Source of the DNA: Limimaricola cinnabarinus
GTDB lineage: Bacteria > Pseudomonadota > Alphaproteobacteria > Rhodobacterales > Rhodobacteraceae
NCBI RefSeq assembly: GCF_002723615.1
Contig: NZ_KZ304960.1
Coordinates: forward strand, 17,681-81,680
DNA length: 64,000 bases
Direction: 5' to 3'
Of this stretch, positions 1 through 64,000 are shown one piece after another. The number at the start of each line of letters is the position of its first letter. Positions within the stretch are counted from its first letter, which is position 1. A program made the position numbers and the translations under genes. A model generated the notes under the pieces. It did not search any database and was not told the origin of the DNA. It saw nothing but the letters and a program-made list of their open reading frames with translations.

Positions 1-1109
1 GCGCGGCTCGTGGCCTCCGCGCCCTCGGTCGCCACGGCCCAGGCGGCGCGGGCCAGAAGCGCGGCCCGGTCGGGCGCGAGCAGCGCCTCGACGACCTGGC
101 CCAGCTCGGCGGCACCGCGCACCTCGCGGCAGGCGGCGGCGGCGGCGAGCCGGGCAAAGGCCGGTGCGTGCCGGGCGGGCTGCGCGCCATGCAGCACCGC
201 CGAGCCCAGCGCCGCGGGCTCCATCGGATCGCGGCAGGGCTGGCCAGACAGCGTGCCGCCCATCATCGTCATCGGCGAAAGCCTGTACCACAGCCCGATC
301 TCGCCGGGCCCGTCGGCAAGGTAGATCTCGGTCGCCTCGTCGGGCTCCTCGCCCTCGCCGCGATCGGCGAGGTTGAACCCCTCCTCGCGCAGGTGCCGGG
401 CGATCCGGGGGGCCGCGCTTTCGCTGGCGGGCGCGAGGATCAGCAGCAGCCGATGCGCCCGCTTGCTGGCCTGCCGATGCGCGGCGGCGATGGCGGCAAG
501 CTCCTCCTCGACGGCCCCGGCCACGAGCCAGACGGGCCGCGCGCCGATCGCCTGGGCGAGATCGGCGCGGTCGCGCTCGTGGCAGCCGGGCAGGGGGCGG
601 CTGTCATCGAGCCTGCCGGTCACCTCGATGCGCCCCGGCTCGACCCCGATGCGCCGCAATCGCGCCGCCGCCGTGCCGTTCGCGGCGAGGATCCGTTCGA
701 AGGCCGAAAAGGCGGCGCGCCGGGCACCGGGCCGCCATCCGCCCCCCGTCAGACTGGCGGTTTCGGCCTCGGCATCGACCATCAGCGCGGGAATGCCGGC
801 ACGCGCCGTCTCGGACAGGAGCGCCGGTTGCAGCGGTCCGCGGATCCACAGCAGCATGTCGGGCCGCCAGCGCCCCAGAAATGTCTGCGTCGCGGCGCGG
901 CTGTCGATGAAGGGCGGCCATTGCAGCACGTTGCGCGGCGCGTCGCGCTGACGCGCCGCCGCGGTGAGCAGCAGCGTCACGGGTTCGCGCTCCTCCTCGA
1001 GGTGCCGCGCCAGCGCCAGGGCGGTGCGGCTGCGCTCGGGGTCGGGGCTGTGCACCCAGACGAGCGGCCCCTCGGGCCGCGCCGCGGGATCGGCGGGCGC
1101 GGGTCTCAG
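1..1109 (-). CDS. WaaA-like Kdo transferase family glycosyltransferase (3' end outside window)
   Basis: About 369 codons are visible and the C-terminal tail is cut by the window edge. The family adds Kdo sugars to lipid A on the cytoplasmic side of the inner membrane. An N-terminal W-V-H block, a Rossmann-like middle and a late segment EIYLADGPGEIGLWYRL followed by GGTLSG and DPMEPAALGSAV match the Kdo transferase fold. The usual GGHNP sequence is replaced by GQPCRDP, and the early S-V-G-E motif is not intact. There is no ATG in this frame. A CTG at 1107-1109 sits 9 nt after GAGGA and overlaps the DUF4170 stop. A GTG at 1053-1055 would remove the conserved W. The DUF4170/CysQ neighbourhood supports a lipid A role. 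Substrate and start codon are uncertain. Confidence 0.72.
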   Translation of the reverse strand, partial: MRPAPADPAARPEGPLVWVHSPDPERSRTALALARHLEEEREPVTLLLTAAARQRDAPRNVLQWPPFIDSRAATQTFLGRWRPDMLLWIRGPLQPALLSETARAGIPALMVDAEAETASLTGGGWRPGARRAAFSAFERILAANGTAAARLRRIGVEPGRIEVTGRLDDSRPLPGCHERDRADLAQAIGARPVWLVAGAVEEELAAIAAAHRQASKRAHRLLLILAPASESAAPRIARHLREEGFNLADRGEGEEPDEATEIYLADGPGEIGLWYRLSPMTMMGGTLSGQPCRDPMEPAALGSAVLHGAQPARHAPAFARLAAAAACREVRGAAELGQVVEALLAPDRAALLARAAWAVATEGAEATSR

Positions 1110-1351
1110 CTGCCGAGTTCCTCGGTCGGCGAGGCGGCGGCCTCCTCGTCGCGCAGCCGGTGGATATGCGCGATGAAGTAGCGCATGTGGGCGTTGTCCA
1201 CGGTGCGCTGGGCCTCGGTCTTCCAGGCGTTGTAGGCCGAGGCATAGTCGGGGAACATGCCGACGATGTGGATGTCGTCGGTGTCGCGGAAGACGTTCTT
1301 GGAGGGATCGGTCAGCTCGCCGCCGAAGACGAGATGCAGGCGCTGGGTCAT
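1106..1351 (-). CDS. DUF4170 domain-containing protein
   Basis: This is a small soluble protein of 81 residues with no signal peptide or membrane segment. It starts MTQRLHLVFGGEL and carries the aromatic/histidine-rich core MRYFIAHIHRL, which I recognise as DUF4170, a short alphaproteobacterial family of unknown function. It lies between the CysQ-like phosphatase and the WaaA-like gene. Its TGA overlaps the likely start of the downstream gene, so the two are probably translationally coupled. The location suggests a link to lipid A or LPS assembly, but nothing in the sequence gives a biochemical activity. Confidence 0.85.
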   Translation of the reverse strand: MTQRLHLVFGGELTDPSKNVFRDTDDIHIVGMFPDYASAYNAWKTEAQRTVDNAHMRYFIAHIHRLRDEEAAASPTEELGS

Positions 1352-1408
1352 GGGGATATCCTCGGGGTTGGGGGCTTTGGCGGCAAATTACGCCTTGGCG
1401 GGATCGGG

Positions 1409-2242
1409 TCAAGCGGCGGAGGGGTCGGGGTCGGAGGGGTCGGGGGCGGGTCCGTCCGGGGCGGCGTCGAGCCGGGCCAGCAGCACCTCGTGCAGCGCGC
1501 CGCCCGCCAGCACGCCGTCGCTTTGCGGATGCGGCTTGTTGAACGACAGCATCGCGCCGCGCCTGTCGGTCGCGGTGCCGCCTGCCTCGGTCAGGATCAG
1601 GCTGCCCGCCGCGATGTCCCATTCCCAGGTCGGGCGGATCGTCAGCATGGCGTCGAAGCGCGCCTCGGCCAGAAGGCACAAGCGCCAGGCCAGCGCCGAG
1701 CGGAAGGCCCGCCGGACGGGCGGCACCTCGCCCCCGGTCCAGTGCTCGGGGCTCATGGCGAGCCGCGGGCCAAGGAGCGTCGCGCGGGCGGGGTCCGTCT
1801 CCGTGCTGGCGCGGATCGGCGCGCCGTTGAGCATCGCCCCGCCGCCCAGCGTCGCGGTATAGAGCAGCTCGCGGCGCGGCAGCAGCACGCAGGCGGCGGT
1901 GATCCGCCCGTTTTCGGCGATGGCGAGCGAATGCGCCCAGTCGCGGCTGCCTTCGAGATAGGCGCGGGTGCCGTCGATCGGATCGATGATGAAGATGCGC
2001 TCGGCCTTAAGCCGCTCGGGCGCGTCGGCCGTCTCCTCCGAAAGCCAGCCATAGCCGGGGCGCGCCGCGCCGAGCCGTTCGCGCAGCATCGCGTCGACGG
2101 CGAGATCGGCCTCGCAGACCGGGCCGCCGCCATCGGGCTTGTCCCAGACCTTCGGCGCGCCGTAGGCGCAGGCGATCGGCGCGGCCGCCTGCGCCGCCGC
2201 GACCAGAAGCGCGAGGTCCCCGCTGTGATCAATCACCGGCAA
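1409..2242 (-). CDS. Inositol monophosphatase family protein, CysQ-like 3'(2'),5'-bisphosphate nucleotidase
   Basis: The protein has 277 residues from a TTG at 2240-2242; a GTG at 2234-2236 is the alternative. It is a metal-dependent sugar or nucleotide phosphatase of the IMPase fold. Visible motifs are the metal-binding SEE at about residues 68-70, DPIDGT at 87-92 and the second metal site WEWDIAAG at 206-213. The short length and the W-D-K-P-D-G-G-G-P-V segment near residue 33 resemble CysQ, which removes 3'-phosphoadenosine 5'-phosphate, but an inositol or related phosphate cannot be excluded. Its start overlaps the end of pmbA by about 14 nt, so the two are cotranscribed. Confidence 0.85.
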   Translation of the reverse strand: MPVIDHSGDLALLVAAAQAAAPIACAYGAPKVWDKPDGGGPVCEADLAVDAMLRERLGAARPGYGWLSEETADAPERLKAERIFIIDPIDGTRAYLEGSRDWAHSLAIAENGRITAACVLLPRRELLYTATLGGGAMLNGAPIRASTETDPARATLLGPRLAMSPEHWTGGEVPPVRRAFRSALAWRLCLLAEARFDAMLTIRPTWEWDIAAGSLILTEAGGTATDRRGAMLSFNKPHPQSDGVLAGGALHEVLLARLDAAPDGPAPDPSDPDPSAA

Positions 2243-3575
2243 GCGTCATCCCGTCCACCAGCAAGGAGGGCACGATCCGGCTCAGATGCTGCCGCGCGTC
2301 ATTGGCCGGGATGAGCGACATCAGCATGTCGCGCAGATTGCCCGCGATGGTGCATTCGTTGACCGGGTGCAGGATCTCGCCATTCTCCACCCAGAAGCCC
2401 GCCGCGCCGCGCGAATAGTCGCCGGTGTTGGGGTTGATGGTCGAGCCGATCATCGAGGTGACCAGAAGCCCGGTGCCCATCTGCGCGATCAGATCCTCGC
2501 GGCTGGCCTCGCCCTGGGTCAGCCGCAGGTTGCTGACCGAGGGCGAGGGCGGCGCGGAGGTGCCGCGCGCGGCGTTGGCGGTGCTTTGCAGCCCCAGCTT
2601 GCGCGCCGTGGCCAGATCGAGAATCCAGCCCGTCAGCACCCCGTCATCGACCAGCGCGCGCTCTGCCGTCGGCAGCCCCTCGCCGTCGAACAGCCGCGAG
2701 CCGGAGGCGCGCGGGCGGTGCGGCTCCTCGATCAGCGAGATCCCGGCGGGCAGGACGGGCGCGCCGTCGCGGTTCAGAAGCCAGCTCGATCCGCGCGCGA
2801 TGGCCGCGCCATTGGCGGCGGCGACGAGATGGCCGACCAGCGACGAGGAAATGCGCTCGTCGAACAGCACCGGGTAGCGGCCGGTGCGCGGCCGGCGCGG
2901 GCCCTGCCGCGCCGCCGCCCGCTCGCCCGCAAGGCGGCCGATCTCTTCCGGGCTGCGCAGGTCGGATTGGAAGATGCGGCTGTCGGCATCCCAGTCGCGC
3001 TCCATCCCCGTGCCCTCGCCCGAGACGGCGACGCAGGAGATCGCCCGGTCGGAGCGCGCATAGCCGCCCGAAAAGCCGTTGGTCGCGGCGATATGAACCC
3101 GCCGGTGGCCATAGCCCGCCGTCGCGCCCTGCACCTGCGTCACCCCCGCCACGCTTCGCGCGGCGGCTTCGGCCCGGCGCGCATCCTCTTCAAGCATCGC
3201 AGGATCGGGCTCGGGCGAGGGATCGTGCATCTGCAGCCGCAACGAATCGGTATCGCGCGCCAGCTGGCCGGGCTCGGCCAGCCCGGCATGGGGGTCTTCG
3301 GGGGCCTCGCGCGCCATGGCGACGGCGCGCTCGGCCATGGTCTCGATCGTGGCGTCGCGGGCATCCGAGGAGGAGACCATGGCCTGCCTGCGCCCGATCA
3401 GCACCCGCAGGCCGATATCCACGCCCTCGGCGCGCTCGGCCTGCTCCAGCCGCCCCTCGCGCACGTCAATCGAGACGGAGGTGCCATCCACCGCCACCGC
3501 GTCGGCGGCCTCGGCCCCGGCGCGGCGGGCGGCCCGGAGCATCCGGTCGGTCAGGTCGGCGAGCGAGGCGGTCAT
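2229..3575 (-). CDS. pmbA: TldD/PmbA family protein, TldE-like metalloprotease subunit
   Basis: 448 residues from the ATG at 3573-3575; a 15-residue extension upstream is possible but less likely. TldD and TldE (PmbA) form a cytoplasmic complex that trims peptides, including microcin B17 and CcdA. This one is of the TldE type: it lacks the HExxxH zinc motif of TldD and has the C-terminal signature VENGEILHPVNECTIAGNL. The N-terminal half has the DIGLRVLIGRRQAMVSSSD segment typical of the family. It is the first gene of a minus-strand run pmbA, cysQ-like, DUF4170, WaaA-like. No TldD partner is present in this window. Confidence 0.9.
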   Translation of the reverse strand: MTASLADLTDRMLRAARRAGAEAADAVAVDGTSVSIDVREGRLEQAERAEGVDIGLRVLIGRRQAMVSSSDARDATIETMAERAVAMAREAPEDPHAGLAEPGQLARDTDSLRLQMHDPSPEPDPAMLEEDARRAEAAARSVAGVTQVQGATAGYGHRRVHIAATNGFSGGYARSDRAISCVAVSGEGTGMERDWDADSRIFQSDLRSPEEIGRLAGERAAARQGPRRPRTGRYPVLFDERISSSLVGHLVAAANGAAIARGSSWLLNRDGAPVLPAGISLIEEPHRPRASGSRLFDGEGLPTAERALVDDGVLTGWILDLATARKLGLQSTANAARGTSAPPSPSVSNLRLTQGEASREDLIAQMGTGLLVTSMIGSTINPNTGDYSRGAAGFWVENGEILHPVNECTIAGNLRDMLMSLIPANDARQHLSRIVPSLLVDGMTLAGD

Positions 3576-3670
3576 GGGCGGATCCTTTCGGGCTGTCGCG
3601 CCTGCATCTAGCGCGCCCATGCCCGTCTGGAAAGCGCGGCCAGGGGTGCGAGCGGGCGCGAAGCCGCGAA

Positions 3671-5233
3671 TTACCTGATCCGCTGGCCGTTGGCGGTGAC
3701 CTGTCCCGCCTCGTCGATCACGATCTCGGAGGTCAGCTCGTCATTGCCCACCGTGGTGGAGAACAGCCCCAGCATCATCCGCACCCCCATCATCTGCTCG
3801 GCCGGAAACACCCCCATATTCGCCAGGTTCTCCAAGAGCCCGTTCAGCCCGGTGGCCCTCAGGTCGATCCGGCCCTCGGGGCGCGGGAAGCCATCGAAGG
3901 TCTCCAGATCCGCATTGTCGAAGGTGAAGGCCCCGTCGCCCAGGATCTCGGCCCCGGCGAGGCGCAGCACCAGCCGGTCGAGCGCCAGGCTCTCGATCTC
4001 GGGCGCGGCCTCGGGCATCCCGCCCGTCTCGCCACCAGCCTCGTCACCCGTTTCGCCCATCGCCTCGCCCATCGCCCCGGCGGTCTCGAGATCGGCGAGG
4101 TCGCGCGGCAGTCGCGCGCTGCCCGACAGCTCGACGATCAGCGTCGCGGGCTCGCGCGGCAGCACCTCGTTCCGATCGAACAGATCCCAGATCGGATCGC
4201 CGAAGGCCAAGCTGTCGATCGTCACCCGTGCCGAGAGATCCTGCGGCGCGGCGTCCGCGCCGAGCGGCAGGTCGATGCCGAAGCCGTATTCTGCGGCCGA
4301 GACCTCGATCCGGAAGGGCATCGGCCCCTCGGGAAGCACCAGCTCCAGCCCCTTGGTCGAGGAGTCGTAAGCCACGCGGGCGGGGTCGAGCGACAGCTGC
4401 ACCGCGCTCGATGCGGTGCGCGCGGTGCCGGCGGCGCGGCCCTGCGGCCCCTCGGCGTCGAACTCCACCAGCGCCGGGCCGGTGGCATAATCGAAGCCCA
4501 GCGCGAAGCCCTCGGGCAGCGCCTCGGCCTCCTCCATCCCCTCGGGCAGCGCCAGCCGGCCCGACAGGGCCACCTCCGCGACGCTGGCATCGATCGACAC
4601 CGCCTGCTCTGCGCCGGTCTCGTCGCGGTCTTCGCTCTCGATCGTGAGCGCGAGCGTGTCGGCGGCGAGGTCGTATTCGGTTTCGCTGCCGCCCGGCCCG
4701 TCGGGGCCGGTCCGCGACAGGTAGCTGCCGCGCAGCGCGTCGAGCGCAAACCGCGCCTCGGCCGGGATCGCCGCACCATCCTCGGTGATGCTCTCGACCG
4801 TCATCGCGTAGCGCGCCGCCTCGTAATCGTGGCGCATCGCCTCGGGCGTGCCGCTCACGGTCAGGGCGAGCCCGGTCTGCTCCACCGAAAGGTCGATCAC
4901 GATCTCGGCGCCATCCTCTTCCGTGCCGGTGATGGTGACGGGGTAGCTTTCGGACATGCGCACCTCGACCGTGCCGTCGCCGGTCTCGGTGAAGTCGATC
5001 CGCGGCAGCCGGACCACCAGCCCGCCATCCTCCTCATCGAGCGTGAACACCATGTCGGTGATGGTGAGCGTGTCGCCCTCGCGGTTCTGCGCGCCGGTCT
5101 CGACCTGCGTCTCGCCCAGCTGCCGCGCGCTTTGCTGCCAGTTCTGCCAGACCTCCTCGGCGGTGACATCGGCCTGCGCGGCCCCCGCCGCCACGATCAG
5201 CGCGCCGATCGACGCCGTTCTCAATGCGGTCAT
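3671..5233 (-). CDS. DUF2125 domain-containing secreted/periplasmic protein
   Basis: 520 residues from the ATG at 5231-5233, which has an AGGAGG ribosome-binding site about 7 nt upstream. A cleavable signal peptide (TALRTASIGALIVAAGAAQA) ends near residue 21. The mature protein is very acidic, built of repeating beta-type segments, and has a Gly/Glu/Ala low-complexity insert (plus-strand about 4010-4075). The composition, size and N-terminal W-Q-N-W-Q block identify DUF2125, an alphaproteobacterial envelope family of unknown function. It probably sits in the periplasm or on the outer membrane. It is separated from pmbA by about 95 nt and may have its own promoter. Confidence 0.82.
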   Translation of the reverse strand: MTALRTASIGALIVAAGAAQADVTAEEVWQNWQQSARQLGETQVETGAQNREGDTLTITDMVFTLDEEDGGLVVRLPRIDFTETGDGTVEVRMSESYPVTITGTEEDGAEIVIDLSVEQTGLALTVSGTPEAMRHDYEAARYAMTVESITEDGAAIPAEARFALDALRGSYLSRTGPDGPGGSETEYDLAADTLALTIESEDRDETGAEQAVSIDASVAEVALSGRLALPEGMEEAEALPEGFALGFDYATGPALVEFDAEGPQGRAAGTARTASSAVQLSLDPARVAYDSSTKGLELVLPEGPMPFRIEVSAAEYGFGIDLPLGADAAPQDLSARVTIDSLAFGDPIWDLFDRNEVLPREPATLIVELSGSARLPRDLADLETAGAMGEAMGETGDEAGGETGGMPEAAPEIESLALDRLVLRLAGAEILGDGAFTFDNADLETFDGFPRPEGRIDLRATGLNGLLENLANMGVFPAEQMMGVRMMLGLFSTTVGNDELTSEIVIDEAGQVTANGQRIR

Positions 5234-5359
5234 CTCGGACCCTCCTCGCAATCGCAATCCGCGGGCCATGCCCGCCGCGCGGGATGCACCCGCCGCGTCT
5301 GGACCGCAGACTAGGCCCCCGCTAGGCTGGACGAAAGCTCAAAGCGCGGGGGAAAAGCC

Positions 5360-6103
5360 ATGCAAGGAAAGACGGTTCTGATCACCGGGGCGAGCCGCGG
5401 CATCGGTGCGGCCGCCGCGCGCGAATTCGCGGCCCAAGGCGCGCGCGTCGCGCTGCTGGCGCGCAGCGCCGAGGCGCTGTCGGACATCGCCAAGGAGCTG
5501 GGTGAGGCGGGGCTCGCCATCCCCTGCGACGTCAGCCGCTACTGGGAGGTCGAGGCGGCGGTCGAGGCCTGCGTCAAGGAATTCGGCCGGCTCGACGTGA
5601 TGATCAACAATGCCGGCGCGATCGAGCCGATCGGCGCCATGGGCGATCTCGACCCCGAGGCCTGGGGCAAGGTCGTCGACATCAACCTCAAGGGCGTCTT
5701 CAACGGCATGCGCGCGGCCTTGCCCGCCATGCTCGATCAGGGCGGCGGCACGATCATCACCGTCTCCTCGGGGGCCGCGCATAACGCGGTCGAGGGCTGG
5801 TCGGCCTATTGCGCCTCCAAGGCGGGGGCGGCGATGCTGACCTCGTCGCTCGATCTGGAATATCGCGGCCGCGGCATCCGCGCGATGGGGCTTTCGCCCG
5901 GCACGGTGGCCACGCAGATGCAGCGGGAGATCAAGTCCTCGGGCATCAACGCGGTGAGCCGGCTCGACTGGTCGGTGCATATCCCGCCCGAATGGCCCGC
6001 CAAGGCGCTGGTGTGGATGTGTTCGGACAGGGCCGACGGCCATGTGGGCCAGGAGGTGTCGCTGCGCGACGAGGAGATCCGCAGGCGGATCGGGCTGATC
6101 TAG
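5360..6103 (+). CDS. SDR family NAD(P)-dependent oxidoreductase
   Basis: A 247-residue classical short-chain dehydrogenase. The cofactor-binding TGASRGIG lies at residues 9-16, the structural NNAG at 83-86, and the catalytic Ser137 and Tyr150-x3-Lys154 (YCASK) are all present. The residue after strand 2 is Arg rather than Asp, which usually favours NADP(H), but this is only an inference. The substrate cannot be read from the sequence. It stands alone on the plus strand, divergent from the DUF2125 gene and converging on the HNH gene 22 nt beyond its stop. Confidence 0.9.
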   Translation: MQGKTVLITGASRGIGAAAAREFAAQGARVALLARSAEALSDIAKELGEAGLAIPCDVSRYWEVEAAVEACVKEFGRLDVMINNAGAIEPIGAMGDLDPEAWGKVVDINLKGVFNGMRAALPAMLDQGGGTIITVSSGAAHNAVEGWSAYCASKAGAAMLTSSLDLEYRGRGIRAMGLSPGTVATQMQREIKSSGINAVSRLDWSVHIPPEWPAKALVWMCSDRADGHVGQEVSLRDEEIRRRIGLI

Positions 6104-6125
6104 GCTGCCCCCCGGGGGATGCGGC

Positions 6126-6476
6126 TCAGTCGCGGGCGCGGCGGCGCCCCGGCACCTTGGAGGAAAACTCCGGCGGGCGTTTCGACACCCATGCGATGAA
6201 CTTCTCCAACCGGGGATGCGCGCGCAGCGCCTCGGGCGTGTTGTAGGCGCGCGCCAGCTCGGTCTCCGACAGCGTCGCGTGGATCTCCTTGTGGCAGATG
6301 TGGTGCAAGAGCACCTGCGGCCCATGCGTGCCGCCGCGCATCTTCGGCACGAGGTGATGCGAGCTTTGCGGCACGCCTTCGGGGATCGGACGCCCGCACA
6401 GCGCGCAGATCGGCGCGATCCGCGGCGTGGCGACGGCGCGGGCCTCGGTCTGGCGTTTCTCGCGGCGGCTTGGCAT
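6126..6476 (-). CDS. HNH endonuclease domain protein
   Basis: 116 residues from the ATG at 6474-6476. A CxxC pair at residues 24 and 27 is followed by SHHLVPK (H40, H41) and LLHHICHKEIH (H58-H66), the zinc-ribbon HNH arrangement. The family cuts or nicks DNA. Small stand-alone HNH proteins like this are common on alphaproteobacterial chromosomes and their in vivo role is mostly unknown. It converges with the SDR gene and is divergent from the flavoprotein gene, with about 64 nt between starts. No intron, intein or transposon ends are visible around it, so I do not read it as mobile. Confidence 0.82.
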   Translation of the reverse strand: MPSRREKRQTEARAVATPRIAPICALCGRPIPEGVPQSSHHLVPKMRGGTHGPQVLLHHICHKEIHATLSETELARAYNTPEALRAHPRLEKFIAWVSKRPPEFSSKVPGRRRARD

Positions 6477-6540
6477 GGGGAGGAGATGGGGCGCGTCCTG
6501 CGTTCCGGCAAGCGCGGCGCTGGGCCGCAGGGGGGCGGCC

Positions 6541-7716
6541 ATGGCGCAGGCATTGGTGATCGGCGGCGGACCGGCGGGGCTGATGGCCGCCGAGGAGCTG
6601 GCGGGGGCCGGGCATCGCGTGCTGCTGGCCGAGCGGATGCCGAGCCTCGGGCGCAAGCTGCTGATGGCGGGCAAGTCGGGGCTCAACCTCACCAAGGCCG
6701 AGCCGCGCGCCGCCTTCGACGCGGCTTATGGCGAGATGCCCGATGGCTTGCGCGCCGCCATTGAGGGCTTCGGCCCCGACGAGGTGCAGGCCTGGGCGCG
6801 CGGTCTGGGGCAGGAGATCTTCACCGGTTCGACCGGCCGGGTCTTTCCGACCGCGATGAAGGCCTCGCCGCTGCTGCGCGCCTGGCTGGCCCGGCTTTCG
6901 GGCGCGGGGGTCGAGCTGCGCACTCGCTGGCGTTTCGCGGGCTGGGAGGGGAGCACGGCCCTGTTCGATGCGCCCGAGGGGCGGCAGGAGGTCGAGGCCG
7001 ATGTCACCGTTCTGGCCATGGGCGGGGCGAGCTGGGCGCGGCTCGGCTCCGACGGGGCCTGGGCCGGGCTGCTGGCGGAGCAGGTCGCGCCGTTCCGCCC
7101 GGCCAATATGGGCTTCGGCGTCGATTGGTCCGATCACATGCGCCCGCATCTCGGCGCGCCGGTCAAGCCGGTGGCGCTGATCGCCGGGGCGCGGCGGGTG
7201 CGCGGCGAATGCGTGATCTCGGCGCGCGGGCTGGAGGGGGGCGGGATCTATGCCGTTTCGGCCGATCTGCGCGATGGCGCGCCCCTGGCCTTCGACCTGC
7301 TGCCCGATCTCGACGAGGAACAGGTGGCGGCCCGGCTGGCGCGGCCACGCGGCAAGGCCAGCCTGTCGAACCATCTGCGCAAGGCGCTGGGCCTCGACCC
7401 GGTGCGGCTGGCGCTCTTGCACGAATGGGCGCGGCCCTTGCCCAAGGAACCGGCGGCGCTGGCGGCCCGTCTCAAGGCGCTGCCGGTGCCGCTCGGCCCG
7501 CCGCATCCGCTCGACGAGGCGATCTCGACCGCGGGCGGGCTGCGCTTCGCGGCGCTGGACGAAAATCTGATGCTGCGCGGCAGGCCGGGGGTCTTCGCGG
7601 CGGGCGAGATGCTCGACTGGGAGGCTCCGACCGGCGGATACCTGCTCACCGCCTGCCTGGCCACGGGCCGCCATGCCGGGCGCGCAGCGGCGGCGCGGCT
7701 CGGGGCCGCGCGCTGA
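6541..7716 (+). CDS. TIGR03862-type (BaiN/HI0933-like) NAD(P)/FAD-dependent flavoprotein
   Basis: 391 residues from the ATG at 6541. The N-terminal GGGPAG at residues 8-13 binds FAD. It is followed by the family signature GRKLLMAGKSGLNLT, then STGRVFP, and near the C-terminus GLRFAALDENLMLRG and FAAGEMLDWEAPTGGYLL. These identify the HI0933/BaiN-like flavoprotein family, subgroup TIGR03862. Members are reductases or oxidoreductases whose physiological substrate is generally unknown. It is a monocistronic gene between the HNH and yjbH genes. Confidence 0.88.
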   Translation: MAQALVIGGGPAGLMAAEELAGAGHRVLLAERMPSLGRKLLMAGKSGLNLTKAEPRAAFDAAYGEMPDGLRAAIEGFGPDEVQAWARGLGQEIFTGSTGRVFPTAMKASPLLRAWLARLSGAGVELRTRWRFAGWEGSTALFDAPEGRQEVEADVTVLAMGGASWARLGSDGAWAGLLAEQVAPFRPANMGFGVDWSDHMRPHLGAPVKPVALIAGARRVRGECVISARGLEGGGIYAVSADLRDGAPLAFDLLPDLDEEQVAARLARPRGKASLSNHLRKALGLDPVRLALLHEWARPLPKEPAALAARLKALPVPLGPPHPLDEAISTAGGLRFAALDENLMLRGRPGVFAAGEMLDWEAPTGGYLLTACLATGRHAGRAAAARLGAAR

Positions 7717-7787
7717 GCCGCCGCTCGCTTTCATTTGCCGGGGCCGCTCGCTAGGGTGCGCCGAGCGAGCAGGGAGTGCAGCACGAG

Positions 7788-9935
7788 ATGACGATCACAG
7801 CGATGCGCCGGGGCGGGGCCGCGAGCCTTCTCGCCCTCCTGGCGGCCGGAGCGGTGCAGGCCCAGACGGTGTCCGACCGGGGGCTGAGCTACACGCTCTA
7901 CGGCACGCCGGGGCTTATCGACATGCCTTCGGCGCTGAGCGCGCCTGACGGGCAGATCGCGGCCACGATGGGAAGGTTCGACGGGCAGGTGCGCACCACC
8001 TTCACCTTCCAGCTTCTGCCGAAGCTTTCGGGCAGCTTCCGCTACAGCAGGATCGAGGATTACTCGCTGCCCGGCGCCCGCGGCAGCGTCGACGACTATT
8101 TCGACCGCAGCTTCGACCTGCGCTACCGCTTCAACGACGAGACCGAAATCCTGCCGGCCTTCGCGGTGGGGCTGCAGGACTTCCTCGGCACCGGGGCCTA
8201 CGGCGCCGAGTATCTCGTCGCGACCAAGACCTTCGGCGACAAGATCCGGGTGACCGGCGGCCTGGGCTGGGGGCGCTTCGGCTCGGATGGCGGCTTCGAC
8301 AACCCGCTGGGTGTCCTGTCGTCGGAGTTCGACGAGCGGCCCGCCCTCGAATTCGAAGAGGGCGGGACCTTCGCGCTCGACCAGCTCTTCAGGGGCGATG
8401 CCGCGCTGTTCGGCGGGGTGGAATACGCCGCGACCGACAAGCTGACCCTCAAGGCGGAATACTCCTCGGACGCCTATGAGCGCGAAACCGAGCTGGGGCT
8501 GATCGAGCGCGATTCGCCGCTCAATTTCGGGCTGGTCTACCGGCCCTTGCCCGGCGTGCAGCTCGGCGCCTCCTGGCTCTACGGCTCGGAGCTGGGGCTC
8601 ACCGGCACCTTCCTGATCGATCCGGGCAGGCGGCCCTTCGGCCCCGGGCTCGACCCCGCGCCCTCGCCGATCCGCATCCGCCAGGGCGATGCCCGCGCCG
8701 CCGCCACATGGGACCGCGCCAAGATCCCGGAGGCCACGATCGGCGCGACGCTGCAGCAGGCGCTGGCGGCCGAAGGGGTCGAGCTGTCCTCGATCGAGCT
8801 GTCGGACCGCGCCGTGCGGCTGCGCTACACCAACACCCGCTACCGCGCCGAGGCGCAGGCGATGGGGCGCATCGCGCGGATGCTGAGCCTCGGCCTGCCC
8901 GATTCGATCGAACGCTTCACGCTGGAACCGATGCAGCGCGGCGTGCCGCTCTCGGCGGTGACGCTGAGCCGCAGCGACATCGAGGCCTTTGCCGATACCG
9001 CCGGTGGCACGCAGGCGCTGTCGCAGCGGCTGGTGCTGCAGGATGCAGGCCCGCGCGACGGGCTCGAACCGCTGCCGCGCGTCGATGACCGCCTCTCCTA
9101 CGGGCTGGCGCCCTATGCGCGGATCACCGTGTTCAACAATGACGAGCCGTTCCAGGTCGAGCTGGGGGCGCAGCTCTCGGCCCGCTACGAGATCACCGAC
9201 AGCCTCGTCGCTTCGGGCACGCTGCGCCAGCAGCTCTACACCAACCGCGAGGACCCCGAGCTGATCGTCGCCGAGGATGACGAGCCCTATCCGGTGCGCC
9301 GCAACGCCGCGCTCTATGCCGATCAGGGCACCACCGGCATCCGCGACCTGACGCTGGCCCAATACGGGCGGCTCGCGCCCGATGTCTACTCCCGCGCGAC
9401 GATTGGTTATCTCGAAGAGATGTATGGCGGCCTGTCGACCGAGGTGCTGTGGAAGCCCGCCGACAGTCGGCTCGGGCTCGGGGCGGAGGTCAACTATGCC
9501 CGCCAGCGCGATTTCGATCTCGGTTTCGGCTTTCAGGATTACGACGTCGTCACCGGCCACGCCTCGGCCTATTACGATTTCGACAACCGCTTCTACGGGC
9601 AGGTCGATGTCGGTCGCTACCTCGCGGGCGATTGGGGCGCGACCTTCACGCTCGACCGCGAATTCGAGAACGGCTGGAGCGTCGGCGGCTATTTCACCCT
9701 CACGGACGTGCCCTTCGACGCCTACGGCGAAGGTTCCTTCGACAAGGGCATCCGGGTTTCGATCCCGCTCGATTACGTGGTGGGCCAGCCGACCCGGCGC
9801 GAGGCCTCGACCTCGCTCGCCTCGCTGCAGCGCGATGGCGGTGCCAAGCTGCGGGTCGACGGGCGGCTCTACGAGGTGGTGCGCGACGGCCACCTGAACG
9901 ATCTCGAAGATGGCTGGGGGCGGTTCTGGAAATGA
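7788..9935 (+). CDS. yjbH: YjbH (GfcD-like) outer-membrane exopolysaccharide protein
   Basis: 715 residues from the ATG at 7788; an in-frame GTG at 7776 overlaps the AGGGAG ribosome-binding site and is rejected. A signal peptide ends at about Ala25 (A-V-Q-A|Q). The early segment YTLYGTPGLIDMPSA and the many short amphipathic beta strands with Asp/Tyr/Phe-rich turns are typical of YjbH, a lipid-embedded beta-barrel protein of exopolysaccharide loci. It probably helps pass polysaccharide across the outer membrane. It is coupled to yjbF through an ATGA overlap at 9932-9935. Confidence 0.88.
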   Translation: MTITAMRRGGAASLLALLAAGAVQAQTVSDRGLSYTLYGTPGLIDMPSALSAPDGQIAATMGRFDGQVRTTFTFQLLPKLSGSFRYSRIEDYSLPGARGSVDDYFDRSFDLRYRFNDETEILPAFAVGLQDFLGTGAYGAEYLVATKTFGDKIRVTGGLGWGRFGSDGGFDNPLGVLSSEFDERPALEFEEGGTFALDQLFRGDAALFGGVEYAATDKLTLKAEYSSDAYERETELGLIERDSPLNFGLVYRPLPGVQLGASWLYGSELGLTGTFLIDPGRRPFGPGLDPAPSPIRIRQGDARAAATWDRAKIPEATIGATLQQALAAEGVELSSIELSDRAVRLRYTNTRYRAEAQAMGRIARMLSLGLPDSIERFTLEPMQRGVPLSAVTLSRSDIEAFADTAGGTQALSQRLVLQDAGPRDGLEPLPRVDDRLSYGLAPYARITVFNNDEPFQVELGAQLSARYEITDSLVASGTLRQQLYTNREDPELIVAEDDEPYPVRRNAALYADQGTTGIRDLTLAQYGRLAPDVYSRATIGYLEEMYGGLSTEVLWKPADSRLGLGAEVNYARQRDFDLGFGFQDYDVVTGHASAYYDFDNRFYGQVDVGRYLAGDWGATFTLDREFENGWSVGGYFTLTDVPFDAYGEGSFDKGIRVSIPLDYVVGQPTRREASTSLASLQRDGGAKLRVDGRLYEVVRDGHLNDLEDGWGRFWK

Positions 9936-10585
9936 CGAAGCGGATCAGGATGACGGCGGCCCTGCTCGGGCTGGGGATGCTGGCGGGATGCGGCGGCGCG
10001 GCGGGGCTGACCGGCGCGCTGCAAGGGGCGATCGCGCCGCTGGTCGGCACGCAGCCGGCCGCCGCGCCGGCGGCAGCGGGAGCGGCAGGGGCAGGCGGGG
10101 CGGTCGATCCGTCGTCGCTGCGCCAGGTCAGCCTCAACACTTTGGGCCTGACCGGCCCCGCGACGCGGCTGATCGACAATGGCGCCTCGGCCAGCTTTGC
10201 CGGGCCGCAGGGCTTCACCTACACGATGCGCGACGGGATGCTGGTCTCGACCCGCGGGCTGGGAGACGACCTGATGGCCGCCGATGCGCGCCAGAGCCGC
10301 GCGGCGCTGCGCGCGGGCGGCGGGCAGGCCCGGCGCGTGCACGAGACCCTCGACGGGCTGGATCGAATCGAGCGCGCCGAGTTCGACTGCACGGTGACGC
10401 CCAAGGGAGTCGAGACGGTCGAGCTCGGAACGCGGCGGGTGCAGGCGCGGCGCTTCGACGAAGCCTGCCGGGGTGCGGCGCTGATCTTCGATAATTATTA
10501 CTGGCTCGACGCCGCCGGAGAGATCATTTCGTCGCGTCAATTCGTCAGTCGGGGTGTTGCATATTTGCGCAGCAGCGACCTTTAG
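9932..10585 (+). CDS. yjbF: YjbF (GfcB-like) family lipoprotein
   Basis: 217 residues. The signal peptide ends in the lipobox L-A-G-C with the lipidated Cys20, followed by an Ala/Gly-rich linker (residues about 40-65). The rest has the YjbF/GfcB pattern: FTYTMRDGMLVSTRGLGDDL in the middle and FDNYYWLDAAGEIISSRQFV near the C-terminus. GfcB/YjbF proteins are outer-membrane lipoproteins of group 4 capsule and yjb-type exopolysaccharide operons. The start overlaps the yjbH stop by 4 nt, so the two proteins are probably made in a fixed ratio. No yjbG gene follows. Confidence 0.88.
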   Translation: MTKRIRMTAALLGLGMLAGCGGAAGLTGALQGAIAPLVGTQPAAAPAAAGAAGAGGAVDPSSLRQVSLNTLGLTGPATRLIDNGASASFAGPQGFTYTMRDGMLVSTRGLGDDLMAADARQSRAALRAGGGQARRVHETLDGLDRIERAEFDCTVTPKGVETVELGTRRVQARRFDEACRGAALIFDNYYWLDAAGEIISSRQFVSRGVAYLRSSDL

Positions 10586-10685
10586 TTTCGTTTTTCCGGC
10601 CCGGTGATCTGGTCATCCAGCTTGTGTGATACACCTATCTTGGCTATAGCCGACCTAACGCTTTGTTATCAACTGGAGTAGAGAC

Positions 10686-10910
10686 ATGCGCCTCACCAAG
10701 ACCCTCGTCGCCGCCGCCGTCGCCGGCACCCTGACCGCTTCCTCGGCTTTCGCCGGTGGCCTGGCCGTCGAAATCGTCGAGCCCCCGGTCGTCGTGGTCG
10801 AGCCCGAAGCCCCCGCCGCCCGCGGCTCGCTGGCCGGCCCGCTCGGCTTCCTGCTGCCGCTGGCCGCCGTCGGTGGCCTGGTCGCTCTGGCCGCTTCGGA
10901 CGACTCCTGA
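10686..10910 (+). CDS. Small secreted hydrophobic protein, possible YjbE-like component
   Basis: 74 residues: a signal peptide cut after Ala23, a Val/Pro/Glu linker (EPPVVVVEPEAPAA), then a Gly/Leu/Ala hydrophobic segment ending in VALAASDDS. The ATG follows a CTGGAG ribosome-binding site. It lies 100 nt downstream of yjbF and is followed by two TTCG hairpins. In E. coli, yjbE of the yjbEFGH operon also encodes a roughly 80-residue secreted protein with a late hydrophobic stretch and an Asp-rich end, so a similar role is possible. That comparison rests on size and layout, not on alignment. Small proteins of this composition are, as I recall, frequent in Rhodobacteraceae. Confidence 0.7.
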   Translation: MRLTKTLVAAAVAGTLTASSAFAGGLAVEIVEPPVVVVEPEAPAARGSLAGPLGFLLPLAAVGGLVALAASDDS

Positions 10911-10918
10911 TTTCAGGA

Positions 10919-10976
10919 CCGACCGGTCTTCGGGCCGGTTGGATGAAACGGCGGACCTTCGGGTCCGCCGTTTTGC
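10919..10976 (+). terminator. Tandem TTCG hairpins with a T-rich tail
   Basis: Two hairpins lie just after the 74-codon gene. The first (about 10924-10940) has a 7-bp stem around a TTCG loop. The second has a perfect 11-bp stem, 10947-10957 with 10062-offset partner 10962-10972, closed by TTCG at 10958-10961 and running into TTTTGCGTTT. The second is a strong intrinsic terminator. The first may protect the 3' end or reinforce termination. Confidence 0.88.
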
Positions 10977-11015
10977 GTTTGGGGGAGGGCGCGCGCCGGG
11001 GCCGGTTCGCAGGGC

Positions 11016-12038
11016 TCAGCGCCGGGCCATCATCGCCAGCCGGATCAGGGCGCGCTCCACCAGCGCCTGCGCGGGCGCGCGGCTGGCCGAGCGCAGCTGC
11101 AGGTCGGTCTCGATCAGGAGCGCCACGGCCCGCTCCAGCCGGTCGCGGCCCCAGGCCCCCGCCTGCCGCGTCATCGCATCGCGGCGCGGGCCCCAGACCG
11201 GCGGACGCAGCCGGGCGATGCCCTGTCCCGCCCCGCCCGGATCGCTCGCCACGGCGTGGAGCTGGCGGAAATGCCGCAGCGCCACGATGCACAGCGACAC
11301 CGGCGTCGTGCCTTGCGCATAGAGCCGGCGCAGCAGCGCCGCGATCTGCGGCGCGCGCCCCTCGGCCACCACGGCGAGCAGCGCATCGGTCTCGGCCTCG
11401 GTCGAGCGCGGCGCCACGGCGGCGATGTCGGCGGCGGTGGTCGGGCCGGCATCGCCATGCTTGTAGAGGCCGAGCTTCTCGACGGTCATCCGCAGCGCGC
11501 CGGGATCGAGCGCGCGCGCCAGATCCGCCAGCAGCGTCCGGCCGTCGAGATCGGGGTCCGGCACGCCCGCCGCCGAGAGCATCGCGGCGATCTCCTCGGG
11601 CCCCGGCGGGTCGTCATAGATGCCGATCGAGACCACCCCGGGGCGCGCCTCGAACAGCTTGCGCAGCGCCGATTTCGCGGCGAGCTGCCCGGCGGTGGCG
11701 AGGATCTGCGCATCGCCCCGCGCCCAGTCCTTCAGCGCGGCGTCGAACAGCGGGGCAAGCCCGTCGGTCGCGCCCTCGACGAAGACCACGCGCGGGCCGG
11801 GAAAGAAGCCCTGCGCCTTCACCGCGTCGATCAGCGCCGCGCCGTCGCGGCGCAGATCGGCGGCGGGCAGGCGGCTCAGCCGCATCTCCGCTTCGGCCTC
11901 CGGGCCGGCAAGCTTGGCGATCAGCTCCTTGCGCTTTTGCGCCACGCGCATCGCGTCCTCGCCCCAGATCAGGACGCCCGCCATCTTGGGGTCGGGCTGG
12001 CGCAAGAACGCCGCCGCATCGCGGGCCGAGAGCTTCAT
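11016..12038 (-). CDS. holA: DNA polymerase III subunit delta
   Basis: 340 residues, the usual length. HolA is the clamp-loader subunit that opens the beta sliding clamp. Recognisable stretches are the N-terminal LIWGEDAMRVAQKRKELI, the central FFPGPRVVFVEGATDGLAP and the C-terminal SLCIVALRHFRQLHAVAS. The start overlaps the lptE stop by 4 nt (ATGA), which is the common leuS-lptE-holA order in alphaproteobacteria. It is the last gene of this operon. Its 3' end converges on the tandem hairpins at 10919-10976. Confidence 0.93.
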   Translation of the reverse strand: MKLSARDAAAFLRQPDPKMAGVLIWGEDAMRVAQKRKELIAKLAGPEAEAEMRLSRLPAADLRRDGAALIDAVKAQGFFPGPRVVFVEGATDGLAPLFDAALKDWARGDAQILATAGQLAAKSALRKLFEARPGVVSIGIYDDPPGPEEIAAMLSAAGVPDPDLDGRTLLADLARALDPGALRMTVEKLGLYKHGDAGPTTAADIAAVAPRSTEAETDALLAVVAEGRAPQIAALLRRLYAQGTTPVSLCIVALRHFRQLHAVASDPGGAGQGIARLRPPVWGPRRDAMTRQAGAWGRDRLERAVALLIETDLQLRSASRAPAQALVERALIRLAMMARR

Positions 12039-12523
12039 CGGGGCAGCTGCAGCGCCAGCAGCCGGGTCATGATCCGGTCGCCCAGCAGGGTGGCCAGCCG
12101 CTCGCGCGCGTCGCGCGCGGCCGCCTCGGAGGCGACGGTGCCCAGCGTGGCGGAATAGCCGGCGAAATCGGACACCGTCCCTTGCGCGAGATCCGCATCC
12201 GAATCCACCGCGCGCAGCCGGTAATCGGCGCGGCCCAGCAGCCTGTAGCGCAGCACCGCGCCATCGGCGCTGATCGCGGCCTGCTCGACCTCTTCGGAGA
12301 TGTCGAGCGACAGCAGGTAGCGCGGCTCCGTCGCCGGGCCGAGCCGGTCGAGCAGGCGGGCGCGCAGCAGGTAGCCCGCAAAGCTCGCGGGCGCCTCGAC
12401 GCGCACCCTGCCGCGCAGCCGCGCGGCATCGCCCCCCGGCCCGTAGGCCGGGGTGAAGCCGCAGCCGCCAAGCGCCAGAGCGCCCAGCAGCACGGCCCGG
12501 CGGCCTGTCTCAGACGACCACAT
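12035..12523 (-). CDS. lptE: LPS assembly lipoprotein LptE
   Basis: 162 residues with an N-terminal signal and the lipobox L-G-G-C followed by G-F-T-P-A-Y, the standard LptE start. LptE plugs the LptD barrel and helps place LPS in the outer leaflet. The first 14 nt of its frame overlap the end of leuS, and its last 4 nt overlap the start of holA. The protein is otherwise of typical length for an alphaproteobacterial LptE. With the WaaA-like gene it is one of two LPS-related genes in the window. Confidence 0.92.
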
Positions 12524-15068
12524 TGACGATCCGGCCCGGCACCACGATGAGCTTTTTCGGAGCGCCGCCTTCGAGCGCCTTCGCCACCGCCTCGTCGGCC
12601 AGCACCAGCGCCTCGATCTCGGCCTTTTCCATCGCCTTCGGGACCGAGATCTCGGAGCGGCGCTTGCCGTTGATCTGGATGGGCAGGGTGACGCTGTCCT
12701 CGACGAGGAAGCGCTCCTCGGCCACGGGCCAGGGGGTGTTGGCCACGAAGCCGGTCCCGCCCAGAAGCGTCCAGATCTCCTCCGCGAGATGCGGGGTCAT
12801 GGGCGACATCAGCTGCGCCAGCACCTTCGCCGCCTCGCGCCGCGTCTCCGCGCTCGCCTTCGATTTCGATAGCACGGAGGTGAAGGCATAGAGCTTGGCG
12901 ATCGCGGCGTTGAAGCCGAAGCTTTCGAGCCCCAGCGTCACGTCGCGGATCGTGCGGTGCAGCTGGCGCATCAGATCCTCGTCGGCCCCCGCATCGCCGC
13001 CCTCGGCCTCGGCGGCCTCGGTCGCGATGCGCCAGACGCGGGCGAGGTGCTTGTGCGCGGCCTCCGCACCCGAGGCGGTCCATTCGACGTCGCGCTCGGG
13101 CGGGCTGTCGGACAGCACGAACCAGCGCGCCGTGTCGGCGCCGTATTGCGCGAGGATGGCGTCCGGGTCGACGACGTTCTTCTTGGATTTCGACATCTTG
13201 GCCGAGGGGATGATCTCGACCTTTTCGCCGGTATCCTTCAGCGCGCCGTTCTCGACGCTTTCGGGCAGGTGATAGACAGGGCGGCCCGCCGCGTCGCGCG
13301 TCTGGTAGATCTCGTGCGTCACCATGCCTTGGGTGAAGAGCGCGTTGAACGGCTCGATCGCATCCGCGGGCAAATGCCCGGTCGCATGCATCGCACGGGC
13401 GAAGAAGCGCGAATAGAGCAGGTGCAAGATCGCGTGCTCGATGCCGCCGATATACTGGTCGACATTCATCCAGTACTCGGCCTCGGCCATGTCGGTCGGC
13501 GTCTCGGCGCGCGGGCTGGTGAAGCGCGCGTAATACCACGAGCTGTCGACGAAGGTGTCCATCGTGTCGGTCTCGCGGCGCGCGTCCTTGCCGCAGCGGG
13601 GGCAGGGGGCGTCGCGCCATGTCGGGTGCCGGTCGAGCGGGTTGCCCGGCACGTCGAAGCTCACATCGTCGGGCAGGCGAACCGGCAGGTTCTCCTTCTT
13701 CTCGGGCACCGCGCCGCAATCCTCGCAATGCACGATCGGGATCGGGGTGCCCCAGTAGCGCTGGCGCGACAGGCCCCAGTCGCGCAGGCGGAAGCGGGTC
13801 ACGCCGCGGCCCACGCCATTGGCCTCGCAAAAGTCGATGGCGGCGTCGATCGCCTGCTCGCCGGTCTGCTCGGTCTCGCCCGCGAAGCCCTTGATGTAGA
13901 TCACCGGCTCGGTCTTGGGCGGAACGTAAGCCGCGCCGCCATCCTCGGCCAGCGCCTGGCCGTCATCCTCGGCGGGGGCGAAGGTCGAGATCACCGGCAG
14001 GCCGTATTTGCGCGCGAAGTCGAGATCGCGCTGGTCGTGGCCCGGGCAGCCGAAGATCGCGCCGGTGCCATAATCCATCAGCACGAAATTGGCGATCCAC
14101 ACGGGCAGCTCGCGCCCCTGGTCGAAGGGGTGGCGCGCGGTGAGGCCGGTGTCGAAGCCCAGCTTCTCGCCGGTCTCCAGCGCCTCCTCGGTGGTGCCGC
14201 CGCGCCGCGCCTCGGCGCAGAAGGCGGCGACGTCCTCGCGCTCCTTCTCCAGGCTGCGCGCCAGCGGGTGATCGGGCGAGATGCCGATGAAGCTCGCGCC
14301 CAGCAGCGTGTCGGGGCGGGTGGTGTAGACCTCGATCCGATCATGGCCATGGGTCTCTTCGGTCAGGCCGAAGGCCATCTCCAGCCCGCGCGAGCGGCCG
14401 ATCCAGTTGGCCTGCATCAGCTTGACCTTGGCGGGCCAGTCATCGAGCCCGTCGAGCGCGGCGAGCAGCTCGTCGGAATATTCCGAGATCTTGAAGAACC
14501 ACTGGGTCAGCTCGCGCCGCTCGACCTCGGCGCCGGAGCGCCAGCCCTTGCCGTCGATCACCTGCTCGTTGGCGAGCACGGTCATGTCCACGGGGTCCCA
14601 GTTCACCACCGCGTTCTTGCGGTAGACGAGGCCCTTGTCGAGCATGTCGATGAACAGCGCCTGCTGCTGGCCGTAATACTCCGGGTCGCAGGTGGCGAAT
14701 TCGCGGCTCCAGTCGATCGACAGGCCCAGCGGCTTCATCTGCGCGCGCATGTCGGCGATGTTGGAATAGGTCCAGTCCTTGGGATGGCCGCCCGAGGCCA
14801 TGGCGGCGTTCTCGGCGGGCATGCCGAAGGCGTCCCAGCCCATCGGGTGCAGCACGTTGTGCCCGGTGGCCAGCTTGTGGCGCGCGATCACGTCGCCCAT
14901 CGTGTAGTTGCGCACATGGCCCATATGGATGCGCCCCGAGGGGTAGGGGAACATCTCGAGCACGTAGTATTTCGGGCGATCGGCGCTGCGCTGCGCGGTG
15001 AAGAGGCCAGCCTCGTCCCAGGCGGCCTGCCATTTGGCTTCGATCTCGGCGGCGGTGTAGCGCGACAT
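12510..15068 (-). CDS. leuS: Leucine--tRNA ligase
   Basis: 852 residues from the ATG at 15066-15068, where [14 protein letters not shown] matches the family start. The class I signature is HMGH at residues 48-51 and the second signature KMSKSKKN lies near residue 622. The central editing (CP1) domain and the anticodon-binding C-terminal domain are full length. It charges tRNA-Leu in the cytoplasm. It heads the operon leuS-lptE-holA. A long open frame on the opposite strand is a by-product of high GC. Confidence 0.97.
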
Positions 15069-15193
15069 GTTGGGTGTCCCTCGGATGGTCTGGCACGTCT
15101 TGGGTGCGGGTCTGCAAGGGGGCGTTCCGGCCCGTTGGCGGTGATACTGCACATCGGGCGGCTGTGCCACTCCCGCGCGGGGACGCCTTGGTA

Positions 15194-15226
15194 CAAAAGC
15201 GAAGGGCGGCCCCGAAGGACCGCCCC
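15194..15226 (-). terminator. Intrinsic terminator after the porin gene
   Basis: Reading on the minus strand, a 9-bp GC stem (15217-15225 with 15204-15212, one G-U pair) closes on a TTCG loop and runs into TTCGCTTTT. It lies about 25 nt past the porin stop and before leuS, so it separates the two minus-strand units. Confidence 0.85.
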
Positions 15227-15251
15227 TGCCTGAAGTCGTGATCCGAAAGGA

Positions 15252-16355
15252 TCAGAATTCGAAGGAGACCTCGACGGTCGTGCCTTCCTGGTACTCGGGA
15301 TCGCCGATCTCGTCCTCGGAGTCGTTGTCGTCATCCTCGGCATAGGAGACGAGCAGCTGCGCGCCTTCGGCCAGATCGTAGGTGCCGGCGACGTAGTAGT
15401 CGTCGCCCGCGTCGGAGACGCCGGCATAGGCGTTCAGGCCCATGCCGAAGTCGTAGCCGGCTTCGATCGCCCAGTCCTCGTCGCCTTCACGAACTTCTTC
15501 GTAGGCGGTGGTGACGGTGAGCGCGCCCGAGACGTAGTCGGCCGCGACGCCGAAGCTGTCGCCACCGTCATCCGACTCGGAGACGTAGAAGGCGCCGAGG
15601 GTGACGGGGCCGATCGGGTAGGCGACCTCGATGCCGGTCGAGCTCTCGGAGTCGCCCGAGGCGTCCTCTTCACGGGCATAGGCCACGTCGACGTCAGCAC
15701 CGGCGAAGGCCGCGCCGACCGAGATGCCGAAGATCTGGTTCGGGTTGAAGTCGTCGCCACCGAGGTCGTAGTCGCGCTCTTCTTCCTGGTAGGCGGCGCT
15801 CATCTGGAACGCGCCGAGGGTGCCAGCCACGCCGACCGAGTACTGGTCGAGGGTGTCGCCGGAGCCGTCGATGTCTTCGTCGGTGGTGTCGTCCACGAGA
15901 GCCGAAACCGAGACGTCGAGGCCGTAAGCCATGAAGTCGCCGCGCAGCACGGTCTCGCCGTCGGTCTCGGAGAAGTCGTCATGCTCCATTTCCGAAACGC
16001 CGTCCCAGCGCAGGTTGGCGGCCATGTCGGTGTCGCCGAAGAACAGGGCGGCGGTCTCGGAGCTCAGCGACAGCACGTAGCCTTCGGCGAAGATGTCGCC
16101 TTCGAGCTGGTTGTCGACGACGTTGGAGGTCACGGTCGCGGCGGCGACGAGGCCGTTGTCGAGCTCTTGCGACATGGTGATGCCCAGCTCGGCATCCCAG
16201 TAGAAGCCGCGATCTTCGTCACCACCGGTGGTGCCGTCAGATTCGGCTTCGGTGTCGTTGTAGCCCAGAGAGGCTTCACCGTTGAAGGTGATTTCGGCGG
16301 AAGCGGCGCCGGCAAAGGCCACGATCGAGGCCGAGGCGAGCAGGATGCGTTTCAT
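15252..16355 (-). CDS. Outer-membrane porin (acidic, Rhodobacteraceae type)
   Basis: 367 residues from the ATG at 16353-16355. The signal peptide MKRILLASASIVAFAGAASA is cut before E-I-T-F-N-G. The mature chain alternates short beta strands with Asp/Glu-rich loops and ends in aromatic Phe (VEVSFEF), the usual signal for barrel insertion. It forms a general diffusion pore for small solutes. The very acidic loops fit a marine or salt-tolerant lifestyle, though that is an inference. It is monocistronic, with its own 180-nt upstream region and a strong terminator, and is probably highly expressed. Confidence 0.92.
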   Translation of the reverse strand: MKRILLASASIVAFAGAASAEITFNGEASLGYNDTEAESDGTTGGDEDRGFYWDAELGITMSQELDNGLVAAATVTSNVVDNQLEGDIFAEGYVLSLSSETAALFFGDTDMAANLRWDGVSEMEHDDFSETDGETVLRGDFMAYGLDVSVSALVDDTTDEDIDGSGDTLDQYSVGVAGTLGAFQMSAAYQEEERDYDLGGDDFNPNQIFGISVGAAFAGADVDVAYAREEDASGDSESSTGIEVAYPIGPVTLGAFYVSESDDGGDSFGVAADYVSGALTVTTAYEEVREGDEDWAIEAGYDFGMGLNAYAGVSDAGDDYYVAGTYDLAEGAQLLVSYAEDDDNDSEDEIGDPEYQEGTTVEVSFEF

Positions 16356-16535
16356 GATTTTCCCTCGTATTTGCATTCCCGAGAATGCCAGTCGAGCCAG
16401 CATTGAGGTTTTCATTGCGCAGGGGGGGCTTCACACTCAAGAAGATTGGCTTGGGCTCAAGGTCCTGCCCCAGAATTGATGCAACCGGGTCACACAGATG
16501 TCAGTCGGCCCGAAAGACCCCCGCAGGAGACATGC

Positions 16536-17183
16536 ATGTCGCTCGACCTGATCAGAAACGGCGTTGCCGCCGCGGCGCGAAAGGCGGGCCGCGACCCCGC
16601 CGGGATCACCCTCATCGCCGTCTCGAAGATGCAGCCCGAGGCGCGGGTCCTGCCTGTCCTGCAGGCCGGGCAGCGTGTGTTCGGCGAGAATCGGGTGCAG
16701 GAGGCGCAGTCGCGCTGGGGCGCGCTCGCGCCGCGTTTCGACGGGGTCCGCATCCATGTGATCGGGCCGCTGCAGACCAACAAGGCCCGCGCCGCGATGG
16801 AGATCGCCCATGCAATTCACTCGCTCGATCGCCCGAAGCTGGCCGAGACGCTGGCCCGGCTGGCGCAGGAGCGCGGCGCCTGCCCGGAGCTGTTCGTGCA
16901 GGTCAACACCGGCCGGGAATCGCAAAAGGCGGGCGTGCTGCCCGACGAGGCGGACGGATTCGTGGCGCGTTGCCGCGAGCTCGACCTGCCGGTGGCGGGG
17001 CTGATGTGCATCCCGCCCGCGGGCGAGGACCCGGCCCCGCATTTCGACATGCTGCGCGAGATGGCCGCGCGCAACGGGCTTGCCGGGCTGTCGATGGGCA
17101 TGAGCGGCGATTACGAGACCGCCATTGCCCATGGCGCGACCCATGTGCGGGTGGGCTCGGCGATCTTCGGCGCGCGCGACTAG
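16536..17183 (+). CDS. YggS/PLPBP family pyridoxal-phosphate homeostasis protein
   Basis: 215 residues from the ATG at 16536, 5 nt after AGGAGA; an out-of-frame ATG sits at 16532. The family binds PLP through a Lys in A-V-S-K (Lys31 here) and helps balance vitamin B6 and amino-acid pools without known catalysis. Other signatures are VFGENRVQEA, HVIGPLQTNK and the C-terminal GLSMGMSGDYETAI and VRVGSAIFG. It is slightly short but complete. Its TAG stop overlaps the stop of the convergent MFS gene within one CTAG (17180-17183). Confidence 0.93.
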   Translation: MSLDLIRNGVAAAARKAGRDPAGITLIAVSKMQPEARVLPVLQAGQRVFGENRVQEAQSRWGALAPRFDGVRIHVIGPLQTNKARAAMEIAHAIHSLDRPKLAETLARLAQERGACPELFVQVNTGRESQKAGVLPDEADGFVARCRELDLPVAGLMCIPPAGEDPAPHFDMLREMAARNGLAGLSMGMSGDYETAIAHGATHVRVGSAIFGARD

Positions 17184-18418
17184 GCCGCGGCCATGACGGG
17201 GGCGGGCCGCTCGCGAATCGGCAGATGCACGATCGCCGAAAGCGCGCCCACCCCGACGCCGATCCACCACACCGCCTCGTAGCTGCCATAGGTGTCGTAC
17301 ATCCGCCCCCCGAGCCAGACGCCCATGAAGCTGCCCAGCTGGTGGGAAAAGAACACGATGCCGTAGAGCGTGCCCATGTAGCGCAGCCCGTAGAGATGCG
17401 CGACGAGGCCCGAGGTGAGCGGCACGGTAGCAAGCCACAGGCTGCCCATCGCGCCCGAGAAGATCAGCACCGTCGCGGGCGTCATAGGCGTCAGGATGAA
17501 CCACGCCGCCACGAGGGTCCGGCCCGCATAGATCCCTGCCAGCAGGTATTTGCGGCTGTAGCGCTTGCCGGCCCAGCCCGCCGCGATGGTGCCCGCGATA
17601 TTGGCCAGTCCGATGATCGAGATGGCCACGGCGCCCAAGCCCGCGGTGGTGGTGATCCCCATCGAGGCCAGCACGCCGCCCGCGGCGATCGGCGCGCAGA
17701 TCTCGGTCACGAAGGCCGGGAAATGCGCGGTGATGAAGGCGAGCTGGTAGCCGCAGGAGAAGAAGCCGATGAAGATCAGCGCATAGGAGGGATCGCGCGC
17801 GGCCCGGCCCAGCACGCGCGCCATGCTCTCCTGCAGCTCCGCCGTGGAGGCCGGGGCGGGCGAGCGCATCATCGGCAGCGTCATCAGCGTGGCGAGAATC
17901 ATCCCCGCGAAGACGAGGAACACCGATTGCCACGTCATGTAGCCCAGCAGGATCTCGGCCAGCGGCGCGCCGAAGACCTGCCCCGCCGAGCCCGCCGCCG
18001 TCGCCACGGCGAGCGCCATGGAGCGGTTGTCGTCCGAGGCGGCGCGGCCCACCACCGCGAGGATCACGCCGAAACCGGTGCCCGCGATGCCGAAGCCCAC
18101 GAGGATCTCCAGCATCTGGTGCTGGATCGGCAGGCTCGCGCCCGAGGACAGGATCAGCCCCGCCGCATAGGCCAGCGCGCCCAGCACGATCGCCTTGCGG
18201 TCGCCCAGCTTCTCGGCCATCGCCGCAAACAGCGGCTGGCCGATGCCCCAGGCGAGGTTCTGGATCGCGATGGCGAGCGAGAACTCCGCGCGCGGCCAGC
18301 CGAACTCCTCGGCGATCGGGATCTGGAACACGCCGAAGCTCGCGCGGATGGCAAAGCCCGTCATCACGATGATGCATCCGGCGATCAGGACGGGGGTGAA
18401 GAGCGGCTGGCGTGTCAT
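17180..18418 (-). CDS. MFS transporter, probable organic anion carrier
   Basis: 412 residues from the ATG at 18416-18418, with about 12 hydrophobic membrane segments. The loop after segment 2 has the MFS-type sequence EKLGDRKAIVLG. The N-terminal F-A-I-R-A-S-F-G-V-F and the Trp/Pro/Arg block after it resemble carriers of the oxalate/formate and monocarboxylate type. The substrate cannot be assigned. It is monocistronic and converges with yggS. No regulator adjoins it. Confidence 0.85.
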   Translation of the reverse strand: MTRQPLFTPVLIAGCIIVMTGFAIRASFGVFQIPIAEEFGWPRAEFSLAIAIQNLAWGIGQPLFAAMAEKLGDRKAIVLGALAYAAGLILSSGASLPIQHQMLEILVGFGIAGTGFGVILAVVGRAASDDNRSMALAVATAAGSAGQVFGAPLAEILLGYMTWQSVFLVFAGMILATLMTLPMMRSPAPASTAELQESMARVLGRAARDPSYALIFIGFFSCGYQLAFITAHFPAFVTEICAPIAAGGVLASMGITTTAGLGAVAISIIGLANIAGTIAAGWAGKRYSRKYLLAGIYAGRTLVAAWFILTPMTPATVLIFSGAMGSLWLATVPLTSGLVAHLYGLRYMGTLYGIVFFSHQLGSFMGVWLGGRMYDTYGSYEAVWWIGVGVGALSAIVHLPIRERPAPVMAAA

Positions 18419-18509
18419 GCGCGATCTAGGCGCCCGGCGCGCGGTCCTGTCAATCCATGCGATGCGCATGGGGTGCCTGCCTGTCCCGGAAGACGAGCGG
18501 GTCCGGGGC

Positions 18510-19004
18510 TCACAAGGCGGGCGCGGTGTCCCACAAATAGAGCAGGTCGGTGATCTCGGCCTGTCCGATCCGCTCGGGGCGGCGCTCGGCCAGCCGCGCG
18601 CCGGTGGCCTCGTAGAATCGGCAGGCGCGGTCGTTGCCCTCCAGCACCATCGCCAAGAGCCGCCCCGGCGCAGGCCCGAGCGCCGCGGCGAAAAGCGCGC
18701 GGCCCAGACCCCGGCCCTGGGCCGCGCGGGTGAGGTAGAGCGCGTAGAGCTCCGTCTCAAAGCCGCGCGCCGCCAGCGCCGCCTCGCGCTGCGGGCCGAT
18801 CTGCGCGAAACCGGCGCCGGGCGCGATCATGATGCGGCATGTGCCTTCGGCGATCTGCCGGTCCCATTGCCGCAGCCGCAGCGCCCGGTCGTGGCGCGCG
18901 ATCTCCTCGGCTGGCACGAGGCCGGTATAGGTCTCGTGCCAGCAGGTCACGTGCAGCTCGGCAAGATCGGGCACGTCGTCGGGCAAGGCGGGGCGGATAT
19001 CCAT
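18510..19004 (-). CDS. GNAT family N-acetyltransferase
   Basis: 164 residues from the ATG at 19002-19004. The acetyl-CoA-binding motif A is seen as LYLTRAAQGRGLGRALF (Q/R-x-x-G-x-G/A), followed by the motif B tail N-D-R-A-C-R-F-Y-E-A-T-G. The start M-D-I-R-P-A-L-P-D-D is typical. The N-terminal W-H-E-T-Y-T-G-L-V segment is shared with acetyltransferases acting on amines or peptides, but the acceptor is unknown. It is divergent from zapE with 66 nt between starts. Confidence 0.88.
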   Translation of the reverse strand: MDIRPALPDDVPDLAELHVTCWHETYTGLVPAEEIARHDRALRLRQWDRQIAEGTCRIMIAPGAGFAQIGPQREAALAARGFETELYALYLTRAAQGRGLGRALFAAALGPAPGRLLAMVLEGNDRACRFYEATGARLAERRPERIGQAEITDLLYLWDTAPAL

Positions 19005-19070
19005 GGGGCCGACACTCGCGCGCGCGCCGCGGCTTTGCAATGCGCCGGGCGGCGGCTATGTCGCCTCACC

Positions 19071-20144
19071 ATGAGCATCGAAGAAGCCTACCGCGCGCGC
19101 ATCGCCCAAGGCGCGCTGAAACCCGACCCGGCGCAGGAGGCGGTTCTGCCCGCGCTCGACCGCGTCGCGCGCGACCTCGCGCGCCAGCCCGAGCCGCAGC
19201 GCGGCGGCTGGTTTCGCAAGCCCAGGCCCCCCGAGCCGGTCAAGGGCCTCTATCTTTGGGGCGGGGTGGGGCGCGGCAAGTCGATGCTGATGGACCTGCT
19301 GCATGAGGAGATCGAGCTGCCGAAGGCTCGCTGGCATTTCCACGCCTTCATGCAGCGCGTCCATGCCGACATGAACAAGGCCCGCGCGCGCGGCGTCGAC
19401 GACGCCATCGCGCCGGTGGCCGAGGATCTGGCGGGCGAGCTGCGCTTTCTCGCCTTCGACGAGATGCAGATCACCGACATCACCGACGCGATGATCGTGG
19501 GGCGGCTGTTCGAAAAGCTGTTCGAACAGGGCGTCACCATCGTCACCACATCGAACCGGGTGCCGGACGATCTTTACAAGAACGGCCTGAACCGGCAGCT
19601 CTTCACCCCCTTCATCGACAAGCTCAAGGCGCGGATGGAGGTGCTGGAGCTGGCCAGCCCCACCGATCACCGGCAAGGGCGGCTCAAGGGTTCGGAAAGC
19701 TGGATCATGCCCAATGATTCGGGCGCGCGCGCCAAGCTCGACGCGATCTGGAAGGATCTGACGGGCGATGCGGCGGGGGAGCCGCTGGTGCTTCAGGTTT
19801 CGGGGCGCGAGGTGACGGTGCCCGAATTTCGCAACGGCATCGCGCGGGCGGGGTTTCATGAGCTGTGCGGCCGCCCGCTCGGGGCCGCCGACTACCTCGC
19901 GCTGGCCGAGGCGGTGAAGATCCTGATGATCGACGGCATCCCGCGCCTGTCGCGTTCGAACTTCAACGAGGCCAAGCGCTTCGTCACGCTGGTCGATGCG
20001 CTCTACGAGGCGAAGACGCGGCTCGTTGCCTCGGCGGCGGCATCGCCGGCCTATCTCTATGTCGAGGGCGAGGGCAGCTTCGAATTCGAGCGCACGGCGA
20101 GCCGGCTCGAGGAAATGCAGGCCGAAGGCTGGGGGCGCAGCTGA
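19071..20144 (+). CDS. zapE: Cell division protein ZapE (AFG1-like ATPase)
   Basis: 357 residues. The Walker A GGVGRGKS lies at residues 64-71 and Walker B LRFLAFDE ends at 130-131, followed by the family-specific Q-I-T-D-I-T-D-A-M. The FmTSNRVPDDLY-type segment appears here as TTSNRVPDDLYKNGL. ZapE associates with the FtsZ ring and is needed for growth under low oxygen or stress in E. coli. It is monocistronic and ends before a hairpin terminator at 20168-20200. Confidence 0.93.
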   Translation: MSIEEAYRARIAQGALKPDPAQEAVLPALDRVARDLARQPEPQRGGWFRKPRPPEPVKGLYLWGGVGRGKSMLMDLLHEEIELPKARWHFHAFMQRVHADMNKARARGVDDAIAPVAEDLAGELRFLAFDEMQITDITDAMIVGRLFEKLFEQGVTIVTTSNRVPDDLYKNGLNRQLFTPFIDKLKARMEVLELASPTDHRQGRLKGSESWIMPNDSGARAKLDAIWKDLTGDAAGEPLVLQVSGREVTVPEFRNGIARAGFHELCGRPLGAADYLALAEAVKILMIDGIPRLSRSNFNEAKRFVTLVDALYEAKTRLVASAAASPAYLYVEGEGSFEFERTASRLEEMQAEGWGRS

Positions 20145-20167
20145 GCCAAGGCGGCCGGGGCCAAGTG

Positions 20168-20200
20168 GAAGGGGGCCGTTTCCCTTGGCCCCCTTCGGTC
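20168..20200 (+). terminator. Hairpin terminator after zapE
   Basis: A perfect 10-bp stem, GAAGGGGGCC at 20168-20177 with its complement at 20187-20196, encloses a 9-nt loop. The tail is only moderately T-rich (GGTCTT), so it may act partly as a stabilising hairpin. Confidence 0.65.
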
Positions 20201-20449
20201 TTGCCTGCGGTGTCTGCCTCCAGGGCCCCGATCTTGCCCGCCGGGATCCCCGTGTCGTTCTCCTGTCTCCAGATGGTCTGCCGGGGCGGGGAGGGTCAAC
20301 CGGGGGGAGAGGTTTCGTAACGTCCTGAACGTGCCGGGCGAAACGCCTGTCGCCACGTCACTTTACCCGTCGCAAAAGCTGCCGGACCGGCGCGAAAACC
20401 GGCAGCGCCGTGATGACGCGACGTCTTTTCGGCAGGGGCATGTCCCGGC
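20201..20449. other. Intergenic region without recognised gene
   Basis: With the zapE hairpin, this makes up the 305-nt gap between zapE and the secreted-protein gene, both of which end here. I find no tRNA, no convincing short gene and no promoter that would be needed. One block, TGACGCGACGTC at 20414-20425, is nearly the reverse complement of the core of the 28-bp repeats at 25807-25890, which may be chance. Confidence 0.5.
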
Positions 20450-20968
20450 CTAGCGCGCGCGATCCGAGAGCAGAATGTTTTGCCGGCAGCCGGGATTGAC
20501 CGGCTCTGGCGTGGCCCGAAGCGGCGTGGACCAGTGAATCGTCGATTCGTTAACGAATCGCCCGTCGACGCAGATGTCCTGCCCGCCATTGCCGGCATTG
20601 AAGCCGAAGCCCGGCGTGCCGCAATCCGAAACCTGGCCATCCGCGTTCCACGCCTGGAACACGCCGATGCCGGGCATGACGAAGCGCATCTCGCCCGGGT
20701 CGAAATCCAGCATCCAGCTCGTCTGCGGCGTCAGCGCCGCGAGGCTCCAGCTTCCGAGCCGCGCGCCCTCGTGCCAGCCGGTGATCTCGAAGCCGGTCAC
20801 ATCCCCTTCGTCGATGCGGGGCGCATCGCGCAGCGCGTCGGGAAAGCGCATCGTGCCGGTCATCGAATAGCCCGCCGCCCCCTGCCAGCAGAAATGCAGC
20901 TCGATTGCCTGCGCGGGCAGGGCAAGGAGCGCAGCCAGCGCCGCGATCGGCACCGGCCCACCCCTCAT
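20450..20968 (-). CDS. Uncharacterised secreted protein
   Basis: 172 residues with a signal peptide ending at ALPAQA|IELHFCW. The mature part is rich in Gly, Trp and Phe and has four Cys that could form two disulfides. Segments such as W-M-L-D-F-D-P-G-E-M-R-F and NGGQDICVDGRFVN suggest a compact beta fold. I do not recognise the family. Its ATG overlaps the folC stop by 4 nt, so it is translated from the accD-folC message. No function follows from this coupling. It is probably exported to the periplasm. Confidence 0.75.
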   Translation of the reverse strand: MRGGPVPIAALAALLALPAQAIELHFCWQGAAGYSMTGTMRFPDALRDAPRIDEGDVTGFEITGWHEGARLGSWSLAALTPQTSWMLDFDPGEMRFVMPGIGVFQAWNADGQVSDCGTPGFGFNAGNGGQDICVDGRFVNESTIHWSTPLRATPEPVNPGCRQNILLSDRAR

Positions 20969-22239
20969 CCGTTCTCGCGCAACACGTGGCCCGCCAGATA
21001 GAGCGAGCCGCAGATCAGGATGCGGGCCGAAGGCGCCTGCGCGGTGATCTCGCGGACCGCCTGCGCGACGTCGCCCGCCTGCGTCACGGTTTCGAAGCCC
21101 GCCGCGCGGGCGGCTTCCGCCGTTTCGGCGGCGGGGATGGTGTTGGCCTCATCGGGGATCGAGACCGCGTGCAGCGCCTGCGCCGCGCCCGCGAGCGGGC
21201 GCAGATAGCCCCCGATGTCCTTGGTGTTGAGCATGCCGCAGACCAGATGGGTCGGGCGTCTGGGCAGCTCGGCCAGGCTGCGCGCCAGCGCCATGCCCGC
21301 CGCCGGGTTGTGCCCGCCATCGAGCCACAGCTCGGCCCCGCCCGCCAGATCGACCAGCGGGCCTTGCGTCAGGCGCTGCATCCGGGCGGGCCAGCTGGCC
21401 CGCGTCGCGGCCTCGGCGGCGGCCTCGTCGCGGCCCAGCGCGCGCAGGCTCGCGATGGCGGTGCCCGTATTGACGATCTGGTGCGGGCCGCGCAGCCGCG
21501 GCAGCGGCAGGTCGAGAAGCCCGCGCTCGTCCTGGTAGATCAGCCGCCCGGCCTCGGTGGTGACGTGCCAATGCTGGCCATGCGCCATCAGCGGCGCGCC
21601 GAGCCGGGCCGCCTTCGCCTCGATCACCTCGAGCGCGGTCTCGTGCTGGGGGGCCACGACGCAAGGCACGCCGCGCTTGAGGATGCCCGCCTTCTCGCCC
21701 GCGATCTCCTCCAGCGTCTCGCCGAGATATTGCTGGTGGTCGAGGTCGATGGGCGTGATGACGGTGAGCGCCGGGCGCTCGACCACGTTGGTCGCATCGA
21801 GCCTGCCGCCGAGGCCGGTTTCCAGAAGCGTCCATTCGGCGGGCGTCTCGGCAAAGGCCAGAAGCGCCGCCGCCGTGGTGATCTCGAAATAGGTGATCGG
21901 ATCGGGGCCGTTGGCCGCATGGGTCCGGTCGAGCAGGTCGCTCAGCGCCGCTTCCGAGATCAGTTCGCCCGCAAGCCGGATCCGCTCGTGAAACCGCGCC
22001 AGATGCGGCGAGGTATAGGCATGGACCCGGTCGCCCGAGGCCTCGAGCCCGGCCCGGATCATCGCCTGGGTCGAGCCCTTGCCATTGGTGCCCGCGAGGT
22101 GAATGACCGGCGGCAGCCGCCGCTCGGGGTGACCCAGCGCCGCCAGAAGCCGCCACACCCGGTCGAGCGTGAGATCGATGACCTTGGGGTGCAGCGACAT
22201 CATCCGCGCGAGAATCGCGTCGGAACCGGCGCGGCTCAT
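20965..22239 (-). CDS. folC: Bifunctional folylpolyglutamate synthase / dihydrofolate synthase
   Basis: 424 residues from the ATG at 22237-22239. The P-loop [10 protein letters not shown] lies around residues 47-56, followed by Y-T-S-P-H-L, a [17 protein letters not shown] block and the DGGHNPA motif of the Mur-ligase fold. The enzyme adds glutamate to dihydropteroate and to folates. The start overlaps the accD stop (ATGA), a gene pair conserved in many bacteria. The open frame continues upstream through accD antisense-frame sequence, but that extension is not coding. Confidence 0.95.
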
Positions 22240-23231
22240 GCCTTGGGCGTCTCGGTCTTCGGGGCCTTGGGGGCGGGCTTGGCGGCCGGGGTCTCGGCCG
22301 TCTCGTCCCGGGCCGTCTCGGCCTCCTTGGCGGCGGCGGGCTCGGGCGTCGCCGGGGCGGGCAGGTCGCCCATCACCGCGGGCTCCAGCCCCAGTAGCAT
22401 CCGGGTGATCGTGATCAGCTCCTCGCGCATCTTTCCGCGCGGGGTCACCCGGTCGAGCATGCCGTGATCGAGCAGGTATTCGGCCCGCTGGAACCCTTCG
22501 GGCAGCTTTTCGCGGATGGTCTGCTCGATCACGCGCGGGCCCGCAAAGCAGATCAGCGCGTTCGGCTCGGCGATCTGAACGTCGCCCAGCATCGCGTAGG
22601 AGGCGGTGACGCCGCCGGTCGTCGGATGCGTGAGCACCACGATGTAGGGCAGGCCCGCCTCCTTGAGCATCTCGACCGCGACCGTGGTGCGCGGCATCTG
22701 CATCAAGGAGAGAATCCCCTCCTGCATCCGCGCGCCACCCGCGGCGGAAAAGAGCACCAGGGGCGCCTTGATCTCTACCGCGCGCTCGGCGGCGGCGATG
22801 ATCGCGTTGCCGACATACATGCCCATGGAGCCGGCCATGAAGGAAAAGTCCTGCCCGGCGGCGACAATTCTGGTGCGGCCGATCTCGCCCTCGGCCACCA
22901 GCATCGCCTCCTTCTCGGAGGTCTTGCGGCGGGCCTCCTTGATCCGGTCGGTGTATTTCTTCTGGTCGCGGAAATTGAGCGGATCGGCGATCGGCTCGGG
23001 CACCTTCACCTCGGTGAAGGCACCGCCGTCGAACAGCGCCTTGAAGCGGTCGCGCGGGGTGATCGCCATGTGGTGATCGCAATTGGTGCAGACGTTGAGA
23101 TTGTCGGCCAGTTCGCGGTGGAACAGCATCGTCCCGCATTCGTCGCACTTGGTCCACAGGTTCTCGGGCACCTCGCGGCGCGAGAAGATCGAGTTGATCC
23201 GCGGACGGACGTAGTTGGAAATCCAGTTCAT
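22236..23231 (-). CDS. accD: Acetyl-CoA carboxylase carboxyltransferase subunit beta
   Basis: 331 residues from the ATG at 23229-23231, with GGAG 8 nt upstream. A four-Cys zinc ribbon (C29, C32, C48, C51) is followed by the crotonase-like carboxyltransferase domain with GGARMQEG and [17 protein letters not shown]. It transfers carboxyl from biotin to acetyl-CoA, making malonyl-CoA for fatty acid synthesis. The last 45 or so residues form an Ala/Pro/Glu/Lys low-complexity tail that is probably disordered. It heads accD-folC-(secreted protein) and is divergent from ilvD. Confidence 0.96.
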
Positions 23232-23327
23232 CTTGCTGCTCCGGGCGCGTCGGGTCGATGTCGGAGATACGCTTCGACGCGGCGGATTGCAATTCGGACG
23301 CATGCACCCCTGCGCGACCGGGGAATT

Positions 23328-23347
23328 TGCGTATTTGGAGAAAGATG
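23328..23347 (-). repeat. Conserved intergenic motif, copy 1 (minus orientation)
   Basis: Read on the minus strand this is CATCTTTCTCCAAATACGCA, preceded by CCCCGTT. The same block with one C/T change recurs at 34656-34675 and 51139-51158. It lies in the accD/ilvD divergent region and is AT-rich against the local GC background. Confidence 0.75.
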
Positions 23348-23432
23348 AACGGGGGCGGGCGCGAGTTGTCTTGCCGTCGGGACAGGGGGCGACTATCCCT
23401 TGCCACCAGCCAACTCCGGGAAGGGACAGCCC

Positions 23433-25166
23433 ATGCAAAACGCCCGTTTCGACAAGACGAAACTGCCCAGCCGCCACGTGACCGAAGGGCCCGAGCGCGC
23501 GCCGCACCGGAGCTATTTCTATGCCATGGGCATCTCGGAAGAAGAGATCCACCAGCCCTGGGTCGGCGTCGCCACCTGCTGGAACGAGGCCGCGCCCTGC
23601 AACATCGCGCTCAACCGTCAGGCGCAATCGGTCAAGATGGGCGTGAAGAAGGGCGGCGGCACGCCGCGCGAATTCACCACCATCACCGTCACCGACGGCA
23701 TCGCCATGGGCCATGAAGGCATGCGCTCCTCGCTCGCCTCGCGCGACGCGATCGCCGACACCGTCGAGCTGACCATGCGCGGGCATTGCTATGATGCGCT
23801 GGTCGGCCTCGCGGGCTGCGACAAGTCGCTGCCGGGCATGATGATGGCGATGGTCCGGCTCAACGTGCCGTCCGTGTTCATCTATGGCGGCTCGATCCTG
23901 CCGGGCAAGCTCAACGGCAAGGATGTCGTGGTGCAGGACGTGTTCGAAGCGGTGGGCCAGCACGCGGCCGGCAACATGTCGGACGCGGAGCTCGCGGTGC
24001 TCGAACGCGTGGCCTGCCCCTCGGCGGGGGCCTGCGGCGGGCAATACACCGCCAACACCATGGCCTGCGTTTCCGAGGCGGTGGGCCTCGCGCTGCTGAA
24101 CTCCTCGGGCGCGCCCGCGCCCTATGAAAGCCGCGACCAGTATGGCGACTTTTCCGGCCAGGCGGTGATGAACCTGATCGAGAAGAACATCCGCGCCCGT
24201 GACATTGTCACTAGGCAGAGCCTCGAGAACGCGGCGCGGGTCGTCGCCTGCACCGGCGGCTCGACCAATGCGGGCCTGCATCTCCCGGCCATCGCGCATG
24301 AGGCGGGGATCGATTTCGACCTGCTCGACATCTGCAACATCTTCCTCGACACGCCTTATTTCGTGAACCTGCGCCCGGGCGGCGAATACGTCGCCAAGGA
24401 TCTGCACGAGGTGGGCGGCGTGCCGGTCGTCATGAAGGAGCTGCGCAAGGCGGGGCTGCTGCACGAGGACTGCATCACCGCCTCGGGCAAGAGCTTGGGC
24501 GAGGAGCTGGATCTGATCGACCGCGAGGCGGATGGTCGCGTGATCCACACTGTCGCCAACCCGATCACCAAGACCGGCGGCGTCGTCGGCCTCAAGGGCA
24601 ACCTCGCGCCCGACGGCGCGATCGTGAAGGTCGCGGGCATGGCCGCCGAGGATCAGGTCTTCACCGGCCCGGCGCGGGTGTTCGAATGCGAGGAAGAGGC
24701 CTTCGAGGCGGTGCGCCGCCGCGAATACGCCGAGGGCGACGTGATCGTCATCCGCAACGAAGGCCCGGCGGGCGGCCCCGGCATGCGCGAGATGCTTTCG
24801 ACCACGGCAGCACTCTCGGGGCAGGGCATGGGCAAGAAGGTCGCGCTGATCACCGATGGCCGCTTCTCGGGCGCGACCCGCGGCTTCTGCGTCGGCCATG
24901 TCGGCCCCGAGGCCGCGCATGGCGGGCCGATCGCGCTTTTGAAGACCGGTGACATGATCACCATCGACGCCATCCGCGGCGAGATTTCGGTGGATCTGTC
25001 CGACGCCGAACTCGCGGAGCGCAAGGGCGCGTGGAAGGGCGCGCGCACCAATGACTACACCGCCGGCGCGCTGTGGAAATACGCCCAGCTCGTGGGCTCC
25101 GCGCGCAAGGGCGCGGTGACCCATCCCGGCGCCGAGGGCGAAAGCCACGTCTACATGGACCAGTGA
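23433..25166 (+). CDS. ilvD: Dihydroxy-acid dehydratase
   Basis: 577 residues from the ATG at 23433. The iron-sulfur and substrate-site cysteines are in CWNEAAPC (C49, C56), GCDKSLPG (C129) and [10 protein letters not shown]. The C-terminal [18 protein letters not shown] block is intact. It converts dihydroxyisovalerate and dihydroxymethylvalerate to 2-keto acids in valine, isoleucine and leucine synthesis. The next gene starts in its stop (GTGA). The 200-nt region upstream, shared with accD, contains one of the three conserved motif copies but no obvious leader peptide. Confidence 0.97.
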
Positions 25167-25798
25167 GGCCGGGGCTGCCGGGCCTGCTTGGGCGTCTGCC
25201 CCGCCTGCGCCGCGCCGCGCCCAAGGGGCAAGGTGCTGCGCCTTCGCCCCTGCGGCTGGCAGGGGCGGACTGGGCCTGGCGGCCCGAGGCCTGGGCCGGT
25301 GCCGCGCCGGGCGCGGGGCCGCTGCCCGCGGCTTCGGGTGTGGAGCTGTGCGGCGGCGTGCGGCTCTTTCACGACGCCGAATCCCCCGAGCTGCGAATCG
25401 AGCGGCCCGCCATCGGGCCGCAGGGGGCCTGGCCGCTGCGGCTTTGCGCCGGGGGCTTCGACGGCAGCTTTCTGAGCCTCGCCATCGCGCTGCCAGAGGC
25501 AGCGCTGGCCGGGCTGGAGCGGCGGCATCTGTTGGGGATCGACGTCGATCTCGGCCCGGAGGGCGCATCGCGCAGCTTTGCGCGGCTCAACCTGCGGCAG
25601 GGCCCCAACAGCGAAGCGTTGCTGCGCAGCCTGCCCATGACCGAGCCCACCGGCACCGAGTTCGACCTGTGGAGCATCGAGACCGCGCCCGATCGCGTCG
25701 AGACGGGCTGGATCGACCTGATCTTCGAAGCCCCGCTGCCCATGGCGATCGAGATCCGCGATCTGGTGATCGCCCGCAGGCCGCGCGCATCCTTCTGA
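25163..25798 (+). CDS. DUF6478 family protein
   Basis: 211 residues from a GTG at 25163 that overlaps the ilvD TGA. There is a basic, Pro/Leu-rich N-terminus, no signal peptide and no membrane segment. The C-terminal half has the pattern [15 protein letters not shown], then [11 protein letters not shown] and FDLWSIE...[20 protein letters not shown] recognise this as DUF6478, a Rhodobacteraceae family of unknown function. Translational coupling with ilvD is likely, but a role in branched-chain amino-acid synthesis is not shown by the sequence. Confidence 0.75.
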
Positions 25799-25806
25799 GC
25801 CGCGCG

Positions 25807-25895
25807 GCTGACGTCGCGTCCGGAATGACGCGCAGCTGACGTCGCGTCCGGGATGACGCGCAGCTGACGTCGCGTCCGGGGTGACGCGCGCGTCA
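25807..25895 (+). promoter_or_regulatory. Three 28-bp direct repeats ending in a 14-bp palindrome
   Basis: Copies start at 25807, 25835 and 25863, each exactly 28 bp apart and differing at only a few bases. Each unit holds CTGACGTCGCGTCCGG and then TGACGCG, so CGCGTC and GACGCG face each other across 6 nt. The last copy runs into the perfect palindrome TGACGCGCGCGTCA (25882-25895). The block ends 35 nt before the fadH start. Tandem binding sites for a regulator, or iterated RNA hairpins, both fit. Confidence 0.7.
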
Positions 25896-25930
25896 ATCGC
25901 AGCCAGTCTGCCGCCACGAGGGAGGCCCGC

Positions 25931-27946
25931 ATGTCCAGATATCCAAAGCTCTTGTCGCCGATCACGCTGGGGCCGCTGAGCCTGCCCAACCGGGTGCTGA
26001 TGGGCTCGATGCATACCGGGCTCGAGGAGACCGGCGATTGGAATCGCGTCTCCACCTTCTACGCCACGCGCGCGCGCGGCGGCGTCGGGCTGATGGTGAC
26101 GGGCGGCATGGCGCCCAACCGCGAGGGCGGGGTCTATCCCGGCGCGGCGGGACTGTTCACCCAAGACGACATCGCCAACCATGCCCGCGTGACGCGGGCG
26201 GTGCACGAGGCGGGCGGGCGGATCGCAATGCAGATCCTGCATGCCGGGCGCTACGCCTATTCCAAGCACTGCGTCGCCCCTTCGGCGATCCGCGCGCCGA
26301 TCAGCGCCTTCACCCCCAACGCGCTCGACGAGGCGGGGATCGAGAAGCAGATGTCCGACATCGCCACCGCCGCCGCCCGCTCGGTCGAGGCGGGTTATGA
26401 CGGGGTCGAGGTGATGGGCTCGGAGGGCTATTTCCTCAACCAGTTCCTCGCGCCCCGCACCAATCGCCGCGAGGACCGCTGGGGCGGCAGCCTCGAAAAC
26501 CGGATGCGCCTGCCGGTCGAGGTGGTGGCCCGCGTGCGCGCGGCGCTGGGCCCTGACAAGCTGCTGATCTACCGCATCTCGCTTCTCGATCTCGTCTCCG
26601 AGGGGCAGGACTGGTCCGAGATCGTGGCGCTCGCCCATGCCGTGACCGAAGCCGGGGCCGACGTGCTCAACACCGGCATCGGCTGGCACGAGGCGCGGGT
26701 GCCGACCATCGTGACGAGCGTGCCGCGCGCCGCCTTCGCGCATCTGACCGCGAAGCTGCGCGGCGAGGTTTCGGTGCCGGTCATCGCCTCGAACCGGATC
26801 AACACGCCCGAGGTGGCCGAGGAGATCCTGGCCGGGGGGCAGGCCGACATGGTCTCCATGGCGCGGCCCTTCCTCGCCGATCCCGATTTCGTCGCCAAGG
26901 CGGCAAGGGGCGAGGCCGCGCGCATCGCGCCCTGCATCGCCTGCAACCAGGCCTGCCTCGATCACACCTTCTCGGGCAAGCTCTCCTCCTGCCTCGTCAA
27001 CCCGCGCGCCTGCCACGAGACCGAGCTGGTGCTGGAGCCCGTGGCCAGTCCGCGCCGCATCGCGGTGGTGGGGGCGGGGCCCGCGGGCCTCTCGGCGGCG
27101 CTGGCGGCGGCGGAACGCGGCCATGCCGTCACGCTGTTCGAGGCGTCGGGGCGGATCGGCGGACAGCTGCACCACGCCGCCGCGATCCCCGGCAAGGAAG
27201 AGTTCCGCGGATTGCTCGACTGGTTCGAAGCCGAGATCGTCGCGAGCGAAATCGAGCTGCGGCTGGGCGAGACGCCGCAGCCCGAGGCGCTGGCGGGCTT
27301 TGATGCGGTGATCGTCGCCACCGGCGTGCGCCCGCGCGATCCCGCCATTCCGGGGCAGGAGGGGCCGAATGTCATCTCCTATGCCGATCTTCTTTCGGGG
27401 CGGGCCGAGGCCGGGCCGCGCGTCGCCGTGGTCGGCGCGGGCGGCATCGGCTTCGACGTGGCCGAATATCTCGTGACCGGGCACAGCACCACCATCGACC
27501 CGCCCGCCTGGCGCACCGAATGGGGCGTGGCCGATCCTTCGGTCGCGCGCGGCGGCCTCGCCCCCGAGGGGCCGCGCCCGGACCCTGCCGCGCGGCGCGT
27601 CACGCTGTTGCAGCGCAAGGCCGAGAAGCTGGGCAAGCGGCTCGGCAAGACCACCGGCTGGGTGCATCGCGCCGGGCTTCAGATGCGCGCCGTCGAGATG
27701 CTCGGCGGCGTGAGCTACGAGCGCATCGACGCGCAGGGGCTGCATGTCACCACGCCCGAGGGGCCGCGGCTGATCGAGGCAGATACCATCGTGCTCTGCG
27801 CAGGGCAGGAAAGCGAACGGGCACTGGCCGATGCGCTGCTGGCGCAGGGGGTCGAGGCGCATGTGATCGGCGGCGCCGATGTGGCGGCGGAGCTCGACGC
27901 CAAGCGCGCGATCGACCAGGGCACGCGGCTCGCCGCCCGGCTCTAG
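25931..27946 (+). CDS. fadH: NADPH-dependent 2,4-dienoyl-CoA reductase (FadH-like old yellow enzyme family)
   Basis: 671 residues from the ATG at 25931, with GGGAGG 6 nt upstream. Domains in order: an FMN-binding TIM barrel (about 1-330), a 4Fe-4S cluster with C335-x2-C338-x3-C342-x11-C354, then FAD (VVGAGPAGLSAA) and NADPH (VVGAGGIGFDVAE) nucleotide-binding domains. The segment GYDGVEVMGSEGYFLNQFL carries the active-site Tyr region of FadH. It reduces dienoyl-CoA esters so unsaturated fatty acids can enter beta-oxidation. A related trimethylamine-dehydrogenase-like activity is the main alternative. The repeats at 25807-25895 suggest dedicated regulation. Confidence 0.9.
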   Translation: MSRYPKLLSPITLGPLSLPNRVLMGSMHTGLEETGDWNRVSTFYATRARGGVGLMVTGGMAPNREGGVYPGAAGLFTQDDIANHARVTRAVHEAGGRIAMQILHAGRYAYSKHCVAPSAIRAPISAFTPNALDEAGIEKQMSDIATAAARSVEAGYDGVEVMGSEGYFLNQFLAPRTNRREDRWGGSLENRMRLPVEVVARVRAALGPDKLLIYRISLLDLVSEGQDWSEIVALAHAVTEAGADVLNTGIGWHEARVPTIVTSVPRAAFAHLTAKLRGEVSVPVIASNRINTPEVAEEILAGGQADMVSMARPFLADPDFVAKAARGEAARIAPCIACNQACLDHTFSGKLSSCLVNPRACHETELVLEPVASPRRIAVVGAGPAGLSAALAAAERGHAVTLFEASGRIGGQLHHAAAIPGKEEFRGLLDWFEAEIVASEIELRLGETPQPEALAGFDAVIVATGVRPRDPAIPGQEGPNVISYADLLSGRAEAGPRVAVVGAGGIGFDVAEYLVTGHSTTIDPPAWRTEWGVADPSVARGGLAPEGPRPDPAARRVTLLQRKAEKLGKRLGKTTGWVHRAGLQMRAVEMLGGVSYERIDAQGLHVTTPEGPRLIEADTIVLCAGQESERALADALLAQGVEAHVIGGADVAAELDAKRAIDQGTRLAARL

Positions 27947-28066
27947 CTGTTTCCGCCTGCGCATCGGTTGGGGGTCAAACCGCTTTATTGTCAGGGGCAT
28001 GACCCAATCATGCCCGAATCTGCCATCACACAGGGAGCCGACCGAAACGAAGGACGGAGACCGGCC

Positions 28067-28972
28067 ATGGACAGGCTGACAGAGATGGAGGCCTTTGCCA
28101 CCGTGGTGGATCAGGGCGGGTTCACCGATGCGGCCCGCAAGATGGGGATCTCCAAATCCGCCGTCTCGAAACATGTCTCCTCGCTCGAAGCGCGGCTCGG
28201 TGCGCGGCTTTTGAACCGCACCACGCGGCGCGTCAGCCCGACCGAGATCGGGCTGGCCTATTACGACCGGGCGCGCCGCGTCCTGACCGATGCGGGCGAG
28301 GCCGACGCGCTGGTCACCTCGATGCAGTCGGCGCCATCGGGGCTCTTGCGGATCTCGGTCGCGACGGATTTCGGGGTCAATCATCTGAGCCCGGTGCTGG
28401 GCGATTTCCTGCAGGAATTCCCTGACATCACCGTCAACATGGTGCTCAACAACCGCTTCGTGGAGCTGATCTCCGAAGGCTTCGACATGGCGGTGCGCAT
28501 CGGCGAGCTGGAGGACAGCACGCTGCGCGCGCGCAAGCTCACCGAGACTTCCAAGAAGATGATCGCCTCGCCCGCCTATTTCGAACGCTATGGCCGCCCC
28601 GCGCGGATCGACGATCTCAACGAACACAAGCTCTTGCATTACTCCAACGCCTCGAACGGCGCGGTGTGGAAGCTGACCGCGCCCTCGGGCGAAAAGCGGC
28701 AGGTGCGCACCGCCGGTTGGCTGACGGTCAATGACGGGCAGTCATTGCTCAATGCCTGCATCGGCGGGCTCGGCATCGCCTACCTGCCCTCCTTTCTCTA
28801 CGCGGATGCGCTCAAGAAGGGGCTGGTGGAAGAGGCGATCCCGAACCTTCCCACCGAGACGCAGGGCATCTACGCGGTCTATCCGCCGGGCCGCTTCACC
28901 CAGCCCAAGGTGCGCGCCTTCATCGATTTCCTGGTCGAAGCCTTCGCCGAGAAGGGCCCCGACACCTGGTGA
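28067..28972 (+). CDS. LysR family transcriptional regulator
   Basis: 301 residues from the ATG at 28067, which follows ACGGAGA. The winged helix-turn-helix (about residues 3-60) reads FTDAARKMGISKSAVSKHVSSLEARLGARLLNRTTR in consecutive parts, of the CrgA/AaeR-like subgroup, followed by an effector-binding domain with G-F-D-M-A-V-R-I-G-E-L. It lies 120 nt after fadH in the same direction rather than divergently, so it is not the classic LysR-target layout. The target genes are unknown; fadH is a candidate. Confidence 0.92.
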   Translation: MDRLTEMEAFATVVDQGGFTDAARKMGISKSAVSKHVSSLEARLGARLLNRTTRRVSPTEIGLAYYDRARRVLTDAGEADALVTSMQSAPSGLLRISVATDFGVNHLSPVLGDFLQEFPDITVNMVLNNRFVELISEGFDMAVRIGELEDSTLRARKLTETSKKMIASPAYFERYGRPARIDDLNEHKLLHYSNASNGAVWKLTAPSGEKRQVRTAGWLTVNDGQSLLNACIGGLGIAYLPSFLYADALKKGLVEEAIPNLPTETQGIYAVYPPGRFTQPKVRAFIDFLVEAFAEKGPDTW

Positions 28973-28994
28973 GCCTTGGCTGCGGCATCTGTCC

Positions 28995-29900
28995 TCACCC
29001 TTCCGCCGCCAGCGCCTCGACCCGGCGGTTGGCGGCGCGGCCCTCGGGCGTGGCGTTGGTGGCGCGCGGCGCGAGCCAGCCCGCCCCCCGCGCCTCGACC
29101 CTCGCCGCCGCGACCCCGTGATCGCGCAGCAGCCGGTTGCGCACCGCCTCGGCGCGGCGGCGCGACAGGGCGATGTTGGCCTCCAGAGCGCCGGTCATGT
29201 CGGTATGGCCCACCAGCACCAGCCGCCGCGACGGGGCCTCGGCCAGCCAGTCCGCCAGCGCCGCGAGAGGGGCGGGGGCCGTTTCCTCCAGCACCGCCGC
29301 GCCGGGCGCGAAGCTGATCCCTTCCAGCACGGCATGGCCCTCGCGGTCGAGCGTCGCGGCGAGATCGGCCGGCGCCATGCGCGGCGCGACCTGCGGCGCG
29401 ATGTCGGGCGTGCCCGCGGGCGTGACGGTCGTCACCTGCAGATGCCCGGTCTCCCCGGCCCGGCTGGCCAGGATGCCGACCGCCGAGAGCCCGTCCGGGC
29501 CGTCGCGCCGGGCCGAAAGATAGCGGAACGCGCCCAGATCGACATGCATCTCCGGTGGCGGCAGAACCTCGATGCCATAGCGGAACTCGTATCCGCCGCA
29601 GGCCCGGGCCGCGCAATCGAGCAGGATCTCGAACCCCGCGGCCCGCAGAGCCGCCCTCATCGGCGCGATCAGCCCGGCGGGCGACGGCGCGGGGGCGGGG
29701 ATGCGCCAGGCGCGCGTTTCGACCAAGCCCTCGATCGCCTCGACCGGGGGCGGGGCGCCTTGGGCGGGGCCGGTGGGCAGGGCGTGATCCGCCGTCTCGG
29801 CCCGCCTTTCGGCCGTGCGCAGGGCGCCTTCGGGCAGCGGCAGTTCCAACGCCAGCCCCATGCCGGGCCAGAGCACCGCCAGCGCCGCCGCGCGGATCAT
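28995..29900 (-). CDS. OmpA family outer-membrane/periplasmic protein
   Basis: 301 residues from the ATG at 29898-29900, with a short signal peptide (AALAVLWPGMGLALE). The N-terminal half has a probable disulfide (C-A-A-R-A-C) and no recognised fold. The C-terminal OmpA/MotB-like peptidoglycan-binding domain shows LVLVGHTDMTGALEANIALS and R-R-R-A-E-A-V-R. It probably tethers the envelope to peptidoglycan. The start overlaps the GNAT stop by 4 nt and completes the CinA-like/GNAT/OmpA operon, an odd mix with no obvious shared pathway. Confidence 0.86.
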   Translation of the reverse strand: MIRAAALAVLWPGMGLALELPLPEGALRTAERRAETADHALPTGPAQGAPPPVEAIEGLVETRAWRIPAPAPSPAGLIAPMRAALRAAGFEILLDCAARACGGYEFRYGIEVLPPPEMHVDLGAFRYLSARRDGPDGLSAVGILASRAGETGHLQVTTVTPAGTPDIAPQVAPRMAPADLAATLDREGHAVLEGISFAPGAAVLEETAPAPLAALADWLAEAPSRRLVLVGHTDMTGALEANIALSRRRAEAVRNRLLRDHGVAAARVEARGAGWLAPRATNATPEGRAANRRVEALAAEG

Positions 29901-30583
29901 GCCGGGGCTTCCCTGTAGTGATAGGCGCCGATCTCTTCGTAGCCCAGCCTTGCATAGAGCGCGCGGGCCGGGGCATTGGCGCGGGTCACGGCCAGGGCGA
30001 GCCATGCGCAACCCTGCGCATGCGCCCAACCCGCCGCCATCGCCATCACCGCCCGCCCCGCGCCCCGGCGGCGCGCGGCCGGAGAGACCTCCAGCGCATG
30101 AAGCATGGCGATCTCGCCATGGCAGGCCACGAAGGCGCAGCCGCCGGGGTGATGCAGCACGGTCTTCGGCCCCTCGGCGCGCTCCATCACAGCGATGCGC
30201 GCGGCCCCGATGCCGCCCTCGGCCCAAAGCGCGCGCTGCGCGGCGCTCGGTGGCCAGTTCGCGCGCGCGCAGATCGTATCGAGCGCATCGACGCGGGCGG
30301 CGAGGATCGAAGTGGGGTCTTTTATCGCGTAGCCACGCGCATCGAGCGCCGCGTCGAGCGCGGCCTCGCCTGCGCGGACCATGAACAGCGGCGCGCGCCC
30401 TTCGCCGCGCATCGCTTCTTCGGCGGCGGCGATGTCGCCTTGGCCGAACGGCCCCTCCAGCGTCGCCGCCGAAACCCGGGCACCGCCGCTCGCCCCGTTG
30501 CGCAGCCGCACCGGGCCCAGATCGCGCGTGGCGGCGGCGGGCCATGTGGCGGCGAGCGCCGCGAAGCCCGCCTCGGGGCTCAC
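29897..30583 (-). CDS. GNAT family N-acetyltransferase
   Basis: 228 residues from a GTG at 30581-30583 overlapping the preceding TGA. The C-terminal GNAT domain has LEVSPAARRRGAGRAVM (acetyl-CoA pyrophosphate loop) and the end NAPARALYARLGYEEIGAYHY. The N-terminal half is a divergent, probably degenerate GNAT-like domain. The acceptor is unknown. It is coupled on both sides, to the CinA-like gene and to the OmpA-family gene. Confidence 0.87.
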   Translation of the reverse strand: MSPEAGFAALAATWPAAATRDLGPVRLRNGASGGARVSAATLEGPFGQGDIAAAEEAMRGEGRAPLFMVRAGEAALDAALDARGYAIKDPTSILAARVDALDTICARANWPPSAAQRALWAEGGIGAARIAVMERAEGPKTVLHHPGGCAFVACHGEIAMLHALEVSPAARRRGAGRAVMAMAAGWAHAQGCAWLALAVTRANAPARALYARLGYEEIGAYHYREAPA

Positions 30584-31320
30584 GCGGGGAACTGCTCCGA
30601 CAGCGTCACCAGCGCCGCTTCGATCTCGGCCCCGTCTGCGCCCCGGATCACGATATTGGTGCCGGTGACGCCGTTCTCGGAAAAGGGATAGGAGCCGATG
30701 GCGAGCGCCGGATGCGCCTTGGCCAGTTCGGCCAGCGGCTCGGCCACGTCGCCCTCGCCGCGCTCGATGCGCAGGGATTGCGACAGCACCGGCCGCCCGC
30801 CGGGGATCTTCGGCAAAAGTCCCGCCAGCATCGCCTCGAAGATGCGCGGCACGCCGGCCATGACATGCACGTTGCGCAAGGAAAAGCCCGGCGCGGCGCT
30901 GACCGGGTTGTCGATCAGTTCGGCGCCGTCGGGGATGCGCGCCATGCGCAGCCGCGCCGCGTTCAGCTCGACGCCGCGCGCGGCGTAATGCGCGGCGAGG
31001 ATCTCGCGCGCATCGTCGCGGATGCCGATTGGCGCGCCCATCGCCTCGGCCACGGCTTCGGCGGTGATGTCGTCATGCGTCGGCCCGATGCCGCCCGAGG
31101 TGAAGACATGGTCATGCGCCGCCGAGAGCGCCCGCACCGCGCCGATGATGGTGGCGTGATCGTCCGAGACGACCCGGCTTTCGCGCAGCTCGATGCCGCG
31201 CAGCGTCAGCTCCTTGGCCAAGTGGTGCATGTTGCTGTCGCGGGTGCGGCCCGAGAGGATCTCGTCGCCGATGACGAGCATGGCGGCGGTCGGGTTGGGC
31301 GCGGTCGTCCGTTCGGTCAT
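30580..31320 (-). CDS. CinA-like molybdopterin-binding domain protein
   Basis: 246 residues: a single MoCF/CinA N-terminal domain without the C-terminal nicotinamide-mononucleotide amidohydrolase domain of full CinA. Signatures are MLVIGDEILSGRTRDSN, TSGGIGPTHDDITAEAVA and HVMAGVPRIFEAML. Full-length CinA proteins are pyrophosphatases/deamidases in nucleotide repair, and this short form is likely a COG1058 hydrolase with similar nucleotide handling. It heads the three-gene operon and is divergent from map. Confidence 0.9.
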   Translation of the reverse strand: MTERTTAPNPTAAMLVIGDEILSGRTRDSNMHHLAKELTLRGIELRESRVVSDDHATIIGAVRALSAAHDHVFTSGGIGPTHDDITAEAVAEAMGAPIGIRDDAREILAAHYAARGVELNAARLRMARIPDGAELIDNPVSAAPGFSLRNVHVMAGVPRIFEAMLAGLLPKIPGGRPVLSQSLRIERGEGDVAEPLAELAKAHPALAIGSYPFSENGVTGTNIVIRGADGAEIEAALVTLSEQFPA

Positions 31321-31436
31321 GGGGCGGGCTCCGGTTGGCTGTCACAAGGTATAGGCCGGGGCGCGGGTCATTTCCACGCGGGCGGGTGGATTCCCCGCGC
31401 GGTAGGCCCTATTTCAGGTCGAAAGGGATAGAGGTG

Positions 31437-32270
31437 ATGACTTTGGACGAGACCGCCGCCGACGACCGCAAGGGCCGCCTGACCCGCGATGGCATCCGCA
31501 TCCACGATCTCGCGGATTTCGCGGGCATGAACCGCGCCGGGCGCCTTGCCGCCACGATCCTCGACGACATCGCCGAGCATGTCGTCGTGGGCCAGCGCAC
31601 TTCCGAGATCGACCGGGTCATCACCGACCTGATCGAGCAGGCCAACGCCAAGAGCGCCACGATCGGCTACAAGGGCTACCAGCACGCCAGCTGCATCTCG
31701 GTCAACCACGTGGTCTGCCACGGGATTCCGGGCGACAAGAAGCTGAAAGACGGCGACATCCTCAATGTCGACGTGACCGTGATCGTCGACGGCTTTTACG
31801 GCGACACCAGCCGGATGTACGTGGCCGGAAAGCTGCCGCGCAAGGCCGAGCGGCTGATCCAGGTGACGCATGACGCGCTGATGAAGGGGATCGAGGCGGC
31901 GCGGCCGGGCAACACCTTCGGCGATATCGGCCACGCGATCCAGAGCTTCGTCGAGGAGAACCGCATGTCGGTGGTGCGCGATTTCTGCGGCCATGGCATC
32001 GGCCGGGTGTTCCACGCGCCGCCCAACGTGCTGCATTACGGCCGCCCCGGCACCGGGCCGGTGCTGGAGGAGGGGATGTTCTTCACCATCGAGCCGATGG
32101 TCAATCTCGGCCGCCCCGAGACCAAGGTCCTGGCCGATGACTGGACCGCCGTGACGCGCGACAAGTCGCTTTCGGCGCAGTTCGAGCACACGATCGGCAT
32201 CACCGCTCAGGGCAACGAGATCTTCACCCTCTCGCCCGCCGAGCGGTTTCATCCCACCTGGGATATCTGA
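31437..32270 (+). CDS. map: Type I methionyl aminopeptidase
   Basis: 277 residues from the ATG at 31437. It removes the initiator Met from new proteins. The five dinuclear-metal ligands are present: Asp in N-V-D-V-T-V and D-T-S-R-M, His in CGHGIG, Glu in F-T-I-E-P-M and Glu in Q-F-E-H-T. The N-terminal extension of about 20 residues (DETAADDRKGRL) is longer than in E. coli and usual in Alphaproteobacteria. It converges with rsmD with only 3 nt between stops. Confidence 0.95.
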   Translation: MTLDETAADDRKGRLTRDGIRIHDLADFAGMNRAGRLAATILDDIAEHVVVGQRTSEIDRVITDLIEQANAKSATIGYKGYQHASCISVNHVVCHGIPGDKKLKDGDILNVDVTVIVDGFYGDTSRMYVAGKLPRKAERLIQVTHDALMKGIEAARPGNTFGDIGHAIQSFVEENRMSVVRDFCGHGIGRVFHAPPNVLHYGRPGTGPVLEEGMFFTIEPMVNLGRPETKVLADDWTAVTRDKSLSAQFEHTIGITAQGNEIFTLSPAERFHPTWDI

Positions 32271-32273
32271 GGC

Positions 32274-32834
32274 TCAGCCGTCGCGCTCCATGAGCGTGAC
32301 ATGGGTATCGCCGTAGCGCCGTGTATCGAGGGGGGAGAACCCCTCGGGCGCGGGCTGCGGCGCGCTTTCCTCCCAGACGATCAGCGCGCCGGGCGCGATC
32401 CAGCCGCCCGCCAAGGCCGAGGCCAGCGCCCGCGCGCCGAGCCCCTTGCCATAGGGCGGATCAAGAAAGACGAGGCTCGCCGGCGCGTCGCAGGCGGGCA
32501 GGCGGGTCGCGTCGCATTTGAGATGCGTCACCCGGTCGGCCACGCGCAGCTTGGCCACGTTCTCGCGGATGAGCTTTCCCGCCACGCGCCCGTCATCGAC
32601 GAAGGTGACATGCGCGGCACCGCGCGACAGCGCCTCGAGCCCCAGCGCGCCGGTGCCGGCGAAGAGGTCGAGCACGCGGGCCTCGCCGATCGGATCGCCG
32701 TAGCGCCCGCCCATCAGCGCGTTGAACAGGCTTTCGCGCACCCGGTCGGCGGTGGGGCGCAGATGCGCGCCCGCGTCGCCCTTGCCGACCGCGGCGAGGG
32801 CCAGGCCGCGATGCTCTCCGGCGATGATCCTCAT
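32274..32834 (-). CDS. rsmD: 16S rRNA (guanine966-N2)-methyltransferase
   Basis: 186 residues from the ATG at 32832-32834. The start MRIIAGEHRGL and RPTADRVRESLFNAL are family signatures, the SAM site is DLFAGTGALGLEALSRGA and the catalytic motif is FLDPPYGKG. It methylates G966 of 16S rRNA in the 30S subunit. The start overlaps the stop of the upstream flavoprotein by 4 nt. This pairing is positional, and no functional link is evident. Confidence 0.94.
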   Translation of the reverse strand: MRIIAGEHRGLALAAVGKGDAGAHLRPTADRVRESLFNALMGGRYGDPIGEARVLDLFAGTGALGLEALSRGAAHVTFVDDGRVAGKLIRENVAKLRVADRVTHLKCDATRLPACDAPASLVFLDPPYGKGLGARALASALAGGWIAPGALIVWEESAPQPAPEGFSPLDTRRYGDTHVTLMERDG

Positions 32835-34042
32835 TTCAGCAGCGCCTTGAGATCGGTGGCCGGATCGGCGGCGCGTGCGGGGTCGGGCGAGCGGCCCGCC
32901 TCGATCAGCCGCTTGCCGACCATGTAGGCGCGGCTGTCGTTCATCGCGTCCACGGCGATGAGACGCGCGCCCCGGTAATACCAGTGCGATTGCTGCGCCG
33001 GGCTGTCGCCCGGGCGGACATGCACCGCGTCCCAGCCCGCGTTCAGCCCCGCGATCTGCAGCTTGGTGTCGAACTGGTCCGACCAGAACCACGGGCGGGG
33101 GCGGTATTCGACGCCACGGCCCATCATGTTGAGCGCGGCGTTTTCGGCCATGTCGATGGCGTTGCCGACGCTTTCGAGCCGGATGCGCATGTCGGCCAGC
33201 AGGAGCGAGGCGCAGTCGCCCGCGGCCCAGATGTGCTCATCCGAGGTGCGGCAATGGATGTCGCAGCGGATGCCGTTGTCGAGCACGAGCCCCGCCGGTT
33301 CGGCCAACCCCGTACCCGGCGCCACGCCGACGCCGACGATGGCGAAATCGGCCGCGATCTCGCTGCCATCGGTGAGCCGCGCGCCGGTGACGCGCTCTTC
33401 GCCCAAGAGCCGCTCAAGCCCCACGCCCTCGCGGATATCGACGCCGTGGCTGCGGTGCAGGTCGCGGAAATAGGCCGAGGTTTCGGGGGCGGCGACGCGT
33501 TGCAGGATGCGTTCGGCCTGTTCGACCACCGTGACCGTCAGCCCGCGCCTGGCGGCCACCGCCGCCGCCTCCAGCCCGATATAGCCGCCGCCGACCACCA
33601 GCAGCCGGCGGCCTTCGAGCATCTCGGGCGCGAGCGCGTCGGCATCCGCGAGATCGCGCATGGTGAACACCCCCGCCAGATCGCCGCCGATCGCGGCGGG
33701 CAGGCGGCGCGGATGCGCGCCGGTGCACAAGGCGAGCCGGTCGTAGGACAGGGTTTCGCCATCCGAAAGCGTCACGGTCCGTGCGCTTGCATCAAGCGCG
33801 CTGGCCGTCACCCCCAGACGCAGATCGATGTCGTGCTCGGCATACCACGCCTCGGGGCGCAGAAAGAGGCGCGCCTTCTCCATCTCTCCGAGCAGGTAGG
33901 CCTTGGAGAGTGGCGGGCGCTGGTAGGGCGGGGCGGTTTCGGCACCGACGAGGGTGATGCGCCCGTCGAAGCCTTCGGCGCGAAGCTTGGCCACGAGCGA
34001 CGATCCGGCCTGTCCGGCTCCGATCACGACGAAATGGGACAT
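32831..34042 (-). CDS. Ferredoxin-reductase-type NAD(P)/FAD-dependent oxidoreductase
   Basis: 403 residues. FAD binding is shown by IGAGQAG at residues 7-13, NAD(P)H binding by VVGGGYIGLEAA, and the FAD-closing motif by I-W-A-A-G-D-C-A-S. The C-terminal reductase domain (W-F-W-S-D-Q-F-D-T-K-L-Q-I-A-G) places it in the rubredoxin/ferredoxin reductase family that feeds cytochrome P450s or dioxygenases. No such partner is in the window. It is divergent from a peroxiredoxin with 90 nt between, so a redox link is possible. Confidence 0.92.
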   Translation of the reverse strand: MSHFVVIGAGQAGSSLVAKLRAEGFDGRITLVGAETAPPYQRPPLSKAYLLGEMEKARLFLRPEAWYAEHDIDLRLGVTASALDASARTVTLSDGETLSYDRLALCTGAHPRRLPAAIGGDLAGVFTMRDLADADALAPEMLEGRRLLVVGGGYIGLEAAAVAARRGLTVTVVEQAERILQRVAAPETSAYFRDLHRSHGVDIREGVGLERLLGEERVTGARLTDGSEIAADFAIVGVGVAPGTGLAEPAGLVLDNGIRCDIHCRTSDEHIWAAGDCASLLLADMRIRLESVGNAIDMAENAALNMMGRGVEYRPRPWFWSDQFDTKLQIAGLNAGWDAVHVRPGDSPAQQSHWYYRGARLIAVDAMNDSRAYMVGKRLIEAGRSPDPARAADPATDLKALLK

Positions 34043-34132
34043 GCGCGTCCTTTCCTTGGTTTCTGTGGCCCGGCTGCGGGCGGCAGACTATATCCCCTGC
34101 CATCGACCGCAATCGTGAAAGGACCGCCGGGG

Positions 34133-34621
34133 ATGACGATCACAGTTGGAGACAGGCTGCCGGAGGCGGAGCTGCTGCGGATGGGGGCCGATGGACCGGA
34201 AAAGCTCGCGCTGAGCACGTTGCTGAAGGGCCGCCGCGTGGTGATCTTCGGTCTGCCGGGCGCCTATACCGGCACCTGCTCGACCGCGCATGTGCCGAGC
34301 TTCATCCGCGCGATGGAGTCCTTGCGCGAGAAGGGCGTGGATGAGGTGATCTGCGTGTCGGTTAACGACCCTTTCGTGATGCGGGCCTGGGGCGAGGCGA
34401 CGGGGGCGACGGCGGCGGGCATCGCGATGCTGGCCGATGCGTCCTGCGAGTTCACCTCCGCCATCGGCATGGAGTTCTCGAACCCCGATCGCGGCTTCAT
34501 CCGGCGCAGCAGGCGCTACGCGCTGATGGCCGAGGACGGGGTGGTGAAGGTCTGGCATGCGGAGGAGAACGCCGGCACCTGCGACATTTCGGGCGGCGAA
34601 AGCATGGTCGCGGCGCTTTGA
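34133..34621 (+). CDS. Peroxiredoxin, Prx5/hybrid type
   Basis: 162 residues. The catalytic motif P-x3-T-x2-C appears as PGAYTGTCS with the peroxidatic Cys49; where the family often has T-P-T-C this one has T-G-T-C. The surrounding SVNDPFVMRAWGE segment is the Prx5 signature. It reduces hydrogen and organic peroxides using a thiol donor, probably glutathione or thioredoxin. It is monocistronic and ends in a hairpin at 34632-34660. Confidence 0.93.
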   Translation: MTITVGDRLPEAELLRMGADGPEKLALSTLLKGRRVVIFGLPGAYTGTCSTAHVPSFIRAMESLREKGVDEVICVSVNDPFVMRAWGEATGATAAGIAMLADASCEFTSAIGMEFSNPDRGFIRRSRRYALMAEDGVVKVWHAEENAGTCDISGGESMVAAL

Positions 34622-34631
34622 GCCGAACGGC

Positions 34632-34667
34632 AAAGGGGGGCGCGCGGCCCCCTTTCATCTTTCTTCA
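34632..34667 (+). terminator. Terminator after the peroxiredoxin gene
   Basis: An 8-bp stem, AAAGGGGG at 34632-34639 with CCCCCTTT at 34648-34655, encloses an 8-nt GC loop and runs into CATCTTTCTTC. The tail is the start of conserved motif copy 2, so the hairpin and the motif are joined here. Confidence 0.75.
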
Positions 34668-34675
34668 AATACGCA
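34656..34675 (+). repeat. Conserved intergenic motif, copy 2
   Basis: CATCTTTCTTCAAATACGCA, identical to copy 3 (51139-51158) and one base different from copy 1 (23328-23347, other strand). It begins at the last base of the peroxiredoxin terminator stem. The phhB gene ends 69 nt beyond it. Confidence 0.75.
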
Positions 34676-34744
34676 TGGCCCGCCCTGTCAGCCCGCGCCT
34701 GCGGCGGCATCGAGCGAAATGCCCGGTCACGGCGGGGCTATTCG

Positions 34745-35032
34745 TCAGCTCTCCGCCAGCTTGTCCATCCTTGCCGCGAGCGTCGCGTCGCGCGCCGTCA
34801 GCCCCTTGGCGTCATGCGAGGTGAGCGTGACGGTCACGCTGCGGTAGCTGTTGGACCATTCGGGGTGATGATTCAGTTTCTCGGCCCAGATCGCGCAGCG
34901 CGTCATGAAGCCGAAGGCTTCGACGAAGCTCGGAAAGCGGAAGGTCTTGGTGACGGCATCGCGGTCGGGTTCCGCCTCCCATCCGGCGGCCTTGAGCGTC
35001 GTGCGCCCGGCCTCGTCGAGCATTTCCGTCAT
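34745..35032 (-). CDS. phhB: 4a-hydroxytetrahydrobiopterin dehydratase (PCD/DCoH family)
   Basis: 95 residues, the usual length, from the ATG at 35030-35032. The active-site H-H-P-E-W (His55, His56) and the later V-T-L-T-S-H-D (His73) are present. The enzyme recycles pterin cofactor for aromatic amino-acid hydroxylases. No phenylalanine hydroxylase is in this window, and many alphaproteobacterial homologues lack that partner nearby. Its ATG overlaps the stop of the upstream FemAB-like gene. Confidence 0.93.
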
Positions 35033-36234
35033 TCCTGATCCTCCATCTTCGTGCGCCGGAACGGGCCGTATCCCGTCAGCACCTCGATCTCCTCGTCCAC
35101 CGCCGCGCGCTCGGCCTCGAGATAGCGCGCCACGGCATCGCGGAACCCCGCATCCGCGATCCAGTGCAGCGACTGGGTCGGCACCGGCAGGTAGCCCCGC
35201 GCCAGCTTGTGCTCGCCCTGCGCGCCCGCCTCGACGCGGGTGAGGCCATGCGCCAGCGCCCAGTCGATGGCCTGATAGTAGCACAGCTCGAAATGCAGGA
35301 AGGGGTGGTGTTCGAGCGCGCCCCAGTAGCGGCCAAAGAGCGTGTCGCGGCCGATGAGGTTCAGCGCCCCCGCCACGGGCCGGTCGCCGTCGCGCGCGAG
35401 GATCAGCAGCATGTCGTCGCGCAGCGTCTCATGCGCGATCTCGAAGAATGCGCGGGTGAGATAGGGCGAGCCCCACTTCCGGCGGCCCGTGTCCTGATAG
35501 AAGGCCCAGACCGCGTCCCAGTGATGCGGCTCGATCTCCGCGCCGGTCAGGTGCTCGATCACCAGCCCCGAGGCTTGCGCGCCCGCGCGCTCCTTGCGGA
35601 TGGTCTTGCGCTTGCGCGAGGAAAGCGCGGCGAGAAAGCCGTCGAAGCTGCCATAGCCCTCGTCGATCCAGTGAAACTGCTGGCCCGTGCGGCGCATCAG
35701 CCCCATTTCCTCGCCCGCCTCGGCCTCGATGGAACTGCAGAAGGTGGCGTGCAGCGAGGACAGGCCATTATTGGCGGCAAGCTGCACCGCGCCCTGCACC
35801 AGCGCCGCCATGCCATCGGCCGCGTGGCCCGGCTTCGTCAGGAAGCGCCGCCCCGTGACCGGGGTGAAGGGCACGGCCATCTGCAGCTTGGGGTAATACT
35901 GCCCGCCCGCGCGCTCATAGGCATCGGCCCAGGCGTGGTCGAAGACGTATTCGCCCTGGCTGTGGCCCTTGGCGTAGAGCGGGGCGCAGGCGATCAGCGC
36001 GCCGCTCCGCCGCGCGGCGAGGTAATGCGGCTGCCAGCCGGTGCCCGGCCCGACCGAGCCGCTGTCTTCGAGCGCCGAAAGGAAGCGGTGCGTTGTGAAG
36101 GGATCGGAGGGGCGGCCGCCGCCTTCGGCTTCGGGGCAGGCGCAGCCGTCCCACTCGGCGGCGGGGATGTCGCGCAGGCTGGCATGGGCGGTGATCTCGA
36201 CCACCGCCGCGGGGTCCGTCTCTGTCTGGCTCAT
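35029..36234 (-). CDS. FemAB/GNAT-like protein (DUF482, COG3146)
   Basis: 401 residues with no signal or membrane segment. Family blocks are [42 protein letters not shown] with the basic [12 protein letters not shown], and [17 protein letters not shown] followed by G-A-Q-G-E-H-K. This is DUF482, related to the FemAB acyltransferases that use aminoacyl-tRNA, though the true reaction is not known. It is coupled to phhB by a 4-nt overlap. Confidence 0.87.
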
Positions 36235-36265
36235 GGCCGCAGAGTTGGCCCCCCGCGGCCCGGGG

Positions 36266-37042
36266 TCAAGCGGGGGCGGGCCCCGGCAGGTAGCCTTCGA
36301 AGGTCACGTTGTCGGCAATGCGCCGCGCTTCCTCTTCCTCTTCGGGCGAGCGGGTGGTCCAGCACAGCACCTTCGCGCCCTGCGCCTGAAGCTCGGCGAC
36401 GCGGGGCCGGTCGAGATCATTCGCCTCGTGGCTGATGAAGCCGGCGCCGAGATTGTCGTAATCGGGGATCTCGCGCAGCCGCGCGGCGACGCGCGGCGAC
36501 AGGTCGGGCCACGCTTCGGCATCGAAGCCGCAGGTGATGAGCCCGCGCGGCAGGTCGGGCGCGAGCCGGGCCATCTCCGAGACCGAATGCGGGTTGAACG
36601 ACATCACCGCCACCGGACCGGCATAGCCTTCGAGCGCGCGCGCGACGGCGGCTTCGGTCACGCCGACATTGGGGCCGAGCGTGTAGTCGTGATCCTTGAT
36701 CTCGATCAGCAGCGGCGCGCGGCCCGCGACGAGGTCGAGCACCGCGCCCAGCGTCGGGATGGTGTCGGCGCTGCCGATGAGGGAGATCTCGCCCAGCGCC
36801 TCGGCGGTCTGGCTCGCCACGAGACCGCGTGCGGTGGTCAGCCGCTCGAGGCTGGCATCGTGGAACACCATCGCCTCGCCATCATGCGAGGCGCGCAGGT
36901 CGATCTCGATGCCGTAGCCCGCCTCGACGGCGGCGCGCACCGCCGAGAGCGAATTCTCGGGCCGCCCCGCGCCGTGAAAGCCGCGATGCGCGATGGGGCG
37001 GTCGAGAAAGGCGGCGGGCAGCTCGGGGGCGGGGCGCCTCAT
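36266..37042 (-). CDS. Glycerophosphodiester phosphodiesterase
   Basis: 258 residues, cytoplasmic form without a signal peptide. The GDPD catalytic set is visible: H19-R20, Glu29 in R-P-E-N-S, Glu46-x-Asp48 in I-E-I-D-L, and His61 in V-F-H-D. It splits glycerophosphodiesters into glycerol-3-phosphate and an alcohol, recycling phospholipid head groups. The start overlaps the ridA stop by 4 nt, so the two are cotranscribed. E. coli UgpQ is the nearest functional parallel. Confidence 0.92.
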   Translation of the reverse strand: MRRPAPELPAAFLDRPIAHRGFHGAGRPENSLSAVRAAVEAGYGIEIDLRASHDGEAMVFHDASLERLTTARGLVASQTAEALGEISLIGSADTIPTLGAVLDLVAGRAPLLIEIKDHDYTLGPNVGVTEAAVARALEGYAGPVAVMSFNPHSVSEMARLAPDLPRGLITCGFDAEAWPDLSPRVAARLREIPDYDNLGAGFISHEANDLDRPRVAELQAQGAKVLCWTTRSPEEEEEARRIADNVTFEGYLPGPAPA

Positions 37043-37509
37043 GCGAGCGCGAAGACGGCTTCGATCTCGACCGCGACACCGAGCGGCAGCGCCGCGACGC
37101 CCACCGCCGAGCGCGCGTGCCGCCCGGCTTCGCCCAGAAGCTCGACCATCAGGTCGGAGGCGCCGTTGATCACCTTGGGCTGCTCGGTGAAACCGGGCGT
37201 CGAGGCGACGAAACCGGTGAGCTTCACCAGCCGCGCGATGCGGCCCAGATCGCCGTCGCAGGCGGCGCGGGCCTGCGCCAGAAGGCTCAGCGCGCAGGCC
37301 TGCGCGGCCTTGGCGCCCTCTTCGGTGGTCATGCCGTCGCCCAGGCGGCCGGTGATCAGCCCGTCCGGCCCGGCGGCGATCTGGCCCGAGACGTAGAGCA
37401 GCCCGTCATGGATGACGAAGGGCTCGTAATTGGCCGCCGGCTTGGGCGCTTCGGGCAGCGCGAGCCCCATTTCAGTCAGCTTGTCGTTGATACCTGCCGC
37501 ATCGATCAT
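37039..37509 (-). CDS. RidA family protein (YjgF/YER057c/UK114)
   Basis: 156 residues from the ATG at 37507-37509, longer than the 125-130 residues of archetypal RidA and in the size range of the COG0251 subgroup with an N-terminal extension (NDKLTEMGLALPEAPKPAAN). Typical blocks are LLYVSGQIAAGPDG, Q-A-C-A-L-S-L-L, R-L-V-K-L-T-G-F-V-A-S and S-A-V-G-V-A-A-L-P. RidA proteins hydrolyse reactive enamine/imine intermediates, but the Arg that defines the active form is not obvious, so activity is uncertain. It is cotranscribed with the gdpD gene. Confidence 0.9.
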   Translation of the reverse strand: MIDAAGINDKLTEMGLALPEAPKPAANYEPFVIHDGLLYVSGQIAAGPDGLITGRLGDGMTTEEGAKAAQACALSLLAQARAACDGDLGRIARLVKLTGFVASTPGFTEQPKVINGASDLMVELLGEAGRHARSAVGVAALPLGVAVEIEAVFALA

Positions 37510-37533
37510 GGTGTCGTTCCCCTCGGAGATGTT

Positions 37534-37557
37534 CCGGCGCAAGCTAGCCTGCGCCGG
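37534..37557. other. Palindromic hairpin between hlyD-type gene and ridA
   Basis: CCGGCGCA at 37534-37541 pairs perfectly with TGCGCCGG at 37550-37557 around an 8-nt loop containing CTAG. There is no T tail. It may slow transcription between the secretion genes and ridA, or be an operator. Confidence 0.45.
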
Positions 37558-37581
37558 GCGGGGGGACAACGCCTGCCGGGC

Positions 37582-38901
37582 TCAACCCTCGCGGAAGGCG
37601 CGGGCGAAGTAATCGGCCAGCGGCTTGACGAGATAGGCCAGCGGCGTGCGGTCCGAGGTGCGGATATAGGCCTCGACCGGCATGCCGGGGATCAGCGTCA
37701 TGTCGCCGGGCAGCTTGTCGATCTCGCCTTCCGACAGGCGAATCTCCGTGCGGTAGTAGGAGATCGGCTGCTGCTCGTCCTGGAAGGCGTCGGCCGAGAT
37801 CTGCACCACCTGGCCAGTCAGCTCGGGCGTGCGGCGCTGGTCGAAGGCGGGCAGGCGCAGCACCACCTCCTGGCCGAGATGCAGCTGGTCGATGTCGGTG
37901 GGTTGCACCTGCGTGGCGATCACCAGCGGCCGGTCCTGCGGCACGATGTAGAGCACCGGCTCGGCGGGGCGGATCACCGAGCGGGGGGTAAAGACGGTCA
38001 GCCCGTAGACGATGCCGCCCACGGGCGCGCGGATGTCGAGCCGGTCGAGCCGGGTCAGCAGCGCCCGGCGGCGGTTCGACAGCTCGATCTCGTTGAACTG
38101 CAGGTCGCGCAGCTGAGTGATCGCCTCCTGCCGCCGGGTCGAGGCGAGCTTGAGGATCTCGATCTCGATCTCGGCGATGCGGCCACCGGCCTGGGCCTTG
38201 GAGGCCCTGAGCTCGCCCTGCCGCCCGAGCAGGTTGGCCTGCTCGCGTTGCAGGGTCAGCACCCGCGTCGCCTGCGCGAGGCCGCGGTCGAGCAGGGATT
38301 GCTGGTTGGCCAGCTCGCTCTCGATGAGCTGCAGCTGGTTCGCGATGGCTTCCTCCTGCGATTCGATCCCGACGATCTGATCGCTGATCTGCTCGCGCTG
38401 GCGGGCGAGCTGCTCGGCCTGGCGGTTCTCGCTCTCGATCCGGGCCGCCTGCAGGCGCCTTTGGCCCTCCATCAGCTCGGGCGCGATCGGGTTGTCGGTC
38501 TCGAGCAGCAGCGGATCGAAGCTGAGCGTGTCGGCATCGTCGCGCTCGGCCTCGAGCCGGGCGCGGCGCGACAGCACCTCCAGAAGCTGGCCCTCGACCA
38601 CCGCCAGCTCGGAGCGCAGCTGTTCGGGGTCGAGCCGGATCAGGAGCTGGTCGGTCTCGACCATGTCGCCCTCGTCGACGAGGATCTCCGCGACGACGCC
38701 GCCATCGGGGTGCTGGACGATCTGCCGGTTGCGATCGACCTCGATCCGGCCGGAGGCCACCACGGCGCCGGAGATCTGGCTCACCGCCGCCCAGGTGCCA
38801 AAGCCGCCGAGCAGCACCGCGAGGCCGAGAAACCCGGCGATCAGCGGCCTTGCGGCGGACCACAGGCTGGGCGCGTCGGAGGGGGAGAGGGGCTTGCGCA
38901 T
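37582..38901 (-). CDS. HlyD family type I secretion membrane-fusion protein
   Basis: 439 residues from the ATG at 38899-38901 (a GTG sits just before it). One N-terminal membrane segment ([21 protein letters not shown]) is followed by the lipoyl-like half [13 protein letters not shown], a long coiled coil (about residues 90-290) and the beta-barrel domain. It bridges the inner-membrane ABC transporter and a TolC-type outer-membrane duct. It directly follows the ABC gene. No outer-membrane partner lies in the window. Confidence 0.92.
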
Positions 38902-40640
38902 CACGACACCCCCCCGCCGGCGGTGCCGGAGGCGGCGATCTCGCGGTGGTTCTGCACCGTTTCGCGCAGCACCTCCTCCTTGGGGCCGAAGGCGCGCCGC
39001 CCGCCGCTTTCGATCATCAGGATCGTGTCGCATTCGGCGATGGCGGCGGGGCGATGGGCCATGATCAGCACGCATTTCTTGTGCGCCTTGGCGTCGCGGA
39101 TCGCCTGGTTGAGGGCGGTGGAGCCGGAATTGTCGAGGTTGGAGTTGGGCTCGTCGAGCACCAGGATCACCGGATCGCCGTAGAGCGCGCGCGCGAGGCC
39201 GATCCTCTGGATCTGGCCGCCCGACAGCCGCCCGCCCTTGGAGGAGACGCGGGTGTCGTAGCCCTCGGGCAGCTTGAGGATCATCTCGTGGGCGGCGGCG
39301 GCGCGGGCGGCGCGCACCACCTCGGCGTCGTCGGGGGTGAGCGACATGCGGGCGATGTTTTCCTTGATCGTGCCGTCGAACAGCGTGACCTGCTGGGGCA
39401 GGTAGCCGATATAGCTGCCCAGCACGTCGGGATCGTATTGGTCGAGACTGGCGCCATCGAGGCGGATCTTGCCAGCGGCGGGCCGCCACAGACCGGTCAG
39501 GGCACGCGCCAGCGTCGACTTGCCGGCGCCAGAGGGGCCGATCACGCCGACCGCCTGGCCCGGCTCGACCTGAAAGCTCATCATCCGCAGCGCGGCCTGG
39601 TTCTCGCCGGGCGGCAGCACGGTCACCTGCTCGCAGGACAGCCGCGCCTTGGGGCGGGGCAGGGTGGTGCGCTGTTCCTCGGGGCGGATCTCTCCCAGAA
39701 GGACGGCCAGCCGGCGCCAGCCCTCGCGGGCGCGCTGCACCGAGGGCCACTGGTTCACGATCATCTCGATCGGCGCCAGCGCCCGGCCCAGCAGGATCGA
39801 GCCCGCGATCATCGCGCCGGGCGTCATCTGGCCCTGCAGCACGAGATAGGCGCCAAGGCCGAGCATGCCCGATTGCAGCATCAGCCGGAACGCCTTGATG
39901 ACCGAGGAGAAGCCGCCGCCGGTATCGGTGGCGCCGATCGAGGCGGAAAGCGAGCGCGCGCGCGCCTCGTTCCAGCGCCCGAAGGCCGCGCCGCGCATGC
40001 CCAGAGCCTGCACCATGTCCGAATCGTGCCGGATCTGGGTGCCGAGTTGCTCGGACTGGAAGGTGGTGTCGTTGGCCTCCTCGAGCTGCTTGCGGGTCAT
40101 CAGCTGGTTGGCCAGGGCCATGATGATCAGGATCACCGCCCCGCTAACGCCGAGCAGGCCGAGCATCGGGTGAAACAGGAAGATGCCGAAGAAGAAGACC
40201 GGCGCGAAGGGCAGGTCGAACCCGCTCATCAGCACCGGAGAGGCGATCAGCCGCTGCACCGATTCGAGATCGCGCTGCGCGGTCGCGGCCTCGGCCCGGG
40301 CCTTCTGGCCCGAGCTGGCACGCAGGGCCGCGGAAAACACCCGCTGGTCGAGCCGGGCCTGAAAGCGCGCCGCAATGCGGTTCATCACCCGGCCGCGCAC
40401 CATGTCCAGAAGGCCCATCATCGAATAGAGAAAGACCACCAGCACCGACAGCGCCACCAGCGTCGCGATCGAGCGCGAGCCCAGCACGCGGTCATAGACG
40501 TTCATCATGTAAAGCGGGCCGGTCAGCATCAGAAGGTTGACGACCAGGCTGAAAATGGCAACGGCCCAGTAGAGCCAGCGGCTCTGGGCACGGGCTTCGC
40601 GGAGTTCTTCGGCGCCGAGGGAGGCCGCATCTCTTGTCAT
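38901..40640 (-). CDS. Type I secretion ABC transporter (PrtD-like permease/ATPase)
   Basis: 579 residues from the ATG at 40638-40640; ATGs at 40652 and 40658 are alternatives. A six-segment membrane domain is followed by an ATPase with Walker [10 protein letters not shown], signature LSGGQ, Walker [14 protein letters not shown] and the switch His in M-A-H-R-P. There is no C39 peptidase domain, so it is PrtD-like and should export RTX-type or other proteins with a C-terminal signal. No RTX substrate is present in the window. Its stop overlaps the hlyD-type start. Confidence 0.93.
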
Positions 40641-40805
40641 GTCATTCCCCATTCGCATCCCGGCCGGGCCACGCCGATCGCAGCCGCCGCCTCCCTCATG
40701 CTTAGAGCAAAGACGCCCTTCTGGGTAGCGTCACGCCGCGGTTGAGCCGCGATTGTGCCCCCTGCGGTTCTGGACCTCGCGCGCCGCACCGCTAGCTTGC
40801 AGCAC

Positions 40806-41462
40806 ATGACTTTGCGAAACGTGAATCCGATTGTTCTCGCCACGGGGCTTGCCCTGACCGCCGCGCCGGGGGCCGCGACACCCTATGACGGGCTGTATCG
40901 CAGCACCGGCGAGGCCGATTGCGGCCAGGTCGGCGTCGAGGGCGGGGCGCTGCGCATCCGCGACGGGCTGTTCGAGGGCATCGGCAGCGCCTGCCAGATG
41001 ACACGGCCGGTGGATGTCGTCGACATGGACGCCACGCTCTACACCATGGAATGCACCGCCGGGGACACGCGCTGGACCGAGCGGGCGCTGCTGATGAAGG
41101 CGGCGCAGGATGAGGGGCTGATCATGCTGTGGAACGGCTATGCCTTCCGCTATGCCAGCTGCGACGCGCCCGTCACCGCGCAGGAGAGCGCCAGCCCCTC
41201 GGCCGCGGAAATCACCGAAACGCCGCCGGCCACGCAGGAGGCCGATGCGCTGCCCGCCACGGATGCGCCGGATGCGGCGGGCGCGGACGGGTTGCCGCCG
41301 CCGCGGATCGTCCTGCCTTCGGTGGCCTTGCCGCGGGTCGTCCTGCCCTCGGTCGCGCTGCCCGCCCCCGATGATGGCCCAGAGGACGGGCCGGATGACG
41401 GCTCGGGCGAGGCGCGCGGCGGCACCGCCGCGCAGATCGAGCTGCCCGACGAGGCCGGCTGA
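40806..41462 (+). CDS. Uncharacterised secreted proline-rich protein
   Basis: 218 residues from the ATG at 40806, with a signal peptide ending near A-A-P-G-A-A-T. Residues about 24-115 form a small cysteine-containing domain (D-C-G-Q, S-A-C-Q, M-E-C-T, A-S-C-D). The rest is an acidic, low-complexity tail with the duplicated unit V-L-P-S-V-A-L-P, which appears twice around residues 175-195. I do not recognise a family. It is divergent from the type I secretion genes and converges on PBP1A. The tail may be an extended linker in the periplasm. Confidence 0.7.
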   Translation: MTLRNVNPIVLATGLALTAAPGAATPYDGLYRSTGEADCGQVGVEGGALRIRDGLFEGIGSACQMTRPVDVVDMDATLYTMECTAGDTRWTERALLMKAAQDEGLIMLWNGYAFRYASCDAPVTAQESASPSAAEITETPPATQEADALPATDAPDAAGADGLPPPRIVLPSVALPRVVLPSVALPAPDDGPEDGPDDGSGEARGGTAAQIELPDEAG

Positions 41463-41467
41463 GCGGG

Positions 41468-43768
41468 CTAGTTGCCCGCCCCGCCGAGGATGTTGGTGAG
41501 CACATCGAGGATGAGCCCCTCGCGGTCCCGCTGTTCGGGGGCCGGGGCCGGTTCGGCGCCCTGCGGCGCACCCAGCATCTCGCGCAGCAGCCGGTCGGTT
41601 TCGGGGTCGCTGGCCTGCCCGTTCGAGGGCGAGACATCCTGCGACGCCGCCCCGACGATGGTGTCGGCCGCCGCCGGTTCCGGCACCCGCATCGGCAGCG
41701 GCTTGACCGGCTGACCGTCGAGCACGCGCGTCATGGTCTCGCGCCAGATCGTGGCGGGCAGGCCGCCGCCGGTGACGCCCGACAGCGGGCGGTTGTCGTC
41801 GTAGCCCATCCAGACGCCGGCCACGTAATCGCCCGCGAAGCCCACGAACCACGCATCGCGCGCGCCCTGGGTGGTGCCGGTCTTGCCCGCCACTTCCCAG
41901 CCATCGATCCGCGCCCGCCCGCCGGTGCCCTCGGCCACGACGCGGCTCATCATCCAAGTGAGCTTTTCGGCGGCCTCCTGGCTGATCACCCGCTCGCCGA
42001 TGCCGCCGCCGGTGCCCATGAGCGGCGTGTCGTCGCCCTTGAGGCGCAGCTCCACGAGGCCGTAAGGGGTCACCGAGGAGCCGCCATTGAGGATGCCCGC
42101 ATAGGCGCCGGTCATCTCCAGCAGCGTGCTTTCCGACACACCCAGCGCCAGCGCCGGCCCGGCGGCGAGATCGCTGTCGATGCCGAACATCGAGGCCACG
42201 GTGCGCACGTTCTCGCGCCCGGCCTGCTCCGAGATCTTCACCGCCGGGATGTTGCGGCTTTCGGCCAGCGCCTCGGTCAGGGTCACCATGCCGTCATATC
42301 TGCGGTCGTAATTCTCGGGCGACCACGACCCCGAGCCGGGGATGTTCATGGTCAGCGGGCTGTCATCGACGAGATCGAAGGGCTGCATGCCGAGATCGAG
42401 CGCCGCGGCGTAGATGAAGGGCTTGAAGGCCGAGCCGGTCTGGCGCAGCGCCTGCGTGGCGCGGTTGAAGGCGCCCGAGGCCGAGACGTTGCGCCCGCCC
42501 ACCATGGCGCGCACCGCGCCGTCGGCGCTCATCACCACGATCGCGGCCTGCGCCTCGGAGCCGGGGGAAACCCGCTCCTCGAACACCTGCAGCAGCGCCT
42601 GCTCGGCCGCGGTTTGGATGCGCGGGTCGAGCGTGGTGCGGATCACCACGTCCTCGGTGGTGTCGCGGGTGAAGAACTCGGGCCCCGTATCCATCACCCA
42701 GTCGGCGAAATAGCCGCCCTGGTCCTGCTGGGCCGTGGCCGAGAGCGTCGCGGGGTTCGCGCGCGCGGCCTCCGCCTCCGAGGCGGAAAGATAGTCCTGC
42801 TGCTCCATCAGCCCGACGATGACCCGCGCCCGGTCCTGGCTGCGGGCGAGGTTGTTGGTCGGCGCATAGGTGGTCGGCGCCTTCAGAAGCCCCGCCAGCA
42901 TCGCCGCCTCGGCCGGGTTCACCTGGCCCGCGGATTTGCCGAAATAGCGCTGCGAGGCGGCTTCGAAGCCGCGCGTGCCGGCACCGAGATAGGCGCGGTT
43001 GAGGTAGATCGTCAGGATCTCCTCCTTGGAATAGCGCGCCTCCATCGCCATCGCGTAGACCGCCTCCTGGACCTTGCGCCACAGCGTGGTGCGGCGGCAA
43101 TCGGCCTCGTAGGCGGCCTCGCTTTCCCAGGTCTCGGGGTCGAAGGGCTTGCCCAGGCACAGGAGCTTCGCGGTCTGCTGGGTGATGGTCGAGCCGCCAT
43201 TGCCGGAAAGCGGCCCGCGCCCTTCGGAGAGGTTGATGCGGATGGCGCTGGCGATGCCCTGCGGATCGACGCCCGGATGCCACCAGAAGCGCCGGTCCTC
43301 GGTCGCGACCACGGCGTTGCGCAGATGCGGGGAGATGGTGTCGGCGGTGACCATGCCGCCGAACTGGTCGCCGCGCCAGGCAAAGGTCGCGCCGTCGCGG
43401 TCGAGCAGGGTCACCGAGCCGCGCGCCCGCCCGTCGACCAGATTGGTGACCGGCGGGAGCTGCGCCGCGTAATAGGCGACGCCAAGCCCGATCACGAGCG
43501 CCAGCACCATGGCGATGCGCCAGCCGACGCCCCAGACCACGCGCAGCACGAAGCGCATCAGCCCCCGCACCATCGCCGCGGCGAAGCCCAGTGGTCCGCG
43601 CGGCGCAGGGCGGGTTGCGCGGGCGCTGCGCTTGCGCGGCTTGGCGGCCTGCGTCGCGCGCCCCTTGGCCTTCGGGGCGGAGCCGCCGCCCTCCTTGCGG
43701 GCTCCCTTGCCCGCACCGTAGCGCCGCTCCGCCATGAGAGGCGGTCTTTTGCCGTTGCTCGCGCTCAT
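41468..43768 (-). CDS. Penicillin-binding protein 1A family transglycosylase/transpeptidase
   Basis: 766 residues from the ATG at 43766-43768; another ATG at 43733-43735 is possible. A basic N-terminal tail precedes one membrane segment. The GT51 glycosyltransferase domain shows E-D-R-R-F-W-W-H-P-G and GGSTITQQTAKLL. The transpeptidase domain has SxxK as G-S-A-F-K-P-F, S-x-N as E-S-R-N-I-P and KTG as AGKTGTT. The C-terminal tail is acidic and Pro-rich. It polymerises and crosslinks peptidoglycan. Three PBP1-type genes often coexist in this order, and this one resembles the 'PBP1A family' with a short C-terminus. Confidence 0.93.
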   Translation of the reverse strand: MSASNGKRPPLMAERRYGAGKGARKEGGGSAPKAKGRATQAAKPRKRSARATRPAPRGPLGFAAAMVRGLMRFVLRVVWGVGWRIAMVLALVIGLGVAYYAAQLPPVTNLVDGRARGSVTLLDRDGATFAWRGDQFGGMVTADTISPHLRNAVVATEDRRFWWHPGVDPQGIASAIRINLSEGRGPLSGNGGSTITQQTAKLLCLGKPFDPETWESEAAYEADCRRTTLWRKVQEAVYAMAMEARYSKEEILTIYLNRAYLGAGTRGFEAASQRYFGKSAGQVNPAEAAMLAGLLKAPTTYAPTNNLARSQDRARVIVGLMEQQDYLSASEAEAARANPATLSATAQQDQGGYFADWVMDTGPEFFTRDTTEDVVIRTTLDPRIQTAAEQALLQVFEERVSPGSEAQAAIVVMSADGAVRAMVGGRNVSASGAFNRATQALRQTGSAFKPFIYAAALDLGMQPFDLVDDSPLTMNIPGSGSWSPENYDRRYDGMVTLTEALAESRNIPAVKISEQAGRENVRTVASMFGIDSDLAAGPALALGVSESTLLEMTGAYAGILNGGSSVTPYGLVELRLKGDDTPLMGTGGGIGERVISQEAAEKLTWMMSRVVAEGTGGRARIDGWEVAGKTGTTQGARDAWFVGFAGDYVAGVWMGYDDNRPLSGVTGGGLPATIWRETMTRVLDGQPVKPLPMRVPEPAAADTIVGAASQDVSPSNGQASDPETDRLLREMLGAPQGAEPAPAPEQRDREGLILDVLTNILGGAGN

Positions 43769-43892
43769 CTGCCGCTGCCTGTCCGTTTTGATCGGCGGCC
43801 ACCATAGCCGCATCGCAGCGGAATGTTGAGCGGCGGGGATTTGCCCTATCGGCTTTTTTACGCCGCCCATGAATCGGGCATTCGCCCGCTTA

Positions 43893-43909
43893 TGTGCAAG
43901 AATTGTGCA
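43893..43909 (+). promoter_or_regulatory. Possible regulatory site upstream of glnK
   Basis: Two TGTGCA hexamers are separated by 5 nt (43893-43898 and 43904-43909), about 130 nt before the glnK start. The spacing resembles the NtrC pattern TGCAC-N5-GTGCA in outline only: the half-sites here are direct, not inverted. No clear sigma-54 box could be seen. Confidence 0.3.
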
Positions 43910-44036
43910 TGCTGCCCGGCTCAAGGCAGGGCGCGGCCCCGCGCCACGCTTGCCCCGAAGGCAGGAAGGCGCGCTCCTGAAAAAGCCGCGGCCCGAAGCC
44001 GGGGCCTTGCCGAACCGCCGCCACAAGGGGACCGAC

Positions 44037-44375
44037 GTGAAACTCATCATCGCAACGATCAAGCCGTTCAAGCTCGAGGAGGTGCGCGAGGCGCTGACCG
44101 CCCAGGGCGTGCGCGGCATGATGGTGACCGAGATCAAGGGCTTCGGCTCTCAGTCCGGCCACACCGAGATCTATCGCGGCGCGGAATACGCCGTGAACTT
44201 CGTGCCGAAGGTCAAGCTCGAGATCGTGGTTTCCGAGAGCCTGGCCGAGCAGGTGGTGGCGAGCATCGCCCGCACCGCCCGCACCGACAAGATCGGCGAC
44301 GGCAAGATCTTCGTGCTCGATGTCGAAAGCGCGCTGCGCGTGCGCACCGGCGAAACCGACGACGACGCGCTCTGA
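44037..44375 (+). CDS. glnK: P-II family nitrogen regulator GlnK
   Basis: 112 residues from the GTG at 44037, 6 nt after AAGGGG; this start reproduces the canonical length and the beginning (M)KLIIATIKPFKL. The T-loop Tyr51, the site of uridylylation, is in Y-R-G-A-E-Y. The B and C loops (GDGKIFV, R-T-G-E) are intact. GlnK senses glutamine and 2-oxoglutarate and blocks the AmtB channel when nitrogen is plentiful. It forms the classic glnK-amtB pair. Confidence 0.96.
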   Translation: MKLIIATIKPFKLEEVREALTAQGVRGMMVTEIKGFGSQSGHTEIYRGAEYAVNFVPKVKLEIVVSESLAEQVVASIARTARTDKIGDGKIFVLDVESALRVRTGETDDDAL

Positions 44376-44426
44376 GACGCGCGCCGAGACGCGCTTCCAG
44401 CGTTCCTCCCCAGGAGACCTGATCCC

Positions 44427-45806
44427 ATGACCCATTGGAAAACCCCGCTCGCCGGGCTCTTGCCGCTCGCCTGCCTGATGGCCGGTCCGACCCTTGCGCA
44501 GGAGGCGGCAGAGGCCGCCGAGCCCGCGACATTCGAGGCGGGCATCGCCGCCGCGACCGACACCGCCTTCATCTTCAATTCGCTGCTGTTCCTGATCGGC
44601 GGCTTTCTCGTGTTCTGGATGGCGGCGGGCTTCGCCATGCTCGAAGCGGGCCTCGTGCGCTCCAAGAACGTCGCCATGCAATGCATCAAGAACGTGTCGC
44701 TCTTCTCCTTCGCCGGGCTCATGTATTACCTGATCGGCTACAAACTGATGTATCCGCTCGGCAACTGGTCGATCGGCTCGGACGAGACCGGCGGCTACAT
44801 CGGCGCCATCGGCGTCGCCGTGCTCGAAGCGGTCGGCGTGGGCCGCGACGGGGCGGATGATTACGGCTATGCCGCGACCTCGAGCGATTTCTTCTTCCAG
44901 CTGATGTTCGCCGCGACCACCGCCTCGATCGTCTCGGGCACGCTGGCCGAGCGGATCAAGCTCTGGCCCTTCCTGATCTTCACCATCCTGCTCACCGGCG
45001 TGATCTACCCGATCCAGGCGAGCTGGAAATGGGGCGGCGGCTTTCTCGACAGCCAGTGGGGCTTTCTCGACTTCGCGGGCTCCACGGTGGTGCATTCGGT
45101 CGGCGGCTGGGCGGCGCTGGCGGGCGCTCTGGTGCTGGGCAGCCGGATCGGCAAGTACAAGGATGGCCGCACCATCCCGATGCCCGGCTCGAACCTGACG
45201 CTGGCCACGCTCGGCACCTTCATCCTGTGGATGGGCTGGTTCGGCTTCAACGGCGCGTCGCAGCTGGCGATGGGCACGGTGGGCGACGTGATCGATATCG
45301 GCCGGATCTTCGCCAACACCAATGCTGCCGCCGCGGGCGGCGCGATCGCGGCGCTGATCTTCACCCAGATCCTCTACAGGAAGCCCGACCTGACCATGGT
45401 GCTCAACGGCGCGCTGGCGGGCCTCGTCTCGATCACCGCCGAGCCGCTGACCCCCACGCTTGGCGGCGCGACCCTGATCGGCATGGTCGGCGGCGTGATC
45501 GTGGTCTTCGCGGTGCCGATGCTCGACCGGATGAAGATCGACGACGTGGTCGGCGCGATCCCGGTGCACCTGTTCTGCGGCATCTGGGGCACCATCGCGG
45601 TGCTGTTCACCAACCCCGACGCCACCCTCGCGGGCCAGATCGTCCCGATCGTCATCGTCGGCCTGTTCACCTTCGCGGTCAGCCTCGTGGCCTGGCTGGT
45701 GCTGAAGGCGGTGATGGGCATCCGGGTCGACGAGGAGACCGAGGTCTCGGGGCTCGACATGGCCGAGCTGGGCATGGAGGCCTATCCGGACTTCACCCCG
45801 AGCTGA
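44427..45806 (+). CDS. amtB: Ammonium transporter AmtB
   Basis: 459 residues with a signal-like N-terminus (ending near A-L-A-Q) and 11 membrane segments. The twin channel histidines are in S-T-V-V-H-S-V-G-G and I-P-V-H-L-F-C-G. The gate F and W regions (FQLMFAATTASIVSGTLAER) are intact. It conducts ammonium/ammonia under nitrogen limitation and is regulated by GlnK, whose gene is 51 nt upstream. A strong terminator follows. Confidence 0.96.
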   Translation: MTHWKTPLAGLLPLACLMAGPTLAQEAAEAAEPATFEAGIAAATDTAFIFNSLLFLIGGFLVFWMAAGFAMLEAGLVRSKNVAMQCIKNVSLFSFAGLMYYLIGYKLMYPLGNWSIGSDETGGYIGAIGVAVLEAVGVGRDGADDYGYAATSSDFFFQLMFAATTASIVSGTLAERIKLWPFLIFTILLTGVIYPIQASWKWGGGFLDSQWGFLDFAGSTVVHSVGGWAALAGALVLGSRIGKYKDGRTIPMPGSNLTLATLGTFILWMGWFGFNGASQLAMGTVGDVIDIGRIFANTNAAAAGGAIAALIFTQILYRKPDLTMVLNGALAGLVSITAEPLTPTLGGATLIGMVGGVIVVFAVPMLDRMKIDDVVGAIPVHLFCGIWGTIAVLFTNPDATLAGQIVPIVIVGLFTFAVSLVAWLVLKAVMGIRVDEETEVSGLDMAELGMEAYPDFTPS

Positions 45807-45828
45807 GCGGAGCCGGTCCGGGAAAGAG

Positions 45829-45858
45829 AAAAGGCGCCCCGAGGGGCGCCTTTTGCAT
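45829..45858 (+). terminator. Intrinsic terminator after amtB
   Basis: An 11-bp stem, AAAAGGCGCCC at 45829-45839 with GGGCGCCTTTT at 45844-45854, closes on CGAG. Because the stem itself has A and T ends, it can also stop minus-strand transcripts arriving from the DUF3618 gene. Confidence 0.9.
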
Positions 45859-45873
45859 GGAAGGACGGGGCGA

Positions 45874-46974
45874 TCACTTGCCGCCGGTCTTTTCCTTGGC
45901 CTTGTCGGCCTCGGCCTGCGCGGTGGCGCCGACATCCTTCTTCTGGGCTTCGGACTTGGCGGTGTCGGCCACATGCTCGGCGGCCTCGCGGGCCCGGCCC
46001 TGCACGTCGGTCGCGGCGTCCTTGAGGTCGTCCTGCACGGTGCGGGCGAGACCCTGAGCCTGATCGCGGGCATCCTCGGCGGTGGCCTTGGCCACGTCGG
46101 TCAGCCGCGCGCGCTCTTCCTCATAGACGTGGTAGGCCTCGTCCATCAGCTGGTCACGATAGGCGCCGAAGGCCTCGTCCTCGCGCTGGGTGCGCGGCAG
46201 CATCGCGGCCACGGCGGCACCGGCGGCCATCGCCAGGAGGCCGCCCAGCAGCGGCTGCTGGTCATACATGCTCTTGGCGCTGTCGCGGCCCTGGCGGGCA
46301 TAGTATTCGGCCTTCACCTGCGCCTCGTAGGCGCGGGTCCGGGCGGCGATGACGCGCTTCTTGCCCTCTTCGGACATGCCTTGCGTGCCATCCGAGATCC
46401 GGTCGCGCAGGCTGCGGGCCGAGGCCCCCATGGAGGCGCCGCGGCCACGGGCGCGCTCGCGGTATTCGCCGAGCTTGCCCTTGGCGCCGCCCATCTTGCC
46501 GCGCATGCGGTCCTTCAGCGCACCGCCGCGCGAGCGCGGCTCGTTCCACGGCGAATCGCCGTGATCCTCGGGCGTCGCATGGACCGGGCCGCGCGGCTCG
46601 TCCAGCTTGTCGGTGCCGTATTTGCGCGACAGATAGGGGTCGGCGCCAAGCCGGCCCGAACGGGCATAGTCGCGCTGGCCGCGGTAATCGACCTCGCCGG
46701 CATAGCGCTCGTCGTGATCGCCGCGGGCATTGGAGACGGCGAGCCAGGCGAGGCCCGCGCCGACCAGCGCGATCGGCACCGGGTTGCGCTGCACCGTGGT
46801 CGAGAGGGTGCGGCCGATGTCGGAGGCGTTGTCGCTCACGCTGTCGGTGACCGTGCGCATGATCCCGTCGAGCGACAGGCGCTCCTGCAGGTCGTCGATC
46901 GTGCGTTGCAGTTCCGAGCGTTCGGTCGCGATCTCGCGTTCGATCTCTTCGGGGGAACGGGTCTGGTCAGTCAT
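45874..46974 (-). CDS. DUF3618 domain-containing envelope protein
   Basis: 366 residues from the ATG at 46972-46974. The N-terminal DUF3618 block (S-P-E-E-I-E-R-E-I-A-T-E-R-S-E-L) is followed by one membrane segment, a long Arg/Gly/Lys-rich hydrophilic middle, a second hydrophobic stretch near L-L-G-G-L-L-A-M-A-A-G, and an Ala/Asp/Lys helical tail. It is probably anchored in the inner membrane and faces the cytoplasm. It is the last gene of a three-gene operon and overlaps the holin-like gene by 8 nt. Function is unknown. Confidence 0.85.
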   Translation of the reverse strand: MTDQTRSPEEIEREIATERSELQRTIDDLQERLSLDGIMRTVTDSVSDNASDIGRTLSTTVQRNPVPIALVGAGLAWLAVSNARGDHDERYAGEVDYRGQRDYARSGRLGADPYLSRKYGTDKLDEPRGPVHATPEDHGDSPWNEPRSRGGALKDRMRGKMGGAKGKLGEYRERARGRGASMGASARSLRDRISDGTQGMSEEGKKRVIAARTRAYEAQVKAEYYARQGRDSAKSMYDQQPLLGGLLAMAAGAAVAAMLPRTQREDEAFGAYRDQLMDEAYHVYEEERARLTDVAKATAEDARDQAQGLARTVQDDLKDAATDVQGRAREAAEHVADTAKSEAQKKDVGATAQAEADKAKEKTGGK

Positions 46975-47416
46975 TGATGGCTCCTTTGACGGCAGCGGCG
47001 TCCTTGCGGATGCTGTCGGCGCTGCGCTTGGGTGCATTGGTCACGGCTTTGACGCGGTTGATGCCGACCTTCACGAGGATCGCGGCGATCACCAGGATCA
47101 CCAGGCCGACGATGAGGGCGGACAGCCCCGGCCCGAGGCCGGTTTCCGCGAGCCATGCGACGAAGGCGGTGGCGAGCACGTTGAGCGCGGTCAGGCTCAG
47201 GATCACCGCGCCGACGATGAGCCCGATGCCCATCCCGGCCCGGCCCACCGCGCGCGACATCTCGGCGCGGGCGAGGTCGACCTCCTTGCGCACGAGACCG
47301 CTCACATGGTTGAGCGCCTCGGACAGCAGCGAGCCGGTGCTCTTGCCTTCGACCCGGGTGGTGGTCCCGGGGGCGGGGTCGTGATGCGGATCGGTATGCG
47401 GATCTGTATGGGTCAT
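46967..47416 (-). CDS. Phage-holin-like membrane protein (PF07332 type)
   Basis: 149 residues. A His/Asp/Pro-rich start is followed by L-L-S-E-A-L-N-H-V-S-G-L-V-R-K-E-V, then two membrane segments and an Arg/Lys-rich tail. This matches the putative actinobacterial holin-X family, widespread outside phages. No phage genes lie nearby, so I read it as an envelope protein that works with its DUF3618 partner. Its start overlaps the upstream gene by 4 nt. Confidence 0.85.
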   Translation of the reverse strand: MTHTDPHTDPHHDPAPGTTTRVEGKSTGSLLSEALNHVSGLVRKEVDLARAEMSRAVGRAGMGIGLIVGAVILSLTALNVLATAFVAWLAETGLGPGLSALIVGLVILVIAAILVKVGINRVKAVTNAPKRSADSIRKDAAAVKGAIND

Positions 47417-48270
47417 TTCTTCACGGCCCCCGTCGTGCCGGGCTGGGGTGCGCCGGGGATCTCGGGCTTGTCGTCGGGCTTGTCGATGCCGCCGACCGAA
47501 TCGCTGCCGCCGGTCGAGGAGGAGCCGCTGCTGATCGAGCCGGTGCCGCCGGTGGTGCTGGTCCCGCGCGAAATGTCGGACGCCGCGCTGCCGGCCGAGC
47601 CGGTGCTGCCCGCGGCGCCGGTCGTCGCGCCGGTGGTGGCCGGGGCCGTGGCGGGGCGCGCGGCGGGCTGGGTCGTGGTGGTGGGCGCGGGGCGCGGCGC
47701 GGCACTGGTCACCGGGTCGGAGCTCGGCACCGGGCGCGAGACGCGGTCGTCCTCGTCGTAGTCGTTCGGGGTCACGTCGGGGGCGTAGCGGTCGTCCCGG
47801 CCATAATCGCCCGAGCCGAAGGAGCCGCTGCGATGGTAGTCGTCATGGCGGGCCGAGGCCTTCATGAAGCGCGCGGCGACGAAGCCCAGAAGCGCCGCGC
47901 CGCCGAGGAAGGCGGCCGAGTTGCGGCGGGCGAAGTCGTTGACGGCATAGGCCATCTCGTCGAGCTCCATCTCGCGCATGCCATCGGCGGTGTCGGCCAC
48001 CGTGTCGGCCAGCTTGGCGAAGATGCGCTCCTGCGGCGAGCCGTCATGCAGGTCCTCGGACGCCTTGCGCAGCGCGTCGGCGATCTTCGAGGTCTCGTTC
48101 GCGGCCTCGTCCTTGTAGTCGCGGCCGTATTCATAAGCGCGCTCGCGCGCCTCGCCCGCCATCTCGCGGGCCCGCTCGCGGGCGGTGTCGGCGAATTCGG
48201 ATGCGCCGCTCTTGGCGTCGGCGGCAGCCCGCTTCGCTTTTTGGTCCATCGTCTCGCCAGTGCTGGCCAT
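47413..48270 (-). CDS. Helical protein with Gly/Ser/Thr-rich tail, first gene of the envelope operon
   Basis: 285 residues from the ATG at 48268-48270, which has AGGAGG 6 nt upstream. Residues about 5-90 are highly charged and helical, of the kind seen in DUF883/CsbD-neighbour or LEA-like proteins. One hydrophobic segment (AAFLGGAALLGFVAARF) follows, then an Asp/Tyr/Arg-rich stretch and a long Thr/Ala/Gly/Ser tail with repeated T-G-A/S-G units, probably disordered. I do not assign a family. The three-gene set suggests a membrane-surface complex, perhaps stress-related. Confidence 0.72.
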   Translation of the reverse strand: MASTGETMDQKAKRAAADAKSGASEFADTARERAREMAGEARERAYEYGRDYKDEAANETSKIADALRKASEDLHDGSPQERIFAKLADTVADTADGMREMELDEMAYAVNDFARRNSAAFLGGAALLGFVAARFMKASARHDDYHRSGSFGSGDYGRDDRYAPDVTPNDYDEDDRVSRPVPSSDPVTSAAPRPAPTTTTQPAARPATAPATTGATTGAAGSTGSAGSAASDISRGTSTTGGTGSISSGSSSTGGSDSVGGIDKPDDKPEIPGAPQPGTTGAVKK

Positions 48271-48426
48271 GTCGACCTCCTTGGTTTGCTGTAGCGGACC
48301 TGCGCGACGCCTGGCGTCGGGCCCGTTTCGCTGGCAGAACCACCGGGGTGGAGCAAAAGTTTCGCCCGATCGGCCGGATTGCCGCGATTCAGCCACGAAT
48401 CCGTGATCGACGCAGCGTCGCAACGC

Positions 48427-48454
48427 AAAACGCCGCCCCCGGAGGGGCGGCGCT
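48427..48454 (-). terminator. Intrinsic terminator after the aminotransferase gene
   Basis: On the minus strand a 9-bp GC stem (48444-48452 with 48431-48439) closes on TCCG and runs into TTTTGCGTTG. It lies about 25 nt beyond the stop and separates this gene from the downstream envelope operon. Confidence 0.85.
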
Positions 48455-48477
48455 TGCAGGTCGAAACCCGTGTGGTT

Positions 48478-49662
48478 TCAGACGCCGACGTCGATGATCG
48501 CCTTGGCCAGAACGGGAATGGAGCGGTCGTTGAGACCGGCGATGTTCATCCGGCTGTCCCCGACCATGTAGATGCCGTGATCGTCGCGCAACCGGGCGAC
48601 CTGTTCAGGCGCCGCGCCAAGCCGCGAGAACATGCCGCGATGCTGGGCGAGGAAATCGAAGCGGTCCGAGTTCGACAGGCGCTTGAGCTCGGCGGCCAGC
48701 GCCTCGCGCAGCCGCAGCATGCCAATGCGGACCTCCTCCAGCTCGGCCTGCCAGTCGGCGCGCAGCGCCTCGTCGGTCAGGATGGTCGAGACGACGCGGG
48801 CGCCGTGATCGGGCGGGAAGGAGTAGTTCTGCCGGTTGAGATAGGCCAGCGTGCCCTGCAGCGTGCGGGTCTGCGGCACGTCGCGGCCCACGGCCATCAG
48901 GATGCCGGTGCGCTCGCGGTAGATGCCGAAGTTCTTGGAGCAGCTCGCCGCGATGATCACCTCGTCGAGCGCGCCGGCGATCAGCCGGGTGGCCGCGGCA
49001 TCGGCGTCGAGCCCGTCGCCGAAGCCCTGATAGGCAAGGTCGATCATCGGCACGAGATGGCGCGCTTTCAGCGTGGCGGCGATCTCGTCCCACTGCTCGG
49101 GCGTGGGGTTGGCGCCGGTCGGGTTGTGGCAGCAGCCATGCAGCAGCACCACGTCGCCGGGCTTCGCCTCGGCGAGATCCTCCATCATGCCCGCCATGTC
49201 GACCGAGCGGCTCTCGCTGTCGAAATAGCGGTAGGAGCGGGTCTTGGCGTCGAGATGCTTGAGGATCGACAGGTGGTTGGGCCAGGTCGGGTCGGAGACC
49301 CAGATCGTGGCCTCGGGCGAGGCCATGCCGATCATCTCGAAGGCCTGACGCACCGCGCCGGTGCCGCCCGGCGTCGCCACGGCAGCGACGCGGTCGCGCG
49401 GCAGCGTGTCGGCGAGCACGAGGTCGATCATCGCGTCGGCAAAGGCCGGATCGCCCGCCAGCGCGGTGTAGCTCTTGGTCTCCTGGCTTTCGAGCAGCCG
49501 CGCCTCGGCGGCCTTGACCGCGCGCATGATCGGGGTGCGGCCTTGGGCGTCCTTGTAGACGCCGACGCCGAGATCGATCTTCGCCTCGCGCGGATCGGCC
49601 TTGTAGGCGCTCATCAGGGCCAGGATCTTGTCGGCCGGCTGGTCGGTCAGGTGCTCGAACAT
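48478..49662 (-). CDS. Aromatic amino acid / aspartate aminotransferase, class I
   Basis: 394 residues from the ATG at 49660-49662. The start FEHLTDQPADKILALM and DLGVGVYKD are typical of AspC/TyrB. The PLP lysine is in A-A-S-C-S-K-N-F-G-I-Y-R-E-R-T-G, with the phosphate-binding Arg nearby and the substrate Arg near R-M-N-I-A-G-L-N. It transfers amino groups between glutamate and oxaloacetate or aromatic keto acids. Which of the two is the main substrate cannot be told by eye. sseA's stop is only 2 nt upstream of this start. Confidence 0.93.
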   Translation of the reverse strand: MFEHLTDQPADKILALMSAYKADPREAKIDLGVGVYKDAQGRTPIMRAVKAAEARLLESQETKSYTALAGDPAFADAMIDLVLADTLPRDRVAAVATPGGTGAVRQAFEMIGMASPEATIWVSDPTWPNHLSILKHLDAKTRSYRYFDSESRSVDMAGMMEDLAEAKPGDVVLLHGCCHNPTGANPTPEQWDEIAATLKARHLVPMIDLAYQGFGDGLDADAAATRLIAGALDEVIIAASCSKNFGIYRERTGILMAVGRDVPQTRTLQGTLAYLNRQNYSFPPDHGARVVSTILTDEALRADWQAELEEVRIGMLRLREALAAELKRLSNSDRFDFLAQHRGMFSRLGAAPEQVARLRDDHGIYMVGDSRMNIAGLNDRSIPVLAKAIIDVGV

Positions 49663-49664
49663 GT

Positions 49665-50546
49665 CTATCCTTCGAGGTTGTCTTGGGCCGGGCCTGTCTC
49701 GACCGGCAGATCGGGGAACATGCCCCATTCGGACCACGAGCCGTCATAGAGCCGGTGGTCGGATTTTCCGATGCGTTCGAGCGCCAGCGACAGCACCGCC
49801 GCCGTCACGCCGGAGCCGCAGGTGGTGATCACGGGGCGGTCGAGATCGACGCCCGCGCCCTCGAACGCCGCGCGGATGCCCGCCGCGTCCTTCAAGGTGC
49901 CGTCGGGGCGCAGCAGGTCGCGGAAGAACAGGTTGCGCGAGCCGGGGATATGGCCCGATCTGAGCCCCGCGCGCGGCTCGGGCGCGCCGCCCTCGAAGCG
50001 GGCGGGGGCGCGGGCATCGACGATGACATGGCTGTCGAGCTTGACCGCGCGGGCCACTTCGGTCGCGTCCACGCTCATGTCGCGGCGCGGACTCGCGGTG
50101 AGGTGCCGGTCGCGCAGCACCGTGGGCTCGGCGGTGAGCGGGCGGCCCTCGGCGCGCCATTTCGGCAGGCCGCCATCGAGCACCGCGACCTCGTCGAAGC
50201 CCATCAGTCGAAACAGCCAGCGCACGCGCGCGGCCGAAAACAGCCCCGCGCCGTCATAGACCACGACGCGGTGGCCGTCGCCCACGCCCATGGCGCGCAG
50301 ACGCGAGACGAATTTCTCGGGCGGCGGCGCCATGTGCGGCAGGCCGCTGCGATGGTCCGAGATCTCGTCGATGTCGAAGAAGCGGGCGCCGGGGATATGC
50401 GCGGCCTCGTATTCGGCCCGCCCGTCGCGCCCGGTGTCGGGCAGGTACCACGAAGCGTCGAGTATCCGCAGATCGGGGTCCTTGAGCCGCTCGGCCAACC
50501 AGCGGGTCGAGACGAGCGTGCGGGGATCATCGGCGGTCTCGGACAT
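49665..50546 (-). CDS. sseA: 3-mercaptopyruvate sulfurtransferase
   Basis: 293 residues with two rhodanese domains. The N-terminal domain is inactive (the Cys position reads Y-D-G-A-G) and the C-terminal domain carries the catalytic Cys243 in C-G-S-G-V-T-A, the loop typical of mercaptopyruvate sulfurtransferases rather than thiosulfate sulfurtransferases (C-R-K-G). It transfers sulfur from 3-mercaptopyruvate to acceptors. It lies just upstream of the aminotransferase, which can produce 3-mercaptopyruvate from cysteine, so the pair may form a cysteine-sulfur route. Confidence 0.92.
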   Translation of the reverse strand: MSETADDPRTLVSTRWLAERLKDPDLRILDASWYLPDTGRDGRAEYEAAHIPGARFFDIDEISDHRSGLPHMAPPPEKFVSRLRAMGVGDGHRVVVYDGAGLFSAARVRWLFRLMGFDEVAVLDGGLPKWRAEGRPLTAEPTVLRDRHLTASPRRDMSVDATEVARAVKLDSHVIVDARAPARFEGGAPEPRAGLRSGHIPGSRNLFFRDLLRPDGTLKDAAGIRAAFEGAGVDLDRPVITTCGSGVTAAVLSLALERIGKSDHRLYDGSWSEWGMFPDLPVETGPAQDNLEG

Positions 50547-50611
50547 GCGTTCCCTCGGGTCGGTTCCGTCGCGCGAAGGAGTAGACCCGTGGTGCGGCGT
50601 GTGCAAGCCGC

Positions 50612-51088
50612 CTAGACGTTCGAGCGCAGCAGCCGCTGCTTCTGGCGGCCCCAGTCGCGCTTGGCCTCGGTGGCGCGCTTGTCGTGGTGCTTCTTGCCCT
50701 TGCCGGTGGCGATCTTGAGCTTCACCAGCCCGCGGTCGTTGAAATACATCACCAGCGGCACGATGGTCATGCCCTCGCGCTGGGTGGCGTTCCACAGCCG
50801 CACGATTTCCTTCTGCTTGACCAGAAGCTTGCGCTTGCGCCGCTCCTCATGGCCGAAGGTGCGGCCCGCATCATAGGGCGCGATGTAGGCATTGGTCAGC
50901 CACAGCTCGCCATTCTCGACCGAAGCATAGCTCTCGGCGATGTTCGACTGGCCGGTGCGCAGGCTCTTGACCTCCGACCCCATCAGGATGATCCCGCATT
51001 CGAGATCATCCTCGAGCGCATAGTCGTAGCGCGCCCGACGGTTCTCGGCGATCACCTTGTAGTTCTTGTTCTGCTCTTTCTTGGCCAT
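50612..51088 (-). CDS. smpB: SsrA-binding protein
   Basis: 158 residues. Signatures are the start [21 protein letters not shown], then [19 protein letters not shown] and the basic C-terminal tail ([20 protein letters not shown]) that folds into the mRNA channel. SmpB brings tmRNA to stalled ribosomes. It lies downstream of dapA, as in many Alphaproteobacteria. The tmRNA gene itself is not in this window. Confidence 0.95.
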
Positions 51089-51138
51089 GCGCCCGATCTA
51101 GGGGCGCGCGGCGCCCAAGTCCAGCGCCGCCCCCCGTT

Positions 51139-51158
51139 CATCTTTCTTCAAATACGCA
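51139..51158 (+). repeat. Conserved intergenic motif, copy 3
   Basis: CATCTTTCTTCAAATACGCA, identical to copy 2 and preceded, like copy 1, by CCCCGTT. It lies in the 103-nt gap between dapA and smpB, in the opposite orientation to both genes. Confidence 0.75.
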
Positions 51159-51191
51159 AGCCCGGCCGGCCGCGGGCGCCGCGCTGCGGGC

Positions 51192-52067
51192 TCAGTGCCC
51201 GATCAGCCCGGCATGGCGCAGCGCGTCCTTGATCGCGAGGCGGGTGCCTTCGAGCAGCGGCGTCAGCGGCGAGCGCACCTCGTCGCGGCACAGGCCGAGC
51301 ACGCTCATCGCGTATTTCGCCCCCGCCACGCCTGGCTCGAGGAAGATCGCCTCGTGCAGCGGCATCAGCCGGTCGAGCAGGTCGAGCGCCGTGTCGTAGC
51401 GGCCCTTCAGCGTCGCTTCCTGGAATTCGGCGCAGAGCTTCGGCGCGACATTGGCGGTGACCGAGATGCAGCCGCGGCCGCCATGGGCGTTGTAGCCCAG
51501 CGCGGTCGCGTCCTCGCCCGAGAGCTGCAGGAAGTCGGGGCCGCAATGGATGCGCTGCTTGGGCACTCGGCTCAGATCGCCGGTCGCGTCCTTGACGCCG
51601 ACGATCATCGGGTGCCTGGCCAGCTCGCCCATGGTCTGCGGGCTCATGTCGACGACCGAGCGGCCGGGAATGTTGTAGATCACGATCGGCAGGCCGCATT
51701 CGGCGGCGGCGTGGAAATGCGCCACCAGCCCGCGCTGCGTCGGCTTGTTGTAATAGGGCGTGACCACGAGGGCGGCATCGGCCCCCGCCGCCTTGGCGGC
51801 CTCGACGAGGCGCACGGTCTCCACGGTGTTGTTCGAACCCGCGCCCGCGATCACCGGGATGCGCCCCGCGGCCGTCCTGACCACGGTTTCGACGACGAGA
51901 TCGTGCTCCTCATGCGTCAGGGTCGGGCTTTCGCCGGTGGTGCCGACGGGGACGAGGCCATGGCTGCCCTCGGCAATGTGCCATTCGACCAGTTTCTTCA
52001 GCGTCTCGAGGTCCACCTGGCCATCTGCGAATGGGGTGACGAGGGCCGGGAGCGATCCCTTGAACAT
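51192..52067 (-). CDS. dapA: 4-hydroxy-tetrahydrodipicolinate synthase
   Basis: 291 residues from the ATG at 52065-52067. The Schiff-base Lys159 is in G-V-K-D-A-T-G-D, the catalytic Tyr131 in V-I-Y-N-I-P-G-R, and the substrate loop G-T-T-G-E-S at 42-47. It condenses pyruvate with aspartate semialdehyde at the start of lysine and diaminopimelate synthesis, feeding peptidoglycan. It is divergent from a lytic transglycosylase, with 147 nt between the two starts. Confidence 0.96.
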
Positions 52068-52214
52068 GTCTGACGTCCTGAGTCCGGGGGGTAAAATCGC
52101 GCGGACCCTAGACGGCTTTCCGCCGCTTGCCAAGTTTGTGAGTTGCGCCGCGGCAATGTACCCTTAGGTTGGCGATCCATGCCGAGAGACACGGAAATCC
52201 CGGAGCAGCCAAGC

Positions 52215-54326
52215 ATGACGAAAAACATTCGATTTTCCACTGCCCTTGTCACCGCCCTGGCATTCTGTGCCCCGGCCTTGCCGGCCATGGCCGACATCGA
52301 GGAGGTCTTCGACGCCGCCGAGCGCCGCGACTGGGACGAGGCGCGCGCCCTGGCCGCGCCGCTGGGCGAGGTGGCGCTCGATCTGGTGACCTGGGAAAGG
52401 CTGCAGGCCGGGCAGGGGGACTGGGAGGACTACGTCTCCTTCGTCGCGGCCCATCCCGACTGGCCGCGCCTTGAAGAGATCCGCGCCGAGGGCGAACGCG
52501 ACATGCCAAAGGGTCTGCCGCCCGAACAGGTGATCGCCTGGTTCGGCGATGCGGCCCCGGAGACCGGCGAAGGTGCCGTGCGCCTCGCCGAGGCGCTGAT
52601 GGCCCAAGGCAAGATCGACGCGGCGCGCGAGGCGCTGGTCGAGGCCTGGCTGACGCTCGGGCTCGACGGGTCGGGCCATGCCGCGATGATGGACGCCTTT
52701 GGCGACATCCTCGCGCCGCATCACGCCGAGCGCATCGACGCGATGCTCTGGCGCTGGCGCATCACCGATGCGCAGCGGCTGTTCGACACGCTCTCCGATG
52801 CCGAGCGCCGGGTCGCCGAGGCGCGCGTGGCGCTGATCCGCGACCAGGGTGCCGCGGCGGCGCTGGGCCGGGTGCCCGAGGCGCTGCGCGACCGGCCCGG
52901 CATCGCCAATGCCCGGTTCAACCGCTTTGCCGACAAGGGCGATTATTCCGAGGCATTGGAGATCATCGAGCGTCATACCGGCTCCGAAGACGCCCTGGGC
53001 GATCCGTTCCGCTGGGCCTCGTGGCGCGCGACGCTGTCGCGCTGGCTGATGCGCAATGGCGAGCCCGAGCGCGCCTATGATCTCGCCAGCCAACACTTCC
53101 TGACCGAAGGCACCTTCTACGCCGATCTCGAATGGCTCTCGGGCTACCTGGCGCTGACCTATCTCGACGATCCGCAAAAGGCGCTGGAGCATTTCCAGAA
53201 CCTCGAAGGCGATGTCGAAAGCCCGATCTCGCTGGCGCGCGCGGGCTATTGGCAGGGCCGGGCGCGCGAGGCGCTGGGCGCCTATGACACCGCCGCACTC
53301 GACTATGCCCGCGCGGCGCTGCACCAGACCGCCTTTTACGGGCTGCTCTCGGCCGAGAAGCTCGGGCTTTCGCTCGACCCGGCGCTGACCGGCCATGAGC
53401 CGGTGGCCGATTGGCGGCAGGGAAAGTTCCTCGAAGACGACCGCACCCAGGCCGTCGCCTTCCTGCTCGATGCCGGGCAGTATCGCGACGCGCTGCGTTT
53501 CACCATCGCGCTGGGCCGCTCCCTCGACCGCGAGGGGCTGGCGCAGCTCGGCCGGATGCTGATGGAGCGCGACGAGACGCATCTGGCGCTGACTTTGGGC
53601 AAGGCCGCGGCCTACCGGCAGATCGTGATCCCCGAGATCTACTTCCCGCTGCATGCGCTGGCCGAGACCGAGATGCCGGTCGCGCCCGAGTTGGCGATGG
53701 CGATCGCGCGCCGCGAGAGCGAGTTCAACATCGGCGTCGGCAGCCCGGTCGGCGCGCTGGGTCTGATGCAGCTGATGCCCGCCACCGCCGAGGAGGTTTC
53801 GGGCTGGCTGGGCCTGCCCTATTCGCGCGCCAAGCTGACCACCGACTGGCGCTACAACGCCCAACTCGGCACGCGCTATCTCGCCTATCTGCAGGAAACC
53901 TTCGGCCAGAGCCCGGTGATGATCTCGGCCGGCTATAACGCCGGCGCCTCGCGGCCGCGCACATGGATGGCCGAGCGCGGCGATCCGCGCATCGGTCAGG
54001 CCGACGTGGTCGACTGGATCGAGCACATCCCCTTCACCGAGACGCGGAACTACGTGATGCGGGTGAGCGAATCGCTGCCGGTCTACCGCGCGCGGCTGAC
54101 CGGGGAGACCGGGCCGGTGAACTTCACCGACCTGCTCAACGGCAAGCCGCCGCATGTGCGCCCGCAGGCGCGCGAGGCGGGCACGCTCATGGCCGAAACC
54201 TCGCCCGCCCCGGTGCCGCCCGCGGTGGAAATCACGCCCGAGGGGCGCGCCTCGACCATGTCGCTGTCGATCCTCGCGCCGATGTCGATCGGCGGGATGC
54301 GGCCGCCGCAGCGCCCGGTCGAGTGA
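52215..54326 (+). CDS. Soluble-type lytic murein transglycosylase
   Basis: 703 residues from the ATG at 52215, with GGAG 9 nt upstream. The signal peptide ends near PALPAMA. A long superhelical domain (about 30-470) is followed by the SLT domain with catalytic Glu501 in R-R-E-S-E-F-N, then G-A-L-G-L-M-Q-L-M-P-A-T and the late S-A-G-Y-N-A-G motif. It cuts peptidoglycan glycan chains in the periplasm, giving anhydromuropeptides. It is close in layout to E. coli Slt70. It is divergent from dapA. Confidence 0.93.
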   Translation: MTKNIRFSTALVTALAFCAPALPAMADIEEVFDAAERRDWDEARALAAPLGEVALDLVTWERLQAGQGDWEDYVSFVAAHPDWPRLEEIRAEGERDMPKGLPPEQVIAWFGDAAPETGEGAVRLAEALMAQGKIDAAREALVEAWLTLGLDGSGHAAMMDAFGDILAPHHAERIDAMLWRWRITDAQRLFDTLSDAERRVAEARVALIRDQGAAAALGRVPEALRDRPGIANARFNRFADKGDYSEALEIIERHTGSEDALGDPFRWASWRATLSRWLMRNGEPERAYDLASQHFLTEGTFYADLEWLSGYLALTYLDDPQKALEHFQNLEGDVESPISLARAGYWQGRAREALGAYDTAALDYARAALHQTAFYGLLSAEKLGLSLDPALTGHEPVADWRQGKFLEDDRTQAVAFLLDAGQYRDALRFTIALGRSLDREGLAQLGRMLMERDETHLALTLGKAAAYRQIVIPEIYFPLHALAETEMPVAPELAMAIARRESEFNIGVGSPVGALGLMQLMPATAEEVSGWLGLPYSRAKLTTDWRYNAQLGTRYLAYLQETFGQSPVMISAGYNAGASRPRTWMAERGDPRIGQADVVDWIEHIPFTETRNYVMRVSESLPVYRARLTGETGPVNFTDLLNGKPPHVRPQAREAGTLMAETSPAPVPPAVEITPEGRASTMSLSILAPMSIGGMRPPQRPVE

Positions 54327-54327
54327 T

Positions 54328-55194
54328 CTAGACCGATTTGCGGTGGGTGCGGATCAGCGTGAAGACGCCCGCGCCCACCACGATCGCGGCCCCCAGCGCC
54401 ACATTGGCCGAGATGGTCTCGCCGAAGGCGAGGATGCCCAGTGAGGCGGCGAAGGGCAGCTGCAGATAGGCGAAGGGCTGCACCGCGCCTGCCTCGGCCA
54501 CCTCGTAGGTCTTGATCAACAGGAAATGCCCGCCCGCGCCGGTCACGCATAACAGCGCCAGCACCGCCCAGTCCCATCCCACGAGCATCTGCCAGTTGGG
54601 CAGGCCGATCGCGGTCATCAGCACCGCGCCGGTCACGCCGGTCCAGAAGAAGCTGGTGGCTGCCGAATCGCGCCGCGCGGCATAGCGCGTGAGCAGCCCG
54701 TACAGCGCGAACATCATCGCCGCGGCCAGCGGGAACAGCGCGGCGGGGGCGAAGACGCCGACGCCGGGGCGCAGGATCACCAGAACCCCGGCAAAGCCGA
54801 TGCCGATCGCCGCCCAGCGCCGCCAGCCGACGCTTTCGCCCAGCACCGGCCCCGACAGCGCCGCGATCAGGAGCGGGTAGACCGCGAAGATCGCATGGCT
54901 CTCGACCAGCCCCAGATGCACGAAGCCGATCACCATGACGCAGATCTCGCCCGCCAGAAGCAGGCCGCGCAGGCCCTGAAGCAAGGGCTGCGTGGTGCTG
55001 GCGGCGGCGCGAACCGAGCCCTTCTGGTGGCGCGCGATGGCGATGACGAAGGCCGCAAAGAACCAGTAGCGGACCATCACCACCATGAAGACGTTGTAGT
55101 TTTCGGCCAGATAGCGCGAGATGCCGTCCTGCATGGCGAAGACGAAGGTGGTGATCGTCATCAGCGCGATGCCGAGCCGGTTGTCGTTGCGCAT
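54328..55194 (-). CDS. DMT/EamA family transporter
   Basis: 288 residues from the ATG at 55192-55194. Two EamA repeats give ten hydrophobic segments, with the typical AGFGTA-like ends replaced by G-E-S-V-G-W-R and G-E-T-I-S-A-N-V. The N-terminal ALMTITTFVFAMQDGISRYL is characteristic of alphaproteobacterial RhaT/EamA carriers. It probably exports amino acids or related metabolites; the substrate is unknown. Its start shares one base with the mnmD stop (TGATG). Confidence 0.9.
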   Translation of the reverse strand: MRNDNRLGIALMTITTFVFAMQDGISRYLAENYNVFMVVMVRYWFFAAFVIAIARHQKGSVRAAASTTQPLLQGLRGLLLAGEICVMVIGFVHLGLVESHAIFAVYPLLIAALSGPVLGESVGWRRWAAIGIGFAGVLVILRPGVGVFAPAALFPLAAAMMFALYGLLTRYAARRDSAATSFFWTGVTGAVLMTAIGLPNWQMLVGWDWAVLALLCVTGAGGHFLLIKTYEVAEAGAVQPFAYLQLPFAASLGILAFGETISANVALGAAIVVGAGVFTLIRTHRKSV

Positions 55195-55871
55195 CAGTCG
55201 GGCTTTCCGGCGAGGGTCATGTGTCGCTTGCGCCCGTATCCCGGCGCGCGCCGCACGTCGAGACCGGCCTCGGCCAAAGCCCTTCGCACATGGCCCGCCG
55301 CCGTGTAGCTCGCCAGCGTGCCGCCCGGCGCGGTATGCGCCGCGACCTCGCGCATCAGCGCCTCGCCCCACAGCTCGGGGTTCCTGGCCGGGGCGAAACC
55401 GTCGAGAAACCACGCATCGGCGAGGCCCGCATGCGCGGGCAGCGTCTCGCGCGCGTCGCCTTGCACGATGTCGAGCGTCACTGCATCGTCGAAGCGGTGC
55501 GGGCCGGGGCCCGCCTTGAGCGCCGCGACGAGCCGCTCGGCGCGGGGGGCGAGCGCGGGAAAGGCGGCAAGCGCGCGGGCCGTGTCCTCGGGCGACATGG
55601 GAAAGGCCTCGAAGCTGGTGAAGCGCAGGGTTCCCCGCGCGCCCGCCGCCTCCCATGCCTCCCACGCGGTGAGAAAGTTGAGCCCCGTGCCGAAGCCCGT
55701 CTCCATGATGTGGAAATCGCCGCCGAAACGCTCGGGCAGGCCGTTGCCCGCCAGAAAGACGTGCCGGGTCTCGGCCAGCCCGTCATGGATCGAGAAATAG
55801 GGATCGTCGAAACGGGTCGAGACCGGCACATGGCCGTCCCGCCAGTCGAGTTGCGCGCGCTGGTCGTCCAT
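55194..55871 (-). CDS. mnmD: tRNA 5-methylaminomethyl-2-thiouridine methyltransferase MnmD
   Basis: 225 residues from the ATG at 55869-55871. The start Q-L-D-W-R-D-G-H-V-P-V-S-T-R-F-D-D-P-Y-F-S and the SAM site METGFGTGLNFL, then W-F-L-D-G-F-A-P-A-R-N-P-E-L-W, are those of the MnmC methyltransferase half. It methylates nm5s2U to mnm5s2U at the wobble base of tRNA. In E. coli this is fused to an FAD domain. Here it is a free protein, and a DAO-family gene starts 49 nt away on the opposite strand. Confidence 0.93.
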   Translation of the reverse strand: MDDQRAQLDWRDGHVPVSTRFDDPYFSIHDGLAETRHVFLAGNGLPERFGGDFHIMETGFGTGLNFLTAWEAWEAAGARGTLRFTSFEAFPMSPEDTARALAAFPALAPRAERLVAALKAGPGPHRFDDAVTLDIVQGDARETLPAHAGLADAWFLDGFAPARNPELWGEALMREVAAHTAPGGTLASYTAAGHVRRALAEAGLDVRRAPGYGRKRHMTLAGKPD

Positions 55872-55919
55872 CTGCCCATGCCCTAGGTTGCGCCCTCGTG
55901 ATGACGGGGGCGGCTGGCG

Positions 55920-56966
55920 ATGACAAGCGCGGATCTGACGGTGATGGGGGCGGGAGCCTGGGGGCTTTCGGTCGCGGTGGCCTGCGCGCGGCGCGGCGCG
56001 CATGTGCGGGTGATCGACCCCGCTGGCCCCGCCGCGGGCGCTTCGGGTGGGATCGTCGGCGCGCTGGCGCCGCATGTGCCCGAGCAGTGGAACGCCAAGA
56101 AGGCGTTCCAGCTCGAAGCGCTGCTCATGGCCGAAGACTACTGGGCCGACATCGCGCGGCTTTCGGGCGCGGGTCCGGGCTATGCGCGAACCGGGCGGCT
56201 GCAGCCGCTCGCGGATGCGGCGGCGGTGGCGCGGGCCGAGGACCGGGCGCAAGGTGCTGCCGATCTGTGGCAGGGCCGGGCCGAATGGCGGGTGATCGAG
56301 GCGCAAGGCGGCGCGTGGGAGCCCGCGAGCCCGAGCGGCAGGCTGGTGCAGGACACGCTTACCGCGCGGCTGCATCCGCGCCGGGCGACGCTGGCGCTCG
56401 CGCAAGCATTGGAAACGCTGGGCGGCGAGATCGCGCGAGAGGGGCTGCCCGAGGGGCCGGTGGTCTGGGCCACCGGCGTGGCGGGGCTCGAGGAGATCTC
56501 GGCGCAGGCGGGCCGGTTGGCCGGGACCGGCGTGAAGGGGCAGGCGGCGCTCTTGCGCCCGCGCGGCTTCGATGCCGCCGATATGCCGCAGATCTTCGCC
56601 GACGGGCTGCATGCGGTGCCCCATGCCGATGGCACGGTCGGCATCGGCTCCACCTCGGAGCGCTATTACGAGGATGGCGCCACCACGGACGCGCAGCTCG
56701 ACGCGCTGATCGAGACGGCGCGGGCGCTCTGCCCGGCGCTGGAGGGGGCGGAGGTGGTCGAGCGCTGGGCCGGTGTCCGCCCGCGCGCGAAGAGCCGCGC
56801 GCCGATGCTGGGGCCGCATCCCTTCCGCGAGAACGCCTGGATCGCCAATGGCGGCTTCAAGATCGGCTTCGGCCTCGCGCCGCTGGTGGGCGAGGTGATG
56901 GCCGATCTGGTGCTCGAGGGGCATGACCGGGTGCCGGAGGCATTCCGCCCCGAAATCAGCCTCTAG
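55920..56966 (+). CDS. DAO-family FAD-dependent oxidoreductase, possible MnmC oxidoreductase partner
   Basis: 348 residues. FAD binding is by V-M-G-A-G-A-W-G-L-S at residues 8-17, with the strand-2 Asp in V-I-D-P-A. The following A-S-G-G-I-V-G-A-L-A-P-H resembles the A-S-G-x-x-x-G-A-L-x-P block of the MnmC FAD domain. The C-terminal end N-G-G-F-K-I-G-F-G-L-A-P closes the FAD site. It may oxidise a secondary amine such as cmnm5U in tRNA, or be a glycine/D-amino-acid oxidase. It is divergent from mnmD. Confidence 0.85.
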   Translation: MTSADLTVMGAGAWGLSVAVACARRGAHVRVIDPAGPAAGASGGIVGALAPHVPEQWNAKKAFQLEALLMAEDYWADIARLSGAGPGYARTGRLQPLADAAAVARAEDRAQGAADLWQGRAEWRVIEAQGGAWEPASPSGRLVQDTLTARLHPRRATLALAQALETLGGEIAREGLPEGPVVWATGVAGLEEISAQAGRLAGTGVKGQAALLRPRGFDAADMPQIFADGLHAVPHADGTVGIGSTSERYYEDGATTDAQLDALIETARALCPALEGAEVVERWAGVRPRAKSRAPMLGPHPFRENAWIANGGFKIGFGLAPLVGEVMADLVLEGHDRVPEAFRPEISL

Positions 56967-57025
56967 CCCGCTTGCGGGGCGCAGCCCGCGCGGCCATGCT
57001 CCGGCCTCGAAAGGGAGGGGTTCTC

Positions 57026-58651
57026 ATGCGGCATGGCGGGGCGATACTGGTGGAGCAGCTGGCGCGGCTCGGGGTGGAGCGGGTGTTCTCGGTGCCGGGA
57101 GAGAGCTTTCTCGCCGTGCTCGACGGGTTGCATGACAGCGCCATCGCCAATGTCGTCTGCCGCCACGAGGGCGGGGCGGCGATGATGGCCGAAGCGCAGG
57201 GCAAGCTTTCGGGCCGCCCCGGCGTCGCCTTCGTCACGCGCGGGCCGGGCGCGACCAATGCCTCCGCGGGCGTGCATGTCGCGCGGCAGGACAGCACGCC
57301 GATGGTGCTCTTCGTCGGGCAGATCGCGCGCGGCGACCGCGACCGCGAGGCGTTCCAGGAGGTCGATTACCGCGCCATGTTCGGCGGCCTCGCCAAATGG
57401 GTGGCCGAGATCGACGATGCGGCGCGCATTCCCGAATATGTCGGCCGCGCCTTCGAGACGGCGATGTCGGGCCGCCCCGGCCCGGTGGTGCTGGCGCTGC
57501 CCGAGGACGTGCTGTCGCGGCTGGCGGAGGCGCGCGACCTCGCGCCCGCGCCCGAACGGCTCGCGCCCGACCTGTCGGACACGGCGGCGCGGATCATGGA
57601 GCGGTTGTCGCGCGCCGAGCGCCCGCTGGTGGTCGTGGGCGGGCCGCACTGGTCGGCCGGGGCCGCCGCCGATCTCGCCCGCTTCGCCCAAGCGCAGGGC
57701 CTGCCCGTGGCAGCGGGCTTCCGGCGGCAGGACTACATGGACAACCGGCACCCGAACTACGCGGGCGACCTGAACGTGGGCGTGAACCCCAAGCTCGCCG
57801 AGCGGGTCCGGGCGGCGGACGCGCTCCTCGTGATCGGCTCGCGGCTGGGCGATATCGAGACGCAGGGCTACACGCTCATCGACCCTGCCGGCCATGACAA
57901 GACGCTGATCCATGTCCATGCCGACGCGGACGAGATCGGCCGGGTCTGGCGGCCCGAACTGGCGGCGGTGGCCCGCGCGCCCGCGATGCTCGCCGCATTG
58001 GCCGAATGCGCGCCCTGCGGCGCCGAATGGTCGGGCTGGACCCGGGCCGCGCACGAGGATTACGAAGGCTGGCTCGCGCCTCAGGAGACGCCCGGCGCGC
58101 TCAAGCTGGAGCGGGTGATCGGCTGGCTGTCGGAGACCCTGCCCGAGGACGCGATCCTGACCAATGGCGCGGGCAATTACGCGGGCTGGCTGCACCGCTA
58201 TTTCCGCTTCAAGGGCTTTCGCACCCAGCTCGCGCCGACCTCGGGCTCCATGGGCTACGGCTTTCCGGCGGCGATCTCGGCGGCATTGGCGCATCCCGAC
58301 CGCGCGGTGGTCTGCCTTGCGGGCGATGGCTGCTTCCAGATGACGCTCAACGAGATGTCGACGGCGGCGCAGCACGGGGCCGCGCCGATCGTCATCGTCG
58401 TCAACAATGGCCGCTACGGCACGATCCGCATGCACCAGGAGCGGCACTACCCCGGCCGGGTGTCGGGCACCCAGCTCGCCAATCCCGATTTCGCGGCGCT
58501 GGCGCGGGCTTATGGCGGGCATGGCGAGGTGGTGGAGCGGGATGCGGAGTTCGCCCCGGCCTTCGAGCGCGCCCGCCAGAGCGGCCGGGCCGCGGTGATC
58601 GAACTCAGGGTCGATCCGGCGGCGCTGTCGACCGGTCAGACCTTGCCCTGA
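57026..58651 (+). CDS. Thiamine-diphosphate-dependent enzyme (acetolactate synthase large-subunit-like)
   Basis: 541 residues from the ATG at 57026, after AAGGGAGGGG. The catalytic Glu is in C-R-H-E-G-G-A-A, and the ThDP/Mg site is G-D-G-C-F-Q-M-T with the later V-N-N-G-R-Y-G-T. The FAD-like middle domain is conserved in layout. This matches the large family that includes acetolactate synthase, pyruvate decarboxylase and benzoylformate decarboxylase. No small regulatory subunit (ilvH) is nearby, so a biosynthetic acetolactate synthase is less likely than a catabolic decarboxylase or carboligase. The substrate is not assigned. Confidence 0.88.
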   Translation: MRHGGAILVEQLARLGVERVFSVPGESFLAVLDGLHDSAIANVVCRHEGGAAMMAEAQGKLSGRPGVAFVTRGPGATNASAGVHVARQDSTPMVLFVGQIARGDRDREAFQEVDYRAMFGGLAKWVAEIDDAARIPEYVGRAFETAMSGRPGPVVLALPEDVLSRLAEARDLAPAPERLAPDLSDTAARIMERLSRAERPLVVVGGPHWSAGAAADLARFAQAQGLPVAAGFRRQDYMDNRHPNYAGDLNVGVNPKLAERVRAADALLVIGSRLGDIETQGYTLIDPAGHDKTLIHVHADADEIGRVWRPELAAVARAPAMLAALAECAPCGAEWSGWTRAAHEDYEGWLAPQETPGALKLERVIGWLSETLPEDAILTNGAGNYAGWLHRYFRFKGFRTQLAPTSGSMGYGFPAAISAALAHPDRAVVCLAGDGCFQMTLNEMSTAAQHGAAPIVIVVNNGRYGTIRMHQERHYPGRVSGTQLANPDFAALARAYGGHGEVVERDAEFAPAFERARQSGRAAVIELRVDPAALSTGQTLP

Positions 58652-58776
58652 GATCCCCATTCAAGCCTGCCCCGGGGCGGAGTACGATGCCGTACATGGT
58701 GGTGAAGTTCGCCGACTCACTGTTCAAAGACCCCGCTCGAACCTATAGTTGTAAAGCTGCTAAGACAGGTGGCTGA

Positions 58777-60153
58777 ATGGAAGACCTTACGGAACTCGAA
58801 CGCGGCCCGGACCATCTCAGGCTGGTCCTGGCGGTGGGGGAGATCGGCGTCTGGGATCTCGACACGACGACGGGCCAGGCATGGCGCAGCCTGCGGCATG
58901 ACCAGATCTTCGGCTATGAGACCGCGCTGCCGTCCTGGAGCTACGACGATTTCCTCTCCCATGTGGTGCCCGAGGACCGGGCCCATGTCGATGCGGCCTA
59001 CGGCGCGGCGCTCGAGGCCAAGGAGGGCTGGTCCTTCGAGTGCCGGATCCTGCGGGCCGATGGCGCCCTGCGCTGGATCAGCGCGCATGGCCGCTTCCTG
59101 CACGATGCCGAAACCGGGCATGACAGGCTCATCGGCCATGTCATGGACATCACCGAAAGCAAGGAGGCCGAGGAGCGGCTGCGTCTCGTCACCTCCGAGC
59201 TGAACCACCGCACCCGCAACATGCTCTCGGTGCTGCAGGGCATGGTGCGCATGTCGGCGCGCCGGGCCGGCAGCGTGCGCGAGCTCGAACAGAGCCTCCT
59301 GGGCCGGATGGAGGCGCTGTCGCGCAGCCATGCGCTGACCGTGCAGCTCTCCGACAGCGCGCTCAGGGTCTCGGACGTGATCGACAGCGCCATTTCGCCC
59401 CTGCAGCCCGAGCCCGGCCGTTTCATGATCACCGGCGCGACCGGCGCGACGCTGGCGCCCAAGATCGCCGAGAGCCTGTCTCTCGCGCTTTACGAGCTGA
59501 CCACCAACGCGATCAAATACGGCGCGCTGAGCGGCGAGAGCGGCCGCGTTGCGATCGAGGTGAGCCGCCTTGCGCCGGGCCGCGCCCGCGTGGTCTGGCG
59601 CGAAACCGGCGGGCCGAAGGTTTCAGCGCCCGAGCGCACCGGCTTCGGCTCGACGCTGCTGCGCTCGATCCTGCGCGCCGATGAGGGCGAGGTGTCCATC
59701 GAATTTGCCGAGACCGGCGTGATCTGCACCATCGAGATGCCGGTGGGGCATGACGCCGCCGAGAGCGAACGCGCCACGCGCGGCGAGGCGCGGCTCGAAG
59801 GGCGGCGGGTGATGGTGGTCGAGGACGAGTTCCTGATCGCGATTTCGCTGGAAATGGCGCTGGGCGAGCAGGGCGCGCTGGTCGAGGGGCCCTATACGCG
59901 GCTCGGCGATGCGCAAAAGGCGGTCTCGACCCGGCCCGATGCCGCGGTGCTCGACGTGCGGCTGGGCAGCCAGTCGAGCCTGCCGCTGGCGCGCGATCTC
60001 CATGCGCTGGGCGTGCCCTTGCTGTTCGTGACCGGCAATGTCGATGGCGAGGAGCTCAAGCAGGAATTCCCCGAATGCCAGGTCCTCTCCAAGCCGGTGA
60101 GCGAGGACAGGGTCGTCGCCGAGCTCAAGCGGCTGATCGAGCGGCGCGGCTGA
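58777..60153 (+). CDS. HWE family histidine kinase with PAS and receiver domains
   Basis: 458 residues from the ATG at 58777. A PAS domain (about 13-128) ends in D-I-T-E-S-K. The HWE kinase core has the phosphoacceptor His144 in E-L-N-H-R-T-R-N, the ATP-site Asn244 in E-L-T-T-N-A-I-K-Y-G-A and the family W-R-E at 274-276. A C-terminal receiver domain has Glu349-Asp350, the phosphorylated Asp393 and Lys439. No membrane segment is seen, so sensing is cytoplasmic. The PAS lacks the N-C-R-F-L-Q LOV motif. The input signal and output are unknown. Confidence 0.92.
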   Translation: MEDLTELERGPDHLRLVLAVGEIGVWDLDTTTGQAWRSLRHDQIFGYETALPSWSYDDFLSHVVPEDRAHVDAAYGAALEAKEGWSFECRILRADGALRWISAHGRFLHDAETGHDRLIGHVMDITESKEAEERLRLVTSELNHRTRNMLSVLQGMVRMSARRAGSVRELEQSLLGRMEALSRSHALTVQLSDSALRVSDVIDSAISPLQPEPGRFMITGATGATLAPKIAESLSLALYELTTNAIKYGALSGESGRVAIEVSRLAPGRARVVWRETGGPKVSAPERTGFGSTLLRSILRADEGEVSIEFAETGVICTIEMPVGHDAAESERATRGEARLEGRRVMVVEDEFLIAISLEMALGEQGALVEGPYTRLGDAQKAVSTRPDAAVLDVRLGSQSSLPLARDLHALGVPLLFVTGNVDGEELKQEFPECQVLSKPVSEDRVVAELKRLIERRG

Positions 60154-60171
60154 GCGCCGCGCCCCGGGGCG

Positions 60172-60780
60172 TCAGAACTCGACGCCGACCTGCGCCTTGA
60201 TGCCCGAGCGGAAGGGGTGCTTGATGAGCTCCATCTCGGTCACGAGATCGGCGGCCTCGATCAGGTCCTCATGCGCGTTGCGGCCCGTCAGCACCACATG
60301 GGTCATCTCGGGCTTCTCCTCCTTCAGGAAGGCCACCACCTCCTTGATGTCGAGATATTCGTAGCGCAGCGCGATGTTGATCTCGTCGAGCAGCACCATG
60401 CGGTTGGCGGGATCGCGGATCAGCTCCTTTGCCTTTTCCCAGGCCGCCTGCGCCATCTCGGTGTCGCGCGAGCGGTCCTGCGTCTCCCAGGTGAAGCCTT
60501 CGCCCATGGTGTGAAACTGGCAGGCATCCGAGAACCGCTCGAGGATCAGGTCGCGCTCGCCGGTCGACATGCCGCCCTTGATGAACTGCACCACCGCGCA
60601 GGGCATCTCGTGGGCGATGCAGCGGAAGATCATCCCGAAGGCGGCCGAAGACTTGCCCTTGCCCTTGCCGGTATGGACGATGATCAGCCCCTTCTCGTCG
60701 GTCTTGGTGGCCATGATCTTGTCGCGCGCGGCCTTCTTCTTGGCCATCTTCATCGCGTGGCGGTCGGTGTCGTCGGTCAT
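60172..60780 (-). CDS. cobO: Cob(I)yrinic acid a,c-diamide adenosyltransferase
   Basis: 202 residues from the ATG at 60778-60780. The P-loop is H-T-G-K-G-K-G-K-S-S at about 36-45, followed by C-A-V-V-Q-F-I-K-G and M-V-L-L-D-E-I-N-I-A-L. It adds the adenosyl group to the corrin cobalt during aerobic B12 synthesis. It lies downstream of cobN with lrgA and lrgB between, and 58 nt after lrgB. The Lys-rich N-terminus (KMAKKKAARDK) is typical of alphaproteobacterial CobO. Confidence 0.95.
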   Translation of the reverse strand: MTDDTDRHAMKMAKKKAARDKIMATKTDEKGLIIVHTGKGKGKSSAAFGMIFRCIAHEMPCAVVQFIKGGMSTGERDLILERFSDACQFHTMGEGFTWETQDRSRDTEMAQAAWEKAKELIRDPANRMVLLDEINIALRYEYLDIKEVVAFLKEEKPEMTHVVLTGRNAHEDLIEAADLVTEMELIKHPFRSGIKAQVGVEF

Positions 60781-60838
60781 GGCATGGCTCCTTGTTCGAG
60801 GCGGCAGACTGCGCCGAAGGACGTCCGCGCGCAACCCG

Positions 60839-61576
60839 TCAGCCGGCGAGAAGCGCCACGAGCCACGGCGCGAGCAAGGGCGCGATCAGCGCCGTCAGCA
60901 GCGCGTTGAGCCCCATGCCGATCCCCGCGAAGGCGCCCGCCGTCTCGTTGACCTGAAAGGCGCGCGCCGTGCCGATGCCATGCGCCGCGACGCCGACCGC
61001 GAGACCGCGCGCGCGCCAGTCGCGGATGCGCAGGAGGTTCAGAAGCGGGGTGGCGACGACGGCGCCGGTGATGCCGGTGATGATGACCAGAACCGCCGTC
61101 AGGTTGGGCGCGCCGCCGATCGTCTCGGCCACGCCGAGCGCCACGGGCGCGGTGACCGATTTCGGCGCAAGCGACAACAGCGTCTCGCCCGTCAGGCCGA
61201 AGGCCGCGCCGATCGCCACCGCCGAGACCAGCGCCGTCACCGACCCGGCGATGAGCGCGGCCAGCATCGGCCAGAAGGCCGAGCGGATCAGCCGCAGATT
61301 GGCATGAAGCGGCACGGCCAGCGCCACGGTCGCCGGGCCGAGCATGAAATGTACGAATTGCGCGCCGTCGAAGTAGCGCTCATAGGGCGTGCCGGTGAGC
61401 CGCAGCAGCATCGCCAGCAGCGCCACGGCGACCAGAACCGGGTTGATGAGCGGCTTGCGGCCCGCACGGCGAAAGGCAAGATCGCCCAAGGCATAGGCCA
61501 CCAGCGTCGCGGTGAGCCACAAGAGCGGGTCCTGCCGCAGATAGGTCCAGATCTCGGCCGGGTCGGCGGGGCTCAT
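60839..61576 (-). CDS. LrgB/CidB family membrane protein
   Basis: 245 residues with about seven membrane segments. The family core L-S-L-A-P-K-S-V-T-A-P-V-A-L-G-V-A, ending in a P-x-A motif, and G-I-T-G-A-V-V-A-T-P-L-L-N are clear. With LrgA it forms a membrane module linked in other bacteria to murein hydrolase control, and in plants and some bacteria to export of glycolate or other small organic acids. The start overlaps the lrgA stop (ATGA). Role here is open. Confidence 0.93.
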   Translation of the reverse strand: MSPADPAEIWTYLRQDPLLWLTATLVAYALGDLAFRRAGRKPLINPVLVAVALLAMLLRLTGTPYERYFDGAQFVHFMLGPATVALAVPLHANLRLIRSAFWPMLAALIAGSVTALVSAVAIGAAFGLTGETLLSLAPKSVTAPVALGVAETIGGAPNLTAVLVIITGITGAVVATPLLNLLRIRDWRARGLAVGVAAHGIGTARAFQVNETAGAFAGIGMGLNALLTALIAPLLAPWLVALLAG

Positions 61577-61923
61577 TCCGAGGCCCCCGTCAGCCGGGCG
61601 ACGAGGAGAAAGACATAGACCCCCGCCATGATGGCGGCGACGGTCGACAACAGCAGCGCCGCGATCAGCGCCACGCCATGCTGGCCCAGCGTGTCGAGAT
61701 GACCGACCACGCCGACGCCCGCGGGCACGAACAGGAGCGACAGATGCGCCAGCAGCGCCGATGTCGTCGGCGCGATCCGTTCGGCCAGCGCAGGCCGCAT
61801 GATCAGCGCCGCGAACAAGAGCGCCATGCCGATCACCGGGCCGGGCACCGGCAGGCCGAGCCCGCGTGCGGCGACCTCGCCCGCCAGCTGGCAGGCGAGC
61901 AGGACGACGAGGTTGACGATCAT
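61573..61923 (-). CDS. LrgA/CidA family holin-like membrane protein
   Basis: 116 residues from the ATG at 61921-61923, with four membrane segments. The signature L-P-V-P-G-P-V-I-G-M-A-L-L and L-L-F-V-P-A-G-V-G-V-V match the family. It pairs with LrgB and overlaps it by 4 nt. Together they sit in the middle of a cobalamin operon, 52 nt after cobN, so they are probably transcribed with it, unless a hidden promoter is used. Confidence 0.92.
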   Translation of the reverse strand: MIVNLVVLLACQLAGEVAARGLGLPVPGPVIGMALLFAALIMRPALAERIAPTTSALLAHLSLLFVPAGVGVVGHLDTLGQHGVALIAALLLSTVAAIMAGVYVFLLVARLTGASE

Positions 61924-61975
61924 GGGGCCTCCGGTCGCTTGGGATACCCTCACTCTGGGGCGGGCGGGCCCATCG

Positions 61976-64000
61976 TCAAGCGGATCGCGTCAGCGCCTCG
62001 ATCCGCGCCCGCGCCGAGTTCGAGCGCGGCTGCCACAGCCCCTGGTCGATCGCCTCCTGCAGCCGCTCGGCGATCTCCCTCAGCGCGGGCGCATTATGCT
62101 CGGCGATGAAGTCGCGCGTGTCCTCATCGGCCAGAACCGCCTCTTCGACGAGGTCGAAATGATGGTTCTTCACCGCCCGCGTGGTGGCGGCGAAGGCGAA
62201 GAGGTAGTCGACCGTGGCCGCGATCTCGAAGGCGCCCTTGTAGCCGTGCCGCTTCACGCCATCGATCCATTTGGGGTTCACCACGCGGCTGCGCACCACG
62301 CGGGCGATCTCCTCGTCGAGGCTGCGGATCACGGGGCGCTCGGGGCGGGAATGGTCGTTGTGATAGATCGGCCGGTCGCGGCCCTGAAGGCTCGCCACCG
62401 CCGCCGCCGCGCCGCCCTCGAACTGGTAGTAGTCGTCCGAATCGAGAATGTCGTGCTCGCGGTTGTCCTGGTTCTGGACGATGGCCTCGACCTGTCCCAG
62501 CCTCGCGGCAAAGCCGTCGCGATCGGCCTCGCCCTCCTGTCCCGCGCCGTAGGCATAGCCGCCCCAGTCGAGATAGGCGGCCCCGAGATCGGCGCGCTCG
62601 GACCAGATCCGCTCGTCGATCAGCGCCTGCAGGCCAGCGCCGTAAGCACCGGGCTTGGAGCCATAGACCCTTGCCGCGCTTTCGCCCGCGCGCACCCGCG
62701 CCGCCGCCGGGTTGGTCTCCTCCGGCTCATCAAGCGCCTGCACCGCGCGCGCCGCCGAATCCACCAGCGCCACGAGCTGCGGGAAGGCATCGCGGAAAAA
62801 GCCCGAAATGCGCAGCGTGACGTCGACGCGCGGACGGCCCAGCACGCCCTCGGGCAGCACCTCGAAGCCGGTGACGCGGCGGTTGGCGCTGTCCCAAGTC
62901 GGCTTCACGCCCATCAGCGCCAGCGCCTGCGCGATGTCGTCGCCCCCCGTGCGCATGTTGGCGGTGCCCCAAGCGGTGACCAGCATCGTGCGCGGCCAGT
63001 CGCCGTGATCCTGCAGGTGCTTCTCGATCAGCAGATTCGCCGATTTCCAGCCGAGCGCCCAAGCGGTCGGCGTCGGCACGGCGCGCGCATCGACCGAGAA
63101 GAAGTTGCGCCCCGTCGGCAGCACGTCGGGCCGCCCGCGCGTCGGCGCGCCCGACGGGCCGGGGGCCACGGCGCGCCCGTCGAGACCGGTCAGCAGCCCC
63201 GCGCCCTCCGCCGGGCCGCAAGCGGCGATGGCGGGGCGGAGCTTGCGCTCGATCTCGTCCAGCACCGCCGCCGAGGCGGGGCCGGGGGCAGGGGCTGTGC
63301 CGTCGAGCAGCCGCTGGCACAACTCCTCCAGCCGCTCCACCGTGTCGCCATGGCTGCGCCATTTGCCGGGGCCGTCGAGCGCCTCGGGGCGCGGTCCGGT
63401 CCACGCCTCGGCCATGTCGCAATCGAGCGGGTCGAAGCCCAAACCCAGATCCTCGGCCAGCGCCCGCAGGATCGAGGCCGCGCCTGAACCGCGCGGCACG
63501 CGGGCCAGCGCAATGGCGAGATCGCGCTCCTGACGGCCCTCGGGGGACTGCCCGAACACGTGCAGCCCGTCGCGGATCTGCGCCTCCTTCAGCTCGCACA
63601 GCCACGCGTCGAGCTTGGCGAGGTCGGTGTCGGCCTGCCCCTCGAACCCGGCATCGGAGGCGAGGCCGGTGGTTTCCGCAAGGCTCAGGATCTCGCGCCG
63701 CAGATGGGTGATCCGGCGCGGATCGACTCCCGCCGCCTCGTAATACTCGTCCACCAGCGCCTCCAGATCGCGCAGCGGCCCGTAGCTCTCGGCACGGGTC
63801 AGCGGCGGGGTCAGGTGATCGATCACCACCGCCTGCGCCCGGCGCTTGGCCTGCGTGCCCTCGCCCGGATCGTTGACGATGAAGGGGTAGAGATGCGGCG
63901 TCGCGCCCAGCGCGATCTCGGGCCAGCAGCTCTCCGACAGCGCCACCGCCTTGCCCGGCAGCCATTCGAGGTTGCCATGCTTGCCCATATGGACGACCGC
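61976..64000 (-). CDS. cobN: Cobaltochelatase subunit CobN (5' end outside window)
   Basis: 675 codons are visible, the C-terminal half of a protein usually 1,100-1,300 residues long. Signatures include H-M-G-K-H-G-N-L-E-W-L-P-G-K, P-H-L-Y-P-F-I-V-N-D-P-G-E-G, L-P-T-G-R-N-F-F-S-V-D and the end H-D-I-L-D-S-D-D-Y-Y-Q-F-E-G-G. It is the large subunit of the CobNST chelatase that inserts cobalt into hydrogenobyrinic acid a,c-diamide in the aerobic B12 route. The gene continues past position 64000 and cobS/cobT are not seen. Confidence 0.96.
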   Translation of the reverse strand, partial: AVVHMGKHGNLEWLPGKAVALSESCWPEIALGATPHLYPFIVNDPGEGTQAKRRAQAVVIDHLTPPLTRAESYGPLRDLEALVDEYYEAAGVDPRRITHLRREILSLAETTGLASDAGFEGQADTDLAKLDAWLCELKEAQIRDGLHVFGQSPEGRQERDLAIALARVPRGSGAASILRALAEDLGLGFDPLDCDMAEAWTGPRPEALDGPGKWRSHGDTVERLEELCQRLLDGTAPAPGPASAAVLDEIERKLRPAIAACGPAEGAGLLTGLDGRAVAPGPSGAPTRGRPDVLPTGRNFFSVDARAVPTPTAWALGWKSANLLIEKHLQDHGDWPRTMLVTAWGTANMRTGGDDIAQALALMGVKPTWDSANRRVTGFEVLPEGVLGRPRVDVTLRISGFFRDAFPQLVALVDSAARAVQALDEPEETNPAAARVRAGESAARVYGSKPGAYGAGLQALIDERIWSERADLGAAYLDWGGYAYGAGQEGEADRDGFAARLGQVEAIVQNQDNREHDILDSDDYYQFEGGAAAAVASLQGRDRPIYHNDHSRPERPVIRSLDEEIARVVRSRVVNPKWIDGVKRHGYKGAFEIAATVDYLFAFAATTRAVKNHHFDLVEEAVLADEDTRDFIAEHNAPALREIAERLQEAIDQGLWQPRSNSARARIEALTRSA

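Follow-up and report, generated by a model that had tools for sequence, protein, structure and literature searches.

A tandemly tripled candidate operator before fadH in Limimaricola cinnabarinus and a putative MerR-linked beta-oxidation regulon in Rhodobacteraceae

The window analysed here is a 64-kb stretch (64,000 nucleotides) of the Limimaricola cinnabarinus genome. Within it, a 132-bp gap (25799–25930) separates a DUF6478 gene (25073–25798) from fadH (25931–27946), and most of this gap is occupied by a tandem array of three 28-bp units, which start at 25801, 25829 and 25857 and are free of insertions and deletions. The FadH protein gives a full-length match (E 4.1e-226) to the 2,4-dienoyl-CoA reductase 1ps9 and has Oxidored_FMN and Pyr_redox_2 domains, while its best NCBIfam model falls below that model's cut-off. 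As judged from sequence comparison, the name fadH is good, and the gene is a true fadH. A LysR-family regulator gene (28064–28972) lies downstream of fadH on the same strand. The features of the gap are as follows, with box A defined as TGACG-N3-CGTC and box B as TGACG-N4-CGTCA.

25801–25889, forward strand: tandem array, three 28-bp units and the first 5 bases of a fourth
25809–25820, forward strand: box A, copy 1, TGACGTCGCGTC
25826–25833, forward strand: left half of box B, copy 1, TGACGCGC, without a right half (the gap has a single complete box B)
25837–25848, forward strand: box A, copy 2, TGACGTCGCGTC
25854–25861, forward strand: left half of box B, copy 2, TGACGCGC
25865–25876, forward strand: box A, copy 3, TGACGTCGCGTC, aligned to the lone box A of seven relatives in the genus
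25881–25886, forward strand: predicted −35 hexamer GTGACG, based on conservation (other genera usually have GTGACA)
25882–25895, forward strand: box B, perfect palindrome TGACGCGCGCGTCA, over the predicted −35
25904–25909, forward strand: predicted −10 hexamer CAGTCT, 17 bp past the −35, from conservation
25920–25925, forward strand: ribosome-binding site GGGAGG, found by eye
25931–27946, forward strand: fadH, NADPH 2,4-dienoyl-CoA reductase

Each unit is composed of a box A and the left half of a box B, and the order of the array is A-b-A-b-A-B. In total, the gap contains three A boxes (starting at 25809, 25837 and 25865), six TGACG half-sites and one complete box B (25882). The units abut without spacers and differ from one another at one base in CGCGCRGC and at the two bases preceding TGA; at a lag of 28 the array matches itself at 39 of 40 positions. 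Tandem Repeats Finder scored the array at 157 and the runner-up in the window, two 27-bp copies at 37323–37377, at 68. The sequence-only reading had described three near-identical repeats at an exact 28-bp period, a CGCGTC facing a GACGCG across 6 nt in each, and a perfect 14-bp palindrome at the end of the array, and all of these are present in L. cinnabarinus. The facing pair holds in this strain; its relatives conserve something else. An exact 17-mer core of the unit is found at three places in the genome, and the composite in its fadH form (boxes A and B at 17-bp spacing, at most 3 mismatches) at three places in the 3.8 Mb, all of them in this array, with no hits for the reversed-pattern control. 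A dispersed repeat of the REP, BIME or CRISPR type was rejected, since the core and the composite are confined to the array and the units abut.

A consensus scan found no sigma-70 promoter at the fadH gap. In the alignment of the genus, most of boxes A and B is invariant, as is a CANTCT 17 bp past GTGACG/ATGACG, and 59 named loci with a 17-bp spacing from box A to TGAC (among the best 80 listed) have a consensus of roughly TGACGCNGCGTT-N4-GTGACA-N17-CATNCT. The conserved spacing of these hexamers looks like that of a −35/−10 pair, which would put the start of the fadH transcript near 25917, just before the ribosome-binding site. Box A would then be centred near −46, with the two additional copies near −74 and −102, and all three would precede the predicted start.

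The fadH region was matched in all eight Limimaricola genomes compared. The sequence-only reading had proposed counting the repeat in relatives, and the count is one box A and one box B before fadH in each of the other seven genomes (box B of G002 has one base changed), with three A boxes in L. cinnabarinus alone. The ancestral layout is a box A and then a box B over the predicted −35, 17 bp apart from start to start.

The element was then followed in the best 80 named Rhodobacteraceae fadH loci listed. A degenerate pattern of box A plus (G/A)TGAC was found in 76 of these 80 upstream regions and was absent from 4; it occurred in none of 1600 dinucleotide shuffles and none of 80 coding stretches, the pattern having been written after the upstream data were viewed and the controls added later. 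A stricter pattern was found in 49 of the 80 (one of 1600 shuffles, none of 80 coding stretches), and the boxes as derived from the genus, with at most 4 mismatches of 20, in 22 (1/80 in the best of ten shuffles, 0/80 in coding stretches). The upstream DUF6478 gene is detectable at 33 of the 80 loci, and 43 of the 47 others keep the element – on this comparison, it travels with fadH and not with the upstream gene. The two boxes are not equally widespread. The four outer pairs of box B are present in only 6 of 59 aligned loci among these 80, two of the six loci being from Limimaricola, and because box B is seldom retained at fadH outside the genus, boxes A and B may not act there as one unit. 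Within the same 80 upstream regions, a second TGACG-N3-CGT box was found in two (19 bp apart in L132 and 10 bp apart in L144), a second box A by a narrower pattern in none, and a tandem repeat with at least 32 of 40 matches within 200 bp in none.

The repeats had also been suggested to form iterated hairpins in the leader RNA, or to act as the end of the ilvD-DUF6478 transcription unit, and CGCGTC and GACGCG are indeed able to pair in L. cinnabarinus. However, the RNA of the gap folds no better than its shuffles (z +0.74, with 154 of 200 shuffles folding at least as well), and the pairing is not kept in relatives. Over 59 loci among the best 80 listed, Watson-Crick pairs fill 47% of the cells of the CGCGTC/GACGCG hairpin and 77% of those of the box A dyad, or 66% and 92% with G-U pairs allowed. 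The pattern by which these loci were selected itself dictates two of the six hairpin pairs and two of the five box A pairs; at the pairs free of this pattern, the Watson-Crick means are about 0.20 for the hairpin and about 0.62 for the dyad. The conserved promoter geometry places the repeats upstream of the predicted start. Rfam gave no match near its threshold for the gap, no intrinsic terminator (a G+C-rich stem followed by a run of T) was found in 25000–26500, and an end of the upstream unit also sits badly with the many loci that keep the element where no upstream DUF6478 gene is detected. Neither suggestion was borne out, and a role of the repeats in RNA, be it in leader hairpins or in ending the upstream transcript, is very improbable. 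The array looks like a set of DNA operator sites rather than RNA hairpins or a terminator.

A scan of 295 genomes of the family for the fadH-form composite, with at most one mismatch, identified it in 8, of which two belong to the genus; the control had no hits. Five of the composites are before fadH, one is between two tandem MerR genes, one is at an ETF-domain gene and one at a fatty-acid-hydroxylase-family gene. The last two lie upstream of their genes, in G022 of an electron-transfer-flavoprotein gene and in G286 of the hydroxylase-family gene (L036, L037).

In L. cinnabarinus the orthologous MerR pair is on another contig, in a cluster (L183:1773–9798, G000:C21) with all genes on one strand in the order merR2, merR1, a fadE-like gene, a glutathione-transferase-like gene, a fadA-like gene, an ORF with no Pfam match and a fadB-like gene. 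MerR1 and MerR2 both match the MerR_1 and MerR-DNA-bind domains, and since they are 50% identical over 109 residues and have similar helix-turn-helix regions, they may share half-sites. All eight genomes of the genus have both MerR genes, and in all eight, boxes A and B stand between merR2 and merR1 with at most one mismatch each; box A at the merR1 promoter of L. cinnabarinus has one. Scanning these eight genomes for the composite gave 17 hits – 7 before fadH, 6 before merR1 and 4 elsewhere – against 3 for the reversed control; the one hit of the last kind in the L. cinnabarinus genome looks intragenic. A TKACG-N4-CGTMA box precedes merR1 in 8/8 genomes. The TTACGTNNNCGTMA pattern for box B has 11 hits in the genus, and because its control also has 11, the number itself proves nothing; only the position of 8 of the 11 at merR1, one per genome, speaks for that pattern.

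Among 50 fadH-bearing genomes taken from the best 80 loci listed, a strong homologue of MerR1 is encoded in 49 (all at E 2.8e-43 or better). G308, a possibly incomplete metagenome assembly of 2.7 Mb, is the one without, yet its fadH (L113) has the element. The A+B pair, with at most 4 mismatches of 20, is found before merR1 in 45 of these 49 genomes (30 loci and 19 more, drawn from the best 80 fadH loci listed), at a spacing of 16 bp in 43, compared with 3 of 980 mononucleotide shuffles; it is missing at this cut-off in the other 4. fadE follows merR1 in all 30 loci checked, and merR2 precedes it within the locus in 27. The merR1-type composite, with at most 2 mismatches, was also sought in 61 relatives, where it was present in 29: 27 of the 37 genomes from the family and 2 of the 24 from outside it, against 2 control hits. 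The scan returned 30 loci, among them 27 at merR1-fadE; the two hits outside the family are not of this kind and look like chance. Another MerR-like gene (G000:C1:149048) is 32% identical to the query, has no fatty-acid gene nearby by eye, and was dropped. The sequence-only reading had called for a regulator that binds TGACGCG half-sites; the candidate reader here is MerR1, with an A+B pair at its own promoter.

The same merR1-type scan found a site before a FadL-family gene (PF03349, E 1.2e-13) in G005, and a site in G006 is at the same promoter. A fadL of this type is present in all eight Limimaricola genomes. Its upstream region has an N4 box near −100 in six of the eight and an N3 box near −83 in seven, each with at most one mismatch; the N3 box of G003 has two. 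As for the exceptions to the N4 box, G002 has a perfect one elsewhere, near −62, and G004 has none. Any box with at most one mismatch was found in 26 of 800 mononucleotide shuffles. In these upstream regions (L276–L283), the N4 and N3 boxes are in the order opposite to that at fadH.

The support at the level of sequence consists of the repeats, the single copy in relatives, the conservation at fadH, the composite at merR1-fadE and the variant at fadL. The earlier suggestion that the repeats are operator sites controlling fadH is thus backed by comparison, as the element accompanies fadH throughout the family, recurs before merR1-fadE and is altered before fadL. We consider it probable that the array is a form of an operator that controls fadH as a single element throughout Rhodobacteraceae and has been tripled in tandem here, and that through it an autoregulated LiuR-like MerR regulator controls beta-oxidation. 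An economical reading would gather fadL, fadH, merR1-fadE and the fadA and fadB genes downstream of merR1-fadE into one beta-oxidation regulon.

In the proposed mechanism, the operator would be a pair of inverted repeats made from (T/G)ACG...CGT half-sites: box A, with a centre of 3 nt, would adjoin the −35 on its upstream side, and box B, with a centre of 4 nt, would cover it. The likeliest reader would be the LiuR-like MerR1, alone or together with MerR2, its tandem paralogue. Because merR1 has boxes A and B at its own promoter and heads the fadE-fadA-fadB cluster, this regulator would control itself, beta-oxidation, uptake (fadL) and fadH jointly. Its action would most likely be repression, by covering the −35, with release upon the binding of an acyl-CoA, a sign and ligand favoured because LiuR, the nearest MerR regulator on record, is called a MerR-family repressor. 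Repression is not certain: box A is where an activator would be expected to bind, and it is kept at fadH better than box B. In L. cinnabarinus, the regulator would gain further binding sites before fadH from the additional A boxes, and of its targets only fadH would respond differently.

How the operator is read could differ from this in two ways. The two dyad spacings and the two paralogues suggest a divided or mixed reading. In its full form, which we hold to be doubtful, the two MerR paralogues would either form separate dimers for the N3 dyad of box A and the N4 dyad of box B or bind them as a mixed dimer; fadH alone would have been retuned here by multiplying the A part in off-phase 28-bp steps. 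The operator might also be real and be read by some other fatty-acid regulator, encoded elsewhere and also controlling the merR1-fadE genes. Most genera keep box A at fadH without a complete box B, which speaks for such a regulator; but the best conserved composite stands at the promoter of the MerR regulator itself, and box B of merR1, which often reads TTTACGTTAACGTCA, presumably resembles the ILV box of LiuR. We regard this other regulator as unlikely, and a MerR1-read operator remains our preferred reading.

The triplication raises a separate question: the additional copies may increase local binding or may be neutral products of slippage, and the latter would be compatible with the operator reading. 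As 28 bp is 2.67 helical turns, adjacent copies are off-phase and lie on different faces of the DNA, and simple side-by-side cooperativity is therefore not favoured. That only the single element is functional, the tripling having no effect, has in our view a nearly even chance. The units are almost identical and so appear young, the off-phase period is in keeping with slippage, and the lack of any comparable tandem repeat in the 80 fadH upstream regions (the best 80 listed) indicates that copy number is not generally selected. Against this, all three A boxes are intact and the variable bases fall outside them, though three units are too few for significance. The assembly of L. cinnabarinus is a 67-contig draft, and the true copy number could in principle be other than three; but the array is short (89 bp), is inside a contig of 114,585 bases and is made of units that can be told from each other, which makes an assembly error highly improbable.

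Tandem operator arrays in bacterial promoters hold several copies of one binding site before the regulated gene. The array described here is similar in having multiple copies of a single site before one gene, but it is an exact 28-bp duplication, is out of helical phase and is found in one of eight genomes of the genus. LiuR is described as a repressor of the MerR family that governs branched-chain amino acid use (PMC3223726), an ILV box is placed before a merR-like gene in Rhodospirillum rubrum (PMC7238569), and FadR (GntR), PsrA and FadP (both TetR) are given as regulators of fatty-acid degradation (PMC5343134). The putative regulon would share with that of LiuR a MerR-family regulator and a box before both the regulator's own gene and acyl-CoA catabolic genes. 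It differs from it in its putative targets, which among the sites examined are fadH, merR1-fadE and fadL instead of the branched-chain genes of LiuR, in the tandem pairing of the regulator gene, and in the two-part composite operator of N3 and N4 dyads. With the FadR, PsrA and FadP regulons it would have in common the joint control of beta-oxidation genes, but its candidate reader belongs to the MerR family and its half-site reads (T/G)ACG. A search of the literature that covered few subscription papers found no description of this regulator or site in Rhodobacteraceae, and the motif may already be recorded in a 2009 comparative study of these regulons.

For the large and predominantly marine family Rhodobacteraceae, the analysis supplies a candidate regulator of fatty-acid breakdown and a candidate operator, both open to testing. 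L. cinnabarinus offers a natural comparison of one copy with three, in which the number of operators could be related to the response of a single gene.

The TGACGNGCNCGTCA palindrome alone, with at most one mismatch, is found at 28 places per strand in the L. cinnabarinus genome, against 11 for the control. Single boxes were rejected as a guide to the regulon: of the 14 places (out of 28) whose surrounding ORFs were listed, most fall within coding-like sequence and no regulon was visible, and such boxes are thus too noisy. The only other perfect TGACGNGCNCGTCA in L. cinnabarinus (L041:1501–1514, G000:C4:166171–166184) is 44 bp before a 4HBT_2 thioesterase-like gene, which is perhaps a further target.
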